From Mucor racemosus (Eukaryota; Mucoromycota; Mucoromycetes; Mucorales; Mucoraceae), in the NCBI GenBank assembly GCA_027405735.1, contig JAPEHQ010000013.1:1797909-1861908 (forward strand): 64,000 nucleotides of DNA. The letters are read 5' to 3'. Under the pieces are notes generated by a model. It made no database searches. It had not been told where the DNA came from and was given only the letters and a program-made list of their open reading frames with translations. Below, one piece after another: positions 1-64,000 of the stretch. The translations under genes were made by a program, and so were the position numbers. Position 1 is the stretch's first letter; every line of letters begins with the position of its first letter.

Positions 1-1010
1 AAAGATTTACAGTAATAAGCTTGAATCAAGTGGGTACAGCATTGTAAATTCTTGAAAAAGTTCTCCAGTATTATAAAATCTCTTATTTTTAAGACTTAAA
101 AGGCTTATAAGCGAAATATTAATTTAGAAAATTATTCTTGTCCAGATCATCAAGTTTGACATTTTTTAATTTTTTTTTCTGAATTTGCAAATCAAGAGTT
201 AATTATACTACCAATTATGAAAACAAAAAATATACACATATACAACATTTAGGGCTCTATTTGCTCAATCAAAAATAACAAACATTTTCATTGCAAAATA
301 TTACATGAAAATTCTTTAATCAAAAATCCGTTTTTGGGGCAAAAGTACAAATTTTTATTACTTAACGTTCAATATTAAGCTTTTATAAAATGTGTATTAG
401 TCATGGCTACAATTTTCTCTCACAATGTAGTATATTTAAATGTTGATTTTGGTATCAAAATTTGATTTTTCTATTTTTTGATCAAAATCATGAGTGTTGG
501 TAAGGATAAAATGAGTCCCAAAAATGTCCGCTACAAAATCTGAATTTTCAGACCATACATGGTTAAATGTAAAAAAAATTGAGAAAAGAACACTTTTTTA
601 TTTAAAACATAGATATATCATAGTATAAAAGACTTGGCTGTTCAATCTTGCTATGCTCAATCACGGCATTGCTCTACGGGCTCGCTTTTGCAATTTTTTA
701 ATGAATGTACAGTATGATATGACAGACGGCTTTTCTAGTAGAAAATTTTATGTTTCTATGATGATAGCAGATATTGCCTATTTTGTTTATTCTATGGATT
801 GATGTGTTGTAATGCTGCTTTTACTACATTGGCTGAAATGAGTAATTTAGCAAGGTTTTCATTGCGCTGAATAATGTAAAGCCTTGAAAATCCTTTTCTA
901 CGTGCGTTGTTTCTCTCTTTTTGTTTTCATATTCCAAGGATATATTCACCATTTGATAAGGCATATCAGAATACTATCAATCTGGTATTCTTTTCTTTTA
1001 TCTGAGTACG
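1..1010 (-). repeat. Left arm of inverted repeat (family R1)
   Basis: The first 1 kb is the reverse complement, with scattered mismatches, of 12660-14032. The right arm is longer only because a 352-bp solo LTR sits in it. Anchors are the opening AAAGATTTACAGTAATAAGC (matches the end at 14032) and the GCAAAAGCGAGCCCGTAGAGC block near 690 (reverse strand). A third partial copy lies at 42090-42842. No coding potential is seen. The arm may start before the window. Confidence 0.85.
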
Positions 1011-1293
1011 TGTAATGAGTCAAACATTTCAGTTTCATTTATGCAAAACTTTGCCTCATTTTTTATATAAATACTGCAAGGAAATCATTACATGATCTCT
1101 TGTAGATTTATATAATGTCTTGTTACACTCCCTTTGCTTTTATTTATTTACTAGTAAATATGTAATTACAAATAAGAACATCAACCTTCTTCATCAATCC
1201 AGTAATCACCAATTATTTATAATAACAAGAATAATATCTATAAGCATATTATCCACCTTTGGTGTTATTAGTCCAAAATTACAGATCATTACA
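1011..1293 (+). repeat. LTR-like repeat C (solo), copy 1
   Basis: A 283-bp unit starts TGTAATGA and ends TCATTACA, an 8-bp terminal inverted repeat with the TG...CA form of retrotransposon LTRs. An inverted, diverged copy occurs at 15607-15878. It holds a TATA-like TTTATATAAATAC. It directly abuts the R1 arm. No clear target-site duplication flanks it, so a MITE is the alternative. Confidence 0.6.
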
Positions 1294-1959
1294 TTGTACT
1301 TGCTTCTTGATTTCAGTTTATAAAAAATATTGGTGTTTTTGTTGTAGTTTTACATAAATAAAAGACCTAAGAAGGAAAGAATGAGGAATCAAAAAGAAAA
1401 ATAATCCTAAATCAGTTGATTTTATGTCTTACAAACAGAAATTTACAAAAGCATAAACACTTTTAGTGTTGCCAAACAGGCTGTTGTTGTTGTTCTCATT
1501 TGGTCTCCGAAAGAAGAACATGGGCAGCACTCTTTCAAACCTCAAATTTTAAATTGATATATCTCGTCAATAAGGTAATTCTGTTGAATCAGGTTAACTC
1601 ACATCTGCTTTAAACCATTCAAATTATCTTTATTATCAATTATATTATGATTGATATACTTTAGTAAACTGACTAAAAAACCTTGATCTCATTGCTCTGC
1701 TCATTTGGGCTGCCTGATCGGCACAAAAAATTTTATTCTGCCCATCTGTGCAGATCATTATGCCCATGGGAAGCATATAGTTTGGCCGTAGTGTATCATA
1801 TCAAACTGTGTCATAATCGTAATCAAGGAGTGTACACAGACTTGTGGACACAACAGCACTGACCTAATATCGGTCTAACACTGACTTAAAATTGGTTGCC
1901 AAAATTAAGCATCAAATTTGAGGTATTGATTCTTTACAATAACCACAAGATAAATCCAA
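1294..1959. other. Intergenic, no gene seen
   Basis: AT-rich sequence without a credible ORF or structural RNA. The 67-codon ORF running into it from 1120 lies inside the LTR-like repeat and has no coding character. Confidence 0.6.
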
Positions 1960-3010
1960 CTCAAAACTACTCTACATTTTTTGTTTCAGCAAAAAATATT
2001 GATTTTTTGTCGGAATAATCAAAATAATAGTTCATATCCCAACTTAAAACTTATTGTAACGGGGTTCTAAAATTCATTTGTGAAATCGATCGAAAATGAT
2101 CAAAAAAAATAAAACCTTTTAATAGCTCATGAACTGCATAGTAAATAGATCTAGTGTATTAAATGTTTTTTATACAGTTTTGGACTTTGCATTCATCTAA
2201 ATAAAATTCAGGTAAATGCTTCACATTAAATTGTACGTAAAATGCAATTGAAATTTTAGAGGTTTTTTGAAGATACATATTAATTTTTATAAGCATATTT
2301 TAAATATAAATATTAAAAATAATGTACAAAAAATTTAGCTATCGATTGAGCTATTGTTGAACCTTCTAGCTACATTTTTCGCCGAGAAAACAAGGTTTTT
2401 GTCAATTTTTTTTCAAATTCAGAATTTGGGATGAGGGTATATAAGGGAAAAATGGAAGCTAGAAATAAAAGTATTCCTTTGTCCACTTTTTTGAGGGTAT
2501 CTCTACGAAAAATTAATATTTTGGGAAAAACTAAAATGGGCCCGGTAGAGCCTAATGAGGTCAATGGCATACATATAAAAGAAATACTGCTCAGTTTAAC
2601 GAATATTTTGGAATCTACCACAAAAATGTCAAAAATATGAAAAAAAATAAAGGTGTTCGGAATATTTTTATATTAAAATATGTTATAGGGCACTTTAAAA
2701 CAAGCAAGTTTCATTATTAAAAAGTGTCAGTACTGCTTAATTTTTTGCAGAGATATGGGAGCTTGAAGTTTTTAATTTTAGCAGCGAAATACCTGTAAAA
2801 ATCTGAAACACTAGCACTGAAAAATTAACACCAACTGCAAAACATAAGATATTTTTGTATACTTATTTTTAGATTAAATTTGAACATCTCAGGTACATTG
2901 GCATATAATTTTTTCCTGATATTATTTAGTGAAAAAAATAAATAAAGCAGGGATCAAAAATCGCATCCAGTTTTTAAGAGAAAAGTGCTTAATTTTACGT
3001 TTTTGTGTCT
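1960..3010 (+). repeat. Dispersed repeat family R2, copy 1
   Basis: This stretch matches 24472-25775 (same orientation), 21462-22761 (inverted) and part of 38030-38760 (inverted). Shared landmarks are TTTTTTGTTTCAGC, GATGAGGGTATATAAGGG and the TACATTGGCATAT block near 2893. Copies differ at many positions, so it is an old family. Open frames of 69-83 codons occur on both strands but differ mostly by replacement changes. Confidence 0.75.
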
Positions 3011-3783
3011 TTTATAGGGTATAAAATAAATTTAGAAACAGATAGCCTATATATTACATTTAATAAATTCATATTTCCTAGTATTTCAGGTATGTACTCA
3101 ACTTTTTTGTAACGAACCACCATAAAAAAAATGGCAAGTTTCAATTTTAAAACCAATTTTTTTTTATGTAATTTTATAAAAAGGCATATCGATTTAAATT
3201 AACACAACTTTTGTGCAGATCATAATTCATGAGCACGTAAATTGCAGAAGTATTAGAGACCATATATATGTATACAACGTTTCGTTAATATCTTGAATTC
3301 ACGTACGTGGAGTACTCTAAAAATATCGAGTCAGTACAGGTTTGAACCCTTTGAGGGCCACAAGTGTGTCTGCGTATGCAGCTTGCTGTTAATCAGAATT
3401 CTTTCACAGTCATGTATACACACTATAATAAAGGGGAGGGGGTTTTTTCATTTAATAGAGCACAGTTAACTTTGATAATTTATGCAGACATATATCAAAT
3501 ACATTTATATTACAGTACAGGATCTATAGCAACAAAATGATACGCCGAAACCTGAAGTTGTCTTTTATATACACAAGTGTATGAAGGAGTAATTAAACCC
3601 TTATGATTCATACATGGAATCGAAGAATGAGAAGAAGGGGGAGTGAGTGGGTTTTCTTTGAATCAAATGAATCTAGATTTATAAATAATCTATGTTTGTA
3701 TAAATATGCTATGTTTGTAATTTATTTGATACGATGTAATAAAGTGTTTTTGTGAATAGAAATATATTATGTCTAAACTAAAT
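3011..3783. other. Intergenic, no gene seen
   Basis: No credible coding exon was found. It holds a short G-rich run near 3434 and forms the 3' flank of the sulfate permease gene, whose stop codon is at 3784-3786. Confidence 0.6.
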
Positions 3784-6351
3784 TCAAGAATATGATGAGC
3801 TACCCTCTCCTAAAATATGGCTATTGGGAAAGGATATATATTGAATATCTTGCTCTATAGATTGAATTGCATCAGATACATTTTCAAATAAATGATTAGA
3901 TCCAATTAGATCCAGAATGCCGGCACGGCTGATCAGAGGCATTGCATTCGGATGTCCATTAACTAGTAATACCTGAACTCTTTGCTCGTGATAAGATTCA
4001 ATGATCTCATACAGAATCTGCACAGCACTGTTCATCACATGCGGCATTAGGAACGGTTATCTATACTTTTAAAATATCTATTTTACCTTGCGTCAATAAA
4101 TTCCATGCCACCTATATCCAATACAATAAATGCAAGATGATTTCTTCTAGGTTGCTCTGATGGATGTACAGCCATGTCACCAAATTGTTCAAGCCTTCGA
4201 AGCCTATCTTTTAACTGACCTAGAATATATGATATCAGCCGCCATTTCATCATTAATTAAAATACTTTCTACATATACCCGTGTTTGCAAAGTATAAGGG
4301 TTCTTCAATTCTGACTATCAATACATCTTTGAGATGCTCTACTTTCTCTTTAGAGTCATGAATTGGTTTGAATTCATATGATGTTTCTTTTACTCGACCC
4401 AATATAGTGATGCGAGGGTAACTTGATTGTTTAACAGTGATGATTAGGCTAAACATAACGGCTATAGCTGTACCTACTTCTAAAGAAAAAAACATGGTGG
4501 TAAAAAAAGTGGTTGACATTAATGCAACATCTTTCCATGCACGGACTTGCCACATAAACTTCAAATCATGCGGAAGTTCTCGTAATAAGGCTAAAACAGC
4601 CATGAAGATGATACTACTTAAGGTTGCAGTTGGTAAGTAAAATAACTGAGGTAGAAAGAATCCAGTGACAATTAAGCAAGTGACACCTGATAGTAAACCA
4701 GACATTTGTGTTTTTGGCTTGACTGATTCATGCACCTTACTTCTAGGAAACTAGCAAATTTTACAGAAGTTAGAAATTTCCCCTTAAATACAATAACATC
4801 CCCCTTTTTTACAATCTTATCTATCTTTTTAACCATATTTAATTATATCCTTGTGCGAATTAATTACTTACAGATCCAAAAGCAGGAAATGACCCGAAAA
4901 AGCCTCCAATAACATTACCAATGCCTAATGCTACCAATTCGCGATTAGCGCTGACGAAATGGTTATGTCTTCTAGCAAATGATTTAGCAGCTGCAATTGA
5001 TTCAACGAACCCAATAATAGTTATAATGGCAGCATTGACAATTATAGCTTTAATATCAGCATGATCAGGTAAAGTGGGCATACTTGGTATCGGTAAAGGT
5101 AAATTAAGATTGCTATTGGATTCACCTACTTGGCCCAGAACATCTAATCCGGCTTTATCAAATCTGTTGAACTTACAAACAATGATACTTGAAATAACGA
5201 CCAAAAGCACCTCAGGTAATCTACTAATGACAGCGTATTTCTTTTTTAAAAGAGGCATAGTGAATAAAATGAACAATACTGCAGCCGAGAATACCGAAGT
5301 GAGAGGGTCGGAATAACCAACGTAAGAGACTAAAAATAGGAGACGCTGTATGGTGGTTGAATCTGGCGTCAACCCTACTTGTATAGCTAAATCATCTAAA
5401 CCTAATAATAAGATTGATTGTTGTACGAGAACTACTACCCCAACTGCGGTGATAAAGCCTCGCAAAAGAGCACGGCTCATAAGACTATCGAGAAAACCAA
5501 AACGTAACAGTCCTAATGCTAATGTAAATAGACCAACAAAGAATGCAGTTAAACTAGCTATTGCAGCTGCTGCTTCCGGGTCAAATGGATGTCTTGCATA
5601 TGATTGTTGATGAGCTAGACCTGATCCAACAATTAATGAAACAGTAGCTTCAGGGCCTACTGATAGTTGACTAAATAATCATGTATTAATGTTAAATACG
5701 TTATGTAAATATATGCTATACGTACGGAGACATGCCTAAACATGCATATACAAAAGTGGTAACAGATACGGTATATAAGCCATGAATGGCAGGGATTCTG
5801 CAAAGTGCAGTTGCATAGGACAATGCTTGAGGAATAAATAAAGCAGATAGTGATAATCCGGATAAAATATCTTGAGAGAAATCTTGTTTTGTGTACAATG
5901 GCATCCATTGAAGAATTGGCAAATAATATTTTGATCTTGTATTTAAAGTAGACCAAAACGTAGCATCTAATTCAGATTCGGGATGGATATGATCAGAAGG
6001 TACTACGTAGATTATTTAATATATAGATTAGAGTAGCAGCAGATGAAAAAGATACCAACATTTACTACAACTCGACATTCTTTCTGCGCTATTCATTGAT
6101 CCCTCTGATTCAATTGATCTATATTTGCCTGTAATATCATTTGGTGATAAATAAGTTGATTCGTTTGTTTCGGTTGATTGGTAACTCAATGTACTACAAT
6201 CATCATCTACAATAAATACAGACGATTGCGATTCATCTTAATAAGACAATACGGAGTTAGAATAGGTTTCACGCATTAACCAATGCTTATTCCCAAATAT
6301 AGTGGAATTACCTTGAATAAAGAAGGGAGGATTCAGATGATGATTTGGCAT
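3784..6351 (-). CDS. SulP-family sulfate permease with STAS domain
   Basis: Plasma-membrane anion (sulfate) transporter of the SLC26/SulP family. Seven exons join in frame: 6351-6312, 6236-6060, 6002-5726, 5670-4872, 4750-4279, 4219-4087, 4027-3784, giving 713 aa. After an acidic, Ser/Thr-rich N-terminus comes the SulP signature IPQALSYATALCRIPAIHGL with the preceding LPILQWMPLYTKQDFS, then QLSVGPEATVSL. Multiple hydrophobic segments follow, and the GSFPAFGSFPRSKV motif is restored only after splicing 4872 to 4750. The C-terminal STAS domain (IVRIEEPLYFANTG, DIGGMEFIDASAV) spans the last three exons. Length and domain order are normal for fungal sulfate permeases. The start is the first ATG giving an open first exon; the first two exons rest on splice logic alone. 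Sulfate as substrate is inferred from the family. Confidence 0.9.
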
Positions 6352-6782
6352 GATTTAGTAATAAAGGATAAAGAAAGTGAAAGAAAGAAAGAAAAATTAA
6401 GGAGTTAGAGCTCATTTTTTCTGATCTTTTATCAGAAAGACATCTTGTACATCATACACACCACACACCTAAAATCCTTAATGATGGTCTACATTTGATT
6501 TATAATTTCCTTTTGAAGCATAGAATATTTAAAGGAGTTTTTTTGCTATTAAATATAAACCAATACATGTGTAATGTGGCTTATTTCAATCACCACACAT
6601 ACATACATCACACACATCTACACATCACAATTTACAATCACCATTTAGCTACTTGGAACCCATTTAAACCAACCCAACCAATCTTTTCCTCTTTTTTTTT
6701 TTTTTGTTTTTTTTTATTTTTATTTATTTATCTTTTTTTCTTCCTCTTTTCTTTCTTCTTCATTTTCTTTATACTCTTTTAA
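6352..6782. promoter_or_regulatory. Shared upstream region of divergent gene pair
   Basis: The 431 bp between the start codons of the sulfate permease (-) and the F-box/WD40 gene (+) must hold both promoters. A strong pyrimidine tract (about 6681-6780, T-rich then CTT-rich) lies just before the plus-strand ATG, as in many fungal 5' leaders. CA-rich repeats (ACACACATCTACACATCAC) lie near 6590-6640. No specific operator was recognised. Confidence 0.5.
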
Positions 6783-8561
6783 ATGTACTTTCACAATATG
6801 GACATTTGCTCACCAGATGATATTTCCCCACCTGCAACGCCACCTAATTTCAATTTTACCAATAGTTCTTCTTCACACAGTAGTAGTACTCCGCTGCCAA
6901 CATTATCAAGCAATAATAGACCATCTCAAAGACTAAAAACATCACAACACTCATCTTCTTCACTATCCAATGAATTCTCATTCAATGAAGATCAATTAAG
7001 TCATCTTAGACATTTAAAGCAATCATTTCAACAACTCCCACCACAACAAAAACAATTTTTACTGTACGAAATTATAAATAGCTGTGATAATTCTCAGCTG
7101 ACTTATCTCAACAATCTAATTGCTCCACGATTAAAGATCGATTTCCTTAAAGAATTACCTATTGAAATCTCTTTACATATTCTAACTTTTATTGACGATC
7201 CAAAGACATTAGCAAGAGCTGCTACTGTTTCTACTCTATGGAACTCGCTGTTAAAAGATGAAGCTACTTGGAAATCTCTTTGTATGAAGCATCAGTATCG
7301 TAGACGTAATTCAAGTATATGCGGCGGAGAACTATTGGAACCACCGAGTCAACGCCGAAATTTCTCTTACAGAGAATATTTTAAAAGAAAATACAATATT
7401 GCTGCTGCATGGGCTCATGGGGGAAAGGTCAAAATCGTAGAAGATGGCTTTGGTGATGGTTTAGTTACTTCTTTACAATATGATGAAAAATACATTGTTG
7501 TTGGTTGTGATAATCATAGAATTGAAGTTTTCGATACAAACACCGCCGAGAAGGTGCGGACATTGGAGGGCCATGAAGGTGGTGTATGGGCTTTACAATT
7601 CAAAGGTGGTGAAAAGCATGATCCTGAACGTACTTTAGTCACTGGAGGTTGTGATAGGTAAGTTTTTGTTTTCATTAAATATGCTTTACATTTATTAAAC
7701 GTTGTTTGTGGAAATCGGAACAGGGATGTTCGTGTATGGAATCTAAATACTGGTGAACTACGTCATACGTTGCGTGGCCATAACTCTACTGTACGTTGCC
7801 TCAAGATGAAAGATAAAAGAATAGCTGTTACCGGATCAAGAGATACAACCATGCGAGTTTGGGATATTCAACGAGGTGTACTTTTACATGTATTGTTAGG
7901 ACATCAAGCTAGTGTTCGTTGTATGGAAATTAGTGGCAACATTGTAGTGTCTGGTTCTTATGATTCAACAGCAAGAGTTTGGGATTTGCGAACTGGAAGA
8001 TGTCTTCATGTACTTACTGGTCATTATACTCAAATCTATGCTATTGCATTTGATGGACATAAAATTATTACAGGTTCCTTGGATTCCAATATTCGAGTGT
8101 GGTCAGCTGAAACTGGGCAATGTTTAGCTACCTTACATGGACATACATCGCTTGTTGGACAACTTCAATTATCTGGATCTACATTAGTGAGTGGTGGGTC
8201 TGATGGATGTTTACGTGTATGGGACCTTCAACATTATGAATGTATTCAACAAATTTCAGCTCATGATAATTCAGTAACATGTTTACAATTTGATGATCGT
8301 CGTATGGTTAGTGCTGGAAATGATGGTAGAATCAAACTTTGGGATATCAAGCAAGGCCGTTTGATTCGTAACTTTACACAACCAGCAAAAACCGTTTGGA
8401 AAATTCAATTCTCAGATACAAAAGCTGTTGTATTGATGCAACGTAAACGGTCATCAAGTTCGGATGAAGGGAAAACTGTCATGGAAGTACATGATTTTGA
8501 TATCGGTGAAATTGAAGATTATACACCTTCTGCTTCTGATATGATTATTGATACCAATTGA
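6783..8561 (+). CDS. F-box/WD40-repeat protein (Cdc4/Fbxw7-like)
   Basis: Likely substrate-recognition subunit of an SCF ubiquitin ligase. Two exons, 6783-7657 and 7724-8561, join AG|G GAT (C-D-R-D-V-R-V-W) to give 570 aa. The N-terminus is Ser/Pro/Asn-rich and disordered. The F-box lies at about residues 123-170 (LPIEISLHILTFIDDPKTLA, then W-N-S-L and W-K-S-L). Seven or eight WD40 blades follow, with repeated RVWD or KLWD ends and TGSRD, SGSYD, TGSLD, SGGSD and SAGND turns. The intron falls inside a WD repeat. Cdc4/Fbxw7/Pop1 is the closest family by architecture; Met30-type proteins share the layout, so no symbol is given. A second in-frame ATG at 6798 is an alternative start. Confidence 0.9.
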
Positions 8562-10508
8562 TTGATTTTTCTTTTATTTATTGTACACATTATACACTTA
8601 CATTTTCTCACTTTACACACATTCACGCTCACACACATACATGATTCAAAACCCTAAAAATTAAAGTTCTCTTCAATAATATGATTATTCATCGCATGTT
8701 GCAATTTTTTCTTTACTTTCCCGAGCTGATTCATTTGGCTCGATGTACATTGGAACATACTAAATAAGGTTATTAATCTCCGTTGTTTGTCATTTTTACC
8801 TCCAGGAAACAAATTATGTTTTATGCTCTTCTAGTGGAGGATGGAAGATGCTTTACTAAATATTCAAGAATCTTTTATATTCTTTCTATTAAAATTGTAA
8901 ATGATATATTTTACCGTTTATATGAAAAACTAAATAAAAATGTTAATAAAAATATTATGAAGTGCAGCAAATATTTTTCTTTCCTTGTAAAATGTCTGCC
9001 ATAATTCCTTGAAGCTTTCATTTTTTTTATTAAACTTGGAGTTGCTATACTTTCGAAACACATAATTTGTTGAACAAAAAACTAAATGCAAAATATCAGA
9101 TATCATGAGATTTTAAAATTGCTAACTTACAAGTTGCTTTAATCAATCTAAAAAGTATCCAGAAGATGTTGTTGTCTACTATTTCTTTGACTATCAACTG
9201 TGGGTCATTTAATAAATCAACTCATTCAAGAGTCAAAGATTTAGGATTTTCTGGTCTTTTCTCTAGTATCTGTTTGTTTACAGTTATTTAAATTAATTGG
9301 TGAAATCAGACGTTTATTTTTTGAGAAAATAAATGTAAATTACATTGCACTACAGCTTTGGTTATACATGAAGAGGACGTTTACTTATTAATTTTGGTAC
9401 CTGTCATTGCAATATATACTGGTTTTGGCTGATTTAGCGCCATTTCTAATTTAGAACGGTCTGCTACATAATATGTCTCAAACCCCACTTTTACGAGTGG
9501 GCGATTGATTTTTACATTTTCACCAGCAAACAATATGATGCTAAAGTTTTGATTCTGGATATTGTTACAGCTGTAATATATATTTCGAAAATTTCAGCTC
9601 ATTTGGATCAAAATTCATTGATTAAGAGCATTTTTCCGATTGCTTTATTTTTTCTTAGGCAGAGAAAGAAAGGTTTCATTTCGAGACCTGTGCTAAACTC
9701 CTTCAAAAACAGCTGTTGGCTAATGAAATCAAAATATATTATTTGTATATTTACTGCGCATTATGTGCAACTTCAAAATTTTATTTCAAACCATTATTTG
9801 ATTTTATAAAATTTTTCAAAGAGTATCTGAAGCAGCTCATACAGAAAAGTTTAAAAGAGTACGCGTTCTCGTTTCCGCATTCTCGGCGCAGCTCGGGAAG
9901 GCAAAATTTTTTGAAATTCTGTGGGTCAATGCTAGACATACCTCCTACCACTGCAACGAGAGCTCATTTTGATCCGTATTCGGCGAGAACTGGTGTGCTT
10001 ACCGACTTTAGTAGATGTAAATAATAGCAGGTAACCAACTTGCTATTCAAACTTACAGAATGCAAAATGGCCCATGGATGCTGATATATGAAATACTTAT
10101 AGCATCTATTTATACGATACCTATATCCATATAGAGCAATAACTTACTTGGATCAGTATCCATAGAGATCTTATTTTAATCGTTTACAATAAAAGTGCGC
10201 AGTAAGCTACAAGTGCACTTTAGCGATAATTTTCTCAACACACAGTAGGTTGTGGAACTCATCCTTTGGTATTAATTGTGCCTAAGATGTCTATTATATA
10301 CCTACACTTATGCAAAGTTAAAAGTTATTAGGTTCGTAATTTGCAGAGATATGATTTTTGTTGCTGGTTTTTTATAATTTTAAAAAAAAAGTAGGTTTCA
10401 GATAATTTCAGATAGTTTTCAAGTCTTCAAAGACGATGTATCTTTCTTCGTCGACGTATCACTGGTATCTGCCCGAAAATAAAGGGCTACTACCAAAATA
10501 TAAGTGCA
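8562..10508. other. Intergenic, no gene seen
   Basis: Two kilobases without a supported gene. The 73-, 86- and 102-codon ORFs here are AT-rich and match no family I know. A patch at about 9865-10020 is richer in G+C than its surroundings (CGTTCTCGTTTCCGCATTC, CTCGGCGCAGCTCGGGAAGG) and may be a decayed mobile-element piece. Around 10330-10435 a stretch is similar, inverted, to 38900-39000. Confidence 0.5.
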
Positions 10509-11255
10509 TGTCGTATATTTTCAGGATTGTTAAACAGTACTTAAAAAAGAATACAATTATAAAAGAATAAGTAATTAATCAGTTCTTCAACTGTATAATA
10601 AAAACAAGATATCGTTTATTTAGATATAAAAGTATGGCCTTTTATATTGATTTGACATTGAGATCCTGAGATGTAATTTAGGGCACTATTGAACTATTAG
10701 ATCTGTTCGATAGTAATCTATGGATTGAAATGGATCAATCATAATTTAACCGTTCTTGCAGAGCTTGCGAGTTGTCTTGCTTCAATACTGCGCTAAATAT
10801 GCTTGGATGTTGATTTAATAGCTACTTGATTGGTTAACTGCTGGGATGAAATAATGTGTGTTATGTCAATACTCATCCTATGTCTCACATCCAAGGTCAC
10901 AGTCTATAATCAGTGTTACAGTAAATCAATGTGGATCATTGACTTACATCATATTCTTAGATAGTAAAACCCTAGTAATAGTTATAATTAATGTATATAA
11001 ATACATCCAAAGGATGTATTGTTAATAAAAGTGTAATATTATGGCAAGATTATTTATATAGACTCTTTTGACATTTCAATGTGGTGTCATAATTGAGGTC
11101 AAAGCGTTCTTGGTAATTACTGGATTAAACTTGATACCCTAGGAGTTTCTTATATCCGATATCAAGACTTTTTGCTTCAATACATGTCGTAGACAATAGA
11201 TTGTAAGATGTATTGACACTGTAGAAGGTGATAACATATCATACTGTAGTTGGTG
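10509..11255 (+). repeat. LTR-like repeat B, long copy
   Basis: About 750 bp beginning TGTCGTATATTTTCAGG, closely similar to 23127-23640. The latter lacks an internal segment of roughly 230 bp (about 10855-11085 here). The segment AAACAAGATATCGTTTATT also resembles LTR-like repeat A. Read-through at 23641 into protein-like sequence suggests a retrotransposon LTR. Exact ends and target duplication were not resolved. Confidence 0.55.
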
Positions 11256-11645
11256 GCATATAACATAGTATATGATTTATATTTTTGCCAATGGTCACTC
11301 TTCCAAAAAAAAAAAAAAGCTGAACAACCTCCGGAAGCGGCCATCTCATGATATTTTCAAGCTTTAAATTTCTAGAAAAAATTACCGGACAGCCCGGACG
11401 CGGTTATTTAGATATTCCAAGCAGCTGTAAAATGCAGGTATCGAAATTTTATACAAAAATTAAGGCTCGACTATATTGCTATTAATTATTCAAAGGCTTA
11501 TTTTAAGTAAAACATAAATACAACCTAATAAAGCATTATTAGGCTAATAACGGATCTAACTTGAGAAGTATAAAATGATATAACCAGATTCAAAAAAAGC
11601 CCATAAAATCACAAATTTAAAGGATTTATATATAGAAGCCACTAC

Positions 11646-11760
11646 CGCCGACCTGTGCTGCACAAGGTGATTTTGTTGTGTCCAGGTGAGCTGCACACTA
11701 TAGCCTGATGAGTTGTTGCACCCACTAAATAATGGCTAAAAAGATAACAAGATGCACATA
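11646..11760 (+). repeat. Short dispersed repeat D, copy 1
   Basis: 115 bp matching 15492-15606 in direct orientation: the CCGACCTGTG start, the GATTTTGTTGTGTCCAGGTG core and the GGCTAAAAAGATAACAAGAT end. No coding content. Nature unknown. Confidence 0.7.
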
Positions 11761-11784
11761 GGCACAACAAAAGAAACTGCACAC

Positions 11785-11970
11785 GAGCATAACGGAAAGC
11801 CTGTATGTGTAGAATTATAGATTCTGTCTATATGCATGACATTAATCCCATGTGTGCATAATAGTAGAATTGCCCATAAGCATATCATTATTCCTATTTG
11901 TACATAATAATAAAATCTGACCATAAGCATAATGAGCTGATCGTATGGGCACAAATTGGTTTGTACATGA
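11785..11970. repeat. Degenerate tandem repeat, ~46-bp period
   Basis: Three or four decayed units of about 45-47 bp share CATAAGCATA, a TCCTATTTGTACATAATA-like core and a TAGAATTG-like end. The 72-codon minus-strand ORF across it is a by-product. From 11971 to 12659 nothing else was recognised. Confidence 0.4.
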
Positions 11971-12659
11971 GCATTGTGCCGTTCTCAAAATTACATTGCA
12001 TTTTTTACTGGAATGGGTTTTAAATTACATTTGCTTTCATTAATATAGATTATGTAGACAATAATACAATTCAATACGTTGTTGATGTAGGGCAGCAATA
12101 CATGCAAGAACCAATATATTTATGATTATCATCATTTGCAAATATGTTTATAGCTATAATACTTAGAGCAAAAATGATTTTTGCTCGAGCATAAACTTAA
12201 ATAACACTTACTGCTTAAATTTATATGCAAGCCAAATCTAAGGTTACAGATGTTACTTTATCACACATAAAATTTAAACAAATCGACTTTCTTTAAACTT
12301 ACTATTATGTTATTTTACAATTGTTTGCTGTAAAAAGATTTGTTTTCAAGTATAGCTACGATCAAAACTATAATTATGATACAAGACATCAGATTATTTT
12401 TATTTTATTTTTGTTTCTATATCATTTGAAATTTTATCACTTTTCTAGAACATTTCGTAGGTTTGTAGCCAGTTCTAGCTTTTCATTGAGTATATATAAA
12501 TATCATTGCCTTCGATTTGATCTGGTAATCATCAAGAAATACGTCCAACAATACTGTAGTAAATAATGATGTTTGATCTTAGAATGTGGGTAAATGAAAA
12601 TATCAGTCCCTAATAATATAACGACTGCTACCTATATAAAAAAACATTATTCCCTTATG

Positions 12660-14032
12660 TTAGAATGCGTATTCTGATACAAGAAAAGTATACCAGCTTG
12701 ATAGTCTGATATGCCTTATTAAACGGTGAATATATCCTTGGAATATGAAAGCAAAAAGAAAGAAACAACACACGTAGAAAAGGATTTTCAAGGCTTTACA
12801 TTATCCAGCGCAATTAAAACCCTCCTAAATTGCACATTTCAGCCAATGTTGTAAAAGCAGCATTACAACACATCAACCCATAAAATAAACAAAATAGGCA
12901 ATATCTGCTATCATAGAAATAGAAACATACATTTTTCTACTAGAAAAACCGTCTGTCATATCATGCATTCATTAAAAAATTGCAAAAGCGAGTGATTTAT
13001 CAAAATATGTTTAGGTTAAATAAAATTAGAAATTTTAATCAAGTAAAGAGATATCGTTTATTGGAATGAAATTAATAGGGTTTATATACTATTTGATTTG
13101 GGGAATTAATGGTGTGATAAGGTAGTTTAGATGTTATTTAATAGTAATGTGTCATGTTGGTATATCATGTTGGAATATCGCACTGGCGTATTATGCTTTT
13201 GTATCATGCTTCTATACCATGCTTCTATACCATGCTTTTAGGAGCATTGTATAGTTAATATTTAATTAAGGAACTTCCGGTTCCGGATCTGTTATTGTTT
13301 ACTTTTTTGGATTTGACATGATCCGGTTTAAGAATGACATATCAGCGATCCCGTAGAGCAATGCCGTGATTGAGTATAGCAAGATTGAACAGCTAAGTCT
13401 TTTATACTATGGTATATCTAAGTTTTAAATAAAAAAGCGGTTTTTTTTTTTAAGCTTTTTTTATATTTAACCATGTACGGTCTGAAAATTCAGTTTTTGT
13501 AGCGGACATTTTCGGGACTCATTTTATCCTTACCAACACTCATGATTTCATCAAAAAACAGAAAAATCAAATTTTGATACCAAAATCAACGTTTAAATAT
13601 ACTACATTGTGAGAGAAAATTGTAACTATAACTAATACACATTTTATAAAAGCTTAATATTAAATGTCAAGTAATGAAAATTAGCATTTTTGTCCCAAAA
13701 ACGGTTTTTTGGTTAAAGGATTTTCATATAATATTTTGCAATAAAAATGTTTGTTATTTTTGATTGAGCAAATAGAGCGCTAAATTTTGTATATGTGTAT
13801 ATTTTTTGTTTTTATAATTGGTAGTATAATTAACTCTTAATTTGCAAATTCAGAAAAAAAAAATTAAAAAATGTCAAACTTGATGATCTGGACAAGAATA
13901 ATTTTTTAAATTAATATTTCGCTTATAAGCCTTGTAAGTCTTAAAAACAAGAGATTTTATAATACTGGAGAACTTTTTCAAGAATTTACAATGCTGTACC
14001 CACTTGATTCAAGCTTATTACTGTAAATCTTT
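12660..14032 (+). repeat. Right arm of inverted repeat (family R1)
   Basis: Reverse complement of 1-1010, interrupted by a solo LTR at 12993-13344. Without that insertion the arm is about 1016 bp, matching the left arm. It ends ATTACTGTAAATCTTT. Its outer 700 bp also match 42130-42842 in direct orientation. It ends about 105 bp before a dynein intermediate-chain-like fragment. Confidence 0.85.
12993..13344 (+). mobile_element. Solo LTR of family A (352 bp)
   Basis: Starts TGATTTATCA and ends TGACATATCA, TG...CA with a terminal inverted repeat. It is flanked by GCGAG and GCGAT, consistent with a 5-bp target duplication. The uninterrupted site is visible in the inverted arm at the window start (GCGAGCCCGTAGAGC read on the minus strand). 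Copies of nearly the same length occur at 22762-23112 and 24120-24471. The 5-bp duplication fits a Gypsy- or Copia-type LTR retrotransposon reduced by LTR-LTR recombination. Confidence 0.8.
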
Positions 14033-14137
14033 ATACTTTATACATGTTAATATTGTGTGGTAGTTTATTTGATGGTAATATAGTCCTACTTGATAATTAG
14101 TGCTCTAGAGGTGATTTACATTGAGTTTTATCCTTAC

Positions 14138-14345
14138 CTCTCCAATATTATAAACATAAACATGGCCAGCACTGAAATCTATTGCCGCCTTTTGCCCACT
14201 TTGTTCCGAGCCAATTTATTCAATGCTTTGGCAGAACCAACTTAAATACTTGCAAAGGATTCCTCGGTATTTACATTCAAATTCCATAAATTAAATTGAC
14301 TGATTTCATCTATAGTAGTATCAAACGTCTCATCAGCCCGCCTTA
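14138..14345 (-). pseudogene. Dynein intermediate-chain WD-repeat fragment, broken
   Basis: On the minus strand the segment reads QFNLWNLNVNTEESFASI, a stop, then VGSAKALNKLARNKVGKR, and after a frame change AIDFSAGHVYVYNIGE followed by a GTAAGG splice donor at 14137. This follows the dynein intermediate-chain pattern known from the family (G-L-D-L-W-N-L-N-D-T-E, then a P-A-L-N-R segment, then a G-x-I-x-I-Y-D-V-G-E strand). A stop and a frameshift mark it as dead. It lies beside the R1 repeat, as does the second fragment at 42846-42980. Upstream sequence to about 14460 may be more decayed exon. Confidence 0.65.
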
Positions 14346-15269
14346 TGATAAATGTCAATTTAAAATCAGAAACATCCCATTGGCATTGTTGTAAGCTATG
14401 AAAAGCTTGATTTTTAATAATACAGCAATTAAATAAAAAACAAGATGATACTAATAATAGCATATGGTGAGTATTTAGTATCTATATAAGTTTGATGAAG
14501 TATGCTTTTAAATCCTTTTAAAAATCCTGAGGCAAACACAACACCTTGGTCTTGTAATTTCTATCCATCAAAATACTGCGATTTTCACTATACAATGAAT
14601 GCACCTTTTATCTATCTTGACCTCGATCTACATTGTTGGGTATCAATTTTTTACCAGTTGTATTTCCTCTAATTCATTAATAGGGGGCGTCAATTTCAAA
14701 GTTTGGTAGATTCTGAAAAAAAAAAACTGGCCAACAAAAGTAAAGGATATTGAAGTCCTCCAATCATAATACGAATAAACGAATATACTTTAGGATCTAC
14801 TTACAAAAAGTGGTAGATGTATTTCAGTATATTGGTTATTTAAGCCAATCATAAAACGAATAAATTTAGTATTTTGAGATTGACGCCCCCTAATATTCAG
14901 TCATATTGAACGGTGATTTGTAGCATTGCCAAAAAAAAAAAAAAAAAAAAAGAATAAGTGCTTCAAGTTTTCCGCATATCAAATTATGCAATTTAGTAGC
15001 AATGATTGCACTTAATTATGCTTTTTAAATCTATTTATGTTAATCAGAATAATTAGTACTTTCATTCAAAAGTAAGCTTTACTTTATACATTTACATTCA
15101 CCCATTCAATAAATGATATTGTATTCATTATCCGTTATATCAATCAACCAACTTCATCTTGATTCGATACATTTTACAATTAAATGCTTAAATTATACTT
15201 GAGCACTTGAGCCACCAGGTATCGCTACAAAAAAATCTCGTACAGGTCGACGAAGCATCACAATTTGGA

Positions 15270-15300
<31 letters not shown>

Positions 15301-15491
15301 GTTCATAAATCTGAGCTCTCTCTCACATTCATAGATACCTGCATAGACCATATCTCTATCTATTCAATTTAACTGAAATACATTGAACGCCAACATCGTA
15401 CTCGATAAAACGCCTTACTTTATTGCGTGTCAACACAACTAATTTGATGCTAGTTTAGCATCAGCAGTTGAACCAGGTAAATTTGCACTAT
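14346..15491. other. Intergenic, no gene seen
   Basis: AT-rich, with homopolymer runs (poly-A about 14931-14951, a run of 29 T at 15272-15300). The TTGACGCCCCCTA motif near 14880 recurs inverted near 14685 (TAGGGGGCGTCAA), bracketing about 200 bp. No credible protein. Confidence 0.5.
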
Positions 15492-15606
15492 GGCCGACCT
15501 GTGTTGCACAACATGATTTTGTTGTGTCCAGGTGGTCTGCACACTATAGCCTGAGTTATTGTATAGACTAAACATGATGGCTAAAAAGATAACAAGATGC
15601 ACATGG
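15492..15606 (+). repeat. Short dispersed repeat D, copy 2
   Basis: Direct repeat of 11646-11760, with about 15 differences and small gaps. It runs directly into LTR-like repeat C. Confidence 0.7.
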
Positions 15607-15878
15607 TGTAATTATCTGTAATCTTGGACTAACAACAAAGGTGGATAATATGCTTATAGATAATATTCTTGTTATTATAAATTGGTGATCACTGGGTTGA
15701 TGAAGTTTGGTGTTCTTATTTGTAAATTAGATATTTATTAGTGAATAAATAAAAGCAAAGGGAGTGTAACAAGGCAGATAAATCTACAAGGGATTATGCG
15801 ATGCTTTCCTTGTAGTATTTATATAAGGAATGAGGCAAGATTTTGTATGAATGAAACTGAAATGTTTGACTCATTACA
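15607..15878 (-). repeat. LTR-like repeat C, copy 2
   Basis: Inverted, diverged copy of 1011-1293 with ends TGTAATTA...TCATTACA (272 bp). The shared block AAAGCAAAGGGAGTGTAACA and the TATA-like TATTTATATAAGGAATG (reverse orientation) are conserved. No obvious target duplication. Confidence 0.6.
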
Positions 15879-17158
15879 CTTATCTTGCAGGTCAAGATGA
15901 TGCAAATATCTAAAGCATCATAGTAGTTTATACTCTGCATTTCTGGCTTGGATATTAATACTTCTAAAGAAAATGGTGTGAAGTTTCTTTACAATATCGC
16001 TGTAGCAGACATAATTCTTCTTGGGGGGATTTAGATTATTACAGGTTAGTTCGATTAGACTAACACTTAAAATAATACTTGAAACTCTCTTGTCCAAATC
16101 CTTTTCTCATCATCTCATTCTCATTTCATTTAAATATCATTTGATTTCCTATTAATCTGTTTTTCACATCATCCTAAATCTATTCTCATTTCAAGTGAAA
16201 TCCCCGTAAAATGTACAGATTCAAGTCAAAAATGCTAATAAAACCCAGATTCAGGTACCCAACCTTAATTTTCAAATATCAACAAATATTGTAAATCGAC
16301 TACAATTTTGAATCTTTCCCTCAAATAAGCAATTAAAAAACTATTTGAGTTTATTTTAATATAAATTGCGCAAGTCATAAAAGCATTACAAGAACATAGT
16401 ATTGCCTTAAACTGGACCTCACGAATCTTGATAGGCCTTCAAATCAGAGACTTAAACATTCTGTAAGTAGTGTTGATGCAAACCATGTGCACAAGATGGA
16501 TGACTGTCCACCTTCGGTATATTTTGATTACACCATAAAATAGGCGGGTTGAACCAAACAAAAGTCTTGTCCTTACCCTTACTGGTGGTAGCCACTCTGT
16601 AAGCAGCAAATAAGGGAAGTGAGGGGTACAATCTTGGTAAATAGAAGAAGCTGGAGTTAGTGTATAATATAAACTATTTAAAATTAGTATTATACTTCCT
16701 ATGGGCTTGATGAAAAGGATCTTGAATCACAGTTGTAATAGACAATATTAATCCATGGACAGCGGTTCAAATAAATTTGAACGGGCATTCGTCGATACTG
16801 GGAGAGTCCAACAAGTCTCAAGGGATTAAGCAGACCAGGTGAGCTCCATCTTACTAAATGTTCCCGCGATGAAACCCTGCTGTTCGTCGATAAGCACTCG
16901 TAATAAATGCTAGTCCAAGTCTGGTTGTCTTGTCAAAAACCATTTGTAAAAAATAAGAGAGAAGGTAAATTTAAAAACAACCCGAATATGATAAACATTC
17001 AGACGATAATGTTTGTTTTAAGATAATGAAAGCGTTGTTTAAGATATAATATATTATAATAATAAAAAGTAAAAATAAGAGAAATTGGAAAGTTACATAT
17101 TAAATAGGTTAGTATTGTTAAATTATAATATTACTGAGTGGTGTAAACATTGCTTTGA
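15879..17158. other. Intergenic, no gene seen
   Basis: No supported gene. A somewhat more GC-rich stretch at 16440-16930 (for example TGTTCCCGCGATGAAACCC) has no open frame and may be an old element remnant. 16960-17158 forms the 3' flank of the syntaxin gene. Confidence 0.5.
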
Positions 17159-18796
17159 TTAGTTGCTGTTGTTGTTATCGTTATCGTTATTGCCACCAAC
17201 ACCCTTTAAAGTAAATTCGGAGTTAAAATAGAATAAATTGTATATATTGGTTCAACTTACAGGGTGACCGAAACCGAACCACCAAACAAGAATTGCAATG
17301 ACTACAGCAAGGATGATAGTAATGAAGAAACAGCACCATTTTTTCTACATGCACAAAATATATGGTGTTACTTTATAATCCATCTTAACCTTTAACAGAA
17401 AAAAAAGAACTTACAGCACGTGTTGATCTAGCAAGAATGATTGCTCTATCAACATGCTTCACGCCTTGTTCAATGTCAGTTTGTGTATTCTCAGCATTAT
17501 GTTCGATTTGATCAAAGACTTGTCCTTGTTCTTCTACCATCATTTGCATATCTTCAAACAATTGAGCAAGTTCCTACCAGAAAAAAAAACGGTTAATTGG
17601 TACTATACAACTCCATTCACTGCTTTAATTACCAAAATAGTCTTTTGAATACGTTTAATATCATCATGTCTTGTTTGAACTTCGGATAATACGGCCTTGG
17701 CTTGGCCTGATCTACTATTTTGCATCAACTGCAATGCGATATAACAGTTAATATAATTATCTAGACATGTTTTTTTTTAGTGTATTACACTTTGTGCAAA
17801 AATTTGATTTTGCTGATCTGAATCAATAATAGCATCTACTTCTTCAGCAGTTACATCTTGATTAACTATTTTATAGATTAGTGCCATAATAATGAAAGAT
17901 TATATTTGTATTTACACACCAATTCTAATTTGTCTTTCAACACGTTGTCTATATTTTTGATTAAATGTTCCCTCGACATCTTTATATCTTTGAATACAAG
18001 TGATGAATTCCTTTTTAACTCTAGAAACCTATTGTAGATAATATAAGCATGTGAAAATAAAGAAAAAACTAGTTTTTTGTCATGTACCTGAGCCCTTCTA
18101 ATATTCAAATCAGAATTTTTGGGGTGTCTTGCATTACTAGACTCAAGAGCTTTAATTCTATTTTTAATGCTATTATTCATGTTTGAAGTATCTTCAACGA
18201 ATTGAGAGAGTTGTCTTGAATTTTGTTTCCATTGCTGTTCATTGATACTGACAAGAGATGAATCATGTAAATCACTGATGAGGTCAATATTACGATTAAT
18301 GTTTTTGATCGAGGATGAGATATCGTCCACCTATTTTATATATGAAAATTTTGCTCTATTTTGTGTTCCCCTAAACTTCTCCTTTTTTTATATAGTTTAT
18401 AAAAATCCCCTTACCTCTGCTAAAAAACCTTCCATGGTTGAAATATCGGTCTGAGCTGCAGATGCAACAACATTTTGAGTATGATTTCTTTCTTCCATCT
18501 CATAAGTTGAAGGTCTGGATTCATAAGTGGTGGTAGTTTCTTGGTATCTTTGATTGCCATTACTGCCTGGTGTTCTTGCTGGTCCAAAGGCATCAGTACT
18601 GTATATAGTTTAAAATTAGATTTAATGTTATCTCAAGGAATTGCAGTGCAAGTTAACAGCATATTTATACCTGTCTGAACCACCCTATGGTTTTATAAAT
18701 GTTAACGTAAGAATTGCATTTATAAGAATTTATTCTTACTCGAAGGTCGGACATACGGTCTCTACTAATAGTATATCTAGTATTTCTATTACTCAT
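17159..18796 (-). CDS. Plasma-membrane t-SNARE syntaxin (Sso1-like)
   Basis: Qa-SNARE for fusion of secretory vesicles at the plasma membrane. Ten exons join in frame to 355 aa: 18796-18740, 18684-18671, 18598-18415, 18330-18088, 18028-17920, 17865-17789, 17728-17633, 17573-17415, 17344-17261, 17203-17159. Domains are a short variable N-terminus, a Habc helical bundle (about residues 85-200), a SNARE motif with the zero-layer glutamine in MMVEEQGQVFDQIE, and a C-terminal anchor WCCFFITIILAVVIAILVWW with cysteines that could be palmitoylated. A 14-residue Gly/Asn/Asp tail ends in the last exon. The donor at 17788 (AGT|gtaata) was chosen because the alternative one base pair away brings a stop. 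Exon 2 is only 14 nt. The downstream family assignment (Sso1/Sso2, Psy1) is firm; partners Sec9 and Snc are inferred from the family. Confidence 0.92.
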
Positions 18797-19972
18797 AATT
18801 TATAAACTAATAAAAGAGGGAAAATAAGGTACAAAGAAAGTAGAAGAAAGAGGAAAAGAGATGAAAAAGGAGTGGATAATAGTTGTAAAAAAAAAAGAGA
18901 GAAAGAGAAAGAGAAAGAGGGGTGAATACACTACTTTACTGTTACTACTAGCCATTGTGTGCCAGCAGCAGGCCTTTGGTAACACCTTGGCACAAAAAGT
19001 AATTTAGTTGATGCTGCTGTACATTTTTCTAGGTTAAATGTAAAGTAAACTTTCATTAGTTTGATTCTTTTTGATATTCTGATATCATTCGTTTTATATT
19101 TTAGCTGTATTATACATTTATAAAAGTTTTTAATATTTTAACACATCACATTTTAGCAAATATATTTTGTGTGACCCGAGTATTTGATGATGATCCCATA
19201 GCTTCTTTCCCTTTAAGTGTTTGTATATAAAAGAAACTACTTGTGCAATTGCTTCCTAAAGACTTACTGGTCTGGGATATAAATAACTATGCAGATTTTT
19301 TGACCATATATCAGTTCATATTCATGTCTTTTTAGTTAAGGATAAACTTATACAACAACAGGACTTTGTAAAAAATACTTTCCTGTACCACATTAAGTAT
19401 ACAAAAATAATGAAATACATCTTTAGTGCTGGTCTGATATGAAAAAAATATGACAGATTTATATTATTACATGTTTATACGGTTCAGCTTTGCGCTTTGA
19501 GCTGAGGAGACACTACTATACATACAGATACTTGTTTCGTGAAACTAATTTTTCATGTAAAAACATATTGAACAATACCATTACTTCAGTTTATCAGTAG
19601 ATCAGAAACATACAGTATTTGCATCGGAGATCATATCACATCAAAGAAGTAGGGGGCAACTAAATGTCGATCCATGTCCTGGTCGAAATGAAAAACAGCA
19701 AGAGCGATCCTTTCATATAGACTTTTTCCAATCCCAGAACATCCACAAGCTTGCCCGTTTTATAATTCCATTATTCCAAAGTAACACAATAAAGTGCACA
19801 TGTTGCTTATACTGATAAAGACTTTCCCAACCAATAGAAACGAGATTTGTCATTAAATGAAATTTTTATGTAAGGTAATTATTTTATTAAAATGAAAAAT
19901 ATGTACAGCAGTTAGTAAAATAATAGAAATTAAAGGTAAAGGTATATGTGAGTAAATATTTTACATAAACTA
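18797..19972. other. Intergenic, no gene seen
   Basis: Holds the upstream region of the syntaxin gene (purine-rich GAGAAAGAGAAAGAGAAAGA near 18900, that is CT-rich on the coding strand) and the 3' flank of the next gene. No further ORF of substance. Confidence 0.55.
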
Positions 19973-20860
19973 TTATGAGCGGGTGGGAAAGCTAGGTGTA
20001 TCCAAAGTTGATGCTGTGAGACCACCGATGATTGGCATCATTTGAGCTCGCATAGATTTTTCCACGGGCGACATATAATGGTATTTTTGCTGCCACCAAC
20101 CCCCAGTTTCAGCAACTGCATTTTGTTGTGAATTAGCTGGTAATCGTGAGCTTGTGGTGAACAACTTGTCATCAATTTGTCTGCGAGCAGGTTTGTTATG
20201 AAGTGTATCAAATACTCGCTGCATCATCTTTTTTGGTTGTGCTAAAAAATCAAAAGAGCATTCAAACCCCAAAGGTTCTACCCAACGTTCACCTGGTCTT
20301 TCCTTAATTACATCTTGTGGTGTTTTAGTTATATCGTAGGCTAAAAAGACTCGTTGTTGCTTGGAATTGTAATGTTGTTGATGTAATCCGACGTCTTTAA
20401 TATCCATAGACAAGGATGATTTGATGAGATTATGTACCAACAAGGTATCATTAGCCTCAACAAAATCAGGCCCAACTAAACAAGCCTTGTACAAGATGGG
20501 TTTACGAAGAAGTTTGGAAGTATACATTCTTACACTGACTGGCTTTACAGGAGTAAATGCTAACCTTGTATTTGTAGCTTTTGTTAACTTGAAATCCACA
20601 GTGAATCGCCAGCGACTTTCTTGATCAAAACAAAGCCTTAAATGACACTTGCTACTGTCTAAAAGTTTTTCAATGAGTACTTTTCTTGTGAGAGTTCTCA
20701 ATCTGTAATTGAGGATCAAAGACATTGTTAAAATGTCAGGAATTGACAATTTTTGAAGGATAACAATGATGACTTCATTTGGAAATTGAGATAAAGTTTT
20801 TTCCCCGCATTGTTGTTGTATCGATTGATACTTTTGATTGAATATAGTAGAAATTGGCAT
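19973..20860 (-). CDS. F-box-like protein of unknown target
   Basis: Single-exon gene of 295 aa. Residues about 21-65 look like an F-box: LSQFPNEVIIVILQKLSIPD, then ILTMSLILNYRLRTLTRK, with the usual L-P-x-E-I/V-L pattern changed to F-P-N-E-V-I. The rest is rich in basic and beta-prone segments (RWRFTVDFKL, RVFLAYDITKTPQDVIKERP, VEPLGFECSFDFL) and matches no domain I know. The C-terminus is disordered. The start at 20860 follows an in-frame stop region and a poly-A-rich leader. It may be an adaptor for an SCF ligase, by inference from the F-box alone. There is no functional link visible to its neighbours. Confidence 0.7.
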   Translation of the reverse strand: MPISTIFNQKYQSIQQQCGEKTLSQFPNEVIIVILQKLSIPDILTMSLILNYRLRTLTRKVLIEKLLDSSKCHLRLCFDQESRWRFTVDFKLTKATNTRLAFTPVKPVSVRMYTSKLLRKPILYKACLVGPDFVEANDTLLVHNLIKSSLSMDIKDVGLHQQHYNSKQQRVFLAYDITKTPQDVIKERPGERWVEPLGFECSFDFLAQPKKMMQRVFDTLHNKPARRQIDDKLFTTSSRLPANSQQNAVAETGGWWQQKYHYMSPVEKSMRAQMMPIIGGLTASTLDTPSFPTRS

Positions 20861-21461
20861 TTCCTATTAGTAGATTAGATAGAAAACTGTTTATTGATAA
20901 CGAAAAAAAAAAAGGAAAAGGGGATTCTTCTTTTATCTCCCTTTTTTATCGTATTCAATTGGTTTAAAGAATCAGCAGATTTGATTTTAATGGCCAATAC
21001 AATCTCGTGTGAATTACGAGACCACGTTACACATATTATAAATTGCTAACTGTGTTTTATTGTTATTGCAGGGAAGATCCAAATAAGGAATCATTAGAGC
21101 AACTTTCAAGTTACAGTTAAGATCACCTGGTTGTATGCATCATATAACGTGTTGCTCAATTTTCTGTACTTCTTTGGAATTAGTACTCTATTGATATAAA
21201 TAGCGGTTATAAGCAATAACAAGTTGAATTAGGTTAAACAATGCATCCTTTTGACAAACTTACAACAAATCCAACAAACATTAAATGTGAAAGCCGACTA
21301 TATTTTATATTTTAAGTGTGTGAGTCTAAGGCACAAGCACATTTCAAAGATGGCCAAGATATTACATAATAGACATAAGATACAATACGTACTGCTGGAT
21401 TTGAATATGCCTCGGTTAGTACTTTATTCTATATCTCACGAAATGCTCAAAAACACGTAGA
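20861..21461. other. Intergenic, no gene seen
   Basis: The 69-codon ORF at 21251 has no recognisable features and runs up to the edge of the large palindrome. Nothing else was found. Confidence 0.5.
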
Positions 21462-22761
21462 ATCTACTGCTTTTTCCTTGAAAACTGGGCCTCATTTTTC
21501 ATCGCTGCTATACTTTTTGTTTTCACTAAATAACACCAAGAAAAAATTATATGCCAATGTACCTGAGATGTTCACCTTTAATTCAAAAATAAGTGTCCGG
21601 AAATATCCTACTTTTTACAGTTGGTATTAATTTTTCAGTGCTAAGGTTTCAGATTTTTTACGCGTATTTCACTGCTAAAGGATTGCAAACTTTGAGGCTT
21701 CATATCTCCATAAATGATTAATCTATACTAACACTTTCTAATAATAAAACTTACTTGTTTTAAAGAGCTCTATAACATATTTGAGTATAAAAAAATTCTG
21801 AGCACCTTTATTTTTTTTTCATTTTTTTTGACATTTCTATAGTAGGTTTCAAAATATTGGCTAAATTGAGCAACACTTTTTTTGCATTCATATCATTACA
21901 CTCGTTAAGCTCTCTCAGACCCAATTTAGAGTTTTTCAAAATATTGATTTTTCGTGGAGATATCGTCAAAAATGTGTACAAAAAGGTACCTCCATTTCTA
22001 GCTTCCATTTTTCCCTTATATACCCTCATCCTAAATTCTGAATCTGAAAAAAAATTGACAAAAATCCCTTTTTCTCTACGAAAAATGTAGCTAAAAAATT
22101 AAATAATAGCTAGATCGATAGGTAATTTTACTATGCATTATATTCATTGATTATATTAAAAATATGCTTATAAAAAGTGATGTGTATCTTCAAAAAACCT
22201 CCAAAATTTCAATTGCATTTTACGAAAATTTTAATGTGAAATGTTTGTCTGAATTTTATTTAGATGGGTGCAGAGTTTAAAACTGTACAAAAGCTATTTA
22301 ATATACTAGGTCGACTTACTTTGCAGTTCATGATCAATTAAACGATTTTGTTTTTTTTCATCATTTTTCGTCCATTTTTTAAAATAAATTTTGGAACCCA
22401 GTTATCATAAACTGTAAGCTGTGATATCGACTATTATTTTGATTATCTCGATGAAAAATTAATATTTTTGGCTGAAACAAAAAATACAGAGTAGTAATCA
22501 ATTAGATCTATATTATGAATACAGAAATTAAGCCCTGGATAATGAGTTTTAAGCTTTACAAAATAATAAACTAATATTTACAACTGCAGAAAACAAAGAA
22601 AAAAACCCCCCATCCTTGTGAAAATTGATCCAATTAATCTCCAATTATACATGATGATAGATTTACATATATCTTGCATAAAAATTTATAATCCTACTCT
22701 CACAGATCACTGTGAATTGAGAAAACCATCAGCAAAACATGATATTTCTGTCCAATAAAAC

Positions 22762-23112
22762 TGATTTATCATTCTTAAACCGGATCATGTCAAATCCAAA
22801 AAAGTAAACAATAACAGATCCGGAACCGGAAGTTCCTTAATTAAATATTAACTATACAATGCTCCTAAAAGCATGGTATAGAAGCATGGTATAGAAGCAT
22901 GATACAAAAGCATAATACGCCAGTGCGATATTCCAACATGATATACCAACATGACACATTACTATTAAATAACATCTAAACTACCTTATCACACCATTAA
23001 TTCCCCAAATCAAATAGTATATAAACCCTATTAATTTCATTCCAATAAACGATATCTCTTTACTTGATTAAATTTCTAATTTTATTTAACCTAAACATAT
23101 TTTGATAAATCA
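22762..23112 (-). mobile_element. Solo LTR family A, left palindrome arm
   Basis: 351 bp, TGATTTATCA...TGATAAATCA, reverse orientation relative to 24120-24471. It is flanked by AAAAC on both sides (22757-22761 and 23113-23117), a perfect 5-bp target duplication. This marks it as the original insertion. Confidence 0.85.
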
Positions 23113-23126
23113 AAAACCACGTGTTG

Positions 23127-23640
23127 TGTCGTATATTTTCAGGTTTGATAAATGATACTTAGAAAAGAATATAATTAAAAGAGAATGAGTAATGAATCAT
23201 TTCTTCAACTGTATAATGAAAACAAGATATCGTTTATTTATATATAAAAGTATGGCCTTTTATATTGATTTGACATTGAGATCCTGAGATGCAATTTAAG
23301 GCATTATTGAACCATTAGATCTGTTTGATGATAATATATGGATGGAAATGAATCAATCATGATTCAACCATGCTTGCAGAGCTTATGAGTTGCCTTGTTT
23401 TAATGTTACGCTAAATATGCTTGGATATTAATTTGACAGCTATTTGATTAATTAACCGCTGGGATGAAATAATATGGTGCCATAATTGAAGTCCAAACGT
23501 TCTTGTTAATTTCTGCTGGATAAACTTAGTACGCTAGGAGATTTTTATATCCGATATCAAGACTTTGCACTTCAATACATGTCGTAGTCAATAGGTTGTA
23601 AGATGTATTGATACTGTAGAAGGTAATAACGTATGATACT
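23127..23640 (+). repeat. LTR-like repeat B, deleted copy
   Basis: Matches 10509-11255 from TGTCGTATATTTTCAGG to the end near GTAGAAGGTAATAACG, but lacks about 230 bp in the middle, which includes a TATA-like region in the other copy. It lies in the palindrome centre and is present once there. Confidence 0.55.
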
Positions 23641-24119
23641 AGGTGGTATACAACAGATAGCAATAGAATCAGACAATCCAAGAGGAGAAACTATAGCAGC
23701 ACCAGTAGCAACCGACCGCAACAGGCCCGGTAAAGAGTTGATATACAATGAGTATACATGTGAACTGATCACTGAACTCTGTAGAGCACCAGTAACAGGA
23801 GAAAAAGCAGCAGATTTGTGATTAGCAATCAGCACTGACACAAACACACGATCAATACAAACATATTAATCAACAGACTCAGAACAGGTCGAGGAAGAGA
23901 AAACCAGCCAAGGTTTGCTAGATAGCACTACAATCCACTGTATCATAATTAGGTTTGATATCCAGGAAAAAAGCAACAACAGGATACCGTCTATAAGTCA
24001 TGTCATAACTGTTATGTACCTATAATAGAACGCTATTAGTAGGTATTTTAGTTGACGTTTTATATTTTTAGTCTGTAAGCAACAATTATTAATAAATGTA
24101 GTAGTAATATATTCATTTA
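23641..24119. repeat. Possible retroelement internal fragment
   Basis: This follows the presumed LTR-B end directly with a GGTGGTATACAAC sequence that could be a primer-binding site. It then holds a base composition unlike its surroundings (CAACAGGCCCGG, ACTCTGTAGAGCACCAGTAACAGG). A 62-codon ORF begins before it. No gag or pol motif is recognisable. It ends exactly where the right palindrome arm begins. Confidence 0.35.
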
Positions 24120-24471
24120 TGATTTATCAAAATATGTTTAGGTTAAATAAAATTAGAAATTTTAATCAAGTAAAGAGATATCGTTTATTGGAATGAAATT
24201 AATAGGGTTTATATACTATTTGATTTGGGGAATTAATGGTGTGATAAGGTAGTTTAGATGTTATTTAATAGTAATGTGTCATGTTGGTATATCATGTTGG
24301 AATATCGCACTGGCGTATTATGCTTTTGTATCATGCTTCTATACCATGCTTCTATACCATGCTTTTAGGAGCATTGTATAGTTAATATTTAATTAAGGAA
24401 CTTCCGGTTCCGGATCTGTTATTGTTTACTTTTTTGGATTTGACATGATCCGGTTTAAGAATGATAAATCA
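24120..24471 (+). mobile_element. LTR family A, right palindrome arm
   Basis: 352 bp, TGATTTATCA...TGATAAATCA. The 3' flank GTTTT matches the target duplication of the left-arm copy, but the 5' flank (ATTTA) does not. The inverted duplication therefore breaks precisely at this LTR's first base. Confidence 0.85.
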
Positions 24472-25775
24472 GTTTTATTGGACAGAAATATCATGTTTTG
24501 CTGATGGTTTTCTCAATTCACAGTGATCTGTGAGAGTAGGATTATAAATTTTTATGCAAGATATATGTAAATCTATCATCATGTATAATTGGAGATTAAT
24601 TGGATCAATTTTCACAAGGATGGGGGTTTTTTTCTTTGTTTTCTGCAGTTGTAAATATTAGTTTATTATTTTGTAAAGCTTAAAACTCATTATCCAGGGC
24701 TTAATTTCTGTATTCATAATATAGATCTAATTGATTACTACTCTGTATTTTTTGTTTCAGCCAAAAATATTAATTTTTCATCGAGATAATCAAAATAATA
24801 GTCGATATCACAGCTTACAGTTTATGATAACTGGGTTCCAAAATTTATTTTAAAAAATGGACGAAAAATGATGAAAAAAAACAAAATCGTTTAATTGATC
24901 ATGAACTGCAAAGTAAGTCGACCTAGTATATTAAATAGCTTTTGTACAGTTTTAAACTCTGCACCCATCTAAATAAAATTCAGACAAACATTTCACATTA
25001 AAATTTTCGTAAAATGCAATTGAAATTTTGGAGGTTTTTTGAAGATACACATCACTTTTTATAAGCATATTTTTAATATAATCAATGAATATAATGCATA
25101 GTAAAATTACCTATCGATCTAGCTATTATTTAATTTTTTAGCTACATTTTTCGTAGAGAAAAAGGGATTTTTGTCAATTTTTTTTCAGATTCAGAATTTA
25201 GGATGAGGGTATATAAGGGAAAAATGGAAGCTAGAAATGGAGGTACCTTTTTGTACACATTTTTGACGATATCTCCACGAAAAATCAATATTTTGAAAAA
25301 CTCTAAATTGGGTCTGAGAGAGCTTAACGAGTGTAATGATATGAATGCAAAAAAAGTGTTGCTCAATTTAGCCAATATTTTGAAACCTACTATAGAAATG
25401 TCAAAAAAATGAAAAAAAAATAAAGGTGCTCAGAATTTTTTTATACTCAAATATGTTATAGAGCTCTTTAAAACAAGTAAGTTTTATTATTAGAAAGTGT
25501 TAGTATAGATTAATCATTTATGGAGATATGAAGCCTCAAAGTTTGCAATCCTTTAGCAGTGAAATACGCGTAAAAAATCTGAAACCTTAGCACTGAAAAA
25601 TTAATACCAACTGTAAAAAGTAGGATATTTCCGGACACTTATTTTTGGATTACAGGTGAGCATCTCAGGTACATTGGCATATATTTTTTTCTTGGTGTTA
25701 TTTGGTGAAAACAAAAAGTAGAGCAGGGATGAAAAATAAGACCCGGTTTTCAAGGAAAAAGCAGTGAATTTTACG

Positions 25776-27845
25776 CGTTTTTGAGTCTTTCGTAAGATAT
25801 AAAATAAATTTAGGAATAGGTAGCATAGTGGAAGGTGGGAGCAATTCGCATCTGTTTAGCAGTATCTAAGGCATACCCTAAGTGTTTAGTATGAGGTTAA
25901 TTATAGAAAAGAGGGCGCGTTCCAATCTTGATAATTGAGAGCTATGAAAATTGGATTTTCGAAAATATAAATTCTATTCGAGCAGACACCTACAAAAAAA
26001 CAATCAAAATCTATTTTAGCTTATGGAGTGTAACAGATACAAATTGTAATTTTATAAAATAAATGTATTTTTTTTATCAATTTATTAACAACAAAATCAA
26101 TTAAAGTTATGAAATATAACGATTTCATTTCTATAATAAAATATATATAAAAATTATTTTTTATTATGCTCTTAGAAGGAATAAGATCAATTACAAAAGC
26201 CTGACCTCAATCTATCGTAGTAACTAAAACTACTCTAAAAGTATTTACAATACACATTCAATTCATTTCGTTTGTATGAGATTTGTTATTTTGATTTCGT
26301 AGCAATCAGACCTAGCAGTATTTTCGTTATCAACCTTAGCTCACAAATAAAGGTTTTCAAGCCGATGCTTTACCATTATTTATCTCTCGCTTTATATTTA
26401 ACTCATGGAATTTAATACACGCTACCTCAGGGTGGATGTGTTCTTTTTTTTTATAATAAAATAATACACATACAAATACGTGTAATGATAATTGAGTTTT
26501 TCGAATGTTTTTGAAATAGACAATTTGGACGATTATTGAAAGCTCAATAAAACAGATACATTGACTGGTTAGTAAAATACTAGTTAACATCTAGAAGGGC
26601 TCGCTCTTTGAAGTGCCCCATTCATGCTGGTTTTGGTGGAACCAGGTACGCTTTTTCTTGTAGGATAAACGGTTTGCCAATCAAATTTTATTCAAAATGA
26701 ATGCACCAATTCAGGGGTATCAAGTCCTATCATAGCATATGATTTGAAGTAATGCGTGGTAGCGTTATATTTAAATTTGTTATAATTGTTTCTTGCATTT
26801 TTGAAGCTAGTAGAAAGGATGGCATTAATATTTATTAAATTCTACAAAACTTGGCTTGGGTGGAAGATATAATTTACAGAATATTCTAATTCAAGCAGCT
26901 ATGATTCTTTTAGATGCATGTGCATGATAATCAAGCATTATCTTTCTAGATTATCCTATCAGAAATACTACTACGGCACTTTCAAAGAAATTTCTCGGCT
27001 CATATTCTTCCATTACAATAAGGCACTATACTGGTTGCGTTCTCACAAAGACATATCTACATGTTTGACTTTTTTGTTTGTATATTCTCAAGTAACTCGA
27101 AGAGAAAGATTGTATTGGCCCTTCAATATTTGGCTTTTTGGACAACAATCTACAATGGCAGATATCATATAAAATAAAGCCTAGATCTAATTTTTTAAGT
27201 TAGTGGGAAAAAGGATGCTGTATAAATGAAAACCTTAATATTGCAACATATTCGTTGCGTACACAATGTACTTTAAATAAACAAGAGGCTCGTACGATGA
27301 AAATATTTGCACACTTTCAATTCAACCTGGAACCCCTACAAATATTAAAAAAGTGAATTCTTAAAATCAGATGTTGTTTAATAACATATGGAAAGATATG
27401 TTGTTTTATATTTATATATAATATAATATGTAGTACAAGAGCAAAATTCGGGGGCTCATCAATACATACTGATAAGATGCTTGTCTTGATTGGATAGGCA
27501 GATGTCTCCTATAATCGCTCTAAATTACCCCAGATATTATGAATAAAAGGAGGAAACATTTAAGACAGTTTTGAAACAGTTTGGCGTAAAATGACATCGT
27601 GTGTTTTTTTTACATGTACATAATCTTTTCGAATTGATAAGGCCCATATCTCAAGTTGATTCGATAAAATTGTTCGATACTTTATAAAATAAATATAAGA
27701 TGTTGTTTTATGTATATTTGACTTTTTTAGTTTTTAATTGGCTGTAGTGATTGATTAAATCAAGTATAAAACTACCTTCCAGTTCATTCTCACTTTTTCT
27801 TCTTTTTCTCTCTCTCTTTTTAAATCAAAAACATACAAAAGAAAT
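25776..27845. other. Intergenic; pyruvate kinase upstream region at the end
   Basis: No supported gene in 25776-27700. ORFs of 77 and 84 codons are AT-rich and lack family features. A GC-richer piece lies near 26590-26665. The last 80 bp before the ATG at 27846 have a CT-rich leader (TTCTTCTTTTTCTCTCTCTC), typical of a strongly expressed fungal gene. Confidence 0.5.
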
Positions 27846-30107
27846 ATGGCTCCTATTGTTACTCCCCAAATTACATCCAACGTTCAATGGATTTCTCAAA
27901 TGAATGTTGATGTTGAACCTACAGCTGGTCGTAAAACCACTGTCATTGGTACCATCGGTAAGCTCTAGAAAATGAAAGAGAGACATCATTTTATAAGATG
28001 TGGGGTCGTGAGGAAAAAAGGGGTTTTAATAATTCAACATTTTGATATTCAGGTCCCAATACAAACAGTGTCGAGATGATTACTCAACTTCGTAATGCTG
28101 GTTTAAATGTAGTTCGTATGAACTTTTCTCATGGATCTCATGAAGTATGTATTTGTATTTAACGGTATTCTACGGATTTTTTTTTGGTACTAAAAACTTT
28201 ATTTCCTTAATTGTTTCGTAATCTAGTACCATCAATCAGTCATTGATAATACACGCAAGAGTGTAGAACGTAAGTGTATTTTTTGCTGTGCATTTGAAAT
28301 TTAGTTGACGTTTTCTGAAACAGTTTACCCTGGCCGTCCTGTTGCTATTGCTCTTGATAACAAGGGACCCGAGATTCGTACTGGTAATATGAAGGATAAT
28401 ATCGAGGTATGTTGTTTTCTATGGGGTGAAAGATTAAATCAAGATAAACCCCTTATTTTCGAATACATCAGCTGACGATAACCTTATTATTGTTATTGTC
28501 ATTATTATCATAGATTCCTATCAAAGCCGGTCATGAAATGATCTTCAGTGTGGATGAGCAATATACTGAACAATGTAACGATGAAATCTTATACATTGAT
28601 TACAAGAATTTACCCAAAGTCATTGAAGTTGGTAAAACCGTTTATATTGATGATGGTGTACTTTCATTTGAGGTTACTGAAATCCTTGAAGATGGTATCC
28701 GTGTTGTTGCAAAGAACAACGGCAAGCTCTGCTCTCATAAGGGTGTGAATTTACCAAACACCAATGTTGATTTACCTGCTCTTTCTGAAAAGGATAAGAA
28801 TGATTTGAGATTTGGTGTCAAGCAAAAGGTAGATGTCATTTTTGCTTCTTTTGTTCGTCGTGGTCAAGATGTAAAGGATATTCGTGATGTTTTGGGTGAA
28901 GAAGGTAAACATATCAAGATTATCTCCAAGATTGAAAATCACCAAGGTGTCGAAAACTTTGATGATATTCTCCAAGAAACTGATGGTGTTATGGTTGCTC
29001 GTGGTGTAAGTAGATGAGTACAGTCTGTGTATATGTGAGTATTCACTAACTATAAACGTGTACATAGGATATGGGTATCGAAATTCCTCTTGAGCGTGTA
29101 TTTATTGCTCAAAAGATGATGATTACCAAGTGTAATTTGGCTGGTAAGCCTGTTATTTGGTAAGTAACACCATTATTTTATGATTTCCATGGCATTCATT
29201 TCTAACCAATCAATAATGATAGTGCTACTCAAATGTTGGAATCAATGACTGTATGTTTGCTTATAACGTATATTTCTTCTATAGCACATAATTTATTGAC
29301 GTAATATTTATTATTGTAGTACAATCCTAGACCTACTCGTGCCGAGGTCTCTGATGTGGCCAATGCAGTATTAGATGGTGCTGATTGTGTCATGCTTTCA
29401 GGTGAAACAGCAAAGGGTAATTACCCTATTGAAGCTGTTAGAACTATGCATGATATTTGTAAACTTGCTGAGACAGTACTCTGCTACCCAGCTGTCTTTA
29501 ACGAGCTTCGATCATTGACTCCTTTACCAACTGAGGTAATATATGATTAATTTATTCAATTTAAACATTTTGTATCTAATATACAAAACCAATTAAAACA
29601 GACTACAGAAACTGTAGCATGCGCTGCAGTTGCCGCCGCTCATGAACAAGGATGTGGTGCCATCATTGTCCTTTCTCAATCTGGTAATTCTGCTCGTCTT
29701 ATTTCAAAATATAGACCTCATGCACCCATCATCGTTGTTACTCGTAATCCTCAAACTGCTCGTCAAGTTCATTTCTACAGAGGTTGTTTCCCATTCCAAT
29801 ATCCTAGAGCTTCTTCTGCTGCTGCTGCTCGCTTATCTGCTTCTTTATCTGCTCATGCTCATTTGAGCCCTGCTGATAATGCTCCATGGCAAGAAGACGT
29901 TGATGACAGAATCAAATGGGGTATGGAACAAGCTATGAAATATGGGTAAGATATGAAATGCATATATCTGTATTAAGTGTATTTAATTGCTTCTTTTTTT
30001 TTAATAGTTTGCTTAAGAGCGGTCAACCCGTCGTTGCTGTTCAAGGTTGGAAGGGTGGTCTTGGCAACACCAACACTCTCCGTGTTATTTATTCGCCTGC
30101 AAAATAA
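27846..30107 (+). CDS. pyk: Pyruvate kinase
   Basis: Final ATP-forming step of glycolysis: phosphoenolpyruvate + ADP to pyruvate + ATP, in the cytosol. Ten exons join in frame to 533 aa: 27846-27957, 28053-28144, 28227-28269, 28324-28406, 28514-29005, 29068-29159, 29223-29250, 29320-29535, 29602-29945, 30008-30107. Motifs, in order: [42 protein letters not shown] (A domain, metal and substrate contacts), the B domain in exon 5, [17 protein letters not shown] with the catalytic lysine, MVARGDMGIEIP restored across the 29005/29068 splice, [32 protein letters not shown] and [12 protein letters not shown]. The C-terminal domain carries an allosteric-site-like loop. Length is normal. The exceptional number of introns for a glycolytic gene fits an early-diverging fungus. 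Confidence 0.97.
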
Positions 30108-30388
30108 TTTGCTCTTGCTGTTATAAGAAAGAAAGAAAGAAAAAACCTATCAAAGATTTTTTGTTATATTAAACATTTCGTATATATTTATTTTTTAAAA
30201 AAAAAGAGAAAATAAAGAATTTTGCTCATTCAAACAGAACAAACTTGGTTGTAGTACATTGTTTACCTCTAAATAATCAAATCCTAAACAACAATAGCCT
30301 AATTAGGATGCATTGTTGTGGTTTTCTTAAAACCGTTTATTTGATATATTATTATAGACTATATTCTTTCTTTTGTATATAATATACA

Positions 30389-33300
30389 ATGGCCAAATCA
30401 CCGGACAATGATCAATGGAAAATATCAAATCGAATCAGTAATCATAATTCAACACAACAACTATCATTAGGTAGATCACAATCGCCATTTTCAAGATTAG
30501 ATAGATACAAACCCAAATCCCCTATTATTAAAAGAGATTCGCCACAAAGTCCAGAAGAAGAACGATTCTATACACCAAACCCTATTGCTATACAGGATGA
30601 AATACTGCCATCAACACAACAACAACAAAAACGCAAAATAAACCCAGAAGCTACTATAATCCAAGATTACATTCCATGGACTTGGTGGTCTGGATATGCT
30701 TTCTTTTTGACTTGTTGTATCCCTAATTGGGCGTTGTCTACTTTAGGTGGAAAAAAGACAAAACTAATACAACAAGCATGGAGAGAAAAGGTAATTCATT
30801 ATTCATTGTGATAATCTGTGATTATATTAACAAAACGAGGCAATTAGATTGCATTATGTAGCATCATTATTTTGTTATGCATATGTTTAGGTTTTATTAC
30901 TTTTGGTATGCGCTTTGCTCTTTGTCCCCATGAAAGAGAAACAAACGCATATTCATATTATAACCAAAGCACAAGTCAATCAGAATTAACATGGAGATCT
31001 GATATCAATGTCTATGGAAGACTATATCCATTTGACATAATAAATACATTTCTCGAATCAAGATATAATATAACGCTCTCAAAAGACTTTGAAGGAGCAA
31101 ACCTTAGTCCATTATTTGACGCAGATCCTGATAAGGTGTGCAGTTCCTATTTTGCGTTTGCTGAATCTTGTACTGTGATGAACCCCTATACTTCAGAACC
31201 CACAGCAGCCTTGAATCATCATTGTATTCCTATTCATGAACTAACGTCCTGGTTTGACGCTGATAATTTTCTTGAGTTCAGCTGGGATGATTTGAAACTT
31301 CAATTACAAAAGCCTGTAATGCCAGATCAACCTTATTTAATGGTTCTTAGTGATACAGTCATTGATATTCAATCTTATTTAATGGCAAATCAAAGCATTT
31401 TTGGTGAAAATGTAGACATGTTATTAAGGCAAACTGCTGGACAGGATGCTACTTTTGTTTTCTCTGCTTGGAGCGATGCTAAATCAGCTTGGCCATGCAT
31501 TTCCCGTATTTATGCAGCTGGTGTAATCTCAAGTGATACAATGGGTTGTATTGCATATGAAATTGTTACAGATTTCTTTTTGGCAATGGTCCTGATACTC
31601 ATGCTTACTCGCTATGTTATGGCTTTAGCATTCCATTGGTGGGTAAGTCATCGTTTGACCTTACCGGGAGGCCGCTCCCGAGGTATATTTGCTTGGAGAT
31701 CTATCGCTGGTGGAAATCAGTTTCCCAAGAAGCACAGGCCTTCTAACTCTTCATCACAAGATACATTAGTAGAAACTACTGCTTTGAATGACCTTCCTCA
31801 AATTCCTGGTAAATCAAACATATTCGAAAACGATCCTCGGCATACAATCTTATTTGTAACATGCTATTCAGAAGGAAGAGAATCAATCAAAAGTACATTA
31901 GATTCCTTAGCAGAAACCACCTATTCTAATAATCATAAATTATTGTTTATTGTTGCAGATGGAATTATCACAGGATCTGGGAATAATAGACCTACATCAG
32001 AAATTTGTCGTAGCTTATTAACGTTGGTAGATTGTGAACAGGATGAGGAAGAGCCAGCATACGAGTATGAAGCAATAGCTGATGGTTCTAGACGAGTAAA
32101 TCGAGCTAGAGTCTATACAGGATATTATAAATTAATTCCAGCCATTTTAGTAGTAAAATGTGGCACTGAATCAGAAGCAAATCCAAACAATTTTAAGCCA
32201 GGCAATCGAGGAAAACGAGATTCACAAATGATTTTAATGACATTCTTTCAAAAAGTGATCTTTTACGATGTATTCTCGCCTCTCGATTATGAAATATTTT
32301 GGAAAATGAAGAAATTAATGAAAGGAGGGCTCTCACCAGATAAATTTGAGCTTGTCTTGATGGTTGATGCAGATACAAGAGTTGCTTCTGATTCAATTAC
32401 ACACATGGTAGCTGCAATGAATAATGATATTACGTTGATGGGATTATGTGGAGAGACAAAAGTAGCCAACAAGACTGAATCCTGGGTTACAGCTATTCAA
32501 GTATTTGAATATTTTATTTCACATCATTATGCAAAAGCATTTGAATCGATTTTTGGTGGTGTCACATGTTTACCAGGCTGTTTTTCTATGTATCGTATCA
32601 AGGCTCCTAAACATGGTGGTTGGATTCCTATATTAGCTAATCCAGATATTATTCAAGAATTTAATGTAACTACTGTAAACACTTTGCATGCAAAGAATTT
32701 ATTGTTACTGGGAGAAGATCGGTTTTTGTCCACATTAATGCTTCGTATCTTTCCAAGAAGACAAATGATATTTGTACCACAAGCAAAATGTCGAACTATT
32801 GTTCCTGATTCATTTGGTGTATTATTGTCCCAAAGAAGAAGATGGATCAATTCAACTGTGCATAATCTTATGGAATTAGCATTGGTTTCTGATCTTTGCG
32901 GAATTGCTTGCTTATCTATGCAATTTGTGGTTGTTGTTGATTTGATTAGTTCCATAGTTTTGCCTGCTGCAATCTTGCTTTTACTTGCGTTTTTGGTTGA
33001 TATGGGTTTTACTGATTCCCCTGAATATCAATCTTTATTTATTTTGCTTACAACGCTTGGTTTACCTGCATTGCTCATATTATTTACTGCAAAGAAGGTA
33101 TCTTACATTGGTTGGATGGCTAGTAAGTTAAATGTGTTGAATATAGTATACATGATTAATAACAACTTGATTTAGTTTATATTTTAGCATTGCCAATTTG
33201 GAATTTTGTATTGCCCATTTATTCATTTTGGCATTTTGATGATTTTACTTGGGGTGAAACAAGAAAAGTAGATGAAGGAGATGGACATATCTACAATCAA

Positions 33301-33741
33301 GAAGAAAAAAGTAAATCACATATTGTTATTCCCACTGTAGAAAAGAAATTGTGGCATTTATGGGAACAGGAAAGATTGAAATCACCAGGAAACAGACCAC
33401 AAAAGTTCAAGCGAAATGTGCCAAAATTTATTCCTCCTCTACCTAAAGTAGGTATAAGAGCTATTACAGTTTCACCTCAGACAGCAACTTCTCCAATATA
33501 CCCTCCCATACATCAGCAACCTGTATACTATATGAACAATAATAATATGGATTCATTAACCCGTCGCCATCAACAACTGTATCATAACAACAATCAACAT
33601 TTATTGCCACCGCAACCACAATCAATTTCTATTCTACAAAGTTATCACCCGATACCAATATACTCGCATCCACAGCAGCTACAGCAAAATAATAATCTAC
33701 AATACAATGTGAATAGAAGAATCTCCAATAGTTTTTATTAA
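30389..33741 (+). CDS. Chitin synthase, division 2 (class IV, Chs3-like)
   Basis: Membrane glycosyltransferase that polymerises UDP-N-acetylglucosamine into cell-wall chitin. Exons 30389-30790, 30848-33122 and 33176-33741 join in frame (AWREK|IALCS and [12 protein letters not shown]) to 1080 aa. The disordered N-terminus (about 90 aa) is followed by [18 protein letters not shown] and membrane helices. An extracytoplasmic stretch follows, then the catalytic domain from about residue 475 ([33 protein letters not shown]), VDADTRV near 639, [25 protein letters not shown] near 756 and the hallmark [16 protein letters not shown] near 796. Several C-terminal helices and a Gln/Asn-rich tail follow. 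There is no myosin motor domain, so class V/VII is unlikely. It lies 281 bp downstream of pyruvate kinase on the same strand, with no functional link inferred. Confidence 0.94.
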
Positions 33742-34419
33742 TTTGATACAATAGAGCTTCACTTGTTGTAATAATATTATCATAAATCAAGGTTTTTGAA
33801 ACGAAAACGCATTGATAAATGTTCAATGAATAAAAGTTTTTTCTGCTTTCAGGCTCTCTTTCAATAAGATTAGGATTACATTCCTGAAATGTATGCAACC
33901 TCTTGCTGTTATCTACTAAGTGCCTGTGGACTTGTAACATTCAAGGATTTGCCATTTTGCATTGGAGACTGTTTAAACCTTGCAATTACATGGTGATAGC
34001 TTTAAAAAAAATACGCTATTGTATATTACATACTAGGCAGTAAATGCAGTTAATTAATTTTCTACAAACTTTGTCTAGGCTTTTAGATAAATCCTTTAAG
34101 TTTTCAAACTGTGGCACTATATTTTTCATTTTACAGCGGAGATTCATCAGACCGCTCAAATGTAATCATTTTAGTAAATATTCAGGTACACAAAAGCATG
34201 TTTGGCATTGCCTCTTTGAGACAAGGCACTTGGCCAAGTGCACGAGCTTGAATGCGATTTTCATGAAATCATTGGCTTACAAGAATATAAGTTACAATAA
34301 AATTTAATTTGTTCTCCTTCAAAATTTTTTTCTGTGTGCCCTTCACATCCTCCTGGACAATAGTTGATATTCTTCTTTTCTTTTCTACTTTTCTTTATAA
34401 CAATAAAATAACTTTCAAT
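33742..34419. other. Intergenic, no gene seen
   Basis: 3' flank of the chitin synthase and leader of the next gene. An 87-codon ORF at 34044 and the upstream extension 34309-34419 of the next frame have leader-like composition (TTCTTCTTTTC) and are not taken as coding. Confidence 0.5.
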
Positions 34420-35808
34420 ATGGGCGTTCAAGACGTTGTAGCTCGTCTCAACAAATCAAAGTCAGCCAATACAGCAAAACCTATTAATACTTTCACAATA
34501 CCGCCTGTGCCAAAGAGAAAGATTATTATGACAGATGATAAGAGATTACCACCATCGCCAGCAGCTTCTCCTACATCAACAATGGCAAACAGTAGCAATA
34601 AAGAGAGTTTACCAACAGCAAGTGGAATAGCTTCTATGATGCAAAGATTTGAACAATCTTCTCGATCGCCTTCGCCAAAGTCATCGCCATCGCCATCGCC
34701 TTCCCCAAAGCCATCGCCGTCGCCATCACCATCGTCGTCGCCAAAGCCAAAGCCATCACCTTCACAACAAGTAAACAAATTACCAACACCCCCAGAATCA
34801 CCATCAGAACGACAAAATAAAATGAATGTAACACAAACGCCCAGAGATGTAAATTCTTTGTTTAAATTTGATACAACCGCATCTGAAATTGTAGATCTTT
34901 TTCAGACATTGGTTGATCAAAATACAGCTGCAGAAGAATATATCAAGACATTAAAACAAGATGTAGAGAAATTCTCTTCAGATGCTACCAAAGTTAGAGA
35001 TTATGAAATTCGTGTAGAATATTTAGCTTTAAAACTTGAACAAGTATCTGAAGAAAGAGATTATTTTGAAAATGAATTGAATGAATTAGCACATAAACAA
35101 AAGCAAAATGTAGTTATGTCTAGTCCATTATCTCCTGCATTTAGTCAAATTGATCAACACGATATTATCATTGAAGATGAACAAAAATTACAAAGCCAAA
35201 ATAATGATGCTTATATGGCTGATTTATTGAATGTATATGAAGAAATATCTGATCAAGATGAAAATGAAGGTGATGATATGCAATTATTCGATGAACAAAG
35301 CGCTAGTCAAATACAATCACAACAAGAAGAAATTGAAATACTCAATGATAAACTGGTTGAATGTGATAGAGGTGTCCAAATAACCTTGATGAAATATGTT
35401 GCAGATTTAGAGACTCAAAGATTAGAAACAAAAGCATTGAAACAAGTTGTCAAGAAGCAAGATGAATTGATTACAAAACTTGAAACCAAGATAAATACTA
35501 CACCAGAAGATTCTGATGAATTACTCAAAGAACAAGTGGAAGTACAACGTGTTGAATTAGAAAATAAGCGTGAATTATTAGCACAATTGTTGAATGAAAG
35601 AGAAGATTTGTTGAGAAGATTAAACAGTAATCAAAGAAACTCAATATTAAGGAGGTCATCTATTGAGCTCTTGACAAACGTAATCAACAATAGACCTGCT
35701 TCGTTCTCGTCTGTAGGATCATCATCTAGTAGAGGAACTCCTCCTTTGACAGCCCCACCAAAGCAACCTTTACCACCTTTACCAGCTCCTTCATCTTCTT
35801 CTGCTTAA
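34420..35808 (+). CDS. Pro/Ser-rich coiled-coil protein, unknown function
   Basis: Single-exon frame of 462 aa from the ATG at 34420 (MGVQDVVARLNKSK). The upstream in-frame ATG at 34309 would add 37 hydrophobic residues encoded by pyrimidine-rich leader-like DNA, so it was not chosen. Residues about 80-125 are a low-complexity SPSPSPKPSP tract. From about residue 145 on there are long heptad-rich helices (ALKLEQVSEERDYFENELNE, SQQEEIEILNDKLVECDRG, VELENKRELLAQLLNERED). The C-terminus is again Ser/Pro-rich with PPKQPLPPLPAP, a possible SH3 or profilin ligand. This layout suggests a scaffold or cytoskeleton-linked protein, but no family was recognised. Confidence 0.75.
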   Translation: MGVQDVVARLNKSKSANTAKPINTFTIPPVPKRKIIMTDDKRLPPSPAASPTSTMANSSNKESLPTASGIASMMQRFEQSSRSPSPKSSPSPSPSPKPSPSPSPSSSPKPKPSPSQQVNKLPTPPESPSERQNKMNVTQTPRDVNSLFKFDTTASEIVDLFQTLVDQNTAAEEYIKTLKQDVEKFSSDATKVRDYEIRVEYLALKLEQVSEERDYFENELNELAHKQKQNVVMSSPLSPAFSQIDQHDIIIEDEQKLQSQNNDAYMADLLNVYEEISDQDENEGDDMQLFDEQSASQIQSQQEEIEILNDKLVECDRGVQITLMKYVADLETQRLETKALKQVVKKQDELITKLETKINTTPEDSDELLKEQVEVQRVELENKRELLAQLLNEREDLLRRLNSNQRNSILRRSSIELLTNVINNRPASFSSVGSSSSRGTPPLTAPPKQPLPPLPAPSSSSA

Positions 35809-35944
35809 ATATAGACCTTTCGATTGTTAAACCGACAATTATGTATATCTTTTCTTTTCATCTTATCTTGTACATTTATTATTACAGTTATTTATTATTA
35901 TTATTATTATGAAATAAACTTCCTTTCTCTTCGTTTTTCTCTCT

Positions 35945-36450
35945 TTATCCCCAAGCTGCAGTTGTACAATAATTAACTATTAAATGACCATCCGTATTAA
36001 AACACTAAAAAATGAATTAAGTATATTAAAGACACGTTTTTTAGTTAAATATAGTGTGTACCTTGTGAAGATTAGAAATAGTCTCATCGGGTGAAGGAGA
36101 AAATGCACTATTAATATAAAGAAACTAAATATATATATATTTATCAAAATTATGCATAGAGTTATTTAGCTTCAATATGAAAATATGAGACTTACTAAAG
36201 GATCTGGTCCTTGATATCGAAGCTCTTTACGAAGAAATTGTATCACTGTTTGAAATTTATTTGATGCTGCTAGTTTAAAGACTTTTTGCTTTAAAATAGG
36301 AGCGTTTCCAATAGCTCGAAATACGATTACAACTAAATACAAAAGATTAAGACTCTTTAAAGCCACTTTTAAAGACTTTATTGTACCTTTAGACGGATCT
36401 TTTTCTTTGTATTTCTCGATTACTTTTTCCAACACCTTGTCCTCCTCCAT
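35945..36450 (-). CDS. atg12: Ubiquitin-like autophagy protein Atg12
   Basis: Ubiquitin-like modifier that becomes covalently linked to Atg5 and, with Atg16, promotes Atg8 lipidation in autophagosome formation. Four exons, 36450-36387, 36332-36196, 36124-36062 and 36004-35945, join in frame to 107 aa. Family blocks are visible: VVIVFRAIGNAPILKQKVFK, SNKFQTVIQFLRKEL, PLFLYINSAFSPSPDETISN, CFNTDGHLIVNYCTTAAWG. The protein ends precisely at the glycine that Atg7/Atg10 activate, with no extension. The start at 36450 (MEEDKV) is preferred. An upstream in-frame ATG at 36543 would add 31 residues from a T-rich, leader-like stretch. The last two exons are too short to appear as ORFs. Confidence 0.93.
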
Positions 36451-36690
36451 TTCAACAAGTTTAATAAAGAAGAAAAAAGGAGCTTGATAATAGCATTTTG
36501 CGAAATGATCTCTCTCCTCTTTAATGGAGGGCACTCTGTTCATCCAATCAAATGTCTACCCAAAATTTTAAATGATCATATGTGGTATTTCATAAATAAA
36601 ACAAGTTTATTTACATTAAATAGGAAGCAAAATTATTACAATGAAAAAGAGGCTTCCGTCTCTTTGAGGTATAAATGTATATATTATAAT

Positions 36691-37062
36691 TTAATTGCGT
36701 TTGAACATCATGAAAACCATGAGCAAAGCAGCAAATGTGAGGACAAAGCTGGGATAGACAGTAACACCGGCGCCAACTGCTTTCGCCTCGGGTGGGCCTT
36801 GACAATTACCAATACAGGTTAATCCTTCTTGTTCAGTAGCATTGCGCCATTCGCCACCAAAAAAGTAATCACAGTCAAATGTATCAGGCATCTTCTCAGG
36901 AGCAAATCGAATACATTGGGCATCATTGGCATTGGTAGCATTGGAAGGAATACAGGCAAAGTTATACTTGTATTCACCTTTGGCGTTATTGAGTTCACTG
37001 TAATTACAGGTCTTGGAGAAGTTGGTAGCAGCATCGTTGACATCGAATTGGTTATCAGACAT
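36691..37062 (-). CDS. Small Cys-containing protein with C-terminal membrane anchor
   Basis: 123-aa frame, no family recognised. The N-terminal 95 residues are polar with six cysteines (about 19, 37, 50, 64, 82, 86) and several N-x-S/T sites (NYS, NAT twice). The C-terminal 28 residues are a hydrophobic helix followed by MFKRN. It has no N-terminal signal peptide in this frame, yet cysteines and sequons suggest a lumenal or extracellular domain. A signal peptide on an upstream exon, or a GPI-like tail, would resolve this. Just upstream, ACAAGTAAGGTT and CCCATAG|AATG look like the ends of an intron in the 5' leader. Likely a fungus-specific surface protein. Confidence 0.65.
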   Translation of the reverse strand: MSDNQFDVNDAATNFSKTCNYSELNNAKGEYKYNFACIPSNATNANDAQCIRFAPEKMPDTFDCDYFFGGEWRNATEQEGLTCIGNCQGPPEAKAVGAGVTVYPSFVLTFAALLMVFMMFKRN

Positions 37063-38029
37063 TCTATGGGATTAAATGGTTAGGAATCATTTGCTTTAGA
37101 ATTATTGCTAGGTTAACCTTACTTGTTATTGTATTTGTTAATTTATTACTTAATAATTATAAAACTGAAAAATCTCGGTAATTTGCATTTATTTATATAG
37201 ATTTTTGAATGAATACAGATCAAGTAGCCTCATCAGCTCAATTGTTTTGCTGTGTAACTTTTCATGCTCACAAAAGCGATATTTACGTCATGTTAGCCAC
37301 AAACACTTTTCAAGTTCGTCATAAAATTGAAAGGATACAACATGTAACGATATACAAAAATAAACCCCCATTGTCTTTACGCAATAAATATTTCATTCTT
37401 GAAAGGGTTTTCTTACTTGGACCCCTTGAGTTGCATAATTGCATGTAATGTTACCCATTTATTCCATTTTAATTAATAATGACGATTTATGCACAAAATT
37501 ATTTTCTTGATCTGAACGTGAGCTCAAATAATGCAGATGGATAAATTTTATTTGCCATTACAATTGTTATTCATTGTCTTACTCGTATAAGGAATTATAT
37601 ATTCGGATCAAGGACGGTAAATATTCAGGCAATTTTTTGAGTAATTTATCTGGTGAAATGTTGATCATGACGCTATTGTAGCATATATTATAAAGACATA
37701 TGACGCTAAATCAAAAGTGAACAATAATGTACATGATGATGGAATACTATAGAATAAAGGCAAATGGAGATTTACGTTTTACTTATGAAATACGTTATAA
37801 ACCTGAGAAAATGGCCTGATAGTGCTTCAGGTAGTACGTTTAATTGAATCATAATTGATATATTTGTTTGTTATTGTTAAACTTACCGAATAACGCTATT
37901 ACGAATAATGATAGGGGATAAAAGCTAGCTATAAATGCTCTGATTTTGAGCTAAACTTTATAGTGCTCATGTTGTAAAGCTTTACGTCGTACTAATGACA
38001 CTACATTAAAACTGTGAGATTCACTGCTT
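37063..38029. other. Intergenic, no gene seen
   Basis: AT-rich. The 79-codon ORF at 37209 has no features. No RNA gene recognised. Confidence 0.5.
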
Positions 38030-38760
38030 TTTCTTTAAAAACTGAGCTTGACTTTCATTCCTGCTCAATTGTTTTTTCATTAAATAACACCAAGAAAAAA
38101 TTGTACGTCGATGCACCTGAGAAGTTCAACATTAATCTGAAAACGAGTATTCGGAAACATCCTATTCCTAGCTGGTAATATAACTTCTTTAGTGCTAATG
38201 TTTCATATTTTTACAGATATTTCATTCCTAAAAATTAAAAATTTGAAGCTTCATATCTCTGCAAGAACTTAAGCTATACCAATACTTTTAATAATGAAAC
38301 TTACTTGTTTTAAAGTACTCTATAACACATTTAAGTATAAAAAAATTCTGAGCACTTTTATTTTTTTCAATTTTTTGGTATCTTTGTAGCAGATTTCAAA
38401 ATATTCGTTAAATTGAGCAGCATTATTTTTTGCATTCATGTCATCAATCTCGTTGGGCTCTTTTGGATCCAATTTAGTTTTTTTCAAAATATTAATTTTT
38501 CATGGAGATATTTTGTTTAGATGGATGCATAATTTAAAAATGTACAAAAACCATTTAATACGCTAGGTTGACTTATTTTGCAGTTCATGAGCCATTAAAC
38601 GATTTTGTTTCTTGAACCATTTTTCGTTCATTTTTGCAAATCAATTTAGAGCCCCGTTATGATAGGTTTTAAGCTGTGATAAGGACTATTATTTTGATTA
38701 TCTCGACAAAAAATACAAAATACCTTTTAGTTGGAGCTATCTTGTAAATACAAAAAATTA
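38030..38760 (-). repeat. Dispersed repeat family R2, truncated copy
   Basis: Same orientation as 21462-22761. It starts ACTGCTTTTTCTTTAAAAACTG and shares TAAATAACACCAAGAAAAAATT. An internal deletion at about 38509 joins CATGGAGATATTTTG directly to TTTAGATGGATGC, dropping roughly 300 bp present in the other copies. Confidence 0.7.
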
Positions 38761-40219
38761 ACTCCCCAAATTAAGTGCTCAATTTTTCACAATCGATTTT
38801 GGGTCAATTTTGATCAATGTTAAACCAGTGCACTGATATTTTGGTGTGAACTCTTCTATAATTTTTGGAGAGATTTTAATGGCCCATTGAGGGAAGGCAA
38901 AAAAAAATCAAAAACTATCTGAAAACCATTGGAAATCATCTAAAATCTACTTTATATAACCGTAAAAAACCGATAATAAAAATTCTATCTCGAGAGATCA
39001 CACTATTTTCATATGAAGAAATAATAACAAGGCATGGTTGCGCTTGAAATATCAAAGCAATCAATAGAAACAACTTTGTCGCGCGCCAAAATATTACACT
39101 TTTTATTATACCTATTACACAGAATTACTATCCAAGAGCATGGTATCAATTAATGAGGACGACGTATGTAAATCAACGTGGATGCATGCTGATTTACTCT
39201 TACACCAAATATGGACCGAAAACCTGGATGTGCGGCCTAATACATAATATTGACATAACAACGCTCGCCAAATCATTACTGATAATGGATGTCCACCAGT
39301 AATAGCCGAACTGATAAAAATAGTAGTATACAAAAACTTTGGTATTGCCATAGAACAGTAACTGTCGTTATAGTAAAAAAGGTTGATTATTTGAATAACA
39401 AATCAAATGTCAATCTCGTGTACATAAAAGCACATCCTGTACAGCTTTATTAAAATGTGTTCAAAGATAGAAATAAGGAGCTTGTTGATATCTTGGTAAA
39501 CAAACCCATTTTTTTTTTATTCATGAAGAAACAATAACTGCTCCATTCACCAATGTACATAATAATAACCTATACATTCAATTAACAACCTTTCTAGACA
39601 GTCATTGGTCAACAGCAATAATGATCTGTCCCTTGTATATTTTCCATCCCTTTAGATTAGACAACTAATATGAATAGCAAAATATTTTCAATAGCCATTA
39701 AAAAACTTTGCCTTATTTTCGAAAAGAATAAACGACATCTTATATATCATCTTATTAATGTTTTATTTATTTTTTACAGATATGAGGCAAAAAGTAACCT
39801 CTCTCTACTACTCTCGAAACCAAGATTTAGACGAAACGCTCAATTGTGCTATAGATCCGTGTCTAAAAAGCGTAATATAGAAGAAAATAAGAATGTGGGA
39901 CAATATATATATTTACCAGTAACCGCTTTTACCTATAAATCAATTAATAAGGTAAAGCAACTACGGGTCAATCTTCTTTCAATCTATTTTACGGTTACGA
40001 ATCAAACATCTAATAACCAAGTACATATAATCAACTTGAACACAGTTACCTTGAAGAGTTTTTTTTCCGATGACTCTAAAGCAGTTTTTTCAATAAGAAA
40101 TTCCTGAAGCAATATTTTTTTTTGAAATTTGGGCCAAATGTGTGTCTCTCGAGGGCATATGTTGCAAAAATAGACCATACAAACTGACTTGGCCCCGGCA
40201 CTGGTCTGCTGGTAGAATA
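38761..40219. other. Intergenic, no supported gene
   Basis: 38900-39000 resembles 10330-10435 inverted. 39120-39440 has a composition less AT-rich than its flanks but no intact frame. A 145-codon frame at 39670-40107 is very AT-rich, lysine/asparagine-laden and lacks family features; it is possible but unsupported as a gene. Confidence 0.4.
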
Positions 40220-40221
40220 TA

Positions 40222-40434
40222 CAGTGAGTTCCAAAACCCTTTCAATGTTTTGAAATTTTGAATGAGACTAGCCATATCTTTCGCAATTTCAATCGGAGAT
40301 ATTTTAAATTTCTATTATAAGTAATGTGAAATATTTCCAATAATTTGCAAAAAGTCCGACCTAATTATTTAAAGTTCCGCAAAAAATATGTCAATTCAAA
40401 AACGGGTACATCATTGAAAGGGTTTTGGAAGCAT
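40222..40434 (+). repeat. Tc1 element left terminal inverted repeat
   Basis: 213 bp, partner of 41648-41860. Each TIR has the motif CCAAAACCCTTTCAATG near its outer end and the same motif inverted (CATTGAAAGGGTTTTGG) at its inner end. This suggests two transposase-binding sites per end, as in IR/DR-type Tc1 elements, but here facing each other. Confidence 0.9.
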
Positions 40435-40581
40435 AGGATAAAAATTACAATTTAGTAGCCCACAGCTTGTACATTAACGCTGGATATCTTATAAAACAGA
40501 GAAATATGCGGAAAATATATGAGATGTTTTTCAACTTTTACCTTACCTTTTTTACTAGTAGTTTCAAGCAAAATCATCAAG

Positions 40582-41613
40582 ATGAAAACTGTATCAGATG
40601 CCAAACGTAATGATGTTATCTCTCTGTTAAATTCAGGCCATACCGTTTCGAAAATTGCTCGTCGTGTAGATGTTAGCCAAGCCACAGTACGTCGTATTGG
40701 AAAAAAGGCCTGTCCTGACCGAGAAAAACTTAAAGGAGGCCAACCATCTAAGCTGACTACTGTGGATAAGAGATATTGTGTCCATGAAATCACCAAAGGT
40801 GGCTTGGATAATGCGGTACAAGCCAAAAAAGAGTTTCGTCGTAATCTACACGTTAATGTCAGTGCGAATACTGTATGTAGGACTCTTCCAGATAATGGTT
40901 TAGGCGCATTACCTAAGATAAAATAGCCAGAAATTAGTGATGAAAATGCGAAGGATCGCCTCCGCTGGTGCAAAAACAAAATTGATTGAACTTTGGAGGA
41001 CTGGAAACGTGTTATATTAACCGATGAGGCTAGAATTAACCGTTTTAACTCTGATGATTGTATTTGGTGCTGGAAAAAAGACAACGAGGAGATAAAACCT
41101 AGGCATACCAAAAAAACAAGAAAGCATAGAGATGATCGCATCATGATTTGGAACACTATTTCTTGGTCTGGTGTTGGCTGGTTGTGCAAGATCGAAGGTA
41201 ATATGAACTCTGAACTATACAAAACTATTGTTAATGACGATTTGGAGAAATCCATTGACGATATGTGCCAAAAATTGAAGTTACGTCGTAATCAAGTCAT
41301 TCTTCAGCAAGACAATGATTCCAAACACACCTCGAAGTTAATGAAAAAACACTTCGAAACAAAAGAATATAGAGTAATGTCATGGTCAGCACAATCCACA
41401 GACCTCAATTCCATTGAAAATATGTGTAGGTTATTGAAAATCCGTTTAAATGAATATGATACACCTCCAGAAGGCATGAATGACATTTGGAAGAGAACAC
41501 AAGAGATTTGGTAAGAAAAAATAACAGTTGAGGAATACCAAAGGGTTATTTCGAGTATGCCTAATCGTTTGAAAGCTTGCATCAAAGCAAAGGGTTACGG
41601 CATTGATTATTAA
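40582..41613 (+). pseudogene. Tc1-type transposase with three in-frame stops
   Basis: One continuous 343-codon frame from the ATG at 40582 to TAA at 41611, broken only by TAG (40924), TGA (40987) and TAA (41512); there is no frameshift. The N-terminal helix-turn-helix region (DVISLLNSGHTVSKIARRVD, VSQATVRRIGKK) is followed by the DDE core: D148 in ILTDEAR, D244 in ILQQDNDSKHT and E279 in STDLNSIENM. The D244-E279 spacing is 34 residues, the DD34E signature of Tc1. The length is normal for the family. Without readthrough it makes only a 114-aa N-terminal piece, which might bind the TIRs but cannot cut. Confidence 0.93.
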
Positions 41614-41647
41614 CTGCGTTTAAATAAACTCCAATTTTTTTTTGATA

Positions 41648-41860
41648 ATGCTTCCAAAACCCTTTCAATGATGTACCCGTTTTTGAATTGACATATTTTT
41701 TGCGGAACTTTAAATAATTAGGTCGGACTTTTTGCAAATTATTGGAAATATTTCACATTACTTATAATAGAAATTTAAAATATCTCCGATTGAAATTGCG
41801 AAAGATATGGCTAGTCTCATTCAAAATTTCAAAACATTGAAAGGGTTTTGGAACTCACTG
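41648..41860 (-). repeat. Tc1 element right terminal inverted repeat
   Basis: Reverse complement of 40222-40434 over all 213 bp by eye. It starts just 35 bp after the transposase frame ends. Confidence 0.9.
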
Positions 41861-42089
41861 TACCAAGGCGTTGAATGCATCATCCCATATTGATTCTAAA
41901 TTCTAATGAATGAAGCATTATCCTTATTTCTCATGATGTGTTCTCTTTTAATCTTAATAACGTACTACAAAACGTGCTTTTTAAAAAACGGGGCAGCCCA
42001 ATTAAAGCATCGGAATTCTCATTGAAAAAGTCTATTATTTTTCTTTTTGTTACATAATGGCTGCTGTTCATGAACCTACATAAACCTAC

Positions 42090-42842
42090 ATAAATCTATA
42101 TTTTTCTACTACAAAAACTGTTTGTTATATCATACATTTATTAAAAAAACTGTGAAATCTAGCCTGTAGGGCAACGTCCTAATTGAGCTTAACGAGATCG
42201 AACGCTCAAGTCCCTTAGACTAGGATATACAGTACCTAAGTTTTTTAAAAAAAAGTATTTTTTTTTTACTTTTCTTATATTTAACCACACACAGTCTGAA
42301 AATTCAGTTTTTGTAGCGGACATTTTCAGGACTCATTCTATCCTTACCAACACTCATGATTTTGATCAAAAAACAGAAAAATCAAATTTTGATACCAAAA
42401 CCAACGTTTAAATATACTACATTGTGAGAGAAAATTGTAGCTATAACTAATACGCATTTTATAAAAGCTTAACATCAAAAGTTAAGTAATGAAATTTTGC
42501 ACTTTTGGCCCAAAAATGGTTTTTTGATTAAAGGATTTTCATGTAATATTTTGTAATGAAAATGTTTGTTATTATTTATTGAGAAAATAGAGCGCTAATT
42601 CTTTTATATGTGTATATTTTTTGTTTTTATAATTGGTAGTATAATTAACTCTAAATTTGCAAAATCAGAAAAAAAAATTAAAAAATGTCAAAATTGATGA
42701 TCTGGACAAGAATAATTTTTGAAATTAATATTCCGCTTATAAGCTTTGTAAGTCTTAAAAATAAGAGAATTTAAGATATTCGAAAACTATGTCTAACAAT
42801 CCACGATGCTGTATCCATTTGTTGATTCAAGTTTATTATTGT
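42090..42842 (+). repeat. R1 repeat, third copy (partial)
   Basis: Direct match to the outer part of 12660-14032: CTACTACAAAAACTGT, then TAGCGGACATTTTCAGGACTC and TGATGATCTGGACAAGAATAA, up to the common end ATTATTGTAAAG. It is joined without a gap to a dynein intermediate-chain exon fragment. About 220 bp upstream lies the Tc1 element. Confidence 0.8.
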
Positions 42843-42845
42843 AAA

Positions 42846-42980
42846 GTTCCATAAATTAAATTGGCCGGTTCCATTTACAGTACCAAACAAGGCGGGATGC
42901 GTAGGAGACCATTTTACATTATACACATAATTGTCTGCGTGTTCAAATGAGCAAAGAGGAGGGACAACAACGGATGCTTT
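42846..42980 (-). pseudogene. Dynein intermediate-chain exon fragment
   Basis: 45 codons on the minus strand read KASVVVPPLCSFEHADNYVY, then NVKWSPTHPALFGTVNGTGQ and FNLWN. This is the conserved WD region of cytoplasmic dynein intermediate chain (S-F-E, Y-V-Y-D-V-W-S-P-T-H-P-A-L-F, V-D-G-x-G, L-D-L-W-N). The start is preceded by a TTATTATTAG acceptor-like site, so it was probably one exon end. The frame is intact here but stops abruptly at the R1 repeat end. A broken copy at 14138-14345 overlaps it at FNLWN and continues further downstream in the gene. Confidence 0.75.
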
Positions 42981-43079
42981 CTAATAATAATGCTACAAAA
43001 GATGGTTTTTTTTCTAAAAAAAGGGGGGGACAGGCCGACTAAGGATCAGATGTTTATAAACCTCATTCATATTTGTTAT

Positions 43080-43240
43080 AAAAATATACATTTTTCCACT
43101 AGTAGAGAGACAGTAATCGAACATAACGAGATAGAACTGCCAGTCATGATATATTCATTAAAAAAACTGCAAAAGCGAGCTCACAGGGCAACGCCGTAAT
43201 TGAGAGTAGCAAAATAGAACGGCTAATGCATCACTTATTA
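43080..43240 (+). repeat. R1 repeat fragment
   Basis: Contains CTGCAAAAGCGAGCTCACAG and GGCAACGCCGTAATTGAGAG, homologous to the R1 block near 12975 and 13350. This is a second piece of R1 on the other side of the dynein fragment. 43241-43835 holds no gene. Confidence 0.65.
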
Positions 43241-43835
43241 TAAAGTTAATATAAAATAAAGAAGAATAAATAAAGCGTTACCAATAATGCAGTAATATCT
43301 ATTTTTTATTAACTGAGCATCAAGTTTTGAGTTATTGTCCAGCTATAATAAATGTTTTACATGAATATATAAAACGAATAAGTAATGGAAAAATAAGAAA
43401 TGTGCAATGAAGTATATATATATGCATAGAAAATACTTCAACAAGGGATTTTATATTAATATAATAAATGTAAACTAAAAAGAATATCAAAATGATATGG
43501 AATATGACCTTGCTTGACTTGCATGTTGAACATCATGGTTTGACAGATGTTCTAAATTGGTAATTTGGTAATTCCTAATTCTGATAAATCAATTGTATAT
43601 CAATAGTATATAAGGTTTTTTGGTGAATTTCGTGTATGATTTGTGTTACTTCTGAACTTGAATCTGGAAGTATAATATAGCTTTTGGGGATCAAGATTGT
43701 CTGTTTATTTTGACAGATAATAATTCATTTTAAGAAAAAAAAAGGAAGTTGCTTGATATTATCTGAGCGATTTGGAACACTATATTGTAAGCAATTCACT
43801 ACACACACTACATTTCCATCGATATGCAAAAAAAA

Positions 43836-43906
43836 TGCTGGTAGCAGGAATCGAACCTGCGTCGACACGGCCACAACGTGATGTACTGCCACTATACTAT
43901 ACCAGC
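43836..43906 (-). tRNA. tRNA-His (GTG)
   Basis: The minus strand folds as a 71-nt tRNA: acceptor GCTGGTA/TACCAGC with discriminator A, D-arm around TAGTGGCAGTACA, anticodon arm CACG-TTGTGGC-CGTG with anticodon GTG, and T-arm GCAGG-TTCGATT-CCTGC. The TTGTGGC loop and the A73 discriminator fit eukaryotic tRNA-His, whose extra 5' G is added after transcription. No intron. No CCA is encoded, and a T-rich tract follows it on the minus strand (plus-strand A run about 43828-43835), a pol III terminator. Confidence 0.93.
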
Positions 43907-44323
43907 TGTTCTTGTTATTAGTTTTAATAAAATGAATATATTATATTGTACAAAAATTTGGCCAAACTGGTCACGTGATACCCTTTTGTATTTCTTTCTG
44001 ATTAAAATTGCATACAATGATTAGTGTGTGCAATCACGATAGTGAACAACAAGGTACGCATTATCAAAATAAGTTTGTCAAGGAAATAAGGTAAAGGAAT
44101 CACATAAACCAAAAAAGATTTCATTAGGAAATGCATTAAGCACATTTGCAAAAATGCAACGATCATATACTAATAACTAATATATATTTTCACAGTGAAC
44201 CAGTGATTTATTTTAATTTAGCACTGATAATTATAACATAATATTGTATTCTATTTAGCTAAGCAAAGAATCTCTTTCTCTTTCTTTTTTTTCTCTCATA
44301 AAAAAAAAACAAAAGGAAATATT

Positions 44324-45178
44324 ATGTCAGAAAGTCAATTAAAACTAACCATCGAAGATGCCATCATTATACCAAATACTGTTACCGAATATAATGATCA
44401 TTGCATTATCAGAGCTTACACTTTAAATCCGTGAGTCATAATTTCTTCGGAACACTTTTCAGATTAGTAAGTTACTAATTCTATCTTTAGAGAAGGAAGA
44501 GTATTGATAAAAGTGACAAAATCAATGTTGTTTATGGCTACGGACGGTATATACAATTTATTTGGCGGTAACCCTAACGATGCTTTAGTTATTACAGCTA
44601 GTGGAAGTTTATATCCTTATTCAAATCAAGACTCTAACCAGTGTTGTTATTATCCGTCCATTATGGTGGTGAACGAGTTCAGCTTGATGTCTGATCGAAT
44701 TAAAATACCCCTTCGCATCCGAGAAATGATTGATGAAGAAACTTTATTCTCAAGAAAAATTAATCAGAAACCTGTTGATGTTAAGAAGAAACCAGTAAAT
44801 GTACAGGATTTTCCAAAAAATGCATTTCATGAATATTTTAGAGCTACACCCAATTTCAAAATTAATACAGCCGCATACTACAACAGGGCAGCAGCACCTC
44901 TCTTTAATAAAACAAATCCTCAATTCAATACTCATTTCCAAGGACGCAAAAATTCTTTTGCGCAGAATGCATCTCTAAAACGAGCAATTAGTCCTTTTAC
45001 TGGCGCTTCGAAAAAAGAAAAAAACCTTACACAATCAAAAAGATCAGATAACTCAAATATATCAAATGCAGTTTCCTTAAATCGTGATATTGATAACATA
45101 GGATCGACAAATAGCAATATTCGTCGCAGCCTCAGGATCGCAAAGAAAGCAAAAAAAGGGGTAGCATTTACAGAATAA
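44324..45178 (+). CDS. Unknown protein with basic disordered C-terminus
   Basis: Two exons, 44324-44430 and 44491-45178 (AATCC|A GAA), give 264 aa. No family recognised. Residues 1-120 alternate short hydrophobic strands and turns (LKLTIEDAIIIPNTV, HCIIRAYTLNPEGRVLIKVT, DALVITASGSLYPY, IMVVNEFSLMSDRIKIPLRI), suggesting a small beta-barrel, possibly OB-like. Residues about 130-264 are disordered and strongly basic (RSLRIAKKAKKG), with Asn/Ser repeats. A nucleic-acid-binding role would fit but is inference. The gene has its own pyrimidine-rich leader (CTCTTTCTCTTTCTTTTTTT) before the ATG and an AATAAA at 45251. Confidence 0.7.
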
Positions 45179-46339
45179 TGGGCATGCGTTAAGGGTCTGA
45201 TACATCAATTAGTTTAATGAATACATTGATATTCATATAATTTTGCTAGCAATAAAGAACTCATATTTTCATGAGATTTGCATCTTTTTGTTAAATATCT
45301 ATGAGACTCTCACAATTCAAATATTTTATCAATTTTTTTGAATTATTTGCGGCTGATTCGGGAGATCATTTCCTCTTTTGAAAAAGCAGTGCTTTAATCC
45401 CTCAAACCCTGTTGTCATAATGACAATAAAATAATTTACTTTTATACCTTCTCAAAAAGATATTCAACTGCTGCATTGTGGGCATGGTAAAATTGAAAAT
45501 AACACATGCTCTTCTTGAAACAGTAGCAAATTCTGTCGATAAAAATATCAATATATGCAGCTTAAAAATTACTATAATCTTTAATTTACTGATTTGTGTT
45601 GGTTGCTTTGTATTTGGAAAGAAGCAAACTTTATAATGCCATGAACTGATTTATTATTAGCTTTGTGGTTCAATTGACATTGTGATGTATGCATTTAAAC
45701 GAGGAACATAGTTGTTTCACGCTTTTGGAGTAGACATCTTGATGGTTACTTAAAATGAAACATCAATTGTAACCAAGACATGTAGTAAAAAGGAAGTAGA
45801 GCACTGAAGTTTACAATATGTTATATACTTACAAGTATATTACAGTTCGTTGTAGAAATACTGTAACCTGGATGTTACATTGGCCTCATGGTTGTCAAAC
45901 TAAACAGCTTTAACGATTGGCGGAAGATCTCAAGCCGATAAATTCGGAAACACTTGTCAAGCCCTTCCAATAAACTTCCTTTTGAACTAAAGATATTGTA
46001 ATTCCAAAATATTAATGCACATGCAGCAGGAAATTGTTTGCTTAGACATAATGCTGTAATAAAAAGTGCTTTCTTTTCTTGATACTCCAGCTTAATTTTT
46101 CAACTGTAATAGCGGAAAAAGGAGAAACCAAATAAGAGGGGGGATGTCTGTTTGAATGTTGGTTGGTGGTGCTACAGGCAATTTCAGATTATTAAATAAG
46201 CGCACTTCATATAATAAAAAGGGCAATACAAAACGAAAAACATTCTATTTTTACTTTCTTTTTTCCTTCCTTCTATATACACTCTCTCCCCTTGCTGTAT
46301 TGATAGTTAACGATTAAGCATACAAGGATTGACGAAACA
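45179..46339. other. Intergenic, no gene seen
   Basis: No ORF of note. The last 120 bp (TACTTTCTTTTTTCCTTCCT then TATACACTCTCTCCCC) are a pyrimidine-rich promoter/leader for the transporter gene. Confidence 0.55.
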
Positions 46340-48535
46340 ATGGTCATATTAGAACAACCTGAAGCGAATGATGTCGCTTTTAATACTTTTATTGGTGTTT
46401 TAGTGTCTGTTTGTGGCAATGTAAGAGGAATTTCTCTCTAATGCTTAATCTTTTTATTCTAACTTCAGTAACAATATAGGCACTTATTTCAGTGGCATTA
46501 AATGTGCAAAAAAGAGCAGTAAGATACCATTCATATATATATTCCATCAATAATATAGTAACTCTGTTTGGTATATAGCATAATAATATACAAGAAAAGC
46601 AAATGGCTAATTATTTTGCCAACATGGATGAACCACCTCAATGGATATCTACAACACAATATGATGGATTTTTACCTGATGATGGATACTCTTCACCGAG
46701 ATCTTCGTTAGAGCAACAAAACAGATCTGAAGCAGAGTTAATAGAACATCAAAAATTCATCATGACAATGGCCCAAGAGCAAACAAAATCAGGAGATACA
46801 GAATATTTGAAATCCAAGTTGTGGTGGTTGGGTATTTCACTTATGATTTTAGGTGAAGTGGGCAACTTTGTTGGTAAGTTGGATATGCATTTTTTTCTAT
46901 TGTATTATATGTATTAACATGTTAATATTAGCTTATGGGTTTGCTCCTGCATCTACCATTGCACCACTTGGTACCACTACGTTAGTTGCAAATGTCATTT
47001 TAGCACCTCTGATGTTGAAAGAGGTATTCAGAAAACGAGATTTGGTCGGTGTTATATTAGCAGTATCTGGTGCTGCTATGGTTGTTTTCAGTTCAAATTC
47101 TGAAGAAGTTGCTGTAAGGTTACCTAAAAGAAATGATCGGCTGATATAAAGGTATTAATCCACGTTTTTTTATATATAGTTATCACCTGAATTAATCATG
47201 GAGTCAATTACTCAAATGCAATCTATAATTTACTTTATTTTAACTGGTATTGCTATTATTACTCTTACAATATTATCTCCAATTTATGGTGCTTCAAGCA
47301 TTATGATTGACTTGGGTTTAGTGGCAATTTATGGTATGAAAATCTCCCTAATTTTTTGACATTTTATAATTGTGTTTAATGGAATTGGAATTTATAGGTG
47401 GTTACACTGTTCTTTCTACCAAGAGCGTGGCATCCTTATTGAGTTTAACCTTTTTTAAGATGTTTGCGTAAGTATTTCAAAAAAGGTTATAGAATATCCA
47501 AGAAATTCTAAGCATTTTCAATATAGATATCCCGTCTCATACTTACTAATTTCTGTCTTGGTAATCACTGCTATTTTACAAATTAAATATCTCAACAAAG
47601 CATTACAAAGATTTGATTCAACCGAGGTGATACCCACACAATTTGTATTGTTTACAGTTTCTGCAATCATTGGAAGTGCAGTACTTTATCATGATTTTGA
47701 TGGTATGGATATGGAACAAATGTCAAGATTCATGTCTGGCTGTGCCGTTGAATTCTTGGGCGTATATTTAATTACATCAAAACGTATCAAGAACATTAGT
47801 TCTCCTGCATTATCTATTAATGCTGATAGTGGCACAGCAATTTCTTTCTCGGACGAAGAAGCACTTGACCGAGTGAATATGCTTCCAAGTGATCATATCG
47901 CTAATAATAGAAAGAGAACAGCTAATACTTTGACATCATCTGGTGCTACACCGTTTGCAAGATCATCTCATCCTACCAATCCCACTTCTTTTGAAGCATG
48001 GCAAGAAGCAAATCCTCACATCAACATTAACGGCAATACCAACGCAGCCAGCAGTGGTCATGTGCATAATGGTAATCGTAGACGCAGTTCAGTATTTAGA
48101 GGTATTTCTATGGCTTCTCAATTATTGGATCGAAACGACGAACAACAGCAACAATCGGGAAGTAGCGGTAATGGTAGTGGTAATGGTGCTATTCAATTGC
48201 CTATATCTTCCTCGCCCAATACAGCTTTAATGTTTAACCATCATAGAAGAGGAGATTCTGCATTTGGAAACATCATTCATGGCATTACATCAGCCATTTC
48301 ATCGCATACCCATACCAACGACCCTGCATCAACAGCAGAAGACGCAGATGCTGTTGAAATTGAAATACCCACTCCTTCTTCATTCCATCATTCCGAAAAT
48401 TCATCTTTAGATCGTGAATTGATGCCCATTACCACTATAAACTCTAACAATACAATCAACAACAATAACAAAAGAAGCTCAAAATTAGTAGATATTGAAG
48501 AAAATTTATCTGAAGAAGAAAGAGATTTATCTTAG
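46340..48535 (+). CDS. NIPA-like magnesium transporter (DMT superfamily)
   Basis: Predicted Mg2+ transporter of the NIPA family. Seven exons join in frame to 609 aa: 46340-46420, 46480-46518, 46579-46873, 46932-47113, 47180-47333, 47398-47467, 47527-48535. Helix 1 (FIGVLVSVCGNALISVALNV) is followed by a 70-aa polar loop with an acidic patch, then WWLGISLMILGEVGNFVAYG, FAPASTIAPLGTTTLVANVI, VGVILAVSGAAMVVF, IIYFILTGIAIITLTILSPI, GGYTVLSTKSVASLL, YLLISVLVITAILQIKYLN and the typical PTQFVLFTVSAIIGSAVLYH. The long N1-2 loop and the ~270-aa disordered, Ser/Asn-rich C-tail are extensions beyond metazoan NIPA proteins (about 330-450 aa). Substrate is inferred from the family. Confidence 0.92.
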
Positions 48536-49670
48536 ATTTAATATTAATACCCTTACTTTTATTATATACATTTACATTTTATTTTTATATAAAAAACTCT
48601 TAATTTCGAAATTATCAATTAAAAGACGCAAAAAATATTTGGCATATGCGTAAATGTGTGCTGATTTCCAAAATTCCAGTGAGTCATATATACAACGTTG
48701 AAACAAATACTTTGAGCATGTAAATCCCATCTTTACAAAGGTTTTTACAGTTTGTATGTCATGTATCATACATAAAATGTACACAAATGAATGCTTGGAA
48801 CTACAAATACAATTTTTTTATTTTACAATTAACATGAAAATTACGAGTATTAGCATAAATAAGCTTCTAGAGTTATCTGCCTTGGTTCTTGGCACTATAT
48901 TCTGCATTTATTGCTATACAAATAATGTAGGCTAGACATTTATTTAAAAAACCAAATGCATAAGAGAAAATATAGCTGGAAACACAGTTTTCACTCAATC
49001 AGTGCATATAAGATCCTTCTACAAACTACAAGGTAAACTCATTCTATGAAATACAACATTATTGTGTAGATTAGGATTGAAAGTATCCATAATTCATAAA
49101 CAAAGTGTCATTGAATACTTTAGTTGTGCAGCAGTGTGTAACTGAATGTCGCCGTTTCACCAAATGTCGCATAAATCAACAATTGAAAGAGCGTATTTCA
49201 GTGGTTTTTGGCACTTTCGAGCATTGTAAAGCATACCAAATTATTGCTATTGTTCAACAGAGTCGATGTGTTGCACTTATTTTGAATTTTGGAGCACTTA
49301 AATTTCCTCTCATTTTCCATGAGGTATACCTCATGAAAATCGGCATTTTAGACATTTTTCAATTTTTGACCCCAAAAATGGGACTTTTTACTAAGATATT
49401 AATCGCGATGAAATAATTGTATCAACCAACTACATGATATAAGCTAGTCTATTTGCAGATTTCATATTCAAGAATTTGACTTTTCTTTCAAAAACCATCA
49501 AAGCTATTTTTGCAATTACCAAGAAACTTTGTGAGAAAAACTAAAAATTAAAAAATATATCCAGATTCATCACCAAACATAACAGAAAATTTGTTAGGAA
49601 CATAAAAGTTGTTTTATATAAGATTTTGGGACAAAAAATTCTTTGAATGTTATAATTGTTTAAAATCGCT
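48536..49670. other. Intergenic; includes an 18-bp perfect palindrome
   Basis: No supported gene. The 103-codon frame at 49105 is probably chance. At 49318-49335 lies CATGAGGTATACCTCATG, a perfect palindrome. The last bases before the tandem array read TTTAAAATCGCT. Confidence 0.5.
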
Positions 49671-49700
49671 GGCTCCGTGGCCATAACTGGGGTTTGATCC
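49671..49700 (+). repeat. Copy 1 left terminal inverted repeat
   Basis: GGCTCCGTGGCCATAACTGG followed by GGTTTGATCC. It pairs with 54693-54726 on the other strand; shared core GGCTC, GCCATARCTGGGGT, ATCC. The same ends recur at 54733 and 59795. Confidence 0.7.
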
Positions 49701-49714
49701 GACTAGATTTTTTT

Positions 49715-49745
49715 TTTTTCAGGAGGGCGAAGCCTTCCTGAAAAA
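49715..49745. other. Subterminal hairpin
   Basis: TTTTTCAGGAGGGC-GAA-GCCTTCCTGAAAAA: a 14-bp stem with one G.T pair and a 3-nt loop, 44 bp from the element end, embedded in T and A runs. It lies about 280 bp past the gene's stop codon on the minus strand, so it could act on DNA ends or in the 3' transcript. Repeated at +5062 and +10124. Confidence 0.7.
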
Positions 49746-50023
49746 GAAAAAATTCGGTAAAATGTGCATTAATTAATGAAAATATGTCATTTCGATTAAA
49801 AAATACTAAACACATTAAATCCTAGCTTAAATGTATCTATATTTCCAAGTTATTGTATATATATACATTAGATTAAGATCAAATTTGTGTAAATTGAAGA
49901 ATGAAAAAAAGCAGGTTTATGAGACATTGGATTGTTTTATTGAATCTGTAGTCGATAATTTCAGTTTAATGACTTGAGTTAGTGGTGATAATGAGTAATA
50001 ACTTGGATAAAAAATTTATAAAT

Positions 50024-53000
50024 CTAAGGCGAGTAATGCTTGCAGTTTTTTATATGTTGTTTTCCTGGACATTTATACATGTTTTCAGGATCAATTGCTT
50101 TACATCTGGTACACCTTCTTGTTCTAGGTTTTTTTACAGAATTAATATCAGTTGTCAAAAGTACAGGACCTGCAATGAGTTGAGAGTGATCAGGCTGTAA
50201 AGGATCATCAGATTTTCTCTTGTTTGAAGTTAGTGGAGCAAATGAGAGACTACCTCGAAGAGGTGATGGGAGAATAGCAGGAGGAAAAGATGCAGCTGGT
50301 CTTTTTGAAGAATCAACTGCGTTCTTAACTTTTTTGATCATCTCTGCATTTTGAGGGATCTTGACACAGTCTTTGTAGGTATTGTTACTTTGATACTTAT
50401 TGAAAAAAGATTCAAGAATCTCGGGTATCTTATAAAACACTACTGGCTGCTGATTTTCTTTGAGTTTTCCATTAGTGTGATTGCAGCGTTTACACCATTC
50501 TTGAGCCATTTCCATGAAATCGGGGTTGGTCTTTTCATGCATTTTCAGATCATTGTATATGTTCCAAAACAGTATTCTCTCTTCATCTGTATGTACAGGT
50601 ACAATAGCATACTTCACATTCTGGCAGCTTGCAAGATATTGATACTGGGATAAATTTAATTTCGAGGCTTTAATCAATGGTAATGCAGAGAGCTGCAAAA
50701 CTTGGGTAACCAAGGAATAACTACTAGAATCAACATCACTAGCAATGCCATCATCAGAAACATCTTCAGTATCAGTAGGCTTGTTTGAAGGCGCATCTTC
50801 GTTCTTTGCAGAGTCAGATTCGTTGAATGGCAACATGTTGAAATATGCTCTTGCAACGTCTGATATAGGACAAATACCGAAAGTTTCACCTTTTGGATCA
50901 AAATGGATAGCATTACCATCAGGATCATGGTAAGATCCTTGTACTGTAAGACCGAGTTCACTTTTTAAATGGTTGATGCCATGAGTTAGCCAAGGATTGT
51001 AATGACCAGTATGCTTTATATTGTATCGATTCAAAGAACCAACCTTGAAGAAAATATTTAGTAACAAGCTCTTTCATTTAACTTATAATATACTTACATC
51101 AGTATTATGTCGAAGCCTATAATCGGCTAATAGACAATTTGTCAATCTAGGGGAAGCATTATACATCGAGAATTTCCTTATAATATTGGTGTGAACACCA
51201 CCCTCCAAACTATTGGTTCCTCTGACACAGCGATAGACTGGGAGACCGAACTCATCAATTCTTCTTGTATAATATAAAGGTACACCAACAGGATCCGAAA
51301 TATGGCCTTTACTGATTGCATCGAGAATCTTGGCAGCTTGAGATTGACATTGTTTGTCGAACAGTTTTAGACCAGTCTTGAGATCCAATGAATTACCATA
51401 ATGGCTAAAGAGAGCTGCAACAACCGGATAAAGTTGCTTTGGAGGAGGAATTGTGCGTCTAATCCGTTTGGAAATCCAGCTAGGCCTTGCTTTTACCATA
51501 CGGTCCCAGGTTATCTGGTTGCGTTTTAAGGCTTCGGTAACCCGTTTCTTGTCTTCTTCATTCACGAGAAACAAAGCATCTCGAAAACGAGCCATAAACT
51601 CCTTGTGCATTCCATGCTTCTCCGAAACCGAGATGAAATCCATTAGGTGAAAAGCGTCTTTAAGCACCAAAGTTGGAATAGTAGCAGCCTCATCAGCTTG
51701 TAAAGGAGTTTCATCTTCAATATCACTTCTGGCTGTACGCAAACAGCGGGTATCGACGTTAATAATCAGGAACTCATCCTTAATAGCCTCAAAGGTTATT
51801 CTATTTCTATCGGAACTTCTGTTATCGTGGCTACAAATTGGTGCAAGAGCTCTATACTTGAAGACATTCAAGACCTTCACCGGCAAACATTTACTACAAC
51901 CTTCGGCTCTTTCAACAACCTTTCCAACGGCTAATTGGCGACCTCTACATGTATTTGACGTAGCATATAGGTTGACATACGTGTTAATAGATACAGGTTT
52001 CTTAATAATACAATTAAGTTGTGGCAAAGCATCCATTGCGGCATTCAAATGTAAAGCTACATACGCATCATTTGCAGCATATTCTCTTTGCTCCTTGGTA
52101 AGATCGGAGGACTCCCAATCACCGCATCTTATTCCAACTGGCTTTGGTAAGTACTTTCCAAAAATGTCTTGACAGAGACTTTGTAATGAGCACCCCTTCA
52201 ATTTGTCCACGTAGCCTAACTCCAAATACTTGCTGCTTAATTCAATAAAAGCAAATGTATCATAGCTAGCTTTAGAAATTGCATAATCTCGGGACAGCTT
52301 CATAAGATCTTGCTTGACAGAACGTCCAATCTTTACAACATCATTACATTCAAGCAGAGTTTTGAGGTGTCTTGGTAAGTGAGCTCTTTTCTTCAAATGG
52401 AATAAGTAAACATTGTCTTGATGCGCAATTTGTATTAAAGAAACCTTCTGAACGATTGTTTTAGTTCTAATCAGATTAACATTCCATTCGCAGTCGAAGC
52501 CAATGTAAACTGGAATAACTTCGCCGGTATTGGGGTCTGTTTGCAAATAATCAAGAATTCTTGACGCCATTAAATCCATCTGTTTGCCTGCTGAAAGATA
52601 TAAAACTGTGACATTATCAGGGACCTTATAATGAGGGAGATTGGGATTTCCTTCTATTTCACTATTTGTGTGGACAACATTTTTTGTCAATGAAGGTATC
52701 CATTTTTCCAAAGATTGCTGATCACCAACGACATTATCAGTGTAAAACACCTTTGGCTCGGGTTGTTGGTTTGCAAGGTATGTCTTCATCATCTGAGCAA
52801 AGCTTTCTTCTAATTGGGGAAGTGATTTAGTTGATGCTAAGACCATCATGCGAATTTCTTCAAATTCATTGCACAACGTATACAAAGCAGTAAAGATAGA
52901 GACACCATTTAATTGTGCGATTTGCTTGATTATCTTAAAAGTATGATCTCCTTTTAGTATAATACCACCAAGCTTCATCATCTCAGAATCAACACGGTCC

Positions 53001-54208
53001 TTGATATTATCCATGTAGCTAGTATACACATATCCAATATAAGAAGCCGAAGGAACACTACCGTTGTAACCTTTTTTATCATGGAATTCAGAAAACTCGG
53101 CTGCCTTCCCATTCCCAAAGGAGTTATTTGACTTATGCGAATAAGCTGCAGCAAGATATTGATACTGGAGTTTATCGTATCTTAAATGATGCATTTCTTG
53201 AAGGGTTTTGTGCAGACGTCCTGGACCAACTGAATTTTGCATCAATGGACGTAATAGGTCAACTAACATTATTGAAATACCAGATTTGTGAGTTAAAAGA
53301 GCCGGGAAATCACTTTGTACATGGTAAGGAAGCTGTCGGATGACTTCACTGTCGTAACCTGTATAACTATGCTTCGTATTTTTGGAACATACATAGCGAG
53401 AAGACATCATATAAAATGAGCTAAAATAAGTAGTTTAATTATAAAGTTGTCATAGATAAAAATATTATTACTTACTCGTTGACATCAATAATACGGCGAG
53501 CATTTTCCAAAAAGCCTTTAACATTTAGATTACTATCACATTTAGGACAAGAAAGTTTTGATTCACCCGGCATTAAATATTGAGGAAACCACAAAAACAA
53601 GCGAGGCATGTATAACACATCCGGCCTTGGCCATCCTTGATTATGGTACACATTAAGATTAAAGCTAGGACTACCTTGAGATACCCAGAAAGTCTTTCCT
53701 TCAGTGTATTCGGAAGGCGCTTTACCACGATTTGGGCCCTTTCGCAATCTATCAAGAACCTTCTTCGTTAAAATGTCCACTGGACTATCTTCTATGATTT
53801 GAAGAAACTCTTCTTCTTCTTTATGGATAGTAGACATATTGATAGGAAGAGTATCTTGATCTTCATCATCGTCATCATCGTCATCATCAGCGTCTAAACC
53901 GTCGTCTAAAGGCACAAAGGTAGCATTGAGATTCTGGTTTGCGATTACATTTGCCTATGTTTACATATTGTGAAAATATTAGAACGCTGCTTAACATTAA
54001 TGATAGCAACTTTTAAGATTACCTCAGAATTAGAGTTTTCGGCTAATAGAATCGAGTCAGAACTTGATGTCTCGTTTGATGGAGAACTACTTTGATTGTT
54101 TGATTCGGTCATGAAAAATGAGTTCAATATCTTTTGAGATGGGTCTATTATCTTTTTGTTTCTAGAACCATTTTTTCGGCCACGACCAATATTGTTAGAC
54201 TTAGTCAT
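50024..54208 (-). CDS. DDE transposase-like protein with inserted 3'-5' exonuclease, copy 1
   Basis: Four exons, 54208-54023, 53954-53476, 53420-51098 and 51043-50024, join in frame to 1335 aa. A basic N-terminus and an Asp-rich run (about 79-97) lead to a zinc-binding region (CPKC near 200, YVCSKNTKHSY) resembling DUF6729. A transposase-like core follows: D380 in LKGDHTFKIIKQIAQLNG, D450 in VFYTDNVVGDQQSLEKWIPS, and E961 in RGTNSLEGGVHTNIIRKF. Between D450 and E961 sits a DEDDy 3'-5' exonuclease domain: D531/E533 in IGFDCEWN, D593 in IGRSVKQDL, Y669/D673 in YAANDAYV, then LKDAFHLMDFI. The C-terminus has CTRCKAIDPENMYKCPG, a zinc-knuckle-like motif. The ATG at 54208 is the first one; the frame extends upstream only through TTG. 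The DUF6729 name and DDE assignment are from memory of family patterns, unsearched. Confidence 0.82.
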
Positions 54209-54524
54209 TTTTTGAATCAATTAGAATAAGAAATCTAAGATAATGAAGCACAACTCGAAGGTTTTATTATGACAGATTTTACATATTTATATATTTTTAT
54301 TAACTCTCAGGGGTTAAGATTGCGATTAATTGACATTTCAAGGTCAAGCAGGGTTATTAAGACCCCTTCATTTTAATAATAAGATTAATTTTTAACTTAT
54401 TGGGGTTTAATGTATGATTATTGTTATTTGGCTATGAAACTTCTCAACAAGATTCACTTGTTTTATCATTTTTTCTGTAGATTGTTGGATATTATCTGTT
54501 GAAATCAGGCACATTTTGTACATT

Positions 54525-54676
54525 TAAACTCAAAATGATATTTTTAAACTCAAAAACTAATATTTGAAGCTCAATAACTAATATTTCAATCTCAATAACT
54601 AGAATTAAAACCCAATAACTAGAATTCGAAGCAATTTTATTGGCTTACAAATAAATTCAAACCCAATAACTAGATT
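54525..54676. repeat. Subterminal degenerate ~20-bp repeats
   Basis: About six units of the type AAACTCAAAAACTAATATTT, AGCTCAATAACTAATATTTC, TCTCAATAACTAGAATTAAA and AACCCAATAACTAGAATTCG lie 50-200 bp inside the right terminus, upstream of the gene. Clustered subterminal repeats of this kind bind transposase in several DNA-transposon families. Copies recur at +5062. Confidence 0.65.
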
Positions 54677-54692
54677 ATCCGACCACTTGATT

Positions 54693-54726
54693 GGATAAAA
54701 CACACCCCAGCTATGGCTTGAGAGCC
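54693..54726 (-). repeat. Copy 1 right terminal inverted repeat
   Basis: GGATAAAACACACCCCAGCT followed by ATGGCTTGAGAGCC; inverted partner of 49671-49700 with a few mismatches and a 4-bp length difference. It is followed by AAATCG and then the next unit's GGCTCC. Confidence 0.7.
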
Positions 54727-54732
54727 AAATCG

Positions 54733-57700
54733 GGCTCCGTGGCCATAACTGGGGTTTGATCCGACTAGATTTTTTTTTTTTCAGGAGGGCGAAGCCTTCC
54801 TGAAAAAGAAAAAATTCGGTAAAATGTGCATTAATTAATGAAAATATGTCATTTCGATTAAAAAATACTAAACACATTAAATCCTAGCTTAAATGTATCT
54901 ATATTTCCAAGTTATTGTATATATATACATTAGATTAAGATCAAATTTGTGTAAATTGAAGAATGAAAAAAAGCAGGTTTATGAGACATTGGATTGTTTT
55001 ATTGAATCTGTAGTCGATAATTTCAGTTTAATGACTTGAGTTAGTGGTGATAATGAGTAATAACTTGGATAAAAAATTTATAAATCTAAGGCGAGTAATG
55101 CTTGCAGTTTTTTATATGTTGTTTTCCTGGACATTTATACATGTTTTCAGGATCAATTGCTTTACATCTGGTACACCTTCTTGTTCTAGGTTTTTTTACA
55201 GAATTAATATCAGTTGTCAAAAGTACAGGACCTGCAATGAGTTGAGAGTGATCAGGCTGTAAAGGATCATCAGATTTTCTCTTGTTTGAAGTTAGTGGAG
55301 CAAATGAGAGACTACCTCGAAGAGGTGATGGGAGAATAGCAGGAGGAAAAGATGCAGCTGGTCTTTTTGAAGAATCAACTGCGTTCTTAACTTTTTTGAT
55401 CATCTCTGCATTTTGAGGGATCTTGACACAGTCTTTGTAGGTATTGTTACTTTGATACTTATTGAAAAAAGATTCAAGAATCTCGGGTATCTTATAAAAC
55501 ACTACTGGCTGCTGATTTTCTTTGAGTTTTCCATTAGTGTGATTGCAGCGTTTACACCATTCTTGAGCCATTTCCATGAAATCGGGGTTGGTCTTTTCAT
55601 GCATTTTCAGATCATTGTATATGTTCCAAAACAGTATTCTCTCTTCATCTGTATGTACAGGTACAATAGCATACTTCACATTCTGGCAGCTTGCAAGATA
55701 TTGATACTGGGATAAATTTAATTTCGAGGCTTTAATCAATGGTAATGCAGAGAGCTGCAAAACTTGGGTAACCAAGGAATAACTACTAGAATCAACATCA
55801 CTAGCAATGCCATCATCAGAAACATCTTCAGTATCAGTAGGCTTGTTTGAAGGCGCATCTTCGTTCTTTGCAGAGTCAGATTCGTTGAATGGCAACATGT
55901 TGAAATATGCTCTTGCAACGTCTGATATAGGACAAATACCGAAAGTTTCACCTTTTGGATCAAAATGGATAGCATTACCATCAGGATCATGGTAAGATCC
56001 TTGTACTGTAAGACCGAGTTCACTTTTTAAATGGTTGATGCCATGAGTTAGCCAAGGATTGTAATGACCAGTATGCTTTATATTGTATCGATTCAAAGAA
56101 CCAACCTTGAAGAAAATATTTAGTAACAAGCTCTTTCATTTAACTTATAATATACTTACATCAGTATTATGTCGAAGCCTATAATCGGCTAATAGACAAT
56201 TTGTCAATCTAGGGGAAGCATTATACATCGAGAATTTCCTTATAATATTGGTGTGAACACCACCCTCCAAACTATTGGTTCCTCTGACACAGCGATAGAC
56301 TGGGAGACCGAACTCATCAATTCTTCTTGTATAATATAAAGGTACACCAACAGGATCCGAAATATGGCCTTTACTGATTGCATCGAGAATCTTGGCAGCT
56401 TGAGATTGACATTGTTTGTCGAACAGTTTTAGACCAGTCTTGAGATCCAATGAATTACCATAATGGCTAAAGAGAGCTGCAACAACCGGATAAAGTTGCT
56501 TTGGAGGAGGAATTGTGCGTCTAATCCGTTTGGAAATCCAGCTAGGCCTTGCTTTTACCATACGGTCCCAGGTTATCTGGTTGCGTTTTAAGGCTTCGGT
56601 AACCCGTTTCTTGTCTTCTTCATTCACGAGAAACAAAGCATCTCGAAAACGAGCCATAAACTCCTTGTGCATTCCATGCTTCTCCGAAACCGAGATGAAA
56701 TCCATTAGGTGAAAAGCGTCTTTAAGCACCAAAGTTGGAATAGTAGCAGCCTCATCAGCTTGTAAAGGAGTTTCATCTTCAATATCACTTCTGGCTGTAC
56801 GCAAACAGCGGGTATCGACGTTAATAATCAGGAACTCATCCTTAATAGCCTCAAAGGTTATTCTATTTCTATCGGAACTTCTGTTATCGTGGCTACAAAT
56901 TGGTGCAAGAGCTCTATACTTGAAGACATTCAAGACCTTCACCGGCAAACATTTACTACAACCTTCGGCTCTTTCAACAACCTTTCCAACGGCTAATTGG
57001 CGACCTCTACATGTATTTGACGTAGCATATAGGTTGACATACGTGTTAATAGATACAGGTTTCTTAATAATACAATTAAGTTGTGGCAAAGCATCCATTG
57101 CGGCATTCAAATGTAAAGCTACATACGCATCATTTGCAGCATATTCTCTTTGCTCCTTGGTAAGATCGGAGGACTCCCAATCACCGCATCTTATTCCAAC
57201 TGGCTTTGGTAAGTACTTTCCAAAAATGTCTTGACAGAGACTTTGTAATGAGCACCCCTTCAATTTGTCCACGTAGCCTAACTCCAAATACTTGCTGCTT
57301 AATTCAATAAAAGCAAATGTATCATAGCTAGCTTTAGAAATTGCATAATCTCGGGACAGCTTCATAAGATCTTGCTTGACAGAACGTCCAATCTTTACAA
57401 CATCATTACATTCAAGCAGAGTTTTGAGGTGTCTTGGTAAGTGAGCTCTTTTCTTCAAATGGAATAAGTAAACATTGTCTTGATGCGCAATTTGTATTAA
57501 AGAAACCTTCTGAACGATTGTTTTAGTTCTAATCAGATTAACATTCCATTCGCAGTCGAAGCCAATGTAAACTGGAATAACTTCGCCGGTATTGGGGTCT
57601 GTTTGCAAATAATCAAGAATTCTTGACGCCATTAAATCCATCTGTTTGCCTGCTGAAAGATATAAAACTGTGACATTATCAGGGACCTTATAATGAGGGA

Positions 57701-59788
57701 GATTGGGATTTCCTTCTATTTCACTATTTGTGTGGACAACATTTTTTGTCAATGAAGGTATCCATTTTTCCAAAGATTGCTGATCACCAACGACATTATC
57801 AGTGTAAAACACCTTTGGCTCGGGTTGTTGGTTTGCAAGGTATGTCTTCATCATCTGAGCAAAGCTTTCTTCTAATTGGGGAAGTGATTTAGTTGATGCT
57901 AAGACCATCATGCGAATTTCTTCAAATTCATTGCACAACGTATACAAAGCAGTAAAGATAGAGACACCATTTAATTGTGCGATTTGCTTGATTATCTTAA
58001 AAGTATGATCTCCTTTTAGTATAATACCACCAAGCTTCATCATCTCAGAATCAACACGGTCCTTGATATTATCCATGTAGCTAGTATACACATATCCAAT
58101 ATAAGAAGCCGAAGGAACACTACCGTTGTAACCTTTTTTATCATGGAATTCAGAAAACTCGGCTGCCTTCCCATTCCCAAAGGAGTTATTTGACTTATGC
58201 GAATAAGCTGCAGCAAGATATTGATACTGGAGTTTATCGTATCTTAAATGATGCATTTCTTGAAGGGTTTTGTGCAGACGTCCTGGACCAACTGAATTTT
58301 GCATCAATGGACGTAATAGGTCAACTAACATTATTGAAATACCAGATTTGTGAGTTAAAAGAGCCGGGAAATCACTTTGTACATGGTAAGGAAGCTGTCG
58401 GATGACTTCACTGTCGTAACCTGTATAACTATGCTTCGTATTTTTGGAACATACATAGCGAGAAGACATCATATAAAATGAGCTAAAATAAGTAGTTTAA
58501 TTATAAAGTTGTCATAGATAAAAATATTATTACTTACTCGTTGACATCAATAATACGGCGAGCATTTTCCAAAAAGCCTTTAACATTTAGATTACTATCA
58601 CATTTAGGACAAGAAAGTTTTGATTCACCCGGCATTAAATATTGAGGAAACCACAAAAACAAGCGAGGCATGTATAACACATCCGGCCTTGGCCATCCTT
58701 GATTATGGTACACATTAAGATTAAAGCTAGGACTACCTTGAGATACCCAGAAAGTCTTTCCTTCAGTGTATTCGGAAGGCGCTTTACCACGATTTGGGCC
58801 CTTTCGCAATCTATCAAGAACCTTCTTCGTTAAAATGTCCACTGGACTATCTTCTATGATTTGAAGAAACTCTTCTTCTTCTTTATGGATAGTAGACATA
58901 TTGATAGGAAGAGTATCTTGATCTTCATCATCGTCATCATCGTCATCATCAGCGTCTAAACCGTCGTCTAAAGGCACAAAGGTAGCATTGAGATTCTGGT
59001 TTGCGATTACATTTGCCTATGTTTACATATTGTGAAAATATTAGAACGCTGCTTAACATTAATGATAGCAACTTTTAAGATTACCTCAGAATTAGAGTTT
59101 TCGGCTAATAGAATCGAGTCAGAACTTGATGTCTCGTTTGATGGAGAACTACTTTGATTGTTTGATTCGGTCATGAAAAATGAGTTCAATATCTTTTGAG
59201 ATGGGTCTATTATCTTTTTGTTTCTAGAACCATTTTTTCGGCCACGACCAATATTGTTAGACTTAGTCATTTTTTGAATCAATTAGAATAAGAAATCTAA
59301 GATAATGAAGCACAACTCGAAGGTTTTATTATGACAGATTTTACATATTTATATATTTTTATTAACTCTCAGGGGTTAAGATTGCGATTAATTGACATTT
59401 CAAGGTCAAGCAGGGTTATTAAGACCCCTTCATTTTAATAATAAGATTAATTTTTAACTTATTGGGGTTTAATGTATGATTATTGTTATTTGGCTATGAA
59501 ACTTCTCAACAAGATTCACTTGTTTTATCATTTTTTCTGTAGATTGTTGGATATTATCTGTTGAAATCAGGCACATTTTGTACATTTAAACTCAAAATGA
59601 TATTTTTAAACTCAAAAACTAATATTTGAAGCTCAATAACTAATATTTCAATCTCAATAACTAGAATTAAAACCCAATAACTAGAATTCGAAGCAATTTT
59701 ATTGGCTTACAAATAAATTCAAACCCAATAACTAGATTATCCGACCACTTGATTGGATAAAACACACCCCAGCTATGGCTTGAGAGCC
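54733..59788 (-). mobile_element. Tandem TIR element, copy 2
   Basis: Exact period of 5062 bp from copy 1. All predicted frames (347, 775, 147 and 91 codons) recur at +5062 with the same translation, and I saw no base differences in the parts compared. It includes the hairpin (54777-54807) and subterminal repeats (59587-59738). Confidence 0.85.
55086..59270 (-). CDS. DDE transposase-like protein with inserted 3'-5' exonuclease, copy 2
   Basis: Exons 59270-59085, 59016-58538, 58482-56160 and 56105-55086, the same 1335-aa product as copy 1. All candidate catalytic residues (D380, D450, E961 and the DEDDy set) are kept. It is intact, so this copy and copy 1 could both be expressed. Upstream, the 460 bp to the element end hold the likely promoter. 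Confidence 0.82.
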
Positions 59789-59794
59789 AAATCG

Positions 59795-62700
59795 GGCTCC
59801 GTGGCCATAACTGGGGTTTGATCCGACTAGATTTTTTTTTTTTCAGGAGGGCGAAGCCTTCCTGAAAAAGAAAAAATTCGGTAAAATGTGCATTAATTAA
59901 TGAAAATATGTCATTTCGATTAAAAAATACTAAACACATTAAATCCTAGCTTAAATGTATCTATATTTCCAAGTTATTGTATATATATACATTAGATTAA
60001 GATCAAATTTGTGTAAATTGAAGAATGAAAAAAAGCAGGTTTATGAGACATTGGATTGTTTTATTGAATCTGTAGTCGATAATTTCAGTTTAATGACTTG
60101 AGTTAGTGGTGATAATGAGTAATAACTTGGATAAAAAATTTATAAATCTAAGGCGAGTAATGCTTGCAGTTTTTTATATGTTGTTTTCCTGGACATTTAT
60201 ACATGTTTTCAGGATCAATTGCTTTACATCTGGTACACCTTCTTGTTCTAGGTTTTTTTACAGAATTAATATCAGTTGTCAAAAGTACAGGACCTGCAAT
60301 GAGTTGAGAGTGATCAGGCTGTAAAGGATCATCAGATTTTCTCTTGTTTGAAGTTAGTGGAGCAAATGAGAGACTACCTCGAAGAGGTGATGGGAGAATA
60401 GCAGGAGGAAAAGATGCAGCTGGTCTTTTTGAAGAATCAACTGCGTTCTTAACTTTTTTGATCATCTCTGCATTTTGAGGGATCTTGACACAGTCTTTGT
60501 AGGTATTGTTACTTTGATACTTATTGAAAAAAGATTCAAGAATCTCGGGTATCTTATAAAACACTACTGGCTGCTGATTTTCTTTGAGTTTTCCATTAGT
60601 GTGATTGCAGCGTTTACACCATTCTTGAGCCATTTCCATGAAATCGGGGTTGGTCTTTTCATGCATTTTCAGATCATTGTATATGTTCCAAAACAGTATT
60701 CTCTCTTCATCTGTATGTACAGGTACAATAGCATACTTCACATTCTGGCAGCTTGCAAGATATTGATACTGGGATAAATTTAATTTCGAGGCTTTAATCA
60801 ATGGTAATGCAGAGAGCTGCAAAACTTGGGTAACCAAGGAATAACTACTAGAATCAACATCACTAGCAATGCCATCATCAGAAACATCTTCAGTATCAGT
60901 AGGCTTGTTTGAAGGCGCATCTTCGTTCTTTGCAGAGTCAGATTCGTTGAATGGCAACATGTTGAAATATGCTCTTGCAACGTCTGATATAGGACAAATA
61001 CCGAAAGTTTCACCTTTTGGATCAAAATGGATAGCATTACCATCAGGATCATGGTAAGATCCTTGTACTGTAAGACCGAGTTCACTTTTTAAATGGTTGA
61101 TGCCATGAGTTAGCCAAGGATTGTAATGACCAGTATGCTTTATATTGTATCGATTCAAAGAACCAACCTTGAAGAAAATATTTAGTAACAAGCTCTTTCA
61201 TTTAACTTATAATATACTTACATCAGTATTATGTCGAAGCCTATAATCGGCTAATAGACAATTTGTCAATCTAGGGGAAGCATTATACATCGAGAATTTC
61301 CTTATAATATTGGTGTGAACACCACCCTCCAAACTATTGGTTCCTCTGACACAGCGATAGACTGGGAGACCGAACTCATCAATTCTTCTTGTATAATATA
61401 AAGGTACACCAACAGGATCCGAAATATGGCCTTTACTGATTGCATCGAGAATCTTGGCAGCTTGAGATTGACATTGTTTGTCGAACAGTTTTAGACCAGT
61501 CTTGAGATCCAATGAATTACCATAATGGCTAAAGAGAGCTGCAACAACCGGATAAAGTTGCTTTGGAGGAGGAATTGTGCGTCTAATCCGTTTGGAAATC
61601 CAGCTAGGCCTTGCTTTTACCATACGGTCCCAGGTTATCTGGTTGCGTTTTAAGGCTTCGGTAACCCGTTTCTTGTCTTCTTCATTCACGAGAAACAAAG
61701 CATCTCGAAAACGAGCCATAAACTCCTTGTGCATTCCATGCTTCTCCGAAACCGAGATGAAATCCATTAGGTGAAAAGCGTCTTTAAGCACCAAAGTTGG
61801 AATAGTAGCAGCCTCATCAGCTTGTAAAGGAGTTTCATCTTCAATATCACTTCTGGCTGTACGCAAACAGCGGGTATCGACGTTAATAATCAGGAACTCA
61901 TCCTTAATAGCCTCAAAGGTTATTCTATTTCTATCGGAACTTCTGTTATCGTGGCTACAAATTGGTGCAAGAGCTCTATACTTGAAGACATTCAAGACCT
62001 TCACCGGCAAACATTTACTACAACCTTCGGCTCTTTCAACAACCTTTCCAACGGCTAATTGGCGACCTCTACATGTATTTGACGTAGCATATAGGTTGAC
62101 ATACGTGTTAATAGATACAGGTTTCTTAATAATACAATTAAGTTGTGGCAAAGCATCCATTGCGGCATTCAAATGTAAAGCTACATACGCATCATTTGCA
62201 GCATATTCTCTTTGCTCCTTGGTAAGATCGGAGGACTCCCAATCACCGCATCTTATTCCAACTGGCTTTGGTAAGTACTTTCCAAAAATGTCTTGACAGA
62301 GACTTTGTAATGAGCACCCCTTCAATTTGTCCACGTAGCCTAACTCCAAATACTTGCTGCTTAATTCAATAAAAGCAAATGTATCATAGCTAGCTTTAGA
62401 AATTGCATAATCTCGGGACAGCTTCATAAGATCTTGCTTGACAGAACGTCCAATCTTTACAACATCATTACATTCAAGCAGAGTTTTGAGGTGTCTTGGT
62501 AAGTGAGCTCTTTTCTTCAAATGGAATAAGTAAACATTGTCTTGATGCGCAATTTGTATTAAAGAAACCTTCTGAACGATTGTTTTAGTTCTAATCAGAT
62601 TAACATTCCATTCGCAGTCGAAGCCAATGTAAACTGGAATAACTTCGCCGGTATTGGGGTCTGTTTGCAAATAATCAAGAATTCTTGACGCCATTAAATC

Positions 62701-64000
62701 CATCTGTTTGCCTGCTGAAAGATATAAAACTGTGACATTATCAGGGACCTTATAATGAGGGAGATTGGGATTTCCTTCTATTTCACTATTTGTGTGGACA
62801 ACATTTTTTGTCAATGAAGGTATCCATTTTTCCAAAGATTGCTGATCACCAACGACATTATCAGTGTAAAACACCTTTGGCTCGGGTTGTTGGTTTGCAA
62901 GGTATGTCTTCATCATCTGAGCAAAGCTTTCTTCTAATTGGGGAAGTGATTTAGTTGATGCTAAGACCATCATGCGAATTTCTTCAAATTCATTGCACAA
63001 CGTATACAAAGCAGTAAAGATAGAGACACCATTTAATTGTGCGATTTGCTTGATTATCTTAAAAGTATGATCTCCTTTTAGTATAATACCACCAAGCTTC
63101 ATCATCTCAGAATCAACACGGTCCTTGATATTATCCATGTAGCTAGTATACACATATCCAATATAAGAAGCCGAAGGAACACTACCGTTGTAACCTTTTT
63201 ATCATGGAATTCAGAAAACTCGGCTGCCTTCCCATTCCCAAAGGAGTTATTTGACTTATGCGAATAAGCTGCAGCAAGATATTGATACTGGAGTTTATCG
63301 TATCTTAAATGATGCATTTCTTGAAGGGTTTTGTGCAGACGTCCTGGACCAACTGAATTTTGCATCAATGGACGTAATAGGTCAACTAACATTATTGAAA
63401 TACCAGATTTGTGAGTTAAAAGAGCCGGGAAATCACTTTGTACATGGTAAGGAAGCTGTCGGATGACTTCACTGTCGTAACCTGTATAACTATGCTTCGT
63501 ATTTTTGGAACATACATAGCGAGAAGACATCATATAAAATGAGCTAAAATAAGTAGTTTAATTATAAAGTTGTCATAGATAAAAATATTATTACTTACTC
63601 GTTGACATCAATAATACGGCGAGCATTTTCCAAAAAGCCTTTAACATTTAGATTACTATCACATTTAGGACAAGAAAGTTTTGATTCACCCGGCATTAAA
63701 TATTGAGGAACCACACAAAAACAAGCGAGGCATGTATAACACATCCGGCCTTGGCCATCCTTGATTATGGTACACATTAAGATTAAAGCTAGGACTACCT
63801 TGAGATACCCAGAAAGTCTTTCCTTCAGTGTATTCGGAAGGCGCTTTACCACGATTTGGGCCCTTTCGCAATCTATCAAGAACCTTCTTCGTTAAAATGT
63901 CCACTGGACTATCTTCTATGATTTGAAGAAACTCTTCTTCTTCTTATGGATAGTAGACATATTGATAGGAAGAGTATCTTGATCTTCATCATCGTCATCA
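59795..64000 (-). mobile_element. Tandem TIR element, copy 3 (cut by window end)
   Basis: Third unit, starting 5062 bp after copy 2. It follows copies 1 and 2 until about 63195, then shows four small indels before the window ends inside exon 2 of its gene. The right terminus lies outside the window. Confidence 0.85.
60148..64000 (-). pseudogene. Transposase/exonuclease gene copy 3, partial with frameshifts
   Basis: Corresponds to exon 4 (61167-60148), exon 3 (about 63543-61222) and most of exon 2 of the other copies. One T is missing in a T run at 63196-63200, which splits exon 3. One A is lost and a CA gained at about 63710-63716, and one T is missing at about 63945. The 3' two-thirds, including both the exonuclease and the transposase-like residues, remains open (a 648-codon frame). 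The changes are all in short homopolymer or dinucleotide runs near the window end, so they may be sequencing errors and not true decay. Confidence 0.75.

Follow-up and report, generated by a model that had tools for sequence, protein, structure and literature searches.

A Dada-like DNA transposon of Mucor racemosus whose genomic junctions point to copy-out/paste-in movement

Is a protein that joins a DDE transposase to a DEDDy exonuclease part of a mobile element and, if so, how does that element move? The question is raised by a gene on the minus strand of a 64,000-nucleotide stretch of Mucor racemosus DNA, here called the window. The gene (50024..54208) has four exons (54208-54023, 53954-53476, 53420-51098 and 51043-50024), with splice sites read from the sequence. 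An earlier, sequence-only reading took its product for a transposase with a complete exonuclease between the second and third catalytic acids and proposed a transposition route with built-in trimming. After splicing of the four exons, the protein has the expected 1335 aa and all the motif residues named in that reading are in place. The catalytic acids are D380 (GDHTF; codon at 52946..52948, minus strand), D450 (YTDN; 52736..52738, minus strand) and E961 (TNSLEGG; 51203..51205, minus strand), and the exonuclease residues are D531/E533 (FDCEW), D593 (KQDLM) and Y669/D673 (EYAANDA). A DxxH motif, D810-H813 (51647..51658, minus strand; compared with PMC3942029), marks the start of a helical insertion domain.

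The three catalytic acids and the DxxH motif (D163, D233, E744 and D593xxH596 in exon-3 numbering) are invariant in a 14-row alignment. Alignment A1 used 13 of the 37 proteins of the first protein search. Alignment A2 used 35 of 44 proteins, leaving out P0028, P0034 and P0035 as well as P0036, P0037 and P0041-P0044, which are exonuclease-only; the Pfam matches of P0036, P0037, P0041, P0042 and P0043 lie in the exonuclease only, apart from a weak match of P0043 to an unrelated family. The core is predicted from structural models to be an RNase H-type DDE transposase, IS256/MULE-like, with an all-helical insertion domain starting at DxxH. The invariant acids and this predicted fold bear out the DDE assignment. 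Structurally, the catalytic core came closest to ISCth4 when the Foldseek list was re-aligned, a comparison that is not an independent search; the best 50 Foldseek matches for the exon-3 model itself consist entirely of DEDD exonucleases and of polymerases that contain a DEDD exonuclease domain. The third-acid helix is modelled weakly, with a block mean pLDDT of about 60 for exon 3 and about 40 for P0051. No sequence profile linked the core to IS256 or MULE, and no curated transposase profile matched exon 3, its two halves or exonuclease-free cores. A classical MULE was rejected, as PF10551 has no match in the genome.

The WRN-like exonuclease domain covers exon-3 residues 265-473 (52016..52642, minus strand). 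It matches Pfam DNA_pol_A_exo1 with an E-value of 2.6e-15, and Pfam, the alignment and the predicted fold agree that it is complete and lies between the second and third acids. Of 36 rows, 29 have the full set of D314, E316, Y452 and D456 (exon-3 numbering), five are gapped there and two (P0027 and P0038) are changed. The fourth acid, D376, is outside this tally, and P0005 lacks it in the 14-row alignment. P0027, a metagenome protein, has changed exonuclease active residues and keeps both D1 and D2.

In three protein searches, the named relatives of the transposase core came from Mucorales only (Helicostylum, Mucor, Parasitella, Circinella, Thamnidium, Apophysomyces and Blakeslea), besides unnamed metagenome proteins. 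Thirty stretches of viral contigs fit a search pattern, and none encodes a relative. The window copy has N-terminal cysteines C198-x2-C201 and C233, with H239 in the fourth place, and C-terminal cysteines C1307-x2-C1310-x10-C1321-x8-C1330. The full N-terminal CCCC is present in P0050. Among five relatives, several of them partial, the C-terminal form of the zinc-finger pattern was found in two and the N-terminal form in one.

The gene belongs to a 5056-bp element with inverted termini, as the sequence-only reading had stated; they are imperfect, and GGCTC starts both. All the copies in the window lie on the minus strand. The first spans 49671..54726, with ends set by comparison with other copies, its 3' inverted end being at 49671..49706 and its 5' inverted end at 54686..54726. 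A second, identical copy follows head to tail (54733..59788). The third (59795..64000) is cut by the end of the window and of the contig, so the window holds two complete copies. The third copy is also internally one base short, which breaks its frame (60094-63196, near the contig end) and may be a sequencing error. The same 6-bp linker, CGATTT, lies between copies 1 and 2 (54727..54732, minus strand) and between copies 2 and 3 (59789..59794, minus strand). Near the 5' end are three repeats of about 21 nt with the motif CTAGTTATTG (54583-54674 and 59645-59736). A NIPA-type magnesium transporter gene (PF05653; 46579-48535, plus strand) is found just beyond the array.

Searching the 53.2-Mb assembly with exon 3 gave a list of 66 matching pieces, including two further element families. 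Family 2 is about 61% identical and 5113 bp long, with ends set from three copies; family 3 is about 38% identical and 5352 bp long, with six copies. A repeated GTTATTGGG lies near the 5' end of family 2, and the 5'-end repeats of families 1 and 2 are possible transposase binding sites. Sixteen full 5056-bp copies (loci L001-L016, the window's two included) each differ from the first window copy at 0-2 positions, and some of those on contigs C13, C26 and C39 may represent the same array. Since the element is multi-copy, we rejected a domesticated single-copy gene; the homologues in this genome are multi-copy and carry inverted ends.

Target duplications were surveyed at 18 insertion sites of the three families, with truncated copies left out. 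An exact 8-bp duplication was present at 17 of them, and one of 7 bp at the remaining site (C1:6.87 Mb). For the window's array, the duplication at the 3' end is AGCGATTT in minus-strand reading (49663..49670, minus strand), and its partner is on contig C26. The two flanks of this C13/C26 array are on two contigs, and versions of both are found on contig C39. Several elements are inserted in high-copy repeats, and the 8-mer is single in eight related repeats that do not contain the element. The repeat hosting one family-3 copy (G000:C1:4200307-4215345) is an array with 2117-bp spacing. Rfam gave 0 matches in 18 loci, which include at least one flank of 14 of the 18 sites, and 0 tRNAs were found in 21 loci covering 17 of the 18 sites; in both searches most flanks were 85-209 bp long.

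The evidence on movement comes from the head-to-tail junctions. In searches of families 1 and 3 for 3' and 5' ends lying 0-30 bp apart, we found six junctions in family 1 and one in family 3, and the linker was 6 bp in all seven. These belong to three arrays, and only the arrays are independent. The C12 array has the linker AAATTT and flanks AAAAATTT; the C13/C26 array, which includes the window, has CGATTT within the AGCGATTT flanks; and the family-3 dimer at C1:1.60 Mb has TTGCTA and flanks CTTTATAT. In all three the 3' end is joined to the 5' flank, and each linker is identical to the six final bases of some 8-bp duplication in the same family. The C12 and C13/C26 linkers match the local duplication, and that of C12 also fits the copy at C19:181682 (CCAAATTT). 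The linker of the C1 dimer matches the duplication CCTTGCTA of a single copy about 39 kb away (C1:1560037-1565389) and not the dimer's own flanks. That copy differs from the dimer's first copy at 2 of 5352 bases and from its second at none of the 3253 bases compared. For the three linkers, a position model built from the other duplications gives rough chances of 0.01, 0.0045 and, per site, 7e-6. The probability that a random 6-mer resembling a target duplication equals some duplication end of family 1 is 0.19.

Contig C39 (L035, L036; 19.8 kb, three copies) joins the C26 flank to an error-rich version of the window flank. It was rejected as a separate array, as its right flank is that of C26 (99.8%). 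On the left, the flank matches that of the window at 93.9%, with many errors (34 gaps), and is accompanied by a stray 5' piece of the element. The 3' junction of C39 reads CGATTTTAA, compared with AGCGATTTTAA in the window.

The joining end has a further feature. The longest perfect hairpin of each family lies 31-87 nt from the 3' end, with arms of 10, 22 and 13 bp in families 1, 2 and 3. Hairpins of these lengths were reached in 11, 0 and 0 of 200 shuffles, respectively. In the window's first copy the hairpin is at 49715..49745 (minus strand). The family-1 and family-2 hairpins appear to be related, unlike the family-3 hairpin. In the first 150 nt, none of the three families has a hairpin with arms of at least 7.

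In bacterial copy-out/paste-in transposition, one transposon end attacks the DNA a few bases beyond the opposite end, and replication then frees a circle. We consider the element in the window to be, probably, a recently active fungal Dada-like DNA transposon that moves in this way, as judged from its genomic products. We infer this route because the 6-bp, flank-derived junctions are like those of ISCth4 and because the best match of the core, found independently of the junctions, is also ISCth4. ISCth4 forms spacers of 6-8 bp, of which 6 bp serves insertion best, and its target duplications are 8 bp long and A/T-rich (PMC7780238). For prokaryotic relatives, spacers of 6-10 bp derived from a single flank are described (PMC3942029). 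In the route proposed for the Mucor element, the 3' end would be cut and would attack the same strand at a point six nucleotides beyond the 5' end. Replication would then free a circle in which 6 bp of donor flank link the two ends, with the donor copy staying in place, and insertion produces the 8-bp duplication seen at the sites surveyed. Arrays would form if a circle recombined with a copy already present or if a multimer inserted. Points against copy-out are the small number of independent arrays, the chance matches expected in family 1, the second fit of the C12 linker, the one 7-bp duplication, the lack of a profile link to IS256 or MULE, the weakly modelled third-acid helix, and two published statements: the spacers of IS3 and IS256 elements are typically as long as the duplication (PMC9587614), compared with 6 and 8 bp in the Mucor elements, and eukaryotic DNA transposons are largely cut-and-paste (PMC7780238).

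Cut-and-paste could account for the linkers if staggered excision carried along 6 nt of the 5'-side flank and host repair closed circles or dimers, which later recombined with resident copies or inserted beside them. Precedents exist in hAT elements, which belong to the same structural group and form circles able to reinsert (PMC2803484), and in Muta1, a MULE that excises in yeast (PMC5225508). However, the circles of Hermes are variable, with 3 of 60 joins perfect and 26 in which the ends are separated by 1 bp to 1 kb (PMC2803484), whereas here exactly 6 bp is found in seven of seven junctions and on the same side in all three arrays. Staggered cuts at both ends should also leave junctions that contain the opposite flank, or the two flanks together. 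We therefore regard cut-and-paste as unlikely.

The built-in trimming of the sequence-only reading would make the exonuclease essential, either for shortening an 8-bp flank to the 6-bp linker or for processing cut ends. The authors of the Dada study suggest that cleaved 3' ends are processed (PMC3706591), the domain has a fixed place between D2 and DxxH, and its active residues are conserved in most rows (29 of 36), as seen above. This proposal is unsupported: the same 6-bp junctions are made by ISCth4, which has about 400 residues and for which excerpts of PMC7780238 report no such domain, and two relatives appear to do without it. These are two Apophysomyces gene models that lack the exonuclease. 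In a tree of the relatives (25 rows, midpoint root) they group with the exonuclease-bearing P0003/P0014 (99/98), and loss is therefore likelier than an exonuclease-less ancestor, which we rejected. The domain was probably lost in these two proteins if the public gene models are right; both models could have skipped it as an intron, and P0050 skips part of the third motif. P0027, as noted, has lost the active residues. Second codon positions differ between families 1 and 2 in 0.25 of codons in the exonuclease, compared with 0.12 for the D1-D2 region and 0.13 for the region containing E, indicating that the exonuclease evolves faster than the catalytic parts. An essential trimming role is thus quite improbable. 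Most likely the exonuclease would be an accessory that processes a free 3' end in the donor flank, a guess from its position, because it adjoins the region of the enzyme that acts on flanking DNA; the insertion domain of ISCth4 contacts flanking DNA (PMC7780238). Its role becomes testable because relatives without the domain seem to exist.

Ordinary tandem formation, whether from insertions within or beside an existing copy, from unequal crossing-over of duplications or from errors of assembly, is hardly credible. The window array does stop where its contig stops, and C39 is of poor quality and partly chimeric, but the C12 and C1 dimers are well inside long contigs, and the C1 linker is another copy's flank, not its own. 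After a second insertion, one copy should be bracketed by equal 8-mers, and after crossing-over between duplications 8 bp should remain; the three arrays fit neither.

If copy-out/paste-in is correct, a eukaryotic family with fixed, flank-derived junctions would extend the bacterial pathway to eukaryotes, and copy-out would account for the family's own tandem arrays and its growth in copy number. What is new here is the DNA evidence, namely the junctions, linkers and duplications. The architecture itself is already known from Dada transposons, published in 2013 (PMC3706591), so novelty of the architecture is not supported. The closest Dada members, from Laccaria bicolor and Ectocarpus siliculosus, carry their DEDDy exonuclease after the second D and before DxxH, and have zinc-finger cysteines at both protein ends (PMC3706591). 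The Mucor elements share with Dada the DDE and DxxH residues, the exonuclease in the same place, introns, the size range and tandem copies. Their D1-D2 spacing is 70, compared with 68 in Dada-U6_DR (PMC3706591). The N-terminal and C-terminal cysteines of zinc-finger type are similarly spaced and may correspond to Dada's CCCC and CCHC (PMC3706591). In contrast, Dada as described makes 6-7-bp duplications, those with definable ends target snRNA or tRNA genes, and Dada-U6 and Dada-U1 lack terminal inverted repeats (PMC3706591), whereas we found 8-bp duplications at unrelated sites, no small-RNA gene at the sites tested, and inverted ends. Because duplication length and small-RNA targets differ, we call the elements Dada-like and do not file them as Dada members.

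The words "circular", "replicat" and "excision" occur 0 times in the Dada paper (PMC3706591), and among the open-licence papers listed in our searches none proposes copy-out/paste-in for Dada. Dada-U1 has apparent 8-bp flanks (CTGCGAAT), which the authors allow may be a true 8-bp duplication, and tandem copies separated by GCGAAT; a 6-bp duplication was concluded (PMC3706591). This 8-to-6 relation is common to Dada-U1 and the elements here, whose unrelated sites show 8 bp. The Dada-U1 tandem pair consists of two different families (PMC3706591), and two insertions with a 6-bp duplication fit it at least as well. We are evenly divided on a joint reading in which Dada-like elements would use IS256-style copy-out/paste-in: a fixed end would attack six nucleotides outside the other, circles would multiply the element, the subterminal hairpin would mark the attacking end, and some of the 6-bp tandem Dada spacings may be circle junctions, with a true duplication of 8 bp.

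Among other eukaryotic DDE transposons, KolobokD also encodes a DEDD exonuclease; unlike the one here, it is a TREX/ERI1-like DEDDh enzyme (PMC9587614). KolobokP forms multimers, and its excision footprints have been likened to IS3/IS256, but its multimers share long terminal direct repeats (PMC9587614) where we find a 6-bp flank-derived linker. ISCth4, of the IS256 family, differs in being bacterial and about 400 aa long, with no exonuclease reported in the excerpts, and sequence similarity to it is undetectable here; it also uses either donor end (5 and 3 of 8; PMC7780238), compared with the same end in three of three arrays. Like the Mucor elements, it has a C/DxxH motif, 8-bp A/T-rich duplications and a 6-bp end-to-end spacer from one donor flank (PMC7780238), and tandem dimers, found here too, are named for IS256 in the title of a paper cited by PMC7780238.
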